Source: Dentipellis sp. KUC8613
Lineage: Eukaryota > Basidiomycota > Agaricomycetes > Russulales > Hericiaceae
Direction of reading: 5' to 3'
Assembly (NCBI GenBank): GCA_002286715.1
Contig: NSJX01000009.1
Span: forward strand, 621,966 to 685,965
DNA: 64,000 bases
Positions 1 through 64,000 of this stretch are shown here, one piece after another. The first letter of the stretch is position 1. Each line of letters starts with the position of its first letter. A program made the position numbers and the translations under genes. The notes under the pieces are model-generated. The model saw nothing but the letters and a program-made list of their open reading frames with translations. It was not told the DNA's origin and did no database searches.

Positions 1-955
1 CTGTGTCGTCAGTGGTACCTTCCGTCAATAAAGGCCGTGGACGCAAGTTAACATGGATTGCCATGAGAGATATTTCAACACTCATACCTGCTCGGTGGGA
101 GACCGCCGTCTTCTTTCCTCGATGAAGAAGAGGGGCCAGCTTTCCTCTGGTGACCCCGTAGTTGAACGTCCAAGGACCAACTAGGAATCTTTCACAGCGT
201 CTACAATCTTTGAGAGGAATCATGCTCAGTGTTACTTCGGGCTCACCAGGGCAATGCTATGTCCTCAGTTTGAGGTCATTTCGCGGCGAAACTGCAGCTC
301 GAAGTATGATAACGGTTCGTTGAAGGGTTCGCACTTGCATATTATAGGGAGGTAAACTACTGTAATCGTGGGAAATATTTCTCGGGGGCTTCGTCTTGAT
401 TCTCACCATGCTCTCAAGACGACCATATTCCTGCCCTCTGCCACGAAGACAAGACGGTTTCCTAGGACATCATCGTCTGTTTTGACGTGCATTCGAATTT
501 AGGTAAGTCTTATAGGTCTCGAATTACTCCCTACACAGACTTTCCACTAAGTGACTTCCACACAAATATGTGCAGTATTCCCGTCCTTGCCATGAATGGT
601 CAACGATATAGCGTCTCGTGGATACGTCGAATACATCACAGGATCTAGTAGCGCAACAAGTCGTCCGCAATCCTTCTGACTTCATCTCAGCATGATACGC
701 GCTCATTTGACAATTCCACATGACGCTACCCGGAAATGTCCTGTCCTGATACGATGATTCACCGTGTCCCACGAGCTGCATAGTGCATGTCTCTTCCCCA
801 TGTGCTGCTTCTGATGAAAGTTGAGGATACTTGGCTTCCTGTTTGTGCTTTCGGATCTGTAGGGAACCTGCTGTGCAAGCTTCTATGTGAGATCCTAATA
901 CCCTTCTCGGTCCCGTGTCAACGCCCTCTGCCCCTATCAAGATGGTTATAAGCAC
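1..955 (-). CDS. possible partial gene of unknown function at left edge
   Basis: I do not recognise this. Two open stretches on the minus strand look protein-like. One runs 955 to 524, is about 143 codons and is Cys-rich, with motifs such as MWNCQMSAYH and TTCCATRSCDVF. The other runs about 256 to 88, sits between an acceptor-like CATAG and a donor-like GTATGAG, and includes LKDCRRCERFLVGPWTFNYG. How they join is not resolved, and any continuation lies left of the window. There is no recognised domain. It could equally be a decayed gene. Confidence 0.28.
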
Positions 956-1115
956 TCGTATGGTACTCTGCTTTCACGAACGTGATCCTTATCAAGGACT
1001 TCAAGGACTGCCTCACTGGTAGAAGCGCGCTACCGTGACCTGAGGTTCTGCTTCTACAACCGTGACGAACGTCAACGCGAGCTGCATTCCCTGCTAGCAA
1101 GCTCACCGCCTCAAC

Positions 1116-2511
1116 ATGTCGCAATACGCCCACCTGTCGGAAGTCGACCCGGAGATCCAGCCCCTCCTGGCGGCTTTCCCGCCGACCCCAGACTGGGGCA
1201 CGATGGAGGCCACGGTCATTCAGAACTTCTTCGTCTCGCAGTTCTTGCCGACGATCATGGAAAATCGCAGACCTCTGCTTCCGCCTGGTACGTTCTTATC
1301 GATCTGCAGCGCCGCAGTCTGGATCGCGCTGAGTTGGACCGCAGAGTCGGCCTACAAGGTAGAGGACCTGAAAATCCCTGTCGATGGCGCGGAAATGGCT
1401 GTGCGCTTGCTCACGCCCACTCCGGAAGGGGCGCCTAAAGATAGCACGTACCCCTTGTTCTACTGGGTTCATGGAGGAGGTCCGTCTTCCCCAAGCTGTT
1501 CTGTAACTCTAAGACACTGAGTTGTTGTACTTGTGTCGTACAGGATGGATGTTCGGGAATCTGGACTCCGACGACTTCCTTCTTCGCAGGATTTGCGTTG
1601 AGCTGCAGATTTCCGTCGTGAATATTGAATATAGGTATGACTGTACCTCCAAATATTGTTTTGAGAGATGACAATATTCGGCTGACAATCTTCAGGCTTG
1701 CTCCGCAGCATCCGTTCCCTGTCGGCCTAAACGATAGTTACGAGGGCTTGAAATGGGTAAGCAATAACATCACTTTGGGATATTCGGCATGATCCTTAAC
1801 TCCTTGTTTCCCGTTACGCAGGCTGCCGCTCATCCTGAGGCCTTATCGGCCTCCCTGGAGAAAGGCTTCATTCTCGGCGGGCAGTCTTCTGGTGCCAACT
1901 ACGCCGCTGCCATAGCACTGCGCGCCAGGGACGATCCATTCTTCGAAGGAAGGCGTCTGACAGGGCAGGTCCTCCAGATCCCTCATGTCATCCACGCAGA
2001 GGCCTACCCCGAAAAGTACAAGGACGAACTGTTATCTGTGGAACAGAACAAGGCGGCACCAATCCTTGATCGCCCAACTCTTGATGACTACTACCGTGAG
2101 CACGTTCATTGCGATGACGGCGCGCTTCTGAGCTGAGATGGGCATCTGCTTCGGCATGCTAGGCCGTCTTGCGGTCAAGCCGACGGACCTGGAGTTCTCG
2201 CCCCTGCTGGCGGCGTCTCATGCGGGGTTGCCGCCCACGGCCTTCCAGCTTTGTGGCATGGATCCGTTCCGCGACGAAGGCTTCCTGTACGCGAAGATTT
2301 TGGGAGAGAACGGCGTGCCTACGAAAGTTGACGTGTGAGTGTATATTTCTGGCTACCACAGCTGGTTCTTAGACTGAAGGCATTGGGCAGTTACCCTGGG
2401 GTGCCGCACGGTTTCCATCTCGTGTTCGCAAAATCCGCTGCCGCCATCAAATACGACAAGGAGTTAAACGATGGCATCCAGTGGCTCCTTGATGGAGCGA
2501 AGACGAAGTAA
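1116..2511 (+). CDS. alpha/beta hydrolase (hydrolase fold-3, HSL-like), copy 1
   Basis: Predicted esterase or lipase-type hydrolase of the HSL-like alpha/beta hydrolase fold-3 family; the substrate is unknown. The ATG at 1116 opens with MSQYAHLSEVDPE, which is also the start of the next gene. The oxyanion motif HGGGWMFG is split by an intron in the third Gly codon. The nucleophile elbow is GGQSSG, the acid is probably Asp in CGMDPFRDEG, and the His is in YPGVPHGFH. Short introns give clean phase joins, for example VNIEYR to LAPQHPFP and DDYYR to RLAVKP. The stop is TAA at 2509-2511. There is no signal peptide, so it is likely cytosolic. It lies 1.2 kb upstream of a close tandem paralogue. Confidence 0.88.
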
Positions 2512-3680
2512 AGGAGGAAATGAAACTACGAAGGTCTTGTGTGTTTAGAAATGCTTGTGTGAGTCTATTGCCGGCATGAATGGACCATAGTGTTTGACCA
2601 GCGCTATCTAGTGCGATGCATAGGCATGAATAGTAATGTGTAGATAGATATCCTGACCTATTCGTTTGAAGTAACCCTCGTCGGCCTCGATCGCCTGCAA
2701 TCAGCCTTCAAAGTGTTTTCAACCAGACCTTCAGTCCTAGTACTAGAACGTCCCAGTTGCCGTCGCAGACCACCTAATCGAGCTCACCGTTAACTTGCAA
2801 TATAGCATCCGCGAAATGTAGCTCCAAGGATGAATCCTCTCATGATCGCGGTACACTCGCATTCCGCGGATATCCACGACACTCTGCCCGGGTTGCCCGA
2901 TGGGCATAAGCGTTCAACCCCAGATCCCGCCGTCGGGCGAACGGATCTAAGCGCGCGGTCTCCGCCGCGTCGGTCCCTTTCGATGTTGCATTGTTGCCGA
3001 ATCTTATTTGCCGAAGCCCTTTGCCTTCCTTGTCCAACTTCGCGTTGCCAGGTCCAGCGTTGCCCGGGGGACGAATAACGGTGGATCACAAACCTCTAGA
3101 CGACGCGGGCGCGATTGGTCGGTCGGTCGATTCCTCCTGTGTCTCCTCTTGGTTTAGACTTGTGGCTGCGACTAACGCTTCCAATCAGTTTGCTGACAGG
3201 TAACGTTCTCTGCAAAGCCTCAGCCGAGTCATGCGAATCGGACATCTGCGTCCGTAGGAGCTGTTACGTCGACTGCTGGAGACGGCCGCCGGCACATGGA
3301 TTTCGCATTGGCAAGGCAATGCTCTTCACTTGCTGCCGGGCCCGGGGCTTGCAGGGCTGAAGAATCCACAGGCCGTACGGGAGCTTTGTACGAGAACGTC
3401 GCACCGTCTGTAACGTCACTCCATTATCCGACGATGAAAAAAAGATCGGCAAGCGTTTTCCCCATGAAGTGTGGCCATTTGGCTTCGATGCGCCGTACGT
3501 ACCTATTATACATTTGCCCCTGAAACGACCGCCGTCTGAACTGCAGGAGCGCAACGTGCGCCGAGGTGCCGTGCAGCGGCCATATATAAGGACCGCGTAG
3601 GGTATCCCTGTCGCCTCTCTTAGCACGTCTTTCACCCTGTAGAATATTCCTTCGATCCGTATAATCATCAAGACCCCCTC
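2512..3680 (+). other. intergenic region between the two hydrolases
   Basis: This spacer separates the tandem hydrolases. It holds several short open frames on both strands but none with family-like sequence or a convincing splice pattern. Its 3' end carries the promoter of hydrolase copy 2. Confidence 0.5.
3583..3590 (+). promoter_or_regulatory. TATA box of hydrolase copy 2
   Basis: TATATAAG lies 91 bp upstream of the ATG at 3681, a plausible distance for a fungal core promoter with a short 5' UTR. No equally strong TATA is evident at the same distance in front of copy 1. Confidence 0.5.
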
Positions 3681-5190
3681 ATGTCCCAATACGCCCACCT
3701 GTCCGAGGTCGACCCAGAGTTCGCTCCTTTTATCGCTATGCTTCGGTCCCAGCGCGACTGGTCCGAGGAGGACATCTCCGTCCAGCAGGAGAGATTCAAC
3801 TCGGTGTTTCTTCCTATGCTTATGGGCTACCGCAGGCCCCGTCTTCCAGCAGGTAGGTCTTCCAGCGAGACTCGCATACCGATGAGGGCGCCGCTGACAT
3901 TCGGGTCGCAGCCTCGACGTATCGCGTCAATGACTATTCCGTTCCAGTCGAGGATGGCGAAATCACCGTGCGGTGTCTGACACCTACGCCGTGCGGATCG
4001 ACTGGGAGGAAAACGTTCCCTTTGCTTGTCTGGATCCACGGAGGAGGTGCGTGCAATTAACCGATCCAGCTCTGGATTCATTCGCTAATTAGTCTCGTTA
4101 TGATCGCGCGTAGCGTGGATGTTTGGGGGTCTTGACTCTGACGACTATCTCCTTCGTATGATATGTGTAGAATGCCAAATTTCCATAGTTAATGTAGATT
4201 TCAGGTGCGTCCCCCATGGGGTTCAAACTCGCTCCCTTCTGACCATATTATGCAGACTCTGTCCACAGCAACCCTTCCCGGTCGGCTTGAATGACTGCTA
4301 CACCGCGCTCAAATGGGTACGTCGCCCCTCCCAAGCGTCTCATTATGGTGACTAGTGTGCTCACTGCGCTCCAGGCTGCGGCACATACCCGCCTCTACCA
4401 AGCAAACCTCGACAAAGGCTTCATCATCGCGGGGCAGTCCTCGGGCGCGCACTACGCCGCCATCATCGCGCTCCGCGCGCGCGAGGACCCCTTCTTCCGC
4501 GGGCGCGCCATCTCCGGCCAGCTCCTTCAGATCCCTCACGTCATTCACGCCCACGCATATCCGCAAAGGTGAGCCCGCGCGCTCCGTGTGATGCTGTTTG
4601 TCTGATACTCACCCGAGACAAGCATTGCAGATACAAGCATGAGCTCCTCTCGATGGAGCAGAACAAGGACGCGCCGCTCTTCGACCGCGGCCGGCTAGAA
4701 GTGTGTTATGGTGCGTCTGCGAAGCGCTGCGTCTTCAGTGGTTCGATGGCAAACTAAGCTGGCTTGCGGGAGCAGATCGGCTTCAGGTGAAGAAGACGGA
4801 CCGCGAATTCTCGCCCCTCCTGGCGAACTCGCATCAGGGTCTTCCGCCTACCTATATCCAGATATGCGGACTCGACCCCCTGCGCGACGAAGGCCTCCTC
4901 TACGAGCGCATACTCCGCCAGTCCGGCGTCGCGACGAAGCTGGACATGTGAGCCGCGTCCCACCTGCAACCCTTCTTTGCAAGACTGACCGATTCATTTC
5001 TTCTAGATACCCCGGGGTCGCGCACGGCTTTCAGACTGTGTTCCCGCACATCAAGGCCGCGGTCAAGTACGACGAGGACTTCAGCAACGGCATCAAGTGG
5101 CTCCTGTCCAAAGTCGACAAGCCCACCTCCCGGCCGTCGTCGAGGCGGTCGAACAGAAGCTCCAAGGCCCACCGCCGCCGGCGATCGTGA
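3681..5190 (+). CDS. alpha/beta hydrolase (hydrolase fold-3, HSL-like), copy 2
   Basis: Tandem paralogue of the gene at 1116, with the same N-terminal MSQYAHLSEVDPE and the same intron layout. Catalytic features are HGGG followed across an intron by AWMFGG, the nucleophile elbow GQSSG, CGLDPLRDEG for the acid, and YPGVAHGFQ for the His. The segment after the oxyanion hole, usually RLAP-x-x-PFP, reads RLCPQQPFP here, so this copy has diverged near the substrate pocket. The last exon runs past the core into a basic Ser/Arg-rich tail of about 20 residues ending HRRRRS, absent from copy 1. The tail is unlikely to be catalytic. Confidence 0.87.
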
Positions 5191-5486
5191 AGCATCCAGC
5201 GTAAATCGTAAACCACTGACCAGATAGCACTCGTTGCATATGAATACCTTACATATCCACCATACACCCCGTAATATACGGTATACCCTCCCGTTGTAAA
5301 CGGTAACGTTGCTTACTGTTGATATGCGCATTGACATACGAATGCAAGGATACCTGATTCGTTGACACGGTATATTTGAATCGTGTGCGCCGATTTCTGG
5401 GACCGGTGATTGAACGGCACGACTAGAAGTACCTGCGAATGAGCCTGGACCATTGGCGGAAGTCATGTCGATTAAAGGATGCGCAT

Positions 5487-7206
5487 CTACAACACCTTCC
5501 ACCAATCTTTCTCCGTGCCTCCCCCACCACTGCCGCCCTTCCGCTTCGCACCGCCCCCCGCCGTGGCCCCTCTCCCATGCACTTGGGTATCCTGCGCGCC
5601 CCCCTTCGACCGCCGCGTGACGACCGTCGACAGGCCGGACGATATACCACGGCGGCCGTCCGCCGCCGCAGACCCTGTCTTTGCCTTCTTCTTTCTCGGC
5701 GCAGATATCGACGCAGCGGCCGGCGCCGGCTTCGACGCTGCAGAGGTCTTCGCCGACGCCAGGTGCAGCTGCAGACCCGGCTCTTCGGCCACCACAGTCT
5801 CGCGTTTTCGCGCGCCGCCGCCTGCATCCGCGTGCCCCTCGTCGTCGTCGTCGTTGTCTTCTTCTTCGGCGTCCACTGACGGCTCGGAAATGGGCACGCG
5901 GACGCCCTTGACTGCGAACGGGCGTTCCCATTCTTTGCGGTGCAGGCGGAAGACGGCCATCGTTGCGCGGGCGTCGATGACCTAGATCGGATAGCGTACG
6001 ATGCATGCGACGTGGAAGCAATTAGCACGTTGAATTTGATTTGGGGTCGGAGAAATGCAGGCGTACACTGCTGTGCTCCCCCTCTTGGATGGCGACGCCC
6101 AGCATGTCGCGGACAAGGTTCTTGAGCGATGGATGCTTCACGCGCGACTGGCCGTGCTTGCGTGCGAGAACTTGGGTATCGCGGAGCTGGGCGCGGGGGT
6201 GTGAGAGGAGGAGGGCCTGTCGCATGTCAATGAATTCGGATGTTCTAACAGAGACCCTCGACTGAGCAGGGAAGGGAAGGGAACGGACCTGGAGATCGTT
6301 GTGCACGGCATGGCCGATCAGGATGCGGTCTTTCATGAGGCTGGAGACCGTCGTTTGCACTTCTTCGAACGGTTTCGCTGGACGGACAGCATTTCGGTCA
6401 GCAGCGCGAGTAAAAAGTTGGATCCACGCACCTCCAATCATGTCCGTCTCCCTGATCCCACTCCACCGCGTCCGCCAATCCGTCACCCGCTCCTTCTGCC
6501 GCACGAACAGGTCGCACAGGACGGCGCCGTGGTAGTTCACGATCGACACCCGCGCGAGGCTCGACTCGCTGCCGAGCGGGCCGACGCCTACCATCTCGCA
6601 ATCCACCGCTGCAGTCCAGGTACACTCATTCGATAAACAAACTCAACAAAACCGGACGGGAAATGGACATACCGATATATTGCCCTGGCAGCCTGTGTTT
6701 TTCGGGTAACGTAGGGTGATGCGGCGTCGGGGCGCTGATCAGCGCCCTCATGTCCAGCACTTCGCGCGATGGAGGCTCGGAGTCGGTCGTTAGGAGAACC
6801 GAAGAGGTCGATGCGATGGGCAGGATGCTTGCGGGGGCGGGCGAGCGTGTGGTCGTCTCCGAGGCGGGTGTGCTCGCGGAATGGCTGAGTTTGCGCCGTT
6901 TGCGCGCGTGGTCGGATGAAGCATCGGGTTTGGACTTTCCTATGACCTGTGCGGGGCAGAGCGGGTGGGATGTCAGTAAAGTTGGCTGTGAAGTACGGTA
7001 TTTCGCCGTACGATATTGCTGAAAATGAAGATGCAGTGGTTCTGTAGAGACAGAGCGTATTCGGGCGAATGGTACACAATTCGCGATGCCCCGCTTCACC
7101 ATTGCCTTTCATCCAATCCATCCGCTCTCAATTCGCAGAAAAGAAAGCGCACCTTCTGCAGCCGCTGCCAATTGCCCGACGCGCGTCCCTCCCCCAGAGT
7201 GCCCAT
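5487..7206 (-). CDS. REX4: RNA exonuclease 4 homologue (REX4, DEDDh 3'-5' exonuclease)
   Basis: Predicted 3'-5' exonuclease of the REX4 family, which in yeast acts in pre-rRNA processing in the nucleus or nucleolus. The start ATG is at 7206. The 54-nt first exon encodes a Gly-Asn-Trp-Gln-x-Leu-Gln-Lys block, matching the SNWLxLQK element near the N terminus of the family. A Lys/Arg-rich basic linker follows. ExoI is VDCEMVGVG, completed across an intron after QYIA. ExoII is IGHAVHNDLQ. ExoIII is EHSSV joined by an intron to IDARATMAVFRLHRKEWE, giving the DEDDh His and Asp. The C terminus is an acidic stretch followed by a basic Gly-rich tail. About five introns. It converges on hydrolase copy 2, with about 300 bp between the stops. 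Confidence 0.9.
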
Positions 7207-8421
7207 GATGTCCGAATAGATGTGATTCCTGTTATTGTATACGACGCGAGAAGTGGCGCACCACTTGTGCAGAGCTTGGAGGAAGGGAAGACGAGCCAGA
7301 GCTGATGTCGAGAGTCTGCAGCCTCTGGTGAAAAGATCCAAGTGCACCGTGGGAAATTTGTTGAATACTATGCTCGCGAGCTGCCGACTTGGATCAAGTC
7401 TACAGTCCGACGAGGCGACATTACTTCAATTGTGCACTTTGCCTTGAGGCTCTAGACAGTACTTCTTCAAAGAATGCATAGAAACGGCCAACTTCACTAT
7501 TTACGTCGTGGAAAAATAAACCAGTGAATCCGGCCGTGCAGTTTAATTTCACCGTCACGCCTCGTGCAGGCCTTGCGGCCTCTGGCAGGCTGGTCAGACC
7601 AAAGCAAGCATCGACCCTGTACCCTCAGACTATGAGCCAAAGCTCGGTCCGAGGATTCCCCCGTTGCGATGCCTTCAAAAAATCTGGATGGATCACGAAC
7701 TCCGTTTCCGGACGGCCAACCCTGCATGCTTAAACGAGGCGTGTATCGTGACGTTGGCCTGTCAAATATGCATATTCGAAGAGCCCGCGGAGACGATGTA
7801 GCGGTGCAGGTATGTAGTCAATCGGTTGGTGCGAATGACCGGCGATGATGGTGCACTCGCTCTCGACGGAGCGGTGCTCGTGTTCGTGGTCCATTTATTG
7901 ACAGCATGAACTAAGGAGGCACATCTGGCGAGTAAAATGAAGCAGGGTGAGGGCATGGACACGCACCTGCATTCTACGTCACGCGTCTTCTGCGGTTTGA
8001 CGGCAAAGTATGGAACGGAGGAACCTATGTCCAAATTCTCAATGTCCCGCACGAGACGGCACCTGGCGGAAATCCCATAGTGTCGTCCACTGAGATCCCC
8101 ACCTACGCCTCCGCGGACGCATAGCATTGAAGCGCTAGCTGTGCTGCAGCTGCCCTTTTCCACGGCACGAAGAGAAGCAGCTTTGAGCGCCCTTACCACC
8201 AGTGAAGTGCTTCCGCTAGGACTGCGGAATGCTATGATCCTAGCAAAAGGATGGCACAAGTGCCTCATATGATCACCGTTCATAACTTCAGCAGATGCTA
8301 TTGAAAACGTGTTACAAACCTAGAACTAGCCGCTATAGATACATTCTGACAACTATCTAACCCCGCGCGGAAACGTTGGCGACCAACAGTCGAAACGGAA
8401 CTGTCAAGAAGAGGTCAGTTT

Positions 8422-8741
8422 CTACACGCAACGTTGGCAAGCAACAAAAGATATGAATGAAGTCTCAGGGGTGTCAAATTCTGGAGCCCGCCCCCGCCGA
8501 TATACGACGAGGTATACTCCCTGAAGAAATTCAATAAGAATTGAAGCATCATCGAAGGGTGATAGAAGGATGTACGAAAATAATAACTCGTCCAACGAAA
8601 ACTCACCTCCGTCAAGCGCCAGCGCAGCCCCAACCACCAAGAACGGCAACGCGAAGCTGCAAGAGCGCAAAAAATAGAACCGCTCCGTCCACCAAATGGA
8701 CGGGCGACAACGAAACAGCGCCGTGCGAGAGTGAGCCCCAT
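8422..8741 (-). CDS. candidate small two-exon gene, unknown function
   Basis: This is a tentative model. The ATG at 8741 starts a 45-codon exon ending at a donor GTGAGT (8606 downward). An 86-nt intron ends in TTTCTTCAG, and a 33-codon second exon runs to TAG at 8422. Both splice sites match consensus and the phase is preserved, giving about 77 residues with an Arg-rich N-terminal half starting MGLTLARRCFVVARPF. No domain is recognised and the composition is not clearly protein-like, so it may be chance or a non-coding transcript. Confidence 0.2.
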
Positions 8742-9131
8742 TGTGTTACCGCGCCGAACGGCACAGCAATCGCATAACTATGTCTATGAGCAACAGTGCC
8801 CGGAGTCCAGTCCGCTCGTATCTTCGCGTCGTACGACCGAGCTCCGGGCTGCAGACCCCCGTGCTGCCTGCATCCCCCAACGAAAGCAGGAGAAGCGAGA
8901 GCAGCCGAGGCCCGGCGCACGTCCCGCCCGATTAGAGGCGGCCGCTTTCCGCATCTGCGCCGGGCGTGCGTGAGCGCACAGTCTGCGCCTCCGGGGACTT
9001 TCCCCACAGCTGGAAGAGGGGGGCGCGCGGCCCCCTGTGTGTGTGCTGCGACGACGATTCTTTGCGCGGCGCTGTGTGGTGAAGAGAGACGCGACGCGAG
9101 AAAATTTGGCGGATTTATACGAGCGCTATGT

Positions 9132-9137
9132 CACGTG
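9132..9137. promoter_or_regulatory. CACGTG E-box upstream of the gene at 9356
   Basis: A palindromic CACGTG lies 219 bp upstream of the ATG at 9356. CACGTG is the binding core of fungal bHLH factors (Cbf1/Pho4 class). Similar boxes precede three other genes in the window. Confidence 0.35.
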
Positions 9138-9355
9138 CCATGGGCGCCTCGCCACTGCGGCAGAGGCCGGCGGCTGCGTGCCGGTGAGCGCCGTTGCGCG
9201 TCATTCTTGGTCTTGTCCTCCAGCCACTGCGTCCCCAACCTCTCATTCACCTCATAGCTTGAAGACTTTCAAGCTTTCACCATACAAGGGAAACACATAA
9301 ACGACCCTGTTGTACAAAATACCCCTCGAAGCCTAGCCTCTACCGGTATAGAACC

Positions 9356-10842
9356 ATGTCTACGAGTCCGCAGCCGTCGAAGGAAGAGCCTTCGTCCCCC
9401 ACACCATCAGGATCAGGCTCGTCGACACAACATCGAGTACAACCGAATAGTAAGTCGCCACAACTTCTCATGCTGGAAGTATCTCACTCGGCGTTTAGTG
9501 CAAGGAACTATTGTGTCTGTGCCTCCAGAAGGTATGTCCTTCTCGCCTCCGTCCGAGATCGGTTCCAGCCTGTCGATGAACGAATCTCCGGTGTCGTTGG
9601 CAGTGGTGTTCTCTTTTCGAGCTGCATCGGGATCCTGATCTCTCACGTCGCTCTCCGCGCTGATGCTGTAGGTGAGTGGCGATACTGAGATGCGTCGTGG
9701 TTGGGGCATGCAGAGCGCCTCATTGGGGTCTGCCGATTTACGGGGCGCACCCCTTGCCCGGATTCTCGAACCACACATCTTATCGACGACAGGCTGGAAA
9801 CCGTTCTTCCTCGAAACTTTTATTCCATGAACCACGGCTCACAAAGAATATCCCAAATCCGCAGGTGCACTCTCCCCGCGGACCTCCGAGCGCTGCTTCA
9901 CCTACTGCTCGCAGTCCGTCGCCGGGCGCACATCGCACCACAAGCCGTGGTGCTGCTCGCTCTGCATCCGGCGCGTCTTCCCGCACGAGGTCGAGCGGCG
10001 CGCGCGGGCGCCCAAGCCGCACCCGCACGACGAGCACAGCGCCAAGATCCCGCTGCCGCCCGACTCGCGCACCACGCTCGGCGCGTTCCTCACCAGCCCC
10101 AGCGCCGCCGCCGTCGCCGCCGCCGCCGCAGCGCAGGAGCCACCCACCCCCGCGCCCCCACATAACCACGCGCCGCCCGCGCACGCAGCCGCCCCCGCAG
10201 CGCCCGAGGACGACGACGACGCGCCGCAGTACTGGCAGCCGGGGACGTACATCTGGATCACGCGCTCCGCGCCGGAGACGGTGGACCACATCCAGCTGAT
10301 GCAGCTCTCGCTCGAGGAGCAGGAGAAGTACCAGGCGGAGATCGCGCGCCGCCGGCGCGACGCGAACGACAAGTGGCGCCAGGAGATGCGCAGGCGCGAG
10401 CAGATGGTCATGCTGTGGCCGCCGAAGCTCGCGACGATGGCCCCGGAGATGCCGTTCCCCGAGATGATGTGCGTCTTTCTCTCCCCCCCTCTGAAATCAA
10501 GGACAGTAGATGCTGATTGGTGTGGGTGTTTGAATCTTGTGTGTGCGTGTGTGCAGATCGCCCGCGTCGATCCTGCTCCCGCTCGCCCCGTGGACGTACG
10601 TCGACGCGATGTCGGCGCGCATCACGAAGTACCTGCAGCCGACGCACAAGCTCGTGCGCAGCCTGCAGCTCTCGTTCGAGCAGGGCCACCAGCAGGATCT
10701 CGCGAAGGAGCTCTGGAACCGCGGCCTCAGCAGCCCGTGGAACTTCGCCGTGCGCAGCGGCGGCGCGCTGGTCAAGCTCGTGCGCGGCGATGGTGGCGGG
10801 GGGAAGGATGGCAAGGACGGCAAGGACGGGAAGGGCGTTTGA
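9356..10842 (+). CDS. unknown protein with N-terminal Cys cluster
   Basis: I do not recognise the family. The model joins 9356-9449, 9499-9531, 9865-10468 and 10557-10842 with matching phases, giving about 338 residues. The third exon has no ATG near its start, so its true frame is easily missed. It reads TSERCFTYCSQ, then HKPWCCSLCIRRVFPHEVER, a Cys/His cluster that could bind metal. An Ala/Pro-rich low-complexity stretch follows. Next come QYWQPGTYIWITRS, a charged helical block (EEQEKYQAEIARRRRDANDK), an aromatic segment (LLPLAPWTYVDAMSARI) and a KDG repeat at the C terminus. Intron 2 is unusually long at 333 nt and may hide alternative exons. No signal peptide or membrane segment is seen. 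Confidence 0.62.
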
Positions 10843-10940
10843 GCTTGAGTGTTGACAGTGGTGGGTACGAGTGGTGGGGAAGGAGGAATGTGAGTCGTGC
10901 TTCTTGTATCGGATGTTTCTTGTAATTTTGCCTGGCTACC

Positions 10941-10970
10941 CTCGTGCTCGTGCTCGTGCTCGTGCCCGTG
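10941..10970 (+). repeat. CTCGTG hexanucleotide repeat
   Basis: Four tandem CTCGTG units are followed by one CCCGTG variant, about 100 bp downstream of the stop of the preceding gene. It is probably in the 3' UTR or just beyond. Confidence 0.7.
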
Positions 10971-11308
10971 CTCCCGCTCTCTTGGTGTTAATTATAGATC
11001 TCATACCATCGTTTAATTGCACAAGTCCCCCTCGTCTGCAATTTTACCCGTTGGCAAAATTTCGAGGCGCAGAGACCGATATCATGATCCACAGGACGAC
11101 TGGCAATCGGCCTGCTGTATGATATCTGAATCGAGCGGCCGCGACCTCGTAAGCGCGAGCTCGAGATGCATCGTGTCGCAGCAGTCGGATCCGCAATCGC
11201 GTGTACAGGCTCCATGGCATGCTCTGATCCTTTGTACCAGTCGAATTATCAAGTTGCCGTCTGCGCACACGGGACGACCATGAAACCCGCAACCGAACAT
11301 ATATATAC

Positions 11309-11321
11309 ACCGAGCCTCGGT
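11309..11321. repeat. palindrome ACCGAGCCTCGGT with TA-rich arms
   Basis: A 13-bp perfect inverted repeat about a central C is extended on both sides by TATATA tracts, offset by one base. It could extrude as a hairpin or bind a dimeric factor. It lies about 470 bp downstream of the previous gene. Confidence 0.5.
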
Positions 11322-12568
11322 ATATAGCCTGCAAGCGCTGCGCCCTGCGCGCGACATGGACCCAAATTTGAATACTTAGCCACCGCGCGCAAGGGGCGAG
11401 GTGCATCTCCTGACCCCAAGTGAGGCCGGCGCTGCTCGTCGCCCGATCGTACATATATCTCCTCAAGCCAGGGTTGCCAACTTGAGAGAATTGCACATTT
11501 ACATACACGACATCGCGCTGCCCTGTCCAGCGCCGGCGGCATCCCGCGGCGTCTCGTTAGGTTGACGCTGGCGTCGATTAACGTCGCTTTCAACTGAGAT
11601 GGCATCGGCGGACTCGAATGCCCCATGCCTACGTACATGTATACGTCTACAATACTAGTGTCCACCACAGTGCCCTACCTCTGAATCGCCAGCAACCAAA
11701 CATCCGACCGCAAGTGCCTACAATTTGTTGCCATGGCCTCTGTGGACCTAGTGTGGATTTAAGAGGCAGAATTGGTGGGAGCTAGAGGATACGGTTGTGG
11801 ACTCTGATGTGATGGTATATAAGACTGGCGGTGGCCGCGGCGCGTAGGGAGGCCGAGGGGGGCGGCGCTGTGCAAGGCGGTGCGGACGTGATGCGCGCGC
11901 TCTGGCTTCCGATGGCTCACGACCGATTCGAAAGCCATTACTTATTTTTCGCGATGCAAGCGTGTGGGATTCAGAGGGACCCTTGTTCGCTTTCACCATA
12001 CCCATGGACCGCCGCTAATCAGATCGCTACGGGTCGCCAGTTGCTATATCTCGGACGCCTCCAAGCAACAGACAGACGCCATCCACGCGTCCACGGCTTC
12101 GCTTCGCCAAGTGTTGGTGTGGCTTGCATCCGAGCGAGCTCGAGGCCGCAGTCGCGGACATCGCTGGTTAAGGCCTTGCGGCCCACGCGACGGGTTTGGT
12201 GCTTGTGGGGTCGAGCTAGGTGCGTGCGGTGTGTCGACTCTGATGCGGGTCGCTTGCGCTGCAGTCTGATTCCTCGTATTCGGACAACAGATAGAAGCGG
12301 TGCGCCGCTTCTTGATGTCCGCCTTTCTTTTTCTGGCCAGATATCAATCCCCAAGGCCGTACTCCCAGCGCCCTATTGTCGCCGCTCCACCACATAACGA
12401 GCCTGTATAGAGAGACAGCGACGGAGAAGGAGCCTTTGGCCCGTGTAGTGTAGGCTGTCGAGGTGAGCGTCAAGTCGTGTTCGCGTCCGTGTGCTGCGAG
12501 CCTCATGTCCTCTAGCCTGACTTGTAGATCTGCGGACGCAGAGCGCCTCATTGGTAGGACGAAAGGCT

Positions 12569-15500
12569 ATGCCTCCCGCCACCGACACCGACAATGTATG
12601 TCGCTTGCGCCTTGTATTGCGCCGTGCTCATGTGTTGTTCACAGACGTCATCCTCCCTGTCCTCGCCTTCCATCTCCACCCTCATTCTCTGCATTGCCGT
12701 TATAGGCTTCACGGCCCTCATCGTTGCCTGCGTCGTTGTTCCCATCGTCCGTCGGCGCCGCATGCACAGGCGCAGCACGCCGTCCATCATGATCTCGGAG
12801 GAGGATGTGGAGACCGGGGAGGCGTTACTGGTGGATAGCGAGGACGAGCGCGACGAGCAGGACGACGAGTCGAAGGAGCTGCCGGGCGTGCCAGTCGCGC
12901 GGCGGTGGGCGAGCCCGTGGGCGATCTTCAGGAGGAAAGACGGAGGAGACTATGCCCTGGCGGGTGGGAAAGATGAGATGGATGAGGGAGGCAATGCGAA
13001 ACCTGCAGCTGGACAGGTCAGGCTATCATCTTCGCGGTCCAGGAACGCGCCACTGACGTCTCCCAGCTTCACGTCGAGGTCACATTCTCTCGTGAAGTGT
13101 ACAGGGACAAGACGCCGGTGCACACCCGGCCGCGGCTGTCGCTCGTGCCCAAGATCTTCTCGCGGCGCTCGTCCACGAGCACGAAACGCAAGTCTTTCCA
13201 GTCGCAGTTCACCACGAAGGCGCCTTCCATTGATTTTGCCCGGTCGAAGGATCAGCATATTCGCCTGAACCTCGCGTCACGGCCATCTGACGCTGACGAC
13301 GGTGCTGGCTATCCTGTTGCTGGACCCTCTAAAGGCGTTAACAAAGGCGATGATCTACTGCCGGACAAGTCAGATTCCCCTGCCCCAACAGATGCAGCCT
13401 CGGCGCGCTCAGCCGAGTCCTCAATCCACACGCACGTCTCCTTCGCAGCGCTCCCCATTCCCCGCATGACCTCGCAGAGTCGCGCGCGGGGCCCGCGCCC
13501 GCGCCCGCCATCTGTGTACTCCAAAAGCGAGAAAGCCAAGGGCAAGCAACGTGCCCTCGGCGGGCCATCAGACGCTGCGGTCTCCGAAGATGGGGTGAGG
13601 CGTGGTTCTGCATTGTTGCAGTCCCATGACAGTGCCCTCCCACCGCACGGAACGCAAGGATCACAGGAGCTAGTGGGCGCAAGCGCGCCGGACGCAGGCC
13701 TGGGATCATCGGAGCCGCGACATCCCTCGCCACCCGGCCTCCCGCTACCGAAATCAGAGCCCGCATCGACATCTTCCAGTTCTCGCGTCGCCTCCCTCCC
13801 CGCTTCCCTTCAGCCCTCCCGCAGACCGACAGGCGACCCCGTCTCGCCGGCGGTCTCAGAGAGCGTCCTCGGCCTGCGCCTCGTCACGGAACCGGCCTCC
13901 AGCGAGCCGATACCAGAACCAGAGCCCGAGCCGCCACACTCGCCCGCGACGCCCCACGTCCTGACCATGGCCTTCCAGTCCAGCGTGCCGCGCACCGGCA
14001 CGCCCTCGAGCGCCGCGACCACGCAGATCACGCGCTGGCCGTCCGTGGGCACGGGCACGATCCTCGGCTCAGACTCGTCCGGCTCAGCGTCGGGCTCGAC
14101 CACCGTCTCGCAAGCCATCGCGGCGAACGCGGTGCCGGCGTCCCTCCGCGCAGCCATGCGGTCCGAGAGCCTCCCCGTCCACGCATTTTCGCACTCTGCG
14201 AGCATGCTGCCTGTCGTCCCAGAAGCTACGACACCCACCAACCGGCTCTCGCGCCAGGACGAACGCGACGTCGACCGTGACGGAGACAATGCAGCATCGC
14301 GTGGCGGTGCGCATGCGCACGCGGGATCACGCGGGCGCAGCCAGACATCTGCGTCGACGACCCTGGGCGACGCTCAGGGTGACCTCCTGCGCACGCTCCG
14401 CGTCGGCGGGCTCGCTACGCTCGCTCGGCAAAGCGCGCAGGTGCAAGCCGAAGCCGAGGCAGAGATCCAAGCACAAGCACAAGCGGTAGTCAGTGCACCG
14501 CAGACGCAGGCGCAGGCGCAGACGCGGGAGGGGCAGGCTGTGCCCCCGGCCTTGCGGCCGGCGCACCGGTCCTCTTCGTCCTCCACGACCACATCGATCC
14601 CTGCCTCCGTGTTGCGACTGACAGATCAGAACGGCCCCAGCACCCGTCGCAGCAGCGTTCCTGGCCGGCCCGCGCCCGCGAGTGCGTTGCCATCAGAGCA
14701 GGGCGCTGCTGCCCGCACCCACATTTCCGCGCACGCTGCTGCCACGCCCCTGCTGGGCGACGCTGCGCCATTAAATACGCGCGGCTTGGGGGAGGCCCAA
14801 TCGCACCTCGATCAGATCCACCCGGCCCTCAGAACGGGCACTGCTGCGAGCATGCCCGAGGTTGCGTCCGCCCACCAGCGCATGTCGCACGCGATGTGGA
14901 ACCAGCAGACGTTCCCGCTCTCGCTCAAGGCGCTCCCCCCGATATCGACGTCCGCGCCGAAGGCCCGCGTGCGCGTGCACTCGAACACGGTCTCGTCCGC
15001 GTACAACGTCGAGCCGCCCCTCGCGCACACGCACAGCGTCTCCGCGCAGACCATCCTCGACATCACGGCGTCGCACGAGGGCGTGATCTCGGAGTCGCCC
15101 GTGCAGGAGAAGCGGACGGAGGAGAGCATCCCGCAGAGCTCGTCAAGGCAGGGGTCCACCGAGAAGGGCAGCAGGAAGGGCAAGGGGAGGGATCGCCCGC
15201 TGCAGTGGCGTGTGGTGAATGCGACCGACGAGGACCTCCAGTCGCCCGTCGGCCACCATCAGAAGGGCTCCCGCTCGCAAGACACCACCAGGCATAAGCC
15301 CGATTGGCTTGCCGCAAGCAGCGCAAATAATGATGCTGATGCCCCCCACGACCCGTCGTCGCTCTCGCCGACCCTCTCGCGCTCTGCCTCCTCGCCTACA
15401 AAAACACGCTCGCGCCCCAGTCATCGACATCACAAGAAGGGCTCGTCATCGCAGGATAGCCCCTCCATAGCCTCAGGCCTCGCACCCCCTCCACCAGCCC

Positions 15501-15919
15501 GACCCAACACCCCGACCAAGACGGCCCGCCGCCTCGTGAAGCGCGATGAATCTATCGCGCTGCGCCCGCTACCCAAGTCCGTCATCCGTGCATCACTCTC
15601 AAACCCGCTGCAGCGGAACAGCATGTCGATACTGCCATCCCTGCCGCCGCCGACGCGGGTACGCACAGAGTCGAAGGAGCGCATTCTCAGGGAGGGTCTG
15701 GCGGGTCTCACGGGCCCAAGCGTCCCTACGAAGCAGACGCCAGCGGCCACGACCGCGGGGACGCACCCCCCTCCACGGATACCGGAGTCCCCGGCGCCCT
15801 TGCTGCCCCCGCTACCAGATTTCATGTGCGAGAGCGAGCCGGCGCGCACGAGCTCGCCGACGCTGCCGCCGTTGGTGTTCCCGAGTCTGACTGTGGACGT
15901 TCTTGGCATGGGTTCATAG
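12569..15919 (+). CDS. Ser/Pro-rich single-pass membrane protein, unknown function
   Basis: The model is exon 12569-12595 (MPPATDTDN), a 49-nt intron, exon 12645-13016, a 50-nt intron, and exon 13067-15919, about 1083 residues. After a short Ser-rich N terminus there is one strong transmembrane helix (STLILCIAVIGFTALIVACV) followed by VVPIVRRRR, so the long C-terminal part is probably cytoplasmic by the positive-inside rule. Downstream are an acidic patch (DSEDERDEQDDESKE) and then about 900 residues of low-complexity Ser/Pro/Ala sequence. Within it is an Ala/Gln/Glu repeat near 14440-14530 and basic segments such as SRKGKGRDR. No catalytic domain is visible. The sequence is typical of disordered fungal scaffold proteins; a cell-surface sensor role would be speculation. 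Confidence 0.72.
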
Positions 15920-16488
15920 CATTTTGCATCTTCGCACCATAGACGGACTCTATATACACATTGCATCGCCGGATCTCAAGTAGATGTAGTAGCTCTTGGT
16001 TGTGGGTGGTACGCATATGCCGCACGACATCGACATTTTCTGCATCGTTCAGGAATCAGGACTTCTTTGGACTTTCTTGAGTCTTTATCTCTAGTAGTTA
16101 TTACTTATTCACTGGCATTGATCTTGGCTTACATACCCTACACTTATTTATTTATTGCCCGTGCGCACGTCCAACCGTTTCTTGTCGGCATTGCTCTCGC
16201 ATTCGTTCAGCTGTACTATAAGTAGAGAAGTATCTATGCCTTCGTTTAGCCCCTCGTCCTATTGCGAGTATAAGGAAAATTAGGATGTTGCCCATGGCTG
16301 AGGTGGTTTAGCGCGCCAAAGGCGATGAAGTCGCAGGTCCTGGGTTCGGTCCCGCCAGGGGCCAGATGCGCTAAGTTTTTCCTCCCACCGGCACTGAGTC
16401 ACTGGTTTATTCGGAAATCCAGCCATCGCGGCGTATGCTCTCTAATGAAATCTGCCCTTAACCAGCCTAACGTCAACAGCGAGGCCTG
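15920..16488. other. intergenic region with Pol III-like element
   Basis: This is an AT-rich 3' flank of the membrane-protein gene and the upstream region of the Asteroid-like gene. Apart from the tRNA-like element described separately, nothing is recognised. Confidence 0.5.
16288..16365 (+). tRNA. tRNA-like Pol III element, possibly a tRNA pseudogene
   Basis: An A-box match TGGCTGAGGTGG (16295-16306) and a B-box match GGTTCGGTCCC (16343-16353) are spaced as in a tRNA gene. A TTTTT run at 16376-16380 follows as a Pol III terminator. The D-arm can pair GCT with AGC, and GCGA...TCGC could be a variable arm as in type II (Leu/Ser) tRNAs. The acceptor stem (TTGCCCA against GGGGCCA) has two mismatches, the T-stem is imperfect, and no clean anticodon arm folds. 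A degenerate or atypical tRNA is likelier than a functional one. Confidence 0.3.
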
Positions 16489-19075
16489 ATGGGGGTGCAC
16501 GGCTTGACTACGTATCTGCGCGAGCACCAACGTCTCTTGGCGACGTCGCTGGTCCTCTCGAACTCGCCGTCCAACACGCAGCCGCCAGTAGCGCTGGTCA
16601 TCGATGGCTGGTCGTACGTCCGCGCACCTTCTATTCGCCTGCATCTAATCTCACATCTTCGGCTAGATTCATCTACACGCTGTATCTGCAGTCGCGCCTG
16701 CCGTGGGCCTTTGGAGGAGAGTACAGGGCCTTCCATGCGCTGATCGTAAGAGTTGTTCAGGCGTGGCTCAAGGTCGGCTTCCGACCGTATTTCGTCTTCG
16801 ATGGTGCGCGCTCTCTTGCGCAGTTTTGGTGCCACTAAATTGTCGTATAGGCCCATACCCCTCTGCGAAGTTCAACACGGTCGTCAACCGTGTCACCCAA
16901 GGGACGATCCATTCGACGCTCCTCTTCTACCGAACGTCCGCCACATCCCGCGCATCCCCCCGCTTTCTTCGCGAGATCTCAATGCTCCCGCCACTTTCCT
17001 ATGCTGTCTGCCTGCAAGCACTGAGCTCACCCGAATTTAGAGACTTGGTGGAGGTGCACATCGCCGACGAAGAAGGCGACCCGTTCTCGGTGGAGTTGGC
17101 CGGGCGCGTCGGTGGCTATGTCACCGGCAACGACTCGGACTTCCTCGTTCTCAACACGGACGGTTATGCGGGATATATTCCTATGGAAGAGATTGTCTGG
17201 ACGACTCTGCAGGACTCGCAATCATCTTCTACAGTCGACGACGACGGTTTCACCGTAGCTCGGCGCTCCAAAGGCGCCAAAGCTGCTGCAGATACACGCA
17301 ACAGCGAACACGGCCTGCTCATACCCGAAGGCAACGGCGAACTGTCCGCGACATGCACCGTGTACAAGCCGTCTGCCCTAGCCGCGCACTTCAAGCTCCC
17401 GATTTCTCTCCTGCCACTGCTAGGCGCCCTCGTCGGCAACGACTTCATTGCCGACCGCCGGAGCATGCACGACCTGTTCTTCGAGCGCGGATTGACGCTG
17501 TCGCAGCGGATAACGCGCGTGGCGACGGCGCTCCAGACGAACCTCGCAGCCACTGTGGCCGCGCCAAAGCGCCGTCCCAAGCAGCAGATCACGGGCGTCA
17601 TGGATCTCATCGGGCTCACCGTCGACTCGCTGCTCGTGCGGCCCGCGTCGACGATGGCCTCCGGAGAGCGGGAGGCCGTTATAGAGAAAATCGCCGAGGC
17701 GACACTGCAGTACGCGCTGCCGAAGTATGACAAGGACAGTGCGCGACTGTGGCCGACTGAAGTCTGTCCACTACACTTGCCGGAGCAGTGCCTCATCCCG
17801 GCGCTGCTGTCGCCGCCGCTGTCTTCCGACGGGGCGGACGATGAACAGACGAGGGCGCAGATTCAGGCACTGTATATCGCTGCATACCGCCGGGGGAAGC
17901 TCCACCCGCGGATCTTGGACATCTTTAGTACAGCGACATCTTGGTGCAACCCGTTCCTGGAGGATCCAGATATGGAGCCTGTCACGAAAAGTATAGGAAG
18001 ACCGATTCGAGAGTGGATATACGCTATCCTGGACGATGGCATTGGGCTGCCAGAGAGGGAACAAGAGACGCTGAACACGACCGAAGATGGTTCGCAGAAA
18101 CTTGGATATTCGGAGGGTGGTGAATCAGACGACGACGAGCTCATCGACGTGATCGAGGAAGACTCGGAAGAGGAAGACGTAGATCCCCTGGCTCCCCTTC
18201 GTGGCGCTCTCCAGGAACTGCGGCCAGGCGAAGGAACAGAGACAGACGCTGGAACGTCGGTGGCCTCGCACACGCTTTCTTCTCAAAAGGGATCAAACAA
18301 AATCGTGATGGAGTTCTTACGGCGGGGCACGCGGCTTGCACCAGAGGAGGTCATCGTCCCATCTCTCAGCAGCCTTTTGTCCTCTATCGGTATAAACCAC
18401 GATGCGTCTCGGCATGTGCCAGTTCAGCTGCAACCCGAATCGGAACGACTGTCATTGTTCTTGAGGATCCTAGGCTCAGATGTCCCTGCCGTTGCCTCAG
18501 TGCCCCCAGAACAATTGATGGCCGTCGTTGCCTTGCGCACAGTCGTACACCGCCTACATATACGTGCAACCACAAATGGGTACAATAAGGATCGCGACCG
18601 AGAACGCTGGACACAGTCTGAGGCCCAAGCATTCCTTGCGGCTTTCCGATGGCCGTCTTCTGAGACGCCTGGTCAAGAGGAAGATGACTCACCGTTCCCG
18701 CCTCTGGAGAACCGAAACATCCAACTATTGGCTCAGATTACGGAGGCTCTGAAGACAATAGCTAACCTCGCCGAGGTCATGCTTCTCGCAGACCACCTCC
18801 CGAGCCCCGCAGCCTTTTTTTCTGGGAGGCAATTCCATCAGCTGCTCACTGAGGGCCGTAGCACCAATGCTGGCGGCGAACCACCAAACGCATTGTGGGA
18901 GGCCTGTGCACAGGGGCTCGAAGACGCCTTTGGCGAGGCGAAGGGGAAGAAGGGGAAAAAAGAACGCAAAGCGAGGAATGCACAGGTGCCTTCGGCTAAG
19001 GCAAATACATCCTCAGCACCGTCTCAGGGGTTATTTGGTATTCTTGCAGGCATGGATATCGATGACTCGGCCTAG
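16489..19075 (+). CDS. Asteroid-family protein (XPG/FEN1-like nuclease fold)
   Basis: Exons 16489-16613, 16667-16803 and 16851-19075 join in phase. The N terminus MGVHGLTTYLREHQ, the segment VALVIDGWSFIYTLYLQSR and the later RPYFVFDGPYPSAK form an XPG N-terminal region. The sequence GGYVTGNDSDFLVLNTDGYA supplies the XPG-I acidic pair, and GYIPMEEIVW is typical of Asteroid homologues (human ASTE1, S. pombe Ast1). The family lies among flap-type structure-specific nucleases. ASTE1 is implicated in DNA end processing, but activity here is inferred. The C-terminal half has a strongly acidic stretch (DVIEEDSEEEDVD), and a Lys-rich patch (KGKKGKKERKARN) near the end could be a nuclear localisation signal. 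About 830 residues. Confidence 0.85.
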
Positions 19076-19763
19076 CCCTCGGATGTTTTGTGACTCTGTG
19101 GTGTATGGTGTAATTTATCATATTCGCTGTACTATACATCCATCGTGTATGATACATGCCCTCTGTGCGATGTCCAATACGTGTGAGACCAGTACATTAT
19201 GTAGCGGTGTTCGACTTTTCCTGTGTTGTATGGATGCTTTAATGGCGTAGCTTGGGGTTTCGCTTCGATTGGGCGTTCGAACGACCGCCCTGTTCTCATC
19301 TATACTGTGAGGCTGGACATCGAAGATATTCTGAGAATGCTTCCTACGGTTTCCAGATGCAGATTACTCTATGATAAAGGCGTTTTGGAAGGTATTTCAT
19401 ATCCATTTGGACAGAAATAGACGCCCACTGTGGCAGTGTTTCGGTGCTTCAGTGCCTCCTGTCTTGTACTTCTTGCGAAATCCGCAGCGGTGTACTATGT
19501 GAAATCCTTGAAAGACCCGAGGACACTGCCCTACATTTGCTGTACCGAACCACGGGGAGCGCGATTCAGGTCCCATACACGGCACAAGTACTGTTAGCGC
19601 CTTCGCGAGATAGTGCAGCACCGACGCACACGTTCTCTTGGATTAGCCTCTCGTACCGCTTTCGCATGGCTCGATAGCGTATAAGTATGCAGCCCTTGCT
19701 GCTTTCACTTCACCAACTTCTACCCGTCGCACCTTTATCCTCCATTCGTCTTCCCGCCTTTGT
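19076..19763. other. intergenic region, nothing recognised
   Basis: Short open frames occur on both strands, but none looks protein-like. The region should hold the terminator of the Asteroid-like gene and the promoter of the small gene at 19764. Confidence 0.5.
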
Positions 19764-20292
19764 ATGGCCGAGCTCTTCACTATGGTCACTGAAACACAAA
19801 TCAAACCCGCCGTCCTCACCTACTGCTACCGCAAGCAGTTGGTCTATGTCAAGCCCGCAGAAACATTGGAGGTGCGACGAGATTCCTTTGACACGCTCAG
19901 CGTATTCTCAATTGCACATGATCTCTCCTATGCAGGAAGCGGTCGACTATGTTCTGGAGGTCTTCCCCGAACTGAAATCTGTTGACCGCAGCGCGATATC
20001 CCTTGAGGTTCGCGTCCTGGTCGGGACGACGAGGCAGGCCGTCCGCGTCGGGGCCATGGCGTGGCCTATCTTGCTGGTCAAATTCACGGAGTACGAGGTG
20101 TTGGACATCCGCATTGCTCGACCCGACGCGCCTCCTCCGTACTATTCACCGGACATACACTCACATCACCCGCATTGGCCGTCACCGTTGGCCAAGGTCG
20201 CGAGGTTTTTCACTGGGTCGAGATCGTCGCGGAAAGAGGGCTGTTCGCTAGACGCATTGGACGAGCCGTCGACGTCGACGTTTTGTTGCTGA
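19764..20292 (+). CDS. small conserved-looking protein, unknown function
   Basis: Two exons (19764-19871 and 19936-20292) flank a 64-nt intron and give 154 residues. The N-terminal half, with IKPAVLTYCYRKQLVYVKPA, then EAVDYVLEVFPELKSVD and SLEVRVLVG, resembles a short beta-grasp-like module. I offer that only as an impression of alternating strands and a helix. The segment VRVGAMAWPILL and the Pro/Tyr-rich PPPYYSP follow, and the C terminus ends in CC. No catalytic motif or signal peptide. Both splice sites are good and the frame is clean. Family not recognised. Confidence 0.66.
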
Positions 20293-21446
20293 ATATGAGC
20301 GGTGACCGGAAGTATTTCTTCTTCTCCAATGGTGGACTATGGTACTCGACCATTCGGACAGGTCTCGTATTTTTAGTAGACCGTTTTCGACTACCTTCCG
20401 CACTAGACACGTTGACGTTATCAAACAACAAACAGCACGGATGTTTTACACCGATACGCATTAGATACCCTATACCTGAGCCTTACGACATCTAGGCTCC
20501 CTTATGCTCACTTTGCTTTGCTTTGCTTTGCTTTGTATTTTACTTTACATCATGAATGCAACTTACTGTATTTCTGTCTTCCCGCTGCCGGTGTAATCGT
20601 ACACAATATTCCCCACAGTGTTGCCCTGGTAATCCCACCTTCCAACCTTCGAAGAATGAACCATATCATCATAGATGAATCGCGAGACCAACTACAGTAT
20701 GACGCTCACCTTAAAAATAGAGTACATCTTCTCGGGCATCTGAGATTTTAGCCACATGGAAGGCGGCTCTGACAGCTGCACCTTCCATTCTATCCAGCGC
20801 GCGAATGTAGACATGACGGAACGAGAACCTTTTTCATTCCGGCCTCGTACATATTCGCTCCGACAAGCCGACTTCCTTCCAAGGATTGGTGTACCTGGGC
20901 GTTCGCCTTCCGATTACCCGACAGCCCTACAGGTCTTGGAATGCTGTAGCTTCAGTCCAACAGGCTTGACATCGACACAGACAGGCTGACGGTTGACCGC
21001 CCAGCAAGATTCCGAAGCACAATTTTATCCTGTGGCGCGAGGACGGTCACCGAGCGCGACATGCGAGTGTGGCTTGTGCAGATAGGTTTGTTGACCACGC
21101 GACTGTTTTTGGCATGTCGACCGTCCTGTTACGAGATATTAGGCTTTCTCGTGGTATAGCCTTTGCGCGCTCCGCATGCCGATGGTGGGTAGTAAAACCC
21201 TGTCGGGGCCACTGTACGTGGTGTTCGAGGACACAGCATGACCTACCAAAGGCGCCCGAATGCAAATGTACGTACATAGCATGTTTACCCCGCATCGAGG
21301 AGACACGGGTTATCCGGCTTCTGTCACTGTACAGCAGCTGTACATGTGGACCACGATCGGAACAGAAGTGCCACCGACAGCTGAGAGCCAGGTACTGTCC
21401 CACTCCCGCTGTCAGACGGCTGTCTGCCAGATTGGGTAAACGTCGT
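20293..21446. other. 1.15-kb intergenic region
   Basis: This lies between a plus-strand gene and the 3' end of a minus-strand gene. A (CTTTG)5 tract sits at 20511-20535. Overlapping open frames around 21050-21580 conflict with one another and with the kinase and are not supported. Confidence 0.5.
20511..20535 (+). repeat. (CTTTG)5 microsatellite
   Basis: Five perfect tandem copies of CTTTG lie about 220 bp downstream of the small gene's stop codon. Confidence 0.85.
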
Positions 21447-23044
21447 TCAATTGCGGTCGTGTCTGAGCAACGCTTTGCTCCTAAACGTGGCGTTGTACTG
21501 CAGTAGGTTATTAATGTCTCGTACCCAGTCGTCCTCCTTGCCCGGGCCGGCGCCCTCCCGGCCCTCTTCAGGCTCCGCAATAGACGACCGGTTGATACAC
21601 GGGATGGGGTGCAGAGAGGCGCGGACGGTGACGGACTCGCCGGGCCCGAGAATCCGCGAGACCTGCCCGTCCATCGAAACGCCGGCCGAGGCGCGGCTGC
21701 GTTCGCCGATCTAGAGTTCGAGCCCGGATGTTGTCAGTCACAGCGTAGGACGGTGCATAGTAAGAAAAAATGCGTACGCGGAGGGTAATGGATGACGATG
21801 CTGGGAAAACCAGTGGTCGGAATGACAGGCTCCGGGGGCAGATTGGGGTGAGCACCAGGGCGCTGAGGGAGGGGTGGACTATGGGGCCTCCGGCAGATAA
21901 CGAGTATGCGGTCGACCCGGTTGGTGTCGATACAATCAGGCCGTCGGACTAGGCGGATTTCGTGTGAGCTACGATAGAGAGTGAGGACACCAATGTATAG
22001 GGCGCCAGGAACGCACCACAGCTTCCGTCAGGTGTTGGCCATCTACGAACGCGTCGATGGTGTTCAGGTGGGGGCTGGATCCACGGTGCAGTGCGACTTC
22101 GTTCATGACCTGCCAGTCTACGATGCCGTACCCGTTTATCAGAATCAATTGGGGATAGACAGACAGACGTGGGTTTACCGCCGCCATCGCTCCCTGATCT
22201 CTTCCCATCCTTGTCGTGGAACGTACACAACAGCCGCATGCGATACAGGACGGTCGCTTTACCCTCGAAGACGCTAGCCAGTGCCTTGGAGAAGTCGTCA
22301 ATGTCTTGGAAGGTGGTTGGTCAAGGACGCGTGGGGCCAGAATACGATAGACTTACGAAATGGAAGCAGGAAGCCTAGGGTGCCCATGGAGAAACTGAGC
22401 ACAGGCGGTACCGCACCTGCGCGGAACAGAGATGATGCATGGAGTATTGTGCCATCACCCCCCAGTGTAACAACAAGGTCGATCTTTTCCGCGCCCTCTC
22501 CTGCAATACGGTGCTATTTGAGCAACACGAATAACCGAACAATAAGCCATCTCCTCACCTGGTCGCCACATCTCCACACCTTCTGGTATATCGATATCCT
22601 GCCGGTCCTCATGGAATACCCTCACTTGTGGGTAATTGTCGCGTACATGCCTGCGTGAACATTTGAATAAACGATTAGCGGACTTAGAGCGGTGAAGGGT
22701 GACAGACTGAAGGAACGCGTCAATAGCCTCTTTGATCGGCTTGGTGCGATGCTTGTTGACGATAAGGATAGATTTAGGGGGCTCAGAGGGCTGGCTTCCT
22801 TCATGATTCGGTCAGCAATAGAGACGAACGATAAGAAGAGGCAATACGCACGTTGTAGCAGTGGCGGTGGTGGGACACTTCCCGAGCCTGTTACGACCCC
22901 TCTGATATGACTATGCTGCGCAGCCCGACATGACCTTGTCAGAAGACTGGACGCCCATCTAGCGTTACTCGTCCTCGGTGATAATTCAGATTTGAGAGAA
23001 GTGCGAGCTGAGCGAGCTGCGCTGTGGACGGCGCGTTTGAACAT
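21447..23044 (-). CDS. POS5: mitochondrial NADH/NAD kinase (Pos5-type)
   Basis: Predicted ATP-dependent NAD(H) kinase that makes NADP(H) in the mitochondrial matrix. From the ATG at 23044 the N terminus [19 protein letters not shown] is a classic Arg/Ser-rich presequence. Spliced exons then give [36 protein letters not shown] and the signature [17 protein letters not shown], then [73 protein letters not shown] and [14 protein letters not shown] follow. This order matches yeast Pos5 more closely than the cytosolic Utr1 type. About six introns; one acceptor is AAG instead of CAG/TAG. The stop is at 21447. Confidence 0.9.
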
Positions 23045-23383
23045 CTGGAGGGAATGTCGGCGTCGTTCGTCTGCACGATTGGCAGAGCACTTGGAAAGTA
23101 TTAACGCTCTTGACACCTAGGGCCACGAAATTGAGCTCAAGCTTGGGTGAAAGGTAGAAAGCAGAGATTAGATGGCCTGTGGCCGGGACTGTACGCGTCT
23201 GAGTGAAAGTCGCGCGTACTGACTTGACTATATTTGTAGATGACTCATTCAAGTAATGAAGCTAGTCAAGCCTTACTGACGCTCTAATTCCTTGAAGGCC
23301 CGCTGACTACCCTCCGAGCAAAGTGTACATGTGTCTTGCTGGTGTCGTGTAAGTACATTTCTCTCAACCCTTCGATATCTAAT
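23045..23383. other. intergenic gap between kinase start and F-box stop
   Basis: The kinase promoter must lie here, since that gene starts at 23044 on the minus strand, along with the 3' end of the F-box gene. No other feature is recognised. Confidence 0.5.
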
Positions 23384-25152
23384 CTAACTAGACGAATCGT
23401 CGTCAAAAGATTCCTCCACAGAAGACCATCCATCTGACTCGGGATCGGGTTGGTTTTCTGCGTTCAACAAGCACACATCTGCGACAATAGCCAAGGATGT
23501 CACTTGCTCCGGCGCGATTGAGCAACTTCGAATAGTAAGCTTGATTCTTTCCATCCCGGGCTCTACAACCAGACGCAGTAGAATCCCAAACGCCAAAACA
23601 TACGCGTACTTGAGGTTTCCTGCTTCATTCATATGATCAAGCGATCCTCGAACGAGAGTGAGGTTCTGGATCATGGGGAAGATCGCAGGTGTTAAAGATG
23701 ATGCGATGAGTTGCGGTGTTTTGAACGCGTCTAGGAAACCATACACAAGGGCGTCCTCAACCTCGACGGATGTGATAAATTTCATCCCGCGAAATGTGCC
23801 CAACCAGCGTTCCTTCGAGAAGTCAAAAAAGCCTCCCGCGCGCAGGTTGCGAATAGGCTCTGGAGGGAATTGAGTACATATTGCCTGTACCAAGCGTGGG
23901 ACATCCCTGTCAAGAAATTCGAGTTCTGTAGGACAATGTATGGTGAAATCGTAGTGCGGGCGATTTTCCTGCTCATCCACATGGGTGTGGGTTCGGAGAC
24001 GATGCAGAGAAGAGCCGAGGCGGATGCGAACGCCATCGCGAGTAGTCTGACCAATGGTGAGGGAGGTCAAGTCTTCGAGTGATGAACGTGCACGTTTACA
24101 GCGCTCGCCGCAATATTTCTGAAGCATTTCAATTAGTCGGCTCTCTGACTGCATGAAGTCCGAAGGATAAGCTATTTGTATGAGATACAGTCGCAGATCC
24201 ACATCTGGAGGTGCCTCGAGGCAGCCCAGGAAATCTGCGCAAGCTTGGACGTCGTCGTTGAGCGATAGAAATTCTAGACAAGGTAAGGCTAGTTTTCTGC
24301 TGGCCGAGACATTGGGCGATGAAGCGACCGAATCGTTCAAGATCAACGTTCGCAGCTTGGGCATGCTGGCTAAAGCATCGAGAAGTTCGCTCGCAGTTGG
24401 CATGAGGGCGTACACATCGACTGAAAGGTCAAGGTATGTGATGTTGGCTAATGAAAGGGCCTCTCCCCAGGGAAGACTGCATCTGAAAAGCTGCAGACGT
24501 TGAAGCCGTGGGGAATTCCGGAAGAGCTGCGAAGGTAAGACACACCAGTTTGTATGGTAAGTGACTTTGAGACGCTCGAGGGACGACAGAGGATGTGAGA
24601 TGGCCAAGGAGGTGAATGTTTCGATAACACTGTCGGATTTCGGAGCGGTGAGCTCCTCCAACCTCATTTCTACGACGCGAGCGCTTTGAGAAAGGGCGAT
24701 TTCGGTAGCCTCTTGACACGCCAAAGAATCTTGAAGCGACACTGGATGTCCACTATTGGAGACAGTGATGGGGATGTTCTTAGAACGCTGAAGCATCTCC
24801 TTTGTGCATTCAGGATTGTGAATTGGAATGATCTCCCAGAAGCGAGAACATGAGATCGCCACCTCTCGCCATCGACGGCAAACTTGCGTTATGGAAAGCC
24901 ATGTCGGATGCCCCCGTGCGGGTTCCTCAAATGGAGAAGAGTCGGAATATGCTACATCTTGCCATGCACGGTATGAAAGGAAGATGTGTGCAAGGAGCTC
25001 GTTTGGTAGAAGACGTGTCGGATCTCGTCCACTTGGATCAACCAGCGTGCTTTTGTCAAGATTGCTGGCACGAAGGAAGCTTCATGAAGATGGGGTCTTT
25101 CAGTATTCTGTCCTATTGTGAGAGCTACGACGTTTGCGCACCTTGCTGCCAT
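23384..25152 (-). CDS. F-box/LRR-like protein with a tiny first coding exon
   Basis: Candidate substrate receptor of an SCF ubiquitin ligase. A long open frame on exon 25064-23384 contains, upstream of its first in-frame ATG, a canonical F-box: LLPNELLAHIFLSYRAW through ITQVCRRWREVAISCSRFW. No ATG precedes it in that exon. An 11-nt exon at 25152-25142 (ATGGCAGCAAG), a 77-nt intron with GTGCGC donor and CCAG acceptor, and the phase-2 join give the start MAASNLDKSTLVDPS and about 563 residues in total. The rest shows Leu-rich repeat-like segments (LERLKVTY, LQRLQLFRC, LANITYLDLS, LRTLILND). It is divergent from the gene at 25284, with only about 130 bp between the ATGs. Confidence 0.82.
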
Positions 25153-25283
25153 AGTGCTACCGCGTCGAACCACAAAGCGAAGAGTCAACTTGCGCAACGC
25201 TCTCCGAGGCGCGTACGCTACGGCATGGTGGCCCGCCTAATCCCGTACGACAACCGTTTCGCACGAAGCTAGCGCTCGCAGTG

Positions 25284-26445
25284 ATGCCTCAGGACGACGA
25301 CCGTCAGGCGCTGTCTTCTGAATCACAGCATCTTCCGATGGTTCGCTCTGCGAAGAGAACCCGCTCCCCGACTTCCAGTGACGACTCGGAGGAAGTCGAC
25401 AATGTCATGCGCATTGTCGAGAACGTCACCCAGTCGCCCTTCTTCCTCGGATCTCCTAGTCTGCTGAAGCGTGTCGCGTGGTACATGGATACGAAGGGCG
25501 TGCGGCGACTGGTCGAAGTGGAACAGGAGTCTGGTGCACGCCCGAAGACGGCCGAGATCCGCTGGATTGCAATGATCTCTCCGGAGAAGTTCAATCTGCA
25601 CGTGGAAGGAGGGTGGAACGAGGGCTTCCGTCTTGGGCCGTTGGAAGAGACGAAGGCACGCGGGTATCTTGTCGAGCCTGAGACGGAACCGTTTGGGTCA
25701 TCCTGGAAATCCACGGTCACTGGCGCCAAGCATGTCACAGAGAATGCACGCAAGACATTCGGGGGCATACTCGGAGAGAACCAGATTGTTTTAGATCTTT
25801 CTGGTGCAATATGCCTCAAGGTTCGGCATACTGTGTACAAGGTGGGTCTCATATGATTCTTTGACTCTCTGATGCTCATCCTATGTTGTGCTTTCAGAGA
25901 TATGATAGATTGGACAAGTTTCAGGAGGCACAAAAAGAGTTGAACAAGTCAAGTAGGTATTATTCATTGTGTGTATTACTTTTCATGACATTTGAGGCAA
26001 TTTAGTTGGAGAAAACACATTCCTATCCATGGAAAACTGGACATGCAAGAATGACACTGTTCAGGATTACCATGACAAAATTGTTGCTGGAAACAGACAG
26101 TCTGGAAAGAATGGCAAGTTTTACCTTGGCCATGCTTTACCAGTCTTTTCCATCCATGGAGAGCCTGTCAACCCTGCCCAATACCAGGATTTGCTTGCAG
26201 GGGCAATTGTGGAAGTTGGGGCTCATATCAGCCATCAGGTCTGCAGGAAAGAGGTTCAGGATGCCAAGTCTGGCAAAAGGAAATGGAGGGAGGAGGACAA
26301 CTTATTTGCAGATGTCACCTACATCACAGTATTGGACACCCCACATCCTGATCCAGTCTCTCAAGCTGATGAAAGAGGCTACAACCCTCCTGAACATCTG
26401 GCAAAACTTGTCAGCCCCCAGAAGAAGAGAAGGAGACAGGAATAG
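25284..26445 (+). CDS. hypothetical protein of unknown family
   Basis: Three exons (25284-25841, 25898-25952, 26006-26445) join in phase to about 350 residues. The N terminus has an NLS-like SAKRTRSPTSSDDSE and the C terminus ends PQKKRRRQE, suggesting a nuclear protein. The centre (LLKRVAWYMDTKGVRRLVEVE, then GGILGENQIVLDLSGAICL) and the C-terminal part (FLSMENWTCKNDTVQDYHD, then LLAGAIVEVGAHISHQ) show no motif I can name. Exon 1 is GC-rich like its neighbours, while exon 3 and the downstream flank are clearly richer in A/T at third positions, so the gene is compositionally split. Confidence 0.66.
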
Positions 26446-26921
26446 GTATTTTGGTAAGTTCAACAACTTGTTGCAATCTGAAATTGAGCACTTACATGGA
26501 CATCATCGTCTTAGCTCATCTAGAGATTGTTTCAGCCATTCCAATTTCACAACTTCAATTAGAAATTACCATGTTTTGCTTCATTTGTTATCAGTAATGT
26601 TGTCACTGCTTTTCAGATTTTACCTTCATGATTGTATGATACCATTATTTTCATCAGTATTCTCAGTGTTCCCTGCTTTCAGTCCACTTACATCTGCATG
26701 CTGTGCACAGCTAATCATAGTTATGTCTTGTTTTCATTTACCTTAGTACTATCTTGATCCAGATTGTTGTCCCACCTCAATACCACCCTGTTATAAATTG
26801 TCTCCTTGAGAAACAGCTGCAAGCATACATAGATGCACCCTAGAAGCACAAAAGAATACAAATTCCGCAGAGTCTGTCATTATTAAGTGAATCATACATG
26901 ATACGTGCCTAACTAAACGGC
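26446..26921. other. AT-rich convergent intergenic region
   Basis: This separates two convergent genes. It is T-rich with multiple stops in all frames and continues the low-GC character of the preceding exon. No gene is seen. Confidence 0.55.
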
Positions 26922-29900
26922 CTATCGCCCCGCGCCCGACGTAGCAAACTTGAGCATCATACTCCGCCGCCTCCGCGCGCGCTCGAGTGGCGGCAGGTTG
27001 TCGTCGTCGTCGAGGCCGAGACGTGAACTCGTCGCGGATGATTCTGAGCCGTCCACTATGACAAGAATGACGAGTCAGCATTGGTCGCGGAGAAAGTTGT
27101 AGTGATGGTCAGCTTACTAGAAATGTTCGCCTCCATTGAGCTGTCGGCCGTAGAGGGAGTGCCGCCAGATCCGGACCCAGAAGGGACGGGAGGCGGGTGC
27201 ATGGGTGTCGAAGTCATGTCGGCGAACATGTGCTTCGGCAGCATCGATCGTCGTCGCTATTAGTACGACGACTTCGTCAGACAAATAATCGCAACACAGG
27301 AAGAGAGGGGAAGGGTTGCTCACCTTGTTGGCACCGGCGACGTTGGCAAACTCGAGATCGACGAGGAAGCGCTCCTCGTCGACGCGCTTGCGCTGTTCCA
27401 CACATTCGACCACCCAGGCGATACCGATGACGAAAGGTTTGGGATCGGGCATCGACCTGCAAAGCAAAAGTTGAGGGTTGCACGATGCCACAAGGTGGAG
27501 GATCACTTACCGATATTTCGTCAGCGTACTCGACTGTCCATTCTTGTACACAATATGCGTGCAAGATTGGCCGGCGCGCCCGATGACCTGCAAGACGGAA
27601 ATCTTAAGCAAGACGAATCTGCATCCACAAGAATAAACACATACCCTTGCCCCAAGACCCTTCAGCATATCCACAAACAGCGCCCCCGCATCGTCCCCCT
27701 CGTCCGTCCGCACATCCACAAATATCGTACACTTCTTCAGCACCTTCAACGAGCCCACCTTCTCCCCGCTCGCCGCCGCCTTCCCCCCTGACCCCAACCC
27801 GGACCCAGACGCCTCACTACTGCCCTCACCACTCTTCCCCGCAGCCACATGTGACCCCTCCCCAGATCCCTTCCCCAACGCCCCCGGCGCGCTCCTCATC
27901 CCCGACGCAACCCCACTACCACCACCGCCGCTAACATTCGCCGACCGAAGCGTCTTCAGCCGCCCGGGCGAGCCCGACCGGCGCGGCCGCGCGTCCTCCT
28001 TCGCCGCGCGGCTCGGCGGGCGCGGCGGCGTCTGCGGGAGCTCCGAGAGCGTGTGCGAGAGCAGCTGCGACGCCATCGACGCGCGGCGCGACGCGTTGTG
28101 CTTCCACGCGTCGTGGCCCTCCGGGATCGGCTCGGCCGGCAGCAGCGACGCGCCCGGCAGGTCGAGCGCCATCCGCAGCGACGGGTCGTCGGTGAGCAGA
28201 CTCGTGAAATCTATCGGCTTGATCTCGCGCGACGTGTTCGCCGACAGGCCTTCCATCGTCTCGTCAGCCTTGTCTTTGCCCTTGCCCTTGTCCTTGTCCT
28301 CGCCGCCCACCCGGTCAGAAGCCGGCGCGCCGCCCTTGACAGGGCTGCCCTCGACCATGGGCAGGCTCGACTTCTTGCTCGCGCGCTGCGCCGGCCGCCC
28401 GTTCCCGACGCCCGCGAAGATCTTGCCGGGCCCCGCGCCCGGGAACGCGCGCTTCCCGACGACGATGCCGGAGCCGAGGTTGATCTTGCTTTTGGCGACG
28501 GGCGGTGCGAAGGCGGCGGATGGGCGGGAGGCTAGCGATGGGCCTGGTCGACTGGAGGATGCGGAAGACATGCTCCCCACGGTGTTTGCGCGTTGCAGCA
28601 CGGAGGCACTCTTCCGCCCTACAGCACCGGAGGCAGATGTACGCCCGACGTCGACGTCGTCTCTTGTTGCTGATCCGGCGGCCGACGGCTTGTCGGCCCC
28701 GTGTGCAAAGCCGAGATGCGTCCCTGGGCGCACGGGTGGTGGCATCAACAGCTTCTCGAGCGCGTTGGACAGCGCAGAGAGAGAAGATTGCTTGACTTTC
28801 GGTTTCATGTATTCCAGAATAGATGATGCAGGCTTCCTCGGAGAGGTGGGTTTGGTTGGAGAAAGCGGCTTGGGGAGGGATACGGGCTTCTTCACGGGTG
28901 ATTTCTCGACGGCCTTCGAGAGGGACGACGAGGTCGGCTGCGCGAATGAGGAAGTGTATGACCTCTTGTGCGAGAGACCAGGTGTCGTTGGCCGGTGGTT
29001 CGACGTAGAAGCCACTGGTGCGGCGCTTGGGCCTGTAACGGCTCAACGATCCGTGTCAGTACGAATACGGGAACCAGCTTACCAGCAGCGGCATTTCCAT
29101 CTGTAGTTTCGCGCGGCAAAGGTCGAGGTGTAGATGTAGATGGTTCTGGAACAGCGCTCGGACCTGCGTCCTCTCAATAATTTACGCTCGTCAATATACA
29201 AAGTGTCCACTCACCAGGAGTCGCGTTGTTGCCTGCGGCTCTACTGCTCCCGGCCTGCAGGCCCTTCTGTTGTCTCTGAGAGACAGATCTTGTCACCCGA
29301 GGCGGTGGCGCTTGTGACGGCGCTCGTTTCACCCTTGAAATACGTGCTGCCGGCTTCTTAGGCGCAGCTTGAGGTTCCGGTTGGGATTTCTGATCACTGT
29401 TCGGTCCGCTCGACAGTGAAGAGTCGCTTGCTTGCGACCGAGGCCGGGCTGAAGGGGCGGATGGCCGTGGAATGCGACTCACAGACAACGCTGATGGAGG
29501 TCTGGATATTGTGACTGAAACGGGCGGTTCAGATACAGGCTCAGGTTCGGGAGGCTTGTCTACTGGCATATTGTCGGAAACTGAAGAGAGATCAGCGGTA
29601 GGGGTATCACTTGCAGACACGGCCTCGAAAGACGGAGGCGGCGGCACAGCTTTAGGCGTGGCTGCATCGTTCAGTGGCACCGCATAATCCTCTGTGACGT
29701 CTGGCTGGGTCAACTGCGCCTTAGGTGTCACAGGGTCCTCGTGCGGAGTCTATGAAGAACCTGAGTCTTCTGCGAAGGAGAGGTTGGAAAGAGACGCACC
29801 AGCTGCAATGGTTTGACTGTGAAGACATCATCCAACGGACCTTCGGACGAGATCGGCATCTCAAAAGACGTCGTGTTCGAAGGTGGTGTCGTCGTGAATG

Positions 29901-30668
29901 GTGTTAGAGGAGATGGAGGGATGTCGTCAGATGGGGTGAGAGAGTGCGTGCCAATGGGTGTGAATATGTTCAGGTGCGTACTGGCCCTAGACGGCTCATC
30001 CACGTCCATACGAACGTCTTCATCTATCGGTTTCGGATGCTCAAGCTCGTGTGGCACGCTGGTGAACCGGAGCCTTGGGCGCTGAGGAGACGTCGATGGC
30101 GCACGTCGAGGCGAAGCAGGGATGTTACGAAGATCAATGTGAGGAACGGAAGAGGGACTTCGGGGCGGAACAGATTGTGCCCGCTTGCGCGGTGAGTCAA
30201 TTGGCTGGTTATGCGTCGCGAAAACAGGCTTCTTGGGGCTGAGAGCTGCAAAGTCGAAAGGTCCAAGTGGCTTCGGAGATGGTGGTGCATTGGAATTCTC
30301 TGCATCTATGTGAAGTCATGTCGAAAGGATATCATACGCCACAGAGATATATGCTCACCATTATCCCGCTTAGCCTTCTTTGACGCCCTCTCCGCATCTG
30401 CTTCCTCGAATGGATGCTCCTGGTCGAACGGTGAGGAAGAGCGCTTCTTCGGATTCGACTTCTTCGGTGACAGAAGCAGTTCGTCGTCCGAGTCTTGACG
30501 GTCATCCTCAATAGCATTCCGCAGACGACTTGGCTCCGATTTGCTTGCAGTCATGTTGCCCCGCGCGGCCATTCTTGCGGCCTTGAGTGGTGAACGATTC
30601 AATTGAAATCCCGGCCCCATGTCCATCAGCGTGAGCTGTGACCGGGTACGTTTTGTGACAGTCGACAT
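26922..30668 (-). CDS. BRCT-domain nuclear protein (microcephalin-like)
   Basis: A large protein starting MSTVTKRTRSQLTLMDMGPG at 30668 and ending MLKFATSGAGR with TAG at 26924-26922. Most of it is disordered Ser/Pro/Lys-rich sequence with NLS-like blocks (SPKKSNPKKRSSSP, ERASKKAKRDN) and many SP/TP sites suited to CDK phosphorylation. Near the C terminus one BRCT domain is assembled across introns: CTIFVDVRTDEGDDAGALFV, MLKGLGARV, CTHIVYKNGQSSTLTKY and FVIGIAWVVECVEQRKRVDE. The FVDVRT and THIVYKxG pattern resembles the first BRCT of microcephalin (MCPH1). Orthology is an inference. The BRCT suggests phosphopeptide binding in the DNA-damage or chromosome-cycle response. Minor exon boundaries are approximate. 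Confidence 0.82.
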
Positions 30669-30829
30669 ATTGGCAAAGAGGCATAAAGATGAAGGCCTCC
30701 CTTGGCCTTATGCTTCACCAGCGCGGATTCCTATGAGGTAAAGAGAGAACAAGTAAGCGATGAACTTGTGAAGACAAGTTGAGTCGACCGCGTCGCGTTG
30801 ACTTGTTATGTAACGGGCACGCTCACGCC

Positions 30830-30835
30830 CACGTG
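30830..30835. promoter_or_regulatory. CACGTG E-box upstream of BRCT gene
   Basis: CCACGTGAT lies 162 bp upstream of the BRCT gene's ATG. The same CCACGTGAT occurs in the promoter of the SNM1-type nuclease at 48478-48486. Confidence 0.4.
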
Positions 30836-31124
30836 ATCCTTTCCCTTTGTGCGTTTGCTTCCGTTGTCGCCGCCGTCGGCGAACTAACCTCTCGGAGTCC
30901 CCGAACCAGCGGGCATTATGTTTCACAAACAGTGCTATGGCAAGGTAAGATATGTGGTACGTCACAACGATATGCGTGGACTCGTCATAGCCTGCTGCAA
31001 GACCAGCGGCAGGCCGCAGCGCTCTATAGGACCGCAAGTGTCACTTCTCTCCGGCCAAGTAGGGGAACTACTTGTATACTGATAACTACACGGAATCGAG
31101 CTCCGGTAGCCCCCCATTTGTCGT

Positions 31125-31255
31125 CTTCGTACTTTGAGGTCAAAACTCCCGCGTTATGGTGATCCAAGGAAAGGTAAAGCGCTTGTTCAAAAAACGTGGA
31201 TGAGCCTCGTGGACTTACACATCGCATTGTGAGTCGCTTTGGTCTCTTGCGAGTC
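31125..31255 (+). promoter_or_regulatory. conserved upstream block, oxygenase copy A
   Basis: The block contains a GAGGTCAAAaCT element, then GCCTCGTGgacttaCACAT and a GTGAGTC element. The same ordered motifs occur before copies B (about 32930-33065) and C (about 35260-35390), showing that the promoter was duplicated together with the gene. Confidence 0.6.
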
Positions 31256-31299
31256 ACTAATCCCTCCGCACCGTGAGATATAAGCCGAAGATCGTTCAA

Positions 31300-31305
31300 T
31301 ATAAG
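31300..31305 (+). promoter_or_regulatory. TATA box, oxygenase copy A
   Basis: TATAAG lies 80 bp before the ATG and is followed by TGTAG. It aligns with TATAAATGTAG in copy B. Confidence 0.5.
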
Positions 31306-31379
31306 TGTAGTTGGACTAGTAGCTTTCACCACAGCCCCTCTTTCATCCACAACCGCGGAACCCAATCAACTGAACCGCC

Positions 31380-32791
31380 ATGCCTTACGCTGACGAGAAA
31401 GCAATCGCTCCCCTCCGCGACATGATTGTAGACAAGCCGCCCTTCGTGAGCGGTGTTTTACCCCTGCCTTCAAACTTGTTCAAGTTATTCTTTTCCAGCG
31501 GAGGGGATTCATAGTACGTACATCCGCTAGCCAAAGCTCGATATTGTCTTACTATAATACTCTCGTAGTTGTTTCGACCTTGCAAACGCGACGCAATCTC
31601 AGTTGGACACCCTCGCTGGCTCCTGTGCCCCTGCATCGTTCGGTCTCAAGAATGAGAACGTGCTCGATGAGACGTACCGCAAGGCCGGCAAAATGGACTG
31701 CTCGGATTTCTCTACCCCACTTGTCCCGGAGCGTACGTCGCTCATCGACATCATACGCGCCGAACTTCTCGAGGGCGAAACCTCCAAAAAGCCAATCAGA
31801 GTCGAGCTGTACAAGTTGAATGTATACTGTACGTGCCGCTCACCCTCTATGCACCGAGAATGTGCTGAGAATTCTCTACGCAGCCGAGGGGTCGTTCTTT
31901 AAGGCCCATCAGGACACACCTCGCGGCGAATACATGTTCGGGTCTCTCGTCCTTGTGTTCCCTACTCCACATCAAGGCGGGTCGCTCATTCTCCGCCACG
32001 GAGGCCACGAGTGGTCCTTCGACTCTGCTGCAGAGCTGGGTTCGGTCACGCGGAACCTTGGGGCCCCGAATATCGGATTTGTCTCATTCTTCAGCGACGT
32101 TGAGCACGAAGTCTCGTTGGTCGAGTCGGGCCATCGGGTCACGTTGACGTATAATCTCTATTTCACCTCTACCTCTGATGACGCCGATCCCGAAGCTATA
32201 CCTGTGGTGCCTCCTCATCAAGCATCGTTCAAGGCGCAGCTCGCAGCTTTGCTCGCCGATCCCGACTTTCTGCCCGAAGGAGGGTCGCTTGGGTTTGGTC
32301 TCCGACACGCTTATCCAGTCAAGGACAACATTTCCCACATCCCGAAGTTGCTCAAAGGAAGCGATGCCGTGATCCTACGCGTCTGTGCTGAGCTTGGCCT
32401 GACACCGAAGCCTGCCCTCATGTACCAAGGTGTGGATTTCGTTGATCGAGATATGATCACGGAGCAGGTTCTGGTCGACAGCCCTCCCCAATTGGACACC
32501 CTGTATGATATGGAGTTTCTCGATGTCCTCAAAGAGGAATTTGGCGCGCGGACCGTGTCGCGGGTCGAGCGATCGTATGATGCTGATTTTAGGTATGTTT
32601 ATAGGAGACTCGACGAGGAAATCGACGAGTATGTAACTTGGGTCACGGAGCCGACGTCGGAGACAGTGGTGAAGGACACGTTCCCAACTTACGGGAACGA
32701 GGCGCAGGTGGAGTACTCGTATGGGCATGTCTGCTTGATCGTGCCTATCCCAGCTGCTGCTGCACGTGTAACGGATTGGGCAAGCCAGTGA
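31380..32791 (+). CDS. 2OG-Fe(II) oxygenase, tandem copy A
   Basis: Predicted Fe(II)/2-oxoglutarate-dependent dioxygenase of the prolyl-4-hydroxylase-like type; the substrate is unknown. Exons 31380-31513, 31569-31828 and 31884-32791 encode about 433 residues. The iron triad is His and Asp in FFKAHQDTPRG and the distal His in SDVEHEVSLV. Arg in GHRVTLTYNLY should bind the 2OG carboxylate. The N-terminal region PLRDMIVDKPPFVSGVLPLP and a C-terminal domain of about 180 residues ending YSYGHVCLIVPIP are shared by all three copies. No signal peptide, so probably cytosolic or nuclear. Same strand and intron positions as copies B and C. Confidence 0.88.
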
Positions 32792-33205
32792 TACGCTCGA
32801 GCATTGTTCGCTTCGATTGTACGGTATTCAAAGTTATAGTCCATACGTGTACATGCCTCAGCCTTTGTCGTCTACGTCCTTGACAAACAATATACGTACG
32901 ACACCGTTCGGATGCTTGCATGGAACAGGTCAAAATCAAATCGGCTGCCGCGTTGCGTCGCTCTGGCAAGGAAAAAAGGTAACGCTTGTTCGATCGAAAG
33001 ACATGGGCAAGCCTCGTGCACCAGCACATTGCATCGTGAGTCGTTTTGTTCTCTCCTGAGTCACTACTTGGCCTGCGCCGTGAGACGGATTGATGCGCCA
33101 TTCTCCAGATCGCTCCGTATAAATGTAGCTCGAGAAGACGACCTCCTCTCCACCATCGCGTCCCATTTACTTCCGCTTCTAACATCACTCGTCAGTCGAG
33201 ATAAC
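32792..33205 (+). promoter_or_regulatory. promoter region of oxygenase copy B with conserved block
   Basis: This intergenic region of 414 bp contains the duplicated upstream block at about 32930-33065 (GGTCAAAATCAAATC, GCAAGCCTCGTGC, CACATTGCATCGTGAGTC) and the TATA box TATAAAT at 33118-33124, 88 bp before the ATG. No gene is seen. Confidence 0.6.
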
Positions 33206-34638
33206 ATGTCCTACGCTGATGAGAAGTCCCTCAAACCCCTCCGCGACTCTATCGTACACAAACCGCCTTTCATTAGTGGAGTTTTCGGCCTCCGACCGGA
33301 TGTGTTCACGCTTTTCTACCGTGCTGGGGAGCAAGCTCAGTACGTAGAGTTCATTCGCGTGTCCAAGCTAGAGATTTGACCAGTCTCTCGACTATAGTGT
33401 CATCGATCTTGCGAATGCGACGTCATCCCAGCTCGACACACTCTCTAGCTCCTGCACCCCTGCACCATTCGGACTGAAGAACGAAACCGTGCTGGATGAG
33501 ACGTATCGCAAGGCGGGAAAGATGGATTGCTCGGATTTTGCGACCCCTCTCGTTCCCGAACGTACCTGTCTGGTCGATACCATTTGTGACGAACTCCTTG
33601 AGGGTAAGGAGGCCAAGAAGCTGATCGAATTCGAGCTGTATAAGCTGAACGTATACTGTATGTCTTGCTCGCATCTTTTGCGTTGAAAGAGTTTTTATAA
33701 TATTCTATGTAGCTGAGGGGTCGTTCTTCAAGGCACACCAAGATACGCCTCGCGACGAATACATGTTCGGCTCTCTCGTGCTCGTGTTCCCGACGCCCCA
33801 CGAGGGCGGAGCGCTCATCCTTCGTCATGGCGGCCAGGAATGGACTTTCGACTCTGCCGAAGAATTGAGGACAAATGCGCAGGATGCAGAATTCCCTAAT
33901 ATTGGCTGGGTCGTATTCTTCAGCGACGTGGAGCATGAAGTTGCTGTGGTTGAGTCAGGCCATCGGGTTACACTCACGTACAACCTGTATCTCCGCACCC
34001 GGGAATCTGACGATGCCGACCCTCACACCGACTCTGACACCGACTCTGAGGCTGAGGAACCGCTCATGGTTTCGCCCCAGCAAGCTACGTTCAAGACGGA
34101 GCTCGAGGCCCTGCTTGCGGACCCCCAGTTTCTTCCCAAGGGAGGCTCGCTCGGCTTTGGTCTTCGGCACGTCTATCCGGTCAAGAACACCCTCTCTCAC
34201 ATTCCGAGACTGCTCAAAGGGGGCGATGCTGTGATCCAGCGCGTCTGTGATCAACTTGGACTGGAGGTGACGCCCTTCCTCATGTACGAAGGAAGTCAGC
34301 GTCAATATTATGGTGAAATCGAAGAGCAAGTTATTACCGACATGTTCCCTGAAGTGGACTACGACTACGACATGCAATTCATTGATATCCTGAAAGAGGA
34401 ATTCGATGGGAAGGTGGTATCCCGGATTGACCGCCAATTTAATAGGAACGAGAGGTTGTACGATGAGATTGACGAGTTTGTCACTTGGGTTACGCGGCCG
34501 ACGTCGCAGACGGTGGTGCAGACGGTGTTCCCGACGTATGGGAACGAAGCGCAGGTAGGGTATACGTATGGCAATGTCTGCTTGATCGTGTCCATCCCAC
34601 CAGCTGCCGAACGCGAAACCGGTTCGGCGAGCGAGTGA
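33206..34638 (+). CDS. 2OG-Fe(II) oxygenase, tandem copy B
   Basis: Middle copy of the array: exons 33206-33339, 33398-33657 and 33713-34638, at intron positions equivalent to A and C. Iron ligands are His and Asp in FFKAHQDTPRD and His in SDVEHEVAVV, with Arg in GHRVTLTYNLY. It differs from A and C by an acidic insertion (about DADPHTDSDTDSEAEEP) after the 2OG-binding strand, where the others have a short linker, and by a changed N terminus (HKPPFISGVFGLRPDV). The C-terminal domain is intact, ending VCLIVSIPPAAERETGSASE. All catalytic residues are kept, so it is probably active. Confidence 0.88.
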
Positions 34639-35518
34639 TCTCTTCAGAATTTACTTTCGTTGCATACGCAGTTGTAGACTGTATGATTTGTTGAATCCAT
34701 GTTTTTGATGTCGTGACCGTTCAGTCGTACGCCTCCGAGTCGGCTTTTGCCATCGACTTCCGCCACGGGCCGGCGCCATGTCCAAGTTCGCGGTCTCTAC
34801 CTCCGAGCCTAAGAGATCTCCCTTCGGACGCTTGTTGCTTTTCGGCGGGCCACACTCTCAGCTTCTTCAACACTCCCGATACTGCGACTGTCTTGGGACT
34901 CAAATATACAAGCCCTAGTAATGACACGTCGAAGCCAACCCAACCCAATGACGCTTTTCGAGCCTCTCGTACTCAGCTTGTGCAAACCGTCAAGCACAAG
35001 ACGCTACGCAATGCCTCGCACATTAAACATGCACAGAACAGACTAGGCCTCGGTCCGAGGCGCCGCGCGCACGTCTTCCTATACTATGTAGCAGTGCGAG
35101 CGCTCGACGTACGCAAGACCTTTACTCATTACTTGTTCGTCAAGGCCCACGAGCCTGATACCAGCACGGCGTTACTCCAACCGCGAGCTCATTTTACGAC
35201 ATAGATACTGGTATAGTACACCCCCCAGGTGCAGTCACCCGACCACCCGTGACATCGTCCTTCGAGGTCAAAGCTGCCGCTGTGCGTCAATCTCGCTTCT
35301 CTACGTTCGATCAAAGACGTGGACAAGCCTCGTGCGCTAACACATTGCATCGTGAGTTTTTATTTTCTCGACCGAGTCAGTATCGTTCTTGTGCCGTGGG
35401 AGGCGAACGTTCCGCATTATCGCAGGCGATCCGTACAAATACAGCTCAGAAGCGTGCTACCTTTTCAACCGCCCACCTTATCCGTCTACATCTGACGATA
35501 CCCATCTACTACATCGCC
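34639..35518 (+). promoter_or_regulatory. spacer and promoter of oxygenase copy C
   Basis: This spacer of 880 bp is about twice the A-B spacer. The 3' half holds the duplicated block (about 35260-35390: GAGGTCAAAGCTGCCGC, GACAAGCCTCGTGC, CACATTGCATCGTGAGT). The position of the TATA box reads TACAAAT (35434-35440), a degraded version. The 5' half (about 34700-35220) has no counterpart between A and B and no supported gene. Confidence 0.55.
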
Positions 35519-36945
35519 ATGGGCTACGCTGACGAAAAAACTCTCGAACCCCTCCGCAACGCCATCGTAGAGAAGCCGCCCTTTGTGAGCGGTGTTCTAC
35601 CCCTCCCCGCAGACTTGTTGAAGCTATTTTACCTCAGCGGAGGAGATCCACGGTGCGTCCATATGCAAACTTAGACCCCTGACTGTCTCGCCATAACATC
35701 TTTTCAGCTATGTTGACCTTGCGAATGCGACGCTGGCCCAGTTGGACGCCCTCTCCGCTTCCTGCGCCCCTGCACCATTTGGACTGGGCAACAAGGATGT
35801 GTTCGACGAGACGTACCGCAAGGCAGGCAAGATGGACTGCTCCGAATTTAGTACGCCTCTTGTCCCGGAGCGCACGCGTCTTATCGATATCATCCGGGAC
35901 GAACTCCTTGAGGGCGAAGAATCCAAGAAGCAGATCGAAATTGAGTTGTACAAGCTAAATGTGTATCGTACGCCGTATTCGCTTTGCATGCATCGTCGGA
36001 GTATTGACAATTTGACATGCAGCTGAGGGGTCGTTCTTCAAGGCGCACCGTGACACGCCTCGCAGCAAGCACATGTTCGGGTCTCTCGTCCTTGTTTTCC
36101 CGACATCCCATGCGGGCGGATCGCTTCTGCTTCGCCACAGAGGGCAGGAATGGTCCTTCGACGCGGCTACCACGTTGAGCACGACTGCACAGGACTCCGA
36201 TCCCCAAACCCCGAACATTGGTTTCGTCATGTTCTTCAGCGACATCGAGCACGAAGTCTCTGTCGTCGAGTCAGGCCACCGGGTCACTTTGACGTACAAC
36301 TTGTATTTCAACCCCGCCACGTCGAAGAGCGCCGACCCCGAAGTGCCACCCATCGTACCCCCTCAGCAGGCATTATTCAAGGCGCGGCTTGAAAGTCTGG
36401 TTGCAGACCCGAACTTCCTTCCGGACGGCGGATCGCTTGGATTCGGTCTTCGACATGCCTATCCGTTCGTCAATGACGATTGGGTTCCGAAGCTGCTCAA
36501 AGGGAGCGATGGTGCTATTCAGCGTGTCTGCGAGGATCTTGGACTGGAATCGACGTTTGTGCTCCTCTACGAGGACGGACAGTACTTCAACGGCGAGGAT
36601 TACACTGTGCAAGTCATCGTTGATGAGCAACCTTTTGTACGCTTTGACGACGAGTTAGAGATTCCATTCGCTGATTACGTGATTGATGAATATGGTGGAC
36701 GGGTGGTATCGCGGGAGAAGTCATTGTGTCTTGCAAATGGCGAGCGGACGTCGAGGAAGGTGGATGAAGGTATTGACGAGTATGTCACTTGGGTCACAGA
36801 GCCCACGTCACATACGGTGGTAGAGGAGGCTTACGTGGTATACGGGAACCAAGCGTCGTTAGGCGGCAGCTACGGACAAGTCTGCCTGATTGTAGCAATT
36901 CCAGAGGCGAAGGAACGCAGTGTAGTTGGACCGGCGGGTAAGTGA
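35519..36945 (+). CDS. 2OG-Fe(II) oxygenase, tandem copy C
   Basis: Third copy: exons 35519-35652, 35708-35967 and 36023-36945. The opening MGYADEKTLEPLRNAIVEKP is close to copy A. Iron ligands are His and Asp in FFKAHRDTPRS and the distal His in SDIEHEVSVV, with Arg in GHRVTLTYNLYF. The C-terminal domain diverges most in this copy, with an expanded stretch around SREKSLCLANGERTSRK. The frame is open and the splice sites are intact, so it is not a pseudogene, but its core promoter lacks the TATA seen in A and B and it may be expressed differently. Confidence 0.87.
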
Positions 36946-37087
36946 CATGCCTGCATGTGCCCAAGTCTTATGATCGGGATACGAAACTGTAGTCCGTATG
37001 ATGTATTCGTCTGATTGTTGAGATCAAATCGTACCGTAGTCCCCAGCTTTTATAATAAATAAGCCCGCGCGCTCGACCCAACCGGAA

Positions 37088-37093
37088 ACGCGT
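37088..37093. promoter_or_regulatory. ACGCGT (MCB-like) element
   Basis: ACGCGT is the MluI cell-cycle box bound by fungal MBF (Mbp1/Swi6-type) factors at G1/S. Here it lies 194 bp upstream of a gene whose family acts in septation, so cell-cycle control is plausible. Confidence 0.35.
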
Positions 37094-37116
37094 CGCGTGC
37101 GAGCGCAACAATGAAG

Positions 37117-37122
37117 CACGTG
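37117..37122. promoter_or_regulatory. CACGTG E-box upstream of anillin-like gene
   Basis: A palindromic CACGTG 165 bp upstream of the ATG at 37287, close to the ACGCGT element. Confidence 0.35.
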
Positions 37123-37286
37123 CGCGATTAAGCGACGCGATCACATGATAGAGTTCTTGTGTACCAAATTCCCACGCCGCGTTGCGGTTCACTTTCATCT
37201 TTCCCCGACGCCCCGCTCATCGTCGACGCCGACGCCGACGCACAGCTTCACGATACTCACGAGTCGCCCTCGAAAGCGTTTACAAC

Positions 37287-40200
37287 ATGGCGCCCCTGCG
37301 CGACCGTCACCTGTCGAACTCTCCCGACTCCGAATGGCCCCCGCAGCCGACTACACCTCTCCGTATCGCAAAGCGGGACACTCCGCAGCGACAACATGCC
37401 TCGCAAGTCAGCCGGCGCTCGTCGTCGACATATTCGAAGTTGAAGAACAGCAACCTCGTCTCTCAGTCTCCTTTTAGAGCCCAAGGCGACCCCCCTCCCC
37501 GTTCGGCACCGAGTCGCCCATCGAGTCTTGCGCCCTCGCCGCGTCGCGCGAGCGGCGAGAAGCGACCTCGGCCGATTTCGATGCAGGCAGAGAACGAGCG
37601 TCCACCGGGTACTAAGAGACGGCAATCCAAGGGGTTTCAGGGCCTCATTGAGCGCGAGCCTGTGTCGAAGAGTCCCTTCCTTCATTCATCCGGCGACGAC
37701 GACGTGCCACCGCCCGTACCGCCCAAGCCCACTCCTATCTCCCCTCGCGCAAGGCTCCCTACTCCGACATCCTCTGGCTCTCCTGCACGCTCGTCTTTAG
37801 TCTCGAAACGGTTCCATGGGCCCCGGACCTTAGGTACTGAAAAGCCGAAGCGTCAGCGCCGGAAGACTGTCACGTTTGAGGACCGCTGCGAGGTCGTCGA
37901 GTACGAAGTCGAACGCTCGCTAGAAGCCGAAGATGTATTCATGTCGACGGACGAGGAGGATGCTGCCGACCCTTACCAGCAACCATCTCATGATAGGTCG
38001 TCGGACGATTACTATGGCTCCGCGGGAGAAGGGCATGACAGTATCACGGGGCTTGTGGATTCTATGCTTCAAGAGACTCAAGACGATTCAGGAGCACATA
38101 CACCTCCACAGGACCATGTAGCTCTGCCTCCTGACCTTGATGCTGAAGACGGGGTTCCGTATGGTCGTTCCCACCATGCCGAGCGTGGTGCGATGGTGCA
38201 TGCCCAACAACATCCGACACCGCCGTATGATGACGACCAGATACAACCAGGGAACTCCTCTCTTGACTTCCATGAGAGTACGCCTCCGCGTAGAGGGGAT
38301 TCCTTGAGTGCCGTAGCGACGCTGGAGCCTGGCTCTCATATGCCACTGGGGCGGTCAACGCATTCGGAGAGGAAGAGGAGAGACCATGGTGAGACCGATA
38401 TTGAAGAGGATGTCAAGATGCTGCCGCCGTCGCCGTCGCCTGCGAAAACAAGACCGAGGGCCGACGTACACGCAAACACCGACAGTCTCATTCCCAAGTT
38501 TGATATAGGTGTCCACAGGGACAGAAATGAGGAAGGTATGTACGGTCATCTCAAGCGATGCACCTCGCTAATAAACCTCTGGGCTAGATGACAATGCTCC
38601 CGACCCCTTTGCGAATGACATCGAGGTTGTTGAACTGTCTTTTATGTCCAACAGCGACGAGATGGATCCAGCAAACCTCTCAGTCGGCCACTCAGAAGTG
38701 TCACTGACTGGGTTCGCGGCTGAACTCGGCCTTCACGAGCTCGAGAAGGAGGAGAAGAGTGCCTCTGCCAATGCTGCCATACGGATGTCGACGCCCCCGC
38801 TTACAAGCACTCCACCTCTACGCACGTCTCTTGGTTCTCGTCGGCAGTCGATGGCTGTGGCCGATCGCGGACCGTCACCCATGCAACGCAGCAGGAGTGC
38901 GTCTCCGCTGACGGCGCAAGACAGCGCACGTTCAGGCTCTCCGTTAGCAGGCCCAGATTCGCCTTCTCGTTCCGGGTCGCCCTTCGTGGGACGCACAGGC
39001 TCCCCTGCCGCACGCGTCGCTTCTCCACTCAGCCTTCCGAGCCGCGTCGCTTCGCCGTTCCAATTGCAGCGGGCACTCGGTCTCGGCGAGCCGACCTCCA
39101 GCTCTAACAGCCTCGGGAGCGCACGGAGGCCGGGGATTAGCAGAGAGGAGGTGCAGAGGCGGCTGATGCGGAAGAGAAGCGAAGATAGTTCTGATGGGCT
39201 AGCGCAGAGGAAACCAGAAGAACGTGCATCGCCCTCGCCTGCACCCGCGGAGTCGACAGACGTAAGTGCTGCCGATATCGAGGTGCCGGATGCAACGTCG
39301 CCTCCACGCCCTACAGGCCCGTCGCCCCTGCGCAGGGAGGGCAATCCGACCTACGACGGAGTCATGTCCATCGACCCCGAGCCGCAGGATATCGACCCTC
39401 CGCGTCCGGCCGTCCTGGCGCGTTCGCTCTCGGACGGCGACGTCGACACCCAGGAGGACGAGAAGGAACGTGAAGACGCGGCGCCTGCGTCTATCTTCCA
39501 GACTCTGGACCTGGATATGGGGAGCTCCAAGCTGAACATCGGCGGGATGGAGTTCGGGATGGGCAGTATCGGGATCGAGGACGTCGAGATGCGGAGCGCA
39601 CTGGACCGGCTGGTGGATGACGTCGCCAGCTCGACGAGCTCGAAGGGCTCTGGAATCAAGCCAGGTGCTCGTGCCACTGCTGGTGCTAGCGGCGAGCGGG
39701 AGCTTCGGGTGAAGGGGAGCCACGGGACGTTGAGGGTGGAGGAGGTGACGGAGGGCGTGCAGGCCCGGCGGTTCGAAGCGCCCGCGGATGTGCAGATGGA
39801 CGACGAGTCGCCGAGCCAGAAAGGGTCGCGTCACTCGACCCCGCCGCTGCTCTCGGGTGCGGGCTTCATGAGCCCGTCGGCAAGCCGCTCTGCGAGCACC
39901 TCGTCGATCCCGCCCCCGCCGCCACCGAAGGACAACATCCGGAGTCGGGAGCAGTTGATCATGGAGAAGAGGAGGGAGCTGCGGAGGAGAGAGGAGGAGG
40001 GTGAGCTTGATGAAGAGGAGTTGCCGGTGGCCTCGCTGCGGGGCCAGCGGGGTCGGTTGGAGCCTGGTGCCGGGAAGGTGAACCGGAGAAGGAGCCGGAG
40101 TACTGGAGATACGGAGGGTATTAGGAAGAATGTGGGGATGACGGTGAGGGATGGGAAGGATGGAGGGCTGTTGGATTCGGTGCCGTTGGAAGCGGAGGAG

Positions 40201-41966
40201 GACCCGCTGGCTGATAGTATCGCTAGAGAGCTGAGAAAGCTTGGCGGTGAGGCTCAGAGCGTAAGTCTTGGGATTCTTGTTGCACTATTGCTTGTGCTAA
40301 CGGTGTGAACAGAAATATCACGTCCGGGAACACGAGGGAACGATATATGCATCGTCAGACGTAGAGACCGTTTCGCACATGAAGGGTGCCGGCGATGTGG
40401 ATAGCGGAAAGGCGTGGCGGCCAGTGCGCCGGCCTTCGGACATGGTGCGTCTGTTGATTGTATGATCGACATATTGGCAGCTGACGTGCTTGCAGAACGA
40501 GTATGCCAAGCAGATTCGCGAGTATCGTGCCCAGGAGAAGCCTGGCAAGGCACATGGCAAGGTTTTTGTCAAAGGTGAGCAACTTCTTTTGCATAGGATG
40601 TTGATGCTAGAGTCCTGAATATTGTCTTGCAGTGATTGGGGTCAAGGGATTGGTTGTGCCTCTGCCTCACCAGCCGACGGTGTTAACCTGCACGCTGAAC
40701 AACGGCATCCATTTCGTAACGACCCCCGAGTGTACTCTGGCTCAAGATTGTCGCATTGATCAAGAATTCGAGCTGTTTGTTCTTGTCCATGCGAAGTATC
40801 CCGTTCTGCTTGCTGACGCGCCGATGCACAGGATTGAACACAGCAAGCTTGAATTCACACTCACATTGAAGATTAAGCGTGACCCGCACATCATCGCTCA
40901 GTTCAAGGCGAATGCTCCCCAACCGCTTCCACCTCCGAACAAGCAGGTTAAGCCTGCACCTCCCCCGGCTTCGAAAGGCGGCATGCGTGGCCTCTTTACC
41001 TCGAAGAGAACCCACGTCAAGACGGCGTCAACACCGAGCCCGGTTACGTCGAGCCCATCCCCTCCCCCGGCTCAGATCCACGAGAACTTGGCGCGGTATC
41101 TGAAGCCGGATGGAACGCTTGCACGCGCATTCGTGTCATTCAAGGACATCGTGTCGCGTTGCGATGCACGTCTGTTCGAGACTGGCTACCCACTTATTGG
41201 GCAACGTCTTGAGCGTGATGGCCGTGCGACGCCGATGCAGGTCGGGCAGCTGGTGCTGCAGGTGTTCAGGCTGCCGGCGTTGAACGGTGTGCCGTCCAAC
41301 CAGCTACCTCAGAGTCTAGAGGAGTGTCATCGTGGCTTGCGACATGTCCAGTGGCATAAGCAGACGTACTTTGAGGGGACCATGACGCAGAACGGAGCAG
41401 ACTGTCCGGTGCGTTGATTCTCCTATATTCTCCCCGGGATTGGGTGCTAATATCTTCGGTCGCCTAGACATGGCGCAGGCGACAGTTCCGAGTTGTTGGC
41501 GCGAATATGATAGCCTTCAATGACGTGACAAGGAAGGCGGTGGCGACCATCGACCTCCGCAAGGCGGTTTCGGTGGAAGACGTACCTGATGGCCGCTCGC
41601 GTGCCTTCAGCCCTGCCTCGACAGCCACGACACAGAGCCACTCCGACGACTACGATATACTGCGCGGGGTCGATCGCTCATTCAGGCTGCGGTTCCAGAA
41701 AGACCAGGAGATTTTGTTCTTCGCAGATACCGATGATGAGAAGGCACGATGGTAAGTCATTTTCTTCACAGTACCTGGTTGATGAGTGGGCGACTGATTG
41801 CGTATGGGGGAACAGGCTTGAAGTCCTCCGTGCACTTGTGGGTCGCATCCCGCCCAACCCTCTCTGGGCAGAGTTGCTCTGGCAGCGACAGCAGGAGCTC
41901 GCGAAGCAAGGACCCGCGAGAGTACCACCCCCTCCTGTAAACACCACCCCACAGAGCCGAACCTGA
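37287..41966 (+). CDS. BUD4: anillin/Bud4-like septum protein with PH domain
   Basis: Predicted cortical scaffold linking septins to the division site (yeast Bud4, S. pombe Mid2 family). Exons 37287-38535, 38588-40260, 40313-40444, 40496-40574, 40633-41408, 41468-41751 and 41816-41966 join in phase, giving about 1,450 residues. The first two-thirds are disordered and Ser/Pro-rich with a Pro-rich PPPVPPKP motif and many SP/TP sites. The anillin-homology region begins around VIGVKGLVVPLPHQPTVL and runs through QVGQLVLQVFRLP. The C-terminal PH domain starts GDCP-like at CPTWRRRQFRVVGANMIAF and ends near LFFADTDDEKARWLEVL. The seven-exon layout is well supported. The N-terminal start could be slightly different. 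Confidence 0.85.
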
Positions 41967-42636
41967 AGCCGGGCCCCGCCGTAGGCTTCAGATTGGACTA
42001 GATGCGACACCTGCAGATTATGATTCGAGATACCGACCGTCACTGTATATTTTTCAGATACGCTGATGCTCGCTATGATTGTTATGTACCACGCTACCTT
42101 TCTATGTTCTTGTTTTCTTTTTGCCTCGTCCCCTGTTTCCCGCTCCCTGTTTCCTGTGATATGTCCCGTTTCCGTTCTGTTATCGTCTCTTCGTTTTGCC
42201 GATACTGCTCCTGCCAGATCACGAATGCCACCTCTTCTCACATGCCAGTTATGTCGACGTTGTTGATGTGCAGTTGTGTACGTTATTTGAACATACGTAG
42301 AGCACCTATTGCGGTGAATAATAGCTGCTTCGTTCACTGAGAGCATAGAGACTGTGAAAGGAAAGCAGCCACGATGTGTGTCGATATACCCGAGCCGATA
42401 CGTTGAAGCTTGAAGGTCTCTGCATGCTGAGTCAAAGAGGATATGTCTCGCGGAGAGACTTTCGCCTTGGAGGCCGGTATTTGCCGAAACAGCGTCATAC
42501 ACATTTCATTCGCATGTTCATGCTCGCGGTGACTTAGCCTGAACAGATCTCATAAGTATCCAAGGTGTACATAACCCCCGCAACCTGCTCTTCATACCCA
42601 CCATCTAGAAGCCTTTATAATCCCTCCAGCTGCGCT
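41967..42636. other. intergenic region
   Basis: This lies between two plus-strand genes. It is T-rich just after the anillin stop, and no protein-like frame is found. It should carry the PDAT promoter. Confidence 0.5.
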
Positions 42637-45600
42637 ATGGCTCTCTGGCGCAGACGCAAGCCAAACGCGTCGCAGTCTCCTCAAAGCGAGCCGGAGACTC
42701 CGCAGTCGGACGTCCCCACCCCAGACGAGACCGAACGGTCGAAGGAGGAGCTGTCGAAAGATGTGAGGGGGTTGAAGAAGAGGCTGAGCAAGGTATTCAA
42801 TTTGACGCTTGAATTAATGCAGCCTTGATCAACGGAAACAGTTGCAGTTGCAGCAACGTCGTTTCTACACGACGCGGAGGTTCCTGTTCCCTCTCGGCCT
42901 TGTTCGTGCGTGTTTCTCGCGTTATCTGGGAATCGAACGACCTTCAACGCGACAATAGTCGGACTCATGCTGGGCTTCACTCTTGTCGAGCCCTCCGATA
43001 TTCAGGATATATCTGGCCAAGTTGCGTTGCTCTGGAATGAGTACGATCTCTCGCTCTCATTCCCGCAGCTGCCCACTTTCGATCTATCCCGTGTTGAAGT
43101 GGAGTGGAAGAAGTTCACGAGCAATATCCCTGAGGTGTGGAAGCTCAGCAATGACGGGCGCGAATTCATGGTTGGCGAGGAAATGAAGGCACGGGGTCTG
43201 AGCGCGGAATACCCCGTCATCCTCGTGCCAGGAATTGTATCAACTGTAAGACTGTCCCAGCTACAGGCTTTGACGTATGCATCGAATCGTTGTTGATCTA
43301 TTTTCGCGCAGGGCTTGGAGTCGTGGTCGACAGACCCTGCGTACCGCCCCTTCTTCCGACAGAAAATGTGGGGCGGCTTTCACATGCTTTCGCAGGTCAC
43401 ATTCAATAGGGACAGGTGGATAACAGCACTCATGCTTGACCCTGTCACCGGCCTCGATCCACCAGGCATCAAAGTGCGAGCTGCGGAAGGGTTCGATGCC
43501 GCGAGCGTGTTCGTCCAAGGATACTGGATCTGGTAGGCGTCCTTCTGGATCTGGAACTACCCCTTTTGTGCTAGTCTGAAATAATATTTCGAAGGTCAAA
43601 GGTCATCGAGAATTTGGCCGTGGTGAATTATGACACGAACAATCTGCTCCTTGCGCCCTATGATTGGCGTCTGTCGTACAGCAATCTCGAAGTGCGCGAC
43701 GGATATTTCTCCCGACTGAAATCGCAGATCGAAGGTTTCAAGTACGGTGATATGTTTTTTTGATGGACTGCTTGAGCTGATATTGGTTCTCTTTACAGAC
43801 GAAGGCAAGGAAAGAAAACTGTAATCACAGCACATTCTATGGGGAGCAGTGTAAGCGATCGATACAGCCTCTGTATCAACATTCATTGACATCCTTCGGA
43901 ATCATCTAGGTCATGTTGGTAAGCGTCAATAGAATGTCTGAATGAAGCTCACCACAACTGATGTGCTTGCAGTATTTGTCAGTAGTCCTTCCTTTGAAAT
44001 TTGCTCCTTAGTTTGTGTACTTACCCAGACACTCGATCCTCGGCTTTGAACAGCTTCAAGTGGGTAGAATCACCACAGCACGGCGGAGGTGGACCCAACT
44101 GGGTCGAGGTGTGAATACACATTTGATATATTCGGCGGTCCGGCTCACCGGTATTCAACGATAGGACCACATCCACGCGTTCATCAGCATTGCCGGAACT
44201 CATCTGGTCAGTGAAATTCCTATAAACATGATATCTGTTTGCTGATATAGGATCTCTGCAGGGTGTAGTAAGCGTCATCGAAGTGATATCCATTTTTGCC
44301 GGGATCCTCTAATCATCTGCTATAGGCAAAAGCTATGGCAGCATTGCTATCGGGCGAAATGAAAGACACCGTCCAGATCAATCCCGCTGGCGCTTATGGT
44401 ATGCACGCAGCAGTTCGAAGTCAAAAAACCGCTTGTTTATCCCAATCTTTCACAGTCCTGGAACGCTTCTTCTCAAAAAAGGAGCGCCAAAAGCTGTTCC
44501 GCAGCTGGGCGGGCAGCGCCAGCATGTGGATCAAGGTAAGCCATATCCAATCTACCAATGACCTTCACACTAACGCTATTTTGCTATCACCACCACTAGG
44601 GTGGCGAAGCAATCTGGGGCAATGCCTCCTTCGCGCCAGACGACGAACCCGGCAGCTCGCTCACGCACGGCGAGCTGATCGCATTCCGCCGACGCGCCGC
44701 TTCGCCCCCGCCAGACAAGGAGGACACGGCGCCCATCCTGCGCGAGCTCGACGAGGCCGCGCACCCGTCGCCTGCGCCCGCGGGGAAAGTGCCGACTCAC
44801 GACGACGAGGTAGGTCGGGTTGAGCGGGACAGCAGTCTCGTGGAGACGCAGAATATGACCGCGGCGGAGGCGGGCGTGTGGATCTTGGAGCATACGCCGG
44901 CGACGTTCCAGGTGCGTGCTGTAGCGATTTCGTGTGGAGGTGCGGTGCGGTGCTGAGATGCGGGTGCAGAAAATGATTGAGACGAATTATTCGTATGGGA
45001 TTGAGCGGGATGAGAAGCAGCTGAAGAAGAATGATGCTGATCCGAGGACGTGGAGTAATCCGCTGGAGTCGAGGTGAGCTTCGACAGTTTTCCCCGGCAG
45101 ACTGCATACTAATACACTTCTGGCTTTGAAAGATTGCCCAACGCGCCTTCGATGGGCATATACTGCGTGTACGGCCACGGGAAGGAGACTGAGAGGTCAT
45201 ACTTGTCCGTATAGTTTTAAGACACTTCTCGTTGACTTCGCCTTTGGATGATTGTCTGATGCCCGATTTTCGTAGGTATGCCTCAGGCCCTTACGAGTAC
45301 GACGACACCACTGCCGATGCGGCGGGCGCCACATGCCCCGGCGGCGAAGACTGCGAGACGCCCCGACCACCACTGGACATGCCGTTCTCGCGTACGAGCT
45401 GGATAGACAGTGAATTCACGGACGAGACGATTACGCCCAAGGTGCGCATCATGCCGTTCATCTTAGATATTGATTTGCTGAGACGTCGGTACCTGGCAGA
45501 TACGAAACGGCGTGAAGATGGGAGAGGGCGACGGGACGGTGTCTCTGCTCAGCCTGGGTGCCATGTGCGCCGAGGGCTGGAAGAAGCCAAGGTACAACCC

Positions 45601-45871
45601 GGCTGGTATCCGTGTTGTCACAGTTGAAGTGCGCCTCCACCGCTCTTCTCATTGCTTGTCAAACGCTGACCGTGCGTATCTGCAGCTGCCGCACAGACCT
45701 GTTCCATCGATCCCGCGAGGTGGGGCGAACACGAGCGACCACGTCGATATTCTGGGCTCGACGGGGCTGAATGAGATTATATTGAAGGTAGCGACGGGTG
45801 TGGGGCATGAGGTGCAGGATAACTATGTCTCGAGGATTAGGGAGTATGTGAAGAAGATGCAGTGGGACTGA
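42637..45871 (+). CDS. LRO1: phospholipid:diacylglycerol acyltransferase (PDAT, Lro1-type)
   Basis: Predicted ER enzyme that moves an acyl chain from phospholipid to diacylglycerol, making triacylglycerol (LCAT/PDAT family). MALWRRRKPN is followed by a charged cytosolic segment and, after splicing 42792/42854 and 42905/42959, one transmembrane helix (FLFPLGLVLGLMLGFTLV). The lumenal part carries YPVILVPGIVSTGLESWST, the catalytic Ser in VITAHSMGSSVMLYFFKWVE, then GGGGPNWVE, LLSGEMKDT, GGEAIWGNASFAPDD, the Asp in GEGDGTVSLLSLG and the His in TSDHVDILGS. The region 43799-44300 needs exons of 9, 5 and 6 nt to read through. The gene has many introns, and a few junctions in the Asp region are approximate. 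The stop is TGA at 45869-45871. Confidence 0.9.
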
Positions 45872-46326
45872 TGGATTTCCTTGGAGATAGTTATGGCGTG
45901 AGTCTGATGTTGTGCGTCGTCCTCGTGCGAAGCTGACTGAAAAACGCCGTCGCAGGTCACTTAGAGGCTGAGAGATAGATCACGGATATACTGGAACTAA
46001 TAGAGATGGGGCGTCATCTGGAGTTGTCTCCTATGCGACGACGACCGACTGAGGCTTTGATTAGATTGACAGGGTACTAAGAGGAGTGCTATTCATTGAT
46101 CACGCTACAGCACTATACATTTACGGTGCGGGTTTAGCCTATTTGGATCCTATCGTTTCGAAACGATTATGTCAAAAAGAACAGTCCATGTAGCACAAAC
46201 ACTTTTACTAATACAAGAAGCTACTCTTCGAAGTTCACAAATTGTCAGAAATCGCCTTCCCAGGATCACCAGATAATCCTTAGGGTATCAGAGGAGTAAG
46301 GTCGCAGGTATATAAAGCGATGCCCA
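45872..46326. other. convergent intergenic region
   Basis: The PDAT and F-box genes converge here. The sequence is AT-rich with frequent stops in all frames; only terminators are expected. Confidence 0.5.
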
Positions 46327-48132
46327 TCAGGCGTTGGTATGCGATATAATCTCCATGTCAGCCTCTCCGTCCTCATCCTCAACGAAATCGGACGGCCAAT
46401 GCACACGATCATAATACCCCTCTTCCTTTAAATACGTGCGAAGCCCATCCATCTGCCTATCCCACACGGTGCCGATCGTGACGTGCCCAATGAACTGATC
46501 CATCTGTTCCTCGGTGATATCGCAGCACTCGACGAGGATGCGCATGAGCGCGCGCTCCGCGCCGTTGTGCTCCTGCCGGCGCTTCAGCCCGTCCAGCAGC
46601 GCGTGGTGCAGCTCGTGGCTGCCGACGAAATCGACCATCTCGAAGACGACGTTGCGCAGCGCGGGCATGAATGGCGCGGTCGGGATCTGCGAGGGCCGCT
46701 GCTGCGCCGTGAGCGTCTTGAAGTCGAGCACGGGGCCTTCGAGGTTCTTGAAGGTCTCGGCGAAGCCGTACAGCGGCATGCCGCTGATGCGGACGTCGCG
46801 AAGGTGCGGGAGGTGGCCGAAGGAGTACAGCCACTGCTCCGAGCCGAAGCAGAAGTCGCCCTCGAGCGAGAGCGTCTCGAGGCTCTGCAGCGGCAGCGCG
46901 TGGCACATGCCCAGGACGAAGACCTTGGTGACCTCGCTCGGGTGGTAGTGCAGCGTGAGCGAGACGTCGAAGTACGGCGACCACCGCCACACCCAGCTGT
47001 CGCAGCTGTCGAACGCGAACACGCCCTCGCCGACCTGCACGCGCAGGCCCGCGCCGCCGAGGTGCCGGATGCGCAGGCTGCGCACGGGCGGCGGCTTGCG
47101 GCAGACCGTCTTGCAGTTGCTGCAGGTCGCGACTTCCTTTGCGAGCATGGAGGTGAGCGCGACTGTGGCGATGATGGAGGGCAGGCAGTCGAGCTCGTCG
47201 ATGTCGTGCTTCATGGAGAATTTTGTCTTGGTCGTGCCGGGAAACGTGATCCGCCGGATGAAGTCGACGCAGTCTTGGACGATGGACTCAACCTCGATAA
47301 ATTTGAGCCCGGAAAGGTTGAGCGGCGGGCGCGCTAGGGCGGGCAGGGGTGAGACTTCGACCAGGCCCGACCTGGGCAGAACTCGAAAGAGGCGCAGCTC
47401 TTGGAGAGAAGGCATCCTTTCCAGCATATTCAGCAGCGTGTCCATGACTGGTCGCTTTTCTGAAGGAACCGGCCCGAGTGTCAGGTGAGTAAGTTGGTTA
47501 TGGAGGAGAGGCGATGTCCAGTTGAATTTGCACCACTTGATGGCAACCTGCTTGATGCGTGGGACTTGGCCCTTGAAGATATCGTCAGGCAAGTCGAGCC
47601 AAAAAGATCCTGCTCCACGGAGACTGAGAGTGAGTAGCTGGGGCGCCGGGCGTGCCGACAGGGCCGCGAGAAGGAGATCATTGTCTTCGTCTTCCCAGCG
47701 TGGGCCAATTAGGGTGAGATGGCGGATGCGCGGCATGAATTCCAAGGTCGAGAGAAGATTTGGGTATATGATGCCCTTTGAATCCTCGTGAAAGACGGCG
47801 TCGATGCTGAGAGGAGCCATTTTGACCCGCTGAAGCATGAGCTTGGTCCAGAGCGGCCATCGAAAGATGATGTTGCTCCATAGGGACGGGAAGCTGAGCG
47901 CAACCTCTCGCCAGCGATGGCATACGTGGGTGATGTACATCCATGTTCGTTCTGTAGGCAGAAGCGGGAGCCAAGGAGAAAGGTCACAAGGTGGAGTGCA
48001 CGAAAATATGATCGCCAAGACCTCGTCAGGTAGCCTGGATATCAACGCCCGAGAATTATGCAGGGTCTTTTGAGCAATCGTTGAGTAGATTTCCGAAGGA
48101 TGAACTACCAGATCTGTTGTGATAGATTCCAT
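46327..48132 (-). CDS. F-box protein, single exon
   Basis: An intronless 601-residue protein. The F-box is near residues 34-85: ISRLPDEVLAIIFSCTPP followed by MYITHVCHRWREVALSFPSLW. The remainder has irregular Leu-rich repeats (RIRHLTLIGP, LLTLSLRGAG, LTHLTLGP, LQELRLFRVL, LKFIEVESI). A CSNCKTVCRKPP stretch in the middle places three Cys close together. It is probably an SCF adaptor; the target is unknown. High GC makes long antisense frames appear across it, but the F-box and LRR pattern fixes the minus-strand reading. Confidence 0.86.
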   Translation of the reverse strand: MESITTDLVVHPSEIYSTIAQKTLHNSRALISRLPDEVLAIIFSCTPPCDLSPWLPLLPTERTWMYITHVCHRWREVALSFPSLWSNIIFRWPLWTKLMLQRVKMAPLSIDAVFHEDSKGIIYPNLLSTLEFMPRIRHLTLIGPRWEDEDNDLLLAALSARPAPQLLTLSLRGAGSFWLDLPDDIFKGQVPRIKQVAIKWCKFNWTSPLLHNQLTHLTLGPVPSEKRPVMDTLLNMLERMPSLQELRLFRVLPRSGLVEVSPLPALARPPLNLSGLKFIEVESIVQDCVDFIRRITFPGTTKTKFSMKHDIDELDCLPSIIATVALTSMLAKEVATCSNCKTVCRKPPPVRSLRIRHLGGAGLRVQVGEGVFAFDSCDSWVWRWSPYFDVSLTLHYHPSEVTKVFVLGMCHALPLQSLETLSLEGDFCFGSEQWLYSFGHLPHLRDVRISGMPLYGFAETFKNLEGPVLDFKTLTAQQRPSQIPTAPFMPALRNVVFEMVDFVGSHELHHALLDGLKRRQEHNGAERALMRILVECCDITEEQMDQFIGHVTIGTVWDRQMDGLRTYLKEEGYYDRVHWPSDFVEDEDGEADMEIISHTNA

Positions 48133-48630
48133 AGTCTGATTGAAAGTTCCAGTGGTTCAGATATATCAATATACTTCCCACGTGCAGTGAACTCACAAAT
48201 GGTGCAGTAAATGAGATATATCGTGTACCGGCGAACGGTGCAAGTTATCAGTGACGTTAGATATCGTAGAGTACCTGCAAAGACGTCATGACGCGATGAA
48301 ACAAATAAGGCGTTGCATTTAAACCTACCTGTTCGCAAGTTCTTTCGAGAGATTAGTGGGGATCACGAGAGGGGACAAGCAAAGGCGTTTACGACGACCG
48401 AGAGAACGACTTTCGGAATCGCGGCCGCAGCAGGCGCTTGTTTGCGGCAAGTCCAATGGGGTTAGGATCAGGAACGACCACGTGATTACCACTTTCGTAT
48501 TGTGGCCCGCGTAGGGCCCGAGTTCCACTCTTTTGTCTGTTACCTCCTGCACGACGTTCGGCATACGATGCTCATCATCCCTTCATAACGACCACCAAAG
48601 GCTCCTCTTTGACGCATTTAAAGTACAATC
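48133..48630. other. divergent promoter region (F-box / SNM1-type nuclease)
   Basis: 498 bp between divergent starts, with a CACGTG box at 48479-48484. No gene is seen. Confidence 0.55.
48479..48484. promoter_or_regulatory. CACGTG E-box upstream of SNM1-type gene
   Basis: CCACGTGAT lies about 150 bp upstream of the nuclease ATG, identical over nine bases to the element in front of the BRCT gene. Confidence 0.4.
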
Positions 48631-51600
48631 ATGCCTCCGGGGACACCCTTTCACGGCTTTGTCCACCCTTTCCCCATTAGGGTCGACGAATTTGACAATC
48701 CTCCAACGCTTCCGGCAATTCCAGCTCTCCATCTTCTCTCGCACACTCATACCGACCATTTGGTGGGCCTATCCGCGAAGTCATTTTCGTCCTCGATTAT
48801 ATGCTCTCAAGATGCGAAGGAAATGCTTCTCAAGCACGAAGTGTTCAAGGAGAGGGCTCTCGTTGAAATGGAACTGCGAAGCGAAGCGAAACTTGCTCGA
48901 ACGTTTGGACACTTGAAAGTTAGCCCGGTTGTCGTAGATGGTAGGACATACTACCAAGGCAGTAGAGATCTTCTGGTGAGTTGCGTGCGCATATTTTGTC
49001 AGAGTAGATGAATTCAACCTGAAGGTGCAGCGCGTCTTACCATTGAACACGCCGACCAAAGTCGAACTCGCAGACGACGAGGTGGTGACAATCACCCTTA
49101 TTGACGCTAACCATTGCCCTGGCGCTGTCATGTACGTTCTCTTCTACTGACTTAGCTACCGACTACCTGGTCGACTCGACCTCTGTCATATGCTACTCGC
49201 ATCCCGTATTACCCCTATCCTGACCCACTTCCGTATCTATCTAGGTTTCTCATAGAGGGCGACGATCGCACTGTTCTCCACACTGGCGACTTCAGAGCTG
49301 AGGACTGGTTCCTCGAAAACCTGGCTCGAAACCCATTCTTGCAGCCTTACATTGCTTCGCGCGGATCAGGTACGGCCGACCGCATGGATGATCCTCACGC
49401 ATATACGCCACCTCTCCGGACTTTGGATGCCATCTACCTCGACACTGCTTGCCAGTTCTCGCCATCTCGTGTGCCTTCGAAAGTAAGTTGAGTCTGCTTG
49501 ACGATGCATTTATCACTCACAGCAGTGTTCCTGTCGGAATGATCAGGCTGAGGCCGTAGATGGACTTGTCAAGTTGATGAAGCTCTTACCGAATTCGTCA
49601 AGTTTCTTTGTGAATGCTTGGACCTGGGGTTACGAAGATATCTTGAAGGGCGCTGCGCGAGCATTTCAGTGCAAGGTGACTGCATAACAATACTTTCACT
49701 CCACGCGCGCTGAACTGTGCATCTAGATCCACGTCGACAGGTACAAGCACAATATCTACAGCCGGCTCAGCGATCCGTGTATGCGCATGATCATCACAGA
49801 AGATCCCAACGTCACACGGATCCACGCCTGCGAACGTTTTGACCGGTGTTCTCGGATGGTCCCCGCCACCTCAGACGATCCCCAGCGCCATATCGTCTAC
49901 GTCAATCCAGTCACGATGTCGGCGGAGAAATGGGCCACCTACCTCGAGGCGACGTCCCGCCAACTTCGCACAGGAAGCCTTGTCGACTGTTTGGTAAGCT
50001 ACCTCACCTCTTCTATCTGAAGCCATGATCACTGAGAGGTATTTATAGCTGGTGCCCCTTTCTCGCCATTCGCCACTTCCCGAGCTGCGTGCCTTCGTCT
50101 CGATGTTCCGCCCGAAGCGCCTCGTCCCGAATACGCTGGACCCTGCAATGCGCGGCCTCGACTGGAAGTGCATGCGTAGGATGTTCGAAGGCTGTCTTGC
50201 ACCAAACGCCGATGCGACTGACGTCCCTGGTGGGGACGGCGGAGTCGAAATAGACGAAGACGAGGTGGGCGATGCCGCTCTGAAGAACATGATCGGCGAG
50301 GGCGCGCTGGCACTCGCACAAGCATGGGTCGACAGCGGCGCTCCGCGCAAGAAGCTCGAGGTCATGGAGAAGTACCTCTCAGGCGCTGAGCTGGCGCTTG
50401 TGCGGCGCGCCCTGCACGGCCGGTCTGCAGGGCATCTCGACGCCTGGGACATCGATGTGGACGAGGTGGAGCGCAAGGAGAAGGAGGCTGCGCGCAAGAA
50501 GGCGGCATCGGAGGGCAAGGGTATCAGCATGATGCAGCGGGCGCTCGACCGCGAGCGAATTAAGGTGTGCATGCGGTCGTGGAAGCCGCCTCGCAGCCAG
50601 GAAAGCGACCAGGATACGGAGGACGAAGATGAAGAGGAGCGTGCGAGGACCGCGCATGCGCTGTTTGCGGGGCTGGCTGGTATACGGGACCCCTATCCTG
50701 GTGTGCCGGACGAGTCGTCCGATATCGAGGACGAGGAAGCGCAGGCTCTCGAACCTGCCGCACACGTTGTGGAGGTGTCTCTGCCGACACCGAGGACGTC
50801 TCCGAGTCGCTCTCGTTCGCCGCAGAGCGGAAAGAAACAGCGAGCACGACCGGATGGGGATGAGGATGGGCACAGAAATGGCCACTCTCCTCCCCTCCCT
50901 ACTCCACCGCCTACAAACCGACCCTCCGCCGTCGGTGTGCGCCATCTCAAACGCCAAGCCTCGCGATCACAGCCCGACGTACACCCCGACGAGGGCCGGG
51001 GTAACGCGCCCCCGCACACGTCATCTTCCCATTTGATCCCTGGTTCATCTGCGAACGTAATACGTCCGCTCACCGACGTCAACAATTTGCCTGCCTCCCA
51101 GTCCTCACGGTCGCAAGAAACTGCCGAGGCTCGTGTGGATGCACCGGGGCATCGTTCGAAGCGACGACGCCTTGACGACAGTGGACGTCCGAGCAAAGTT
51201 CCAGCACCAGCTCCCGCGAGACCGCCGTCGCAGGGCTCCAGCCACGCGGCCAAATCGCTTCGTCGGACTGACACAATCCGCAATGCGGCCAATGACAGCG
51301 CGGCGGGTTCTAGCGCTCTTTGTCCTCCTCCGTCCGCCGAACCGTCTGTATCCGATCTTGGCACCATCGACCCTGAGAAGGAACGCCGCCGTGCCCAACG
51401 CGAGCGCAAACGCCTTCTCGTCGAGAAACTGCGGCAGGCGGCACCAGAGCGTGCAAAGGCAGCATCCTCCATCCGGAACACGAGGCCGGTCAGGAAGGCC
51501 CAAACCGAGCGTATCCCAGGTGCAACCCATGAGGGAACAGACCGACGTAGAAGCAACGGGGTCACGAAGGCTGTCACCGCCACTCCTGCGCTGCTCTCGG

Positions 51601-51770
51601 GAAGAACCAAAACCCTGACTTCAGCGTCGTCGTTCGAGACGGTGTGTGCGAGCGACGACGGGGAGATGGATTGGGAGCGCAGTCGGATGCTCGCGGAGCA
51701 GATTCGCGCGGACGTTGCGAATGGGCGCAGGCCGCGGATTCCGAGGCTCGAGTGTGTGCAGAGCCAGTGA
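48631..51770 (+). CDS. SNM1/Artemis-type metallo-beta-lactamase/beta-CASP nuclease
   Basis: Predicted DNA-processing nuclease of the Pso2/SNM1/Artemis family, acting in crosslink repair or end processing in the nucleus. Exons 48631-48975, 49031-49131, 49245-49482, 49547-49675, 49727-49993 and 50049-51770 join in phase. Metal-binding motif 2 is HTHTDH in ALHLLSHTHTDHLVGL. LIDANHCPGAVMFLIEG supplies the next His, and VLHTGDFRA a further Asp. The beta-CASP part includes FVNAWTWGYEDILKGAARAF and VYVNPVTMSAEKW. The remaining C-terminal half is disordered, with SQESDQDTEDEDEEE acidic and basic patches, as in Artemis tails. The MPPGTPFHGFVHPFPIRVDE start resembles Artemis (DCLRE1C) more than Pso2, but the subtype needs a phylogeny. 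Confidence 0.9.
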
Positions 51771-52032
51771 TGGGTTGGGCGGGAGACTGGTGCAACGTGC
51801 ATAAGTTATTCGTATTTTATTGCCTGTGTCACCTGTTGTTGGGTAGAATGAAGCTGATAAGAATGTTCTTTGCAAGGTTTGTCTGCTAGGAAAGTTGAAT
51901 TTTAAATGGGACTGGACTTTTGTGTGGTCGTTGAGGCTGACCGTTTGAAAATGGACTGCTGGACTGACTGTAGAACGCCTCATCTTGAGAGCTGTATTCA
52001 GGACGGCCTACAGCAAAATACCTATCCTTACC

Positions 52033-54588
52033 ATGAAACTAAACCCCACTCTCTTTGTCCTAGGATACCCGCTGCTATGCCTCGCAAGGCCTTCTGAATC
52101 TCGTGAAAGCCGCGAATTGTCTCGACGGCTGCACGACTCGCAGCACTCGCCGACTTCGCGCATGTCAGCCTCCCAGTCCGCCAACGACGGGGATGTACTC
52201 GGGAAGCGAGATAGTTCGCCAAGTTCGCAGTTCTCAAATCCTGCCGCACAGCAGTTCTACGTCGATGGCAGAACCCTGCCAGATGGTACGTAGTGTCTTC
52301 GTCGAATCCTTGACGAGGGCTTATGGGTTTTTAGTCACGTTCGATGCCGGGCCGTCCTGGTCTGGTCTTTTGCCGATTTCTGGGAAGCCTGACGAGACGC
52401 GGAAGCTGTTCTTCTGGTACGTATCTTTGGAGACTCGTCTTATTACTCCATTGACCACCTTCCAACCTCAGGTTCTGGCCAACGACGAACGCGTCCAACT
52501 CGCGTGATCTCCTTTTCTGGGTAAACGGTAAATTTATATCGACCGGAGTGCCATTCCGAGAAGTTGGCTGAAGGACATTGCAGGGGGACCTGGATGTTCG
52601 TCCCTTGAAGGATTCTTGCAAGAAAACGGACCCATTCGTAAGGGTATTCTGAGCTGATTCGCGCCGGTTATTTGCTGACGTTGGAACCAGTATGGCCTTG
52701 GGGTCAAGCTCACCCGACCCCGTTCGTCGCAGTTCACCTCAGCGTGTGAAACCACTGATCTAACTCTGAACTCCAGGAATCCCTATTCATGGACTCGTTT
52801 GGCGAATGTTCTCTGGATTGAACAGCCAGCAGGAGTAAGCCATACGACCATTCATTCTGTGGCATCTCTTATCTCAATCTCCACTTTTTTAGACTGGCTT
52901 CAGTCAAGGAGACACGGACATCCACAACGATGACGAACTCGCGGCTGAGGTAGTCGGCTTCATGCAGCAATTCCTGGAGGTGTTCAGCGAGTTGAAGGGC
53001 AGCAATTTCTTCCTGTCTGGAGAAAGCGTAGGTTTTGGCTTTACATCACTGGACGCTCAGAGTACTCACGAAACTATCGTCTGCTCAGTATGCCGGCTAT
53101 TGTAGGTCTTTCACTGACTCTAGAATATCTTTTGCATTAAGTTGATCTGGGGACAGACGTTCCTTACATCGCCAACTGGATATACGAGCACTCCTCCGAC
53201 CTTGACCTTCATCTGAAAGGGACGTGGATATCCGACCCCGTCCTTTCATATGACGTCGTCCAAGAGCAAATTCCCGCGCTGCGTTTTGTTCAGGTGAATC
53301 CTAGCATCTCCACTTCTTTCAAAATTGATTGCTCATGTAATCGAAGACGAACAAGAACGTGTTCCCGTTCAACAGCACTTTCTTGTCGCAGCTGCAGTCA
53401 GTCTCCGATGCGTGCGGATACACGGACTACCTCGACAAATACGTGACGTATCCGCCGTCTGGCCCGTTGCCTCTGCCGGCGGCGTCGAATGGCTCGTTCG
53501 ACAGTATCAAGCCGGAGTGCGATATCCAGCGTATGATCATGAAAGCTGCCGCAACGTGAGCCCTGGTTCCTTGTCGATTAGCGATTGAAATCCCCTCTTA
53601 CACAAGTGACCAGGCTCAACCCTGCGTTCGATCCCTATAGGGTCACCGACATGTGGCCCCTGCCTTGTCAGTGCACCTTGTCCTGTTGTGGAGTGATGCT
53701 GACATGATCCGCAGGGGATGTCCTTGGGTTTCCCCGCTTGACGCAGGACTTCATATACTTCAATAGGTGTGACCTCTGATCATTCTGAAACTGTTCAGTC
53801 GCTGAAATAAATCTAGGACCGACGTATGGCGAAATTTTCTTACACTTGGACGAGCGCTTTCTGACGCTGCTTTGCAGGTTCAAGATGCCATCCATGCACC
53901 ACACATCAACTGGGAAGTCTGCACCCACCGACCTGTCTACGTCAATAGGAAAGACCTGAGCATTCGATCAACGCTGAGCGTCCTCCCCAACGTCATCGAG
54001 AAGAGCGAGCGCACAGTCATAGCCCATGGTCTCGCAGTGCGTGCTCGCGGTCTGCTTCGCCCTAGTGAGAAAGACGATTAACTAATCATCGCATTAAAGG
54101 ACTTCATACTCATGGCTGAAGGCGCGCGAATTGCAATCCAGTGCGTATGCGCTGCCCTGCTTCCGTTTCCCCGCTCTGTTTCTGTTATCCATCGCCCATC
54201 TCTGACTCCACCCCGCAGGAACATGACCTGGGGCGGTGCGCAAGGCTTCCAAACACCGATACAGGACGAGAGCTTCTCCGTCGACGGCATGGGCGTGTAC
54301 GGCAACATGCATCAGGAGCGCAATCTCACCTGTAAGCGTGTCTAGATCTTCCGCCCGCACGCCATCCCACAACTGACTCGGATCCGGCGTTTTTGACCTT
54401 GCAGATGTGGAGTTCTATTTCAGCGGACACATGACCCCTCGTGAGTCGCGTCGGGTCTTGTTTTGTGCATTCGCCGGAGGCTTACCTGGTGTCTTTTCTT
54501 TTCTTCGGCAGAGTTCGTACCCTGGGCGGCGTACCAGACGATTGAGTATCTGTTGGGAAAGCGGGCTTCTCCTTCGGCGGGGCAGTAG
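52033..54588 (+). CDS. secreted serine carboxypeptidase (family S10)
   Basis: Predicted vacuolar or secreted carboxypeptidase, entered by a signal peptide (MKLNPTLFVLGYPLLCLA). About fifteen exons read in phase through VTFDAGPSWSGLLPI, FWVNGGPGCSSLEGFLQENG, PYSWTRLANVLWIEQPAGTG and FFLSGES joined to YAGYYVPYIANW (catalytic Ser). FIYFNRTDVQDAIHAPHINW, SVLPNVIEKSERTVIAHGLA, DFILMAEGARIAIQNMTWGG (catalytic Asp) and FYFSGHMTPQFVPW (catalytic His) follow. N-glycosylation sequons (NAS, NST, NGS, NMT, NLT) fit secretion. Two exons are only 13 nt (53089-53101, YAGYY) and 7 nt (53817-53823). The exon starting ACGAAC near 53343 uses an AAG acceptor. The stop is TAG at 54586-54588. Confidence 0.9.
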
Positions 54589-56469
54589 TCGCTGGTATGG
54601 GCTTCTCCTCGGTTCCTTTGGATCAAGGGTGAAGGTTCTTGAGGATAAGGGTATTGTGCGGCAAGCTCGGGTTTCAAGACTGTCATTACAGGGAATCTTG
54701 GATGGATGTAGAGTTTGTTGATGACTTGATGACTTGATGAATAGAGGCCACGGCGCTGGCTGTCATTCGCAGCAAGATACTCTCACAGATCATGATCTTT
54801 CGAAGATAACTCTAGGTGCTCTGTGATGCATGCGATGAACGTTACACATATAACAAGCGAAAATAAACAACCATGATCCAATATGGCCACACAAGTATGC
54901 GGGGTTGCCATTCACCCGACTCGCAGCCGAAGCTGTGGCCCTCGTAACGTATTTATGAAGCCTTCCCAGCGCACGGCAGCATTCAGCGACCTCCGCGGCA
55001 TCGAGTGTCTCTTATCCACCCTCCCATATCGCCTGGTGACGAGCATGGGAGATAGTGACGTTATCCAAAAAGTTGCGAACAGCATCGTCAATCCGGCGTC
55101 CGGGACTTCAAGCAACTGCCAAAGCTGTGCACCTCGTTCATCCCCAGTGGGCGCTTTGTGCGGGCCACATGCGCGTCGAATATGTACGTGTTCTGCACCC
55201 AAGACTAGTCCAGGGTGACGAACGAAGTAGCAGTGGAGCACTAGAGAGCATAAGCGCACAAAGGCGGGCCCCGAATGGAGGTGGCGACGGAAGGGATGTG
55301 GCCACTGCAGCTGGTCGGCACGGAGACAGCACCGCGCTTCCGTACTTCGATTAGAAAGACGCTGAGCAGCAAGAGAACCGAACATGCGGGGTAGACTAGG
55401 CAGCGTTCAATTTAGGCAGCGGATTTCTGAGAGGCTATGTTCTGCTGAGCATCATCAGCATACCAAGCTTTTAACGATTTTGGCGTGGCAAACGGGTTCA
55501 GTGGAGGGCGTCTGGGCGTCTGGGCTTCCGTGTGGCGATCGCAAGTGCAAGGTGCAGTGCTATGCGGGCGCGGCGCGATGTCAGCAGCGGTGGTGGCCCG
55601 GTGGATGGATCATCGCCGACGGATCCCGACTCGGGCGATTTGAGTGGGTGATCTGCAGCATTCAGATCTGTGTTGTGTTGTTGACATCAGGGTCGGATCC
55701 ACGAGGAAATGATAGCGACCTGCGGAAGTCGATGAACACAATATTTTAGCGTGTTTTGCGGACGACCTCCCCGCCAAGGATACAAGGCGGTACAAAGCGC
55801 GCCTCGATGGCTCCAACGGACCTAAAACAGGCGGTTTTTAGTACCAGAAATAGTCTGATGGAGGCAGAAAGAGAGACGAGGAGCACGACATCCCCATCAC
55901 TGTCGTCTGCACGGCGCCGCGGGAAAGGTCGGCCAGGAACGGCGAACGCGCAAACGACCAGCGGCGGGATTTGAATTCATAGCCTCCGTTCACAGCGCCT
56001 TGCCACCACGCGACATCTTTCTATCGACGCTCACGGTCTCGGATGCTTCTGACACAGCCTGAAAAGGACGCGGGACTAGGGGAAGAGTCGGCCTGCACAG
56101 GAAAGTGCTCGGTCTGAGGGCACGAGTGGACTGCCACACTGGAGGATTGTTGCTGTGATGCCGGCTACCCTGATGTCCCTGCACCACGGCCGATCGCCTG
56201 GCCTGCATGCTGCTCCGTTGGCTCGCAGAAATGAGCCTCAGGCTCCAAATGGCGGAAGCGTCCGACCTACCCGAGCCCTATCAAACTATATATTGAGAGG
56301 CGCTCCCCCGCACCTCACCTACCTTTCCTTCCCTCCTCTCACCCACTCCTCCCTTCCCGCCCTTCTCTTCCTCCCACATACCCCTCTGCGACGCCCTTGT
56401 AGACTCACGAACAGACGAGAGAAGATCGATAACGAGAACACGCGCACCTTCGCCGCTGCTTGAGACATC
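54589..56469. other. 1.9-kb intergenic region
   Basis: No supported gene. A minus-strand open frame at 54912-55385 has no protein-like features. The last 200 bp holds a TATA-like TATATATT (56287-56294) and a long pyrimidine-rich tract (about 56306-56390) just before the membrane-protein gene. Confidence 0.5.
56287..56390 (+). promoter_or_regulatory. TATA-like box and pyrimidine-rich tract
   Basis: TATATATT (56287-56294) is followed by about 85 bases of almost pure C/T. The TATA lies about 180 bp before the ATG at 56470. CT-rich tracts beside the start site are typical of strongly expressed fungal genes. Confidence 0.45.
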
Positions 56470-57329
56470 ATGGCCGCCCACCACTTTTGCTGTTGCCTTC
56501 CCATCCGCCTCGGCGCCTTCCTCATCTCCCTCTTCCAATTCGTCATCGCTGGCTTCATCGCGGCGGCCCTGTGGTACGAGGTGTCCCAGTGGCGTACGTG
56601 CATTGCACCGTGTTATGCTCGTGTTCGGCTATTGACGTGCGATATGATCAGATGGTGACATTCCAACGAAGACAAAAGTGACGTACATTTGTCGCGCTGT
56701 ATACTACACCATCTTCTCGCTATCCTCTTTCTTCGGGTGCGTCTCCAAGGATTTCTCTGCAGGAAGTAGAAATGTTTGACTTGTGGTCCTACCCGTAGCT
56801 TCGTCGGCACATTGAAGCGCTCCGCATCGCTGCTCGCGCAGTACGCGTCGTACCTTGGATGGGCCGTGTTCGTTCAGATCGTCCTCGACGCCCTCTACCT
56901 GTGGGCGTTCTTCACCGTCCCGCGCGACACGTTCATCAAGGACTGCATCAACGGCTCGACGGACCAAAACGTGATCAACGCGTGCAACAACTTCAACAAG
57001 TGGGGCAAGGGCTACGTGATCGCGAGTGTCGCCGTGGGCCTGCTCGTCCAGGCCTGTACGTCGTCGTTACTCCCTCTGCGTGCGACCCGCCGCTGATCTT
57101 GTGCATCTCTGCAGACGCGTGGTACATCGTCAACGGCTACTCGCACAAGCTCGACAGCGAGATCGAGCGCAAGGCGTCCGTCCCGATGGACAGCGGCTAC
57201 AAGTACGCTGCCGCGGGCCGCGCGAGCACGGAGGCGCTCACTGGCCCCTCGTACAACTACCCGTACGCGGACCAGGCGCACTCGTTCGGCGGCGACGCGC
57301 CGCGCTACGACCCCCCGAGCCGCGTCTAA
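56470..57329 (+). CDS. four-TM small membrane protein, unknown function
   Basis: Exons 56470-56593, 56652-56736, 56799-57055 and 57115-57329 give 226 residues. The start MAAHHFCCCLPIRLGAFLIS has three adjacent Cys, possible palmitoylation sites, before TM1 (FLISLFQFVIAGFIAAALWY). TM2 is YYTIFSLSSFFGFVGTL, TM3 LGWAVFVQIVLDALYLWAFF, TM4 GYVIASVAVGLLVQAYAWYIV. The loop between TM3 and TM4 has an NGS sequon and two Cys. The cytosolic tail is Tyr/Ser/Pro-rich. The topology resembles MARVEL or tetraspan-like proteins of fungi, but no signature settles the family. Confidence 0.75.
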
Positions 57330-58641
57330 GCGCGCACGCGTGTACGAGCATTGTATCTGGGGCGAGGCGAGCGCGGTGTAGCGGGAGGGATGGTGTGCAG
57401 ATAGGAGATCCACGGACACTTTGTGATATTGTGGCCTCGTGTTGTTGTGCGCTCCCGTCCGACGCCTGCTGTACAGCCGGGAGGGCGAAAGGCCGGGTTC
57501 CTGTGGGGAGCAGATCTGTTTTACTGCGGTATATACTGAATGACATTACTCTTGACGTGATGCAGGTGAACAAGCGATGCGAATGATAGGTCATGGGTAC
57601 CTCACCGAGGGTATATGCGGTCCTACGGGCAATAGGTAAGTATCCGTGAGTCTATGGAACCTGGCGTTGCGACTGCATCGCCAGGGGTGGACTCGTCCTA
57701 GGCAGCGATAGAAAATAAACTAACCTCTACATATGCAAATCGGTAAGAGCAATTCTCGCATCGTTACCGATTTTGACCGGTCCCTCGAGGACTTGAACGT
57801 GGGCTGCTGTGAAGCCGAGATAGATTCATAGAATGCGAGGTCGAGTTGCAACTTGAAATGCCGCGGCGATATTGGTGGTGTTTCCATCAACCTCCAGTTA
57901 CGGGAGCGCTCTCCGCGACGCTAGGGCATATATATGCGTTCGTCCAGCAGAGTGGCGGTGTGCGGACGATCCGGTCGCGCCAATGCGTCTTGCACTTCGG
58001 AATTGCCTATGCCTCGTGTTATATCCTGGCAATCCATGGGCGTCAGAATGTTCGCGACACCGCATACAGTTACGTCCCGACAAGACCATTCGACGGAGGA
58101 GCTCCTCACCTGCTCTACAGCATCGCCCCAAGGCCCGTCGTCGTCGACGCGAAGCTTAAGGTAGGACTCGGAGAACTCGATACCTATAAGACGGATAGAG
58201 TACTCATGCACGAAAACAGGCGATGACTGCGGAGCGCTAGACGGGAGAGGACGAAACAAGGACTAGCGGCTGTTCAGCGGAAGAACCAAGTGGCAAGTGC
58301 ACAAGCGACTGGCACCGCAGCACGTTCAACTTGCATGCGGCGTTCACGACGGCGAGACCACCCCGATGCACGAGCGGTGTACACGTCGCGCTCGGTTCAT
58401 TTCAGTGTTCACTGCGCAGGACACTCTGTCTGAGAGGCGTCTATCAGGTTTGGACTTCCCTCATATCGACCACGGTGACAGCGTGTATATATATGCGCGC
58501 GCTCAGGACGACAAGATGGTCCGTTTCCTCGCAACTTGAACAGGCCCCACACCCAGGTGATACCCTCGACTGCCACTATCATACATACCCGAAACCCTTA
58601 TCCGATCCAGAGGATAGCTCGAACTTGAACCCACCGCGAAA
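57330..58641. other. 1.3-kb intergenic region
   Basis: Open frames around 57840-58260 occur on both strands but none has protein-like sequence. A TATATATAT run at about 58485-58493 lies roughly 150 bp upstream of the aldo-keto reductase ATG and may be its core promoter. Confidence 0.45.
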
Positions 58642-60327
58642 ATGGCTTTAGTCTATACAGCAGGTGCGCCCCGTTCCTCGCAGCTGACCGCAGCCGCGGC
58701 ACGGCGGACCGTCGCGGATGCCCTCAGGCTCTCTCGTCGTCGGCTGACTTGAACTAAAAATATTTATAGGACGCGCGGTGTACAAGAGCATCCAGAAGAG
58801 CAAGCAGAAGAAAACCGACAACAGGATGGTCGAAGAGGCCGTTGAAGTGAGACTGCCGGCGTTCACGCTGAACGATGGCACGCATATGCCCGCGATTGGA
58901 CTTGGGTGCGTGTCAGCGCTCGTGTGGGGGTGTGGAGGCTGATTTGGATGGATGGGTAGATGCTGGATGGGGGCTCCGGGTGGTGGAGAGAGGGTGAACG
59001 CTATGGTCGGCAAAGCGATTAGGGTATGTCGATCTGCAGGAATGGTAGCTTGTTTAGCTGATGGCGCCGATTATAGTTGGGATACAGGCATTTTGACACT
59101 GTAGGCGCTTTCAACTATACTAGGTGTTTCTGAGATGCTTAATACTTCGACTCCCTCCATCCAACAGGCTTCTGGATACGGTATATCTCCACGCGTACCG
59201 TCTATCGTCCATTGCTAACACTGCCTCCTACAGCAAACGAAGAGCAGCTTGGCGATGCCCTGTACCATGCCGGTATACCGAGGTCTCAGCTATACATTAC
59301 CACCAAGCTAGGGTGCGTACCTTTCCGTCATCCATGACACTGCATCTGAACCATAGGAATATCTGGCTCTATAGAAATCAAGATCACCACCGCGTCAGTC
59401 GGGCATTCGACGAATCCCTCCGCAGACTGAAGATGGACTACGTCGACATGTACCTCATGCACTGGCCACAGGCCGTTGACGACGATGGTCTTTACGCTTC
59501 CTCCACCTGTCTGCAGCAGCTTCTAACGCGTCTTCTTCAGGCAATGTGCTTCAGCCAGACCAGCACCCTACGATCATCGACACCTGGCGCGAGATGGAGA
59601 AGCTCGTGAAGAGCGGTACGCACCTACACACTCACCGTTCTCTTCCTACCCTAGCCTTACGCGCCCGCCAGGTCGCGCCAAATCCATCGGCGTGTCCAAC
59701 TTCTCCATCAAGCTCCTCCAACAGCTGCTCGCGCAGGCGGAGATCGTGCCGGCGACGAACCAGGTGGAGATGCACCCGTGTCTGCCGCAGAACGAGCTCA
59801 AGGCCTTCTGCGAGTCGAAGGACATCCTCCTCACTGCATACTCGCCCCTCGGTGCGTGCAGCTCTCTTACCTGTTCCGATCTTCGGGGAATAGCTGACAG
59901 GAATGTGCAGGTCGCCCGTTGCCCAAGGCCCAGCGCGGCGATCTGCCCGTGCTGCTGGACCACCCGACCGTGCGCGAGATCGCGAAGAACAACCAGGCTG
60001 CGCCGGGCCAGGTGCTGGTCAGCTGGGGCGTGCAGCGCCAGACGGTCGTGATACCGAAGAGCGAGGACGTGTCGCGCCTGAAGGCGAACATTACCGTCCG
60101 TGTCCCCTTCCCAATGCACTCGCGCGATTCCTTATGCTGACTCTCTGTCTGTGGTGTAGTTGGTGAAGCTGAGCGGTGCGGATATGCAGGCGCTCGATGC
60201 GATCCATCGCTCACCGGGGATGCACCGCTCGCTCTTGACGTACCATGGGCTTGATCCCGGCAGGGTGTTTGGGTGGACGTACGAGCAGATGGGCTGGGAT
60301 TACAAGCCGGGAGGGAAGATTGCCTGA
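58642..60327 (+). CDS. aldo-keto reductase (AKR superfamily)
   Basis: NAD(P)H-dependent carbonyl reductase. Eleven exons (58642-58663, 58770-58905, 58960-59023, 59077-59100, 59168-59180, 59234-59312, 59375-59487, 59541-59615, 59672-59851, 59911-60095, 60160-60327) total 1,059 nt, 352 residues. The catalytic tetrad is Asp in GYRHFDTASGY, Tyr in SGYANEEQLG, Lys in ITTKLG and His in YLMHWPQA. Cofactor and barrel motifs are KSIGVSNFS, NQVEMHPCLPQ, TAYSPLGRPLP and VVIPKS. The Asp and Tyr sit on exons of 24 and 13 nt. An N-terminal extension (VYKSIQKSKQKKTDNRMVEE) precedes the barrel. The substrate cannot be told from sequence. The nearest neighbour is an F-box gene converging from the right. Confidence 0.9.
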
Positions 60328-60540
60328 AATGTGCTTGTGTACCGAATGTTCGTGTGATTTGTTGACGATACCTTACTATGTAACATTCAAAGTCCAAATT
60401 CCCCCTTGTGGGTATGTTTTGTGTGATAGTCTGTACAAGTGGCGAGACATGTATGAGCCATGGTCAAGTGGCTGGTAGATCTGAATAACGAGTCGCGGGT
60501 AGTATACACAGACGTCGCGGTGCCCCTGCACATTTTGGTA

Positions 60541-62721
60541 CTAAGCTGCGGGCGCTTCATCAGGGGGTAGTGCGGAATAGCGAGGGGCGCGAGATCCTTC
60601 GCGAGACGCCGATTTCTGATGCGCGAGCACCGGGACGACCTGCTGCAGATTCTCGACCCACGAATAGTGCGGAAAACCCGGGTGCGACCGCACGATATAC
60701 AGCTTCTTCAACGGGAAGCCCATCTCCTTGCGAGAACGGAGCTTCGGGACGAGTATGTCTCCGAAGAACGTCTGGCTGACAGAATAGACTTTGCTCAGGA
60801 TACCCTCTGGCACGGAGACAGCTTCGAGGCCACGTAAGAAGATATCGTCGCTGTCGGACGCAGCTGGTGGTGATGAGTTCTGCCGAGCCAGTGCTCCGAA
60901 GACCATCTGTGTGCTGCTGTCTCCGCAGTCGAGGCTGCGGACGCTGTCCCACCCTTGAAGTGCGCGGGCAAGCGGCCGGCCCGACGATGGCGCACCGAAC
61001 TGCGGTAGCTCCAGTGAGAGCGTGGATACATTGGCCGGGGGTATAGCAGACAGAATGTGACGGAGTTTGGTCATGAAGGCTGCTTCCTCCATTTTCGGCC
61101 GGGGCCCTTCCCTCAAATCGAGAGTGAAGTCGAAGGACGGTTCCGATTCCGGCTGGAAGATGGGGTATCCGTCGCCGGCGACACGCAGTACTGACCACCC
61201 TTTCATCGTGAGCCACGGGTGCTGGCCCATCTGCAGCACGCAGACCCTCACTGTCTGGATAGGACGGGAAGGGACGTCGACGGCGATCGAGGACTTCTTG
61301 AGCATCTGTGACAGTAGCTCATAGTTCCTCTGCATGTTCTGGTCCGAGGAATTGAGGACCTTGAGCTTGAGCGACGTGCATGCGGGCGCAGCCAGATGTC
61401 CTAAGAGGTCGGCGGCGGGCCAGGCGCGGTCATCAATCGATAGTCTTTGTAGGTTGACCATGTGTATGACAGGTCGATTGTCGGATAGCTCTGGGGGAAA
61501 TGCGTGAGAGGGTATGCAGCCTCCGAGAACAAGCGCCTCCAGAGAAGGAAGCCCAGCCAGGCAGTCGTAGAATTTGTCGCGTTGTGTTGCAGGGGGCTGG
61601 GCTTGTGACGGCCCGCGGACACGGGCCTTCAAAGGAATAACAACTTCGAGGTGAACGATGGAGGCGCTGAGGAGTGGAGAGCTCCAGTCCATCGCATAGT
61701 TGTATAAGGAGATCCGGCGTAGTTTTGGTGCCTGAGCGGCAAGAAAGTTTGAAGGTAATGAGCATGAGTTGCCCATTAAAGCCCAGTCACCGTGAGACTC
61801 GGGAACTCTCTGCGCCAGGAACAGCGTCTCTAGGTTATCGGCGGGTGCATTGAACGTTTCGTGCGCGCCCTGGATAGACTCGGGCTCGCCGCGGAGATAG
61901 AGGCCGAGCTCCTTGATCCGCGCTATATGTTGCGCTAGAAGGGGAGGTTCGTAGGATGAGTGGACCGCCCGTGTAACGGTCAAGGGAAGGGACTTCGACC
62001 GAAACAGTGCTGCTTTCATGGTGGAGGTGCCGAGTCCGTCTGTGATGTTTGTCCAGCACGAAGGGTCCCCAAGTACGACATTCCGCCAATGTTGACAGAC
62101 AGACATAAGCTGATATCTGTTGTAGCCATCGCGACGTGCAGTCTCGAAGCTTGACATCACGCTTCCTGTATGCCAGAGAAGTGGTTTTCCTTGTATTGCG
62201 AGGTTAAAGATGCGAGCCAGGATCTCTGGTGGAAGACGGTGAATTCGACATATCAGGCGATTGTGGTGCGAGAGTATGGTCAAGATGATTTTTTGGAGAG
62301 CGGAGATGTCGTCGTTCATGAGACGACGGGCGGCCGCGATGGCGGACTTGTCACTGTCCGAAGCAAGCTTTTCGACAGCAGCGAATCGGGCTCGAAAGAC
62401 GTCTTCGTAACCTAATGTGCTGTCTGCGATATCTTGATCAAGGGCCGGCTCAGGGCAGCCAGAAGATGTCGCGGGTGGGAGTAGTTCTCCCTGTGTCGTA
62501 TCAAACGGCGGTGTGCTATCATAATCACGGTGAATGTAGTTGAGATCGATTCGCATGGGCACCGTGCTCGTACCATTCCGAGTATTCCAAATCGCTCTCC
62601 TCCATCTTAGGCGCGCTAACGGGGCAGGCCGGGGATAAGAGCCGTAGGCAAATGTCTGTGGGAGTAGTGGTGACTGCAAGAGGAGTGGCGAACGCGCAGA
62701 AGCGCTGAGACCTCGAGGCAA
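60541..62721 (-). CDS. F-box protein with long N-terminal extension
   Basis: A single-exon 726-residue frame. The F-box is near residues 160-225: RIHRLPPEILARIFNLAIQG and YQLMSVCQHWRNVVLGDPSCWTNI. It is preceded by a helical, Ala-rich segment (EDVFRARFAAVEKLASDSDK) common upstream of F-boxes in Agaricomycete expansions. Leu-rich segments follow (ELGLYLRGEP, LETLFLAQRV, LRRISLYNYA, LEALVLGGCI). The first 60 residues are Arg/Pro-rich and may not be translated; an in-frame Met at TSTVPMRIDLNYIH is an alternative start. Probably an SCF adaptor of unknown target. Confidence 0.84.
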   Translation of the reverse strand: MPRGLSASARSPLLLQSPLLPQTFAYGSYPRPAPLARLRWRRAIWNTRNGTSTVPMRIDLNYIHRDYDSTPPFDTTQGELLPPATSSGCPEPALDQDIADSTLGYEDVFRARFAAVEKLASDSDKSAIAAARRLMNDDISALQKIILTILSHHNRLICRIHRLPPEILARIFNLAIQGKPLLWHTGSVMSSFETARRDGYNRYQLMSVCQHWRNVVLGDPSCWTNITDGLGTSTMKAALFRSKSLPLTVTRAVHSSYEPPLLAQHIARIKELGLYLRGEPESIQGAHETFNAPADNLETLFLAQRVPESHGDWALMGNSCSLPSNFLAAQAPKLRRISLYNYAMDWSSPLLSASIVHLEVVIPLKARVRGPSQAQPPATQRDKFYDCLAGLPSLEALVLGGCIPSHAFPPELSDNRPVIHMVNLQRLSIDDRAWPAADLLGHLAAPACTSLKLKVLNSSDQNMQRNYELLSQMLKKSSIAVDVPSRPIQTVRVCVLQMGQHPWLTMKGWSVLRVAGDGYPIFQPESEPSFDFTLDLREGPRPKMEEAAFMTKLRHILSAIPPANVSTLSLELPQFGAPSSGRPLARALQGWDSVRSLDCGDSSTQMVFGALARQNSSPPAASDSDDIFLRGLEAVSVPEGILSKVYSVSQTFFGDILVPKLRSRKEMGFPLKKLYIVRSHPGFPHYSWVENLQQVVPVLAHQKSASREGSRAPRYSALPPDEAPAA

Positions 62722-63269
62722 GAGAGCGTGGGTTGCGGGCTTTTCCGATATTGACCCTACTACCAGCTAAGCGTTACGAGCGCAGCTAGCGAAATGCCGA
62801 GCCCTCAGGACTTCTAGCACAAGTGCAAGCGTGAGGCATCCTTCAAGGATTATCGAAGCATGCTACCGAGTTCGACCTAGCGATCTAGAATTCTTCAACA
62901 TGGCGGAGTGAGTCTCGTGAGCGATTAGAAAAATTAGACTCAACAATCGACCAGAATCTGGCAGATACGGTAGATACCAAATGGTTTCCAGGCATTTTGG
63001 GCGCCCAGAAAGTAATTGATACCGAAAGATGTGCGATGTCTAGAGGACGGCAGGGACCGGAGCACATGTGCCAGTACTCGGGCGAAACTCCGACTCACCT
63101 CCGAGTCGCCTTGAACCGCGATCCACCAAGTTCGAGGTACCCCATGCAACATTGTCTACCTCACGTCTAATTCACAGGCCTCCGAGTATGATCGCGTTGG
63201 AGAGATATGGTCCCCTCATCTCACGGACGAATCTCCCCAAATCTCGCGTTCTCCGCGGGTCACCCTCAT
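62722..63269. other. intergenic region
   Basis: This lies upstream of the F-box gene. Only weak short frames occur, and none is supported. Confidence 0.4.
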
Positions 63270-64000
63270 TCAATCGGGGTCGACGACAACAGACTTGAAC
63301 GACGTCAGGCGCCCCGAAATACTTCGGAAGCATGCTGCTATTATTTCATCTCCGAGCAACATTTGTGAGTCCCCTTTTGACGATGACGGCCTACGATAGA
63401 GACGACGGGTCCGCTCTTCCATAATGTGGACGTCGATGTCAACATGATGATGCCCCGTGACACGTAGACCCACAAGTTCTATAACTCATCAGCGCGCTGC
63501 TGAAAAAGTCAGTACGTATGTATAGAACACTTGGAGTCAACCTTTGTCTCACTGAGCGTCTCTAGAAGACGAAGAAAGCGGTGTTTGGAGCCTTGTGGTG
63601 CCATATTTAATATTCGGAGCTCAATGACCCAGTAATTGCGATCTCGAAGCATTGATCCGTGATTCGGTGGCATGTTCTGTAATTCGTAGGGCAGGCCATC
63701 TGATGCTGATTTACCTAGGGACGGAGCGTTTTTCATTCTGCGGAGCTTTTGGAGACACGATGCATGAAGCCTCATCTCGAGCGGTACGCGGATGTTCTTG
63801 AGCTTTCGTTATACTGACAATTTGAACATATAATTGTAAATCAGTGTCCAGCACGGCATTCTCAAGACTTGAAGAGGAAATTATACCGGGAAACGAATCT
63901 TCACGTTTTGCAGGACCCTTCTGTTCTCCATCTGTGCCAGGTTGTGCCGAGTCCGCTTTCGCTATGGCATACCAGTGAAGACTTCCCGTGCGATCTAGCC
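63270..64000 (-). CDS. probable partial gene of unknown function at right edge
   Basis: An open frame without any ATG enters from the right edge (about 63998 down to 63712), reading LDRTGSLHWYAIAKADSAQP and later LENAVLDTDLQLYVQIVSI, then stops at a GTAAAT donor-like site. Downstream, WVIELRILNMAPQGSKHRFL (ending at a GTTGAC donor-like site), GLRVTGHHHVDIDVHIMEER and MLLGDEIIAACFRSISGRL look like further exons, ending VVVDPD near 63270. Junctions are not resolved and no family is recognised. The start must lie beyond the window. Confidence 0.3.

Follow-up and report, generated by a model that had tools for sequence, protein, structure and literature searches.

The PDAT/LRO1-type gene on the forward strand of the window (the whole stretch of 64,000 nt of DNA analyzed here, from the wood-rot fungus Dentipellis sp. 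KUC8613) contains three microexons (internal exons of at most 15 nt) of 9, 5, and 6 nt at its catalytic core. From the DNA sequence, the exon borders, the reading frame, and homology we infer, with high confidence, that the mRNA of this species includes all three constitutively, that the introns flanking them are recognized by intron definition, and that neighboring introns are removed in turn. The trio fits within 360 nt, two of its members (exons 7 and 8) are adjacent, and each is bordered by AG and GT and required either by the reading frame or by homology.

The gene occupies positions 42637-45871 (+) and consists of 19 exons that join into an open frame of 719 codons plus a stop. Exons 1 to 10 measure 156, 58, 287, 221, 147, 52, 9, 5, 55, and 42 nt, and exons 11 to 19 measure 6, 73, 80, 312, 104, 72, 166, 129, and 186 nt. 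All 18 introns are GT-AG introns of 53-76 nt, for a total of 1,075 nt. An earlier 716-aa model with a different intron 16 donor was dropped because relatives favor donor 45205, which gives the final 719 aa; the protein search was run with the 716-aa draft. The LCAT family profile PF02450 matches the gene product with 274.1 bits (E 2.9e-81; curated cut-off 21), bearing out the PDAT identity proposed in the first-pass annotation. The product contains HSMG, GDGTV, and DHVDILG, and H297, S298, M299, G300, D623, and H674 (Hericium numbering) are invariant across 34 aligned intact proteins; we take the HSMG serine elbow and the conserved Asp and His to be catalytic. A protein of Hericium alpestre is 75% identical across the entire 716-aa query, and many of the best 120 of 903 relatives are given the PDAT name by their sources. 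The gene product is a PDAT/LRO1, with acyl transfer from phospholipid to diacylglycerol as the activity predicted from its sequence. PDAT converts membrane lipid into storage fat. We searched the genome (34.1 Mb, 171 contigs, with the window at 621966-685965 of C161) for copies, and no paralogue with other introns was found: all 15 genome matches listed for the PDAT protein fall in the gene at 42637-45871.

Elsewhere in the window, three open reading frames with matches to the 2OG-Fe(II) oxygenase profile PF13640 (31820-32785, 33649-34632, and 36016-36939, all +) likely form a tandem family, the match of the first being just below the curated cut-off. F-box-like matches occur in three long open reading frames on the reverse strand (23390-25081, 46333-48156, and 60547-62766), only that in 46333-48156 being above the curated cut-off; the frame at 23390-25081 additionally has a weak leucine-rich repeat match. 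An open reading frame fragment at 59527-60045 (+) matches the aldo/keto reductase family (PF00248).

The first two microexons follow exon 6 (43799-43850, +; 52 nt), which ends in HSMGSS and carries the nucleophile elbow HSMG. After intron 6 (43851-43909, +; 59 nt), microexon 7 (43910-43918, +) contributes the 9 nt GTCATGTTG between CTAG and GTAAGC and encodes residues 308-310 (VML). It is separated by intron 7 (43919-43972, +; 54 nt) from microexon 8 (43973-43977, +), the 5 nt TATTT between GCAG and GTCAGT, which encodes residues 311-312 (YF), the second of these codons (F312) being completed by the first base of exon 9. Intron 8 (43978-44053, +; 76 nt), which contains an early AG ending at 44028, leads to exon 9 (44054-44108, +; 55 nt), opening with the last base of F312 and continuing through FKWVESPQHGGGGPNWVE. 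The third microexon lies between exon 10 (44165-44206, +; 42 nt; DHIHAFISIAGTHL) with intron 10 (44207-44261, +; 55 nt) and intron 11 (44268-44325, +; 58 nt) with exon 12 (44326-44398, +; 73 nt; AKAMAALLSGEMKDTVQINPAGAY plus the first base of the next codon). This microexon 11 (44262-44267, +) is the 6 nt GGTGTA between CTGCAG and GTAAGC and encodes residues 345-346 (GV). Every coordinate that the first-pass annotation had given for the HSMGSS exon, the three microexons, and the exon starting at 44054 is exact, and the AG and GT borders and the intron lengths of 54-76 nt that it had described hold for all five introns.

Reading frame and homology contribute differently to these assignments. 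Exon 6 ends in phase 0 and exon 9 opens with the third base of a codon, so the number of bases between them must leave a remainder of two on division by three, which the 14 bases of the 9-nt and 5-nt exons do. The 5-nt exon 8 is thus obligatory for the reading frame. The VML and GV exons are frame-neutral, so the need for them comes from homology. Two variants, a 17-nt exon 11 and a 9-nt exon 8, were ruled out because either breaks the frame.

The relatives available for comparison were the best 120 of 903 proteins over the threshold, in a collection clustered at 90% identity. We set apart as transcript-like the 18 whose only source was lgn (17) or jgi (1), where lgn presumably denotes assemblies of public reads. 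Beyond the open reading frame, the contigs of 13 of these 18 extend less than 1,075 nt, the intron total of the present gene, and those of eight no more than about 235 nt. Contigs too short to hold 1,075 nt of introns look like spliced RNA; the other five are longer and thus uninformative by length. Seven of the eight shortest look Suillus-like and hence are not independent. All 18 proteins have VxxYF or IxxYF, and all 18 have GV, with the strict GV pattern in 17 and GSHLGV in the eighteenth (P0048).

We then aligned the DNA with a profile of these 18 proteins, with very short exons permitted and GT-AG introns admitted from 40 nt upward. The borders described above were the best path at both sites with intron penalties of 4, 6, 8, 10, and 12 bits. 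The claim that the 9-nt and 5-nt exons are needed to recover VMLYF thus held up, the profile-guided path having the same borders and the 14 bases meeting the frame; GGTGTA, which had been called necessary for Gly-Val, is likewise included in the spliced alignment, with homology as its sole ground. As controls, the DNA between the flanking exons was swapped, with six bases kept at each end, for first-order Markov sequence or for other stretches of the window. With shorter flanks, 3 of 12,000 Markov controls (best 67.1) and none of 12,000 controls from other stretches of the window (best 62.6) attained the real score of the first site (63.2). The score of the second site (51.3) was reached in 5 of 12,000 and 8 of 12,000, respectively; these controls tie it to one decimal and none exceeds it (best 51.3 and 51.3). 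In a smaller run with longer flanks, the real scores were reached in 0 of 600 controls in each of four settings.

Solved structures provide an independent comparison. The group XV phospholipase A2 structure (4x90) aligns without gaps through HSMGNMYTLYF and GGVAK. LCAT (4xx1) aligns without gaps through HSLGCLHLLYF and has Gly-Ser at the position of Gly-Val in the PDAT gene. A structure was also predicted for the Hericium protein together with 33 relatives and used around residues 291-320 only, since the model is poor overall (mean pLDDT 54.1, with GV in a stretch below 50). In this region it has a strand at 292-297, the HSMG turn, and a helix at 299-312 that holds VILYF, with block pLDDT values of 84 (291-300) and 78 (301-310). 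VML-YF is the start of the helix after the catalytic serine, and GV is the pair just past THL.

The other 102 of the 120 proteins were taken as genome models, although two of them also carry the source lgn. VMLYF is intact in 40 of the 102 and not in 62, against 18 of 18 in the transcript-like set (Fisher 4e-7, a value that ignores kinship and serves as a guide only). The 62 comprise exact losses of VML (11), losses of four or five residues (9), VxL followed by V (8), garbled sequence (24), and larger losses (10). The eight with VxL and then V look as if the model had continued past a donor GT after the third residue. GV is kept in 79 models, 75 with the strict pattern and four with a changed neighbor (P0044, P0045, P0058, and P0069); the remaining 23 have exact losses (16) or other differences (7). 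The strict GV contrast is not significant by itself (75 of 102 against 17 of 18; Fisher 0.07). Mean disagreement in exons 7, 8, and 11 is 34%, 34%, and 20%, respectively, in genome models and 2%, 0%, and 0% in the transcript-like set.

These differences concentrate at the microexons. The transcript-like set is free of disagreement in 414 columns, of which seven are off in more than 20% of genome models: V308, M309, Y311, F312, and G345, together with R139 and D175, which are substitutions without gaps. Gap runs shared by at least three models outside exon 14 fall at the microexon sites at residues 308-310 (11 models), 309-312 (8), 345-346 (16), and 291-312 (3), and elsewhere at residues 12-53, 103-107, 554-556 (3), and 588-590. 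Mean gaps in exons 1-3 are 21%, 5%, and 3% in the transcript-like set and 21%, 11%, and 4% in genome models; because the transcript-like set is gapped there too, most gaps in these exons are real length differences.

The protein deposited for Dentipellis sp. KUC8613 (P0001), which is the best match to the gene product in the protein search, differs at the same places. Compared letter by letter, it starts at residue 75, has VMLYF replaced, lacks GV, and has exon 14 without 23 residues; outside these regions it is identical to our product. A single intron at 43873-44028 in the window DNA translates to its odd segment, letter for letter. If the deposited model were correct, this 156-nt intron would give SSVSDRYSLYTRSSALNS-FKWVES and a 119-nt intron would join THL to AKAM, both with open translation, and its acceptor has an ordinary score of 2.8, higher than that of the intron 6 acceptor in the microexon model. 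Its donor, at -2.3, scores below all 18 donors of the microexon model (lowest 0.6), its AG ends 5 nt past a CTTAC branch-like site, and its introns of 156 and 119 nt exceed all 18 others (53-76 nt). It would also remove residues that are kept in 18 of 18 transcript-like relatives and aligned in the solved phospholipase A2. We find the deposited splicing scarcely credible and retain the microexon model. The first-pass annotation had held such exons to be missed by most gene finders. They are often missed, with 62 of 102 models not intact at VMLYF and all three garbled or lacking in the deposited protein, but "most" goes too far, since VMLYF is intact in 40 of 102 and GV is kept in 79 of 102.

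Other features of this region of the deposited protein and the DNA were recorded alongside. The part absent from the N-terminus of P0001 is basic and hydrophobic (42637-43020), and it is present in the Hericium protein. The 23 absent residues fall within exon 14 (44600-44911). The end of intron 8 (44020-44053) carries CTTACCCAG, in which the AG ending at 44028, the one that the deposited model implies, lies 25 bases before the intron end and five bases past the branch-like A.

The splice signals were scored with a matrix built from only 13 introns. With this matrix, introns 7, 10, and 11 have both donor and acceptor in the top 6% relative to decoys. The intron 8 signals are middling, its donor being matched by 46 of 167 decoys and its acceptor by 35 of 185, and the intron 6 acceptor is weak (-0.2, with 113 of 185 decoys as good). 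YTNAY branch-like sites lie 11-30 nt from the ends of introns 6, 7, 8, 10, and 11; the pattern is rough, as it was not found in 3 of the 13 other introns of the gene.

How such exons might be spliced follows from the length of their introns. Each flanking intron of 54-76 nt would be recognized as a unit, with U1 at its 5' end pairing with U2AF/U2 at the first branch point and AG downstream. Under such intron-wise pairing, exon length would be of little account and a very short exon no obstacle. A review ties the efficiency of intron definition to intron length rather than exon length (PMC8624252), and in C. elegans a short flanking intron lifts the special PRP-40 need of a microexon, in a model that its authors call speculative (PMC8378409). 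The first-pass view that these exons challenge even intron-definition splicing is therefore not favored by what those sources say. A steric limit remains, because two complexes would hardly fit on an exon of 5-9 nt at once; splice sites this close cannot be jointly occupied, so neighboring introns are probably removed sequentially. Authors working on plants similarly argue that there is no room for both complexes on a microexon and that competition arises between its two introns (PMC8831610).

The microexons could instead be real but optional, with skipping of the 9-nt or 6-nt exon giving an altered or inactive second PDAT that tunes the enzyme. Both of these exons are multiples of three, so that either could be skipped alone in frame, and regulated fungal microexons are described in Trichoderma (PMC11121469) and mentioned in passing for Tuber (PMC4986451). 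Such skipping would require pairing across 119 to 203 nt, which exceeds every intron of the gene, and the short introns favor pairing across each intron (PMC8624252, PMC8378409). The 5-nt exon, moreover, is not skippable alone in frame. All 18 transcript-like relatives include the residues, although clustering at 90% could hide skipped isoforms. On this evidence we judge optional use very improbable and continue with constitutive inclusion.

The relatives also bear on the age of the borders. Exact VML losses occur in models from Armillaria (2), Desarmillaria, Pluteus, Rhodocollybia, Ganoderma, Earliella, Dichomitus, Polyporus, Daedaleopsis, and Amylostereum. Exact GV losses occur in Dentipellis, Stereum, Amylostereum, Vararia, Amanita (2), Hypholoma, Crassisporium, Desarmillaria, Rhodocollybia, Ganoderma, Earliella, Polyporus, Daedaleopsis, Sparassis, and Suillus placidus. 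Together they span Agaricales, Polyporales, Russulales, and Boletales, where orders were looked up for Dentipellis (Russulales, Hericiaceae), Amylostereum, Dichomitus, Armillaria, Suillus, and Rickenella and the other genera are placed by their usual classification. When errors in models from several orders halt at one and the same codon, shared intron positions are the best explanation. The trio is therefore probably old, and, as judged from these protein models, its borders are probably common to Agaricomycetes. One scan of viral contigs and one of bacterial and archaeal contigs turned up no DNA from a relative. The 40 models intact at VMLYF and the 79 with GV may come from relatives without these introns or from better annotation.

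The borders could also have arisen recently in this lineage alone, for instance through fresh intron insertions (introners), with the gaps in relatives having other causes. The 40 of 102 genome models intact at VMLYF agree with this, and the relatives were compared at the protein level. The spread of exact VML and GV gaps over the models of several orders speaks against it. An introner origin was rejected: 43851-44053 and 44207-44325 match only themselves in a genome search with E values up to 10 (very common words skipped), with no second copy, and the most similar of the 18 introns (5 and 10; score 24) are equalled in 45 of 500 shuffles, so that intron similarity is not clearly above shuffles (maximum of 25 in a run of 40). 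We consider recent borders quite unlikely. Returning to an old trio, we lean modestly toward its fullest form, in which the 9-5-6 set would be ancient at the same borders across Agaricomycetes, its splicing order obligatory because the sites are too close, and the majority of deposited models corrupted at the catalytic core.

Deposited PDAT sequences serve mushroom annotation, phylogeny, and cloning, and 62 of the 102 genome-model relatives examined carry damage a few residues from the catalytic serine. A spliced aligner that uses homology and allows tiny exons would avoid such damage, and, if the borders are class-wide, the trio would be a clean marker for quality control of gene models. With its short introns, no paralogue found, one exon obligatory by frame, and two not, the gene further offers a compact natural test for the splicing of consecutive exons of 5-9 nt.

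Very short exons as a kind are already known in basidiomycetes, and the rarity implied by the first-pass annotation was overstated, exons of such size being recorded in Phanerochaete, Phlebia, and Laccaria. The P450 genes of the white-rot basidiomycete Phanerochaete chrysosporium resemble the present case in having introns of 45-55 bp and exons down to 6 bp, with microexons that code for 2-10 residues in many genes (PMC1184071). They form a multigene family, whereas PDAT is single-copy and has three microexons in 360 nt, two of them adjacent. Annotation is reported to be hard in Phlebia radiata, with exons as short as two nucleotides (PMC6540522), and in a Laccaria bicolor paper, which describes exons of fewer than 10 codons as frequent in basidiomycetes (PMC2897884); the passages at hand give these as general features and trace no conserved set in one gene across relatives. 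Codon-sized exons in Tuber are mentioned in passing (PMC4986451).

Closer in kind is Fusarium CYP621A, where a 1-nt exon in a conserved motif was first inferred from phase and homology and only one of the deposited transcripts listed has it right (PMC12940212). CYP621A has one such exon, in an ascomycete genus, confirmed with RNA reads in two species, whereas PDAT has three, probably class-wide, known from DNA and homology. Among the literature matches listed, and for those matches only, none describes PDAT microexons or a class-wide fungal microexon set. As far as our searches went, what is new is the gene, the presence of three microexons in 360 nt of a catalytic core, and an indication that the same borders disrupt models class-wide. 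The conserved microexons of plants are likewise small coding exons kept over deep time and pervasively misannotated; they are mostly in major isoforms, and competition between flanking introns has been proposed for them (PMC8831610). That set is described in plants, whereas the PDAT trio is in a fungus, and an ancient 9-5-6 trio, if true, would be a fungal counterpart of the conserved plant microexon sets.
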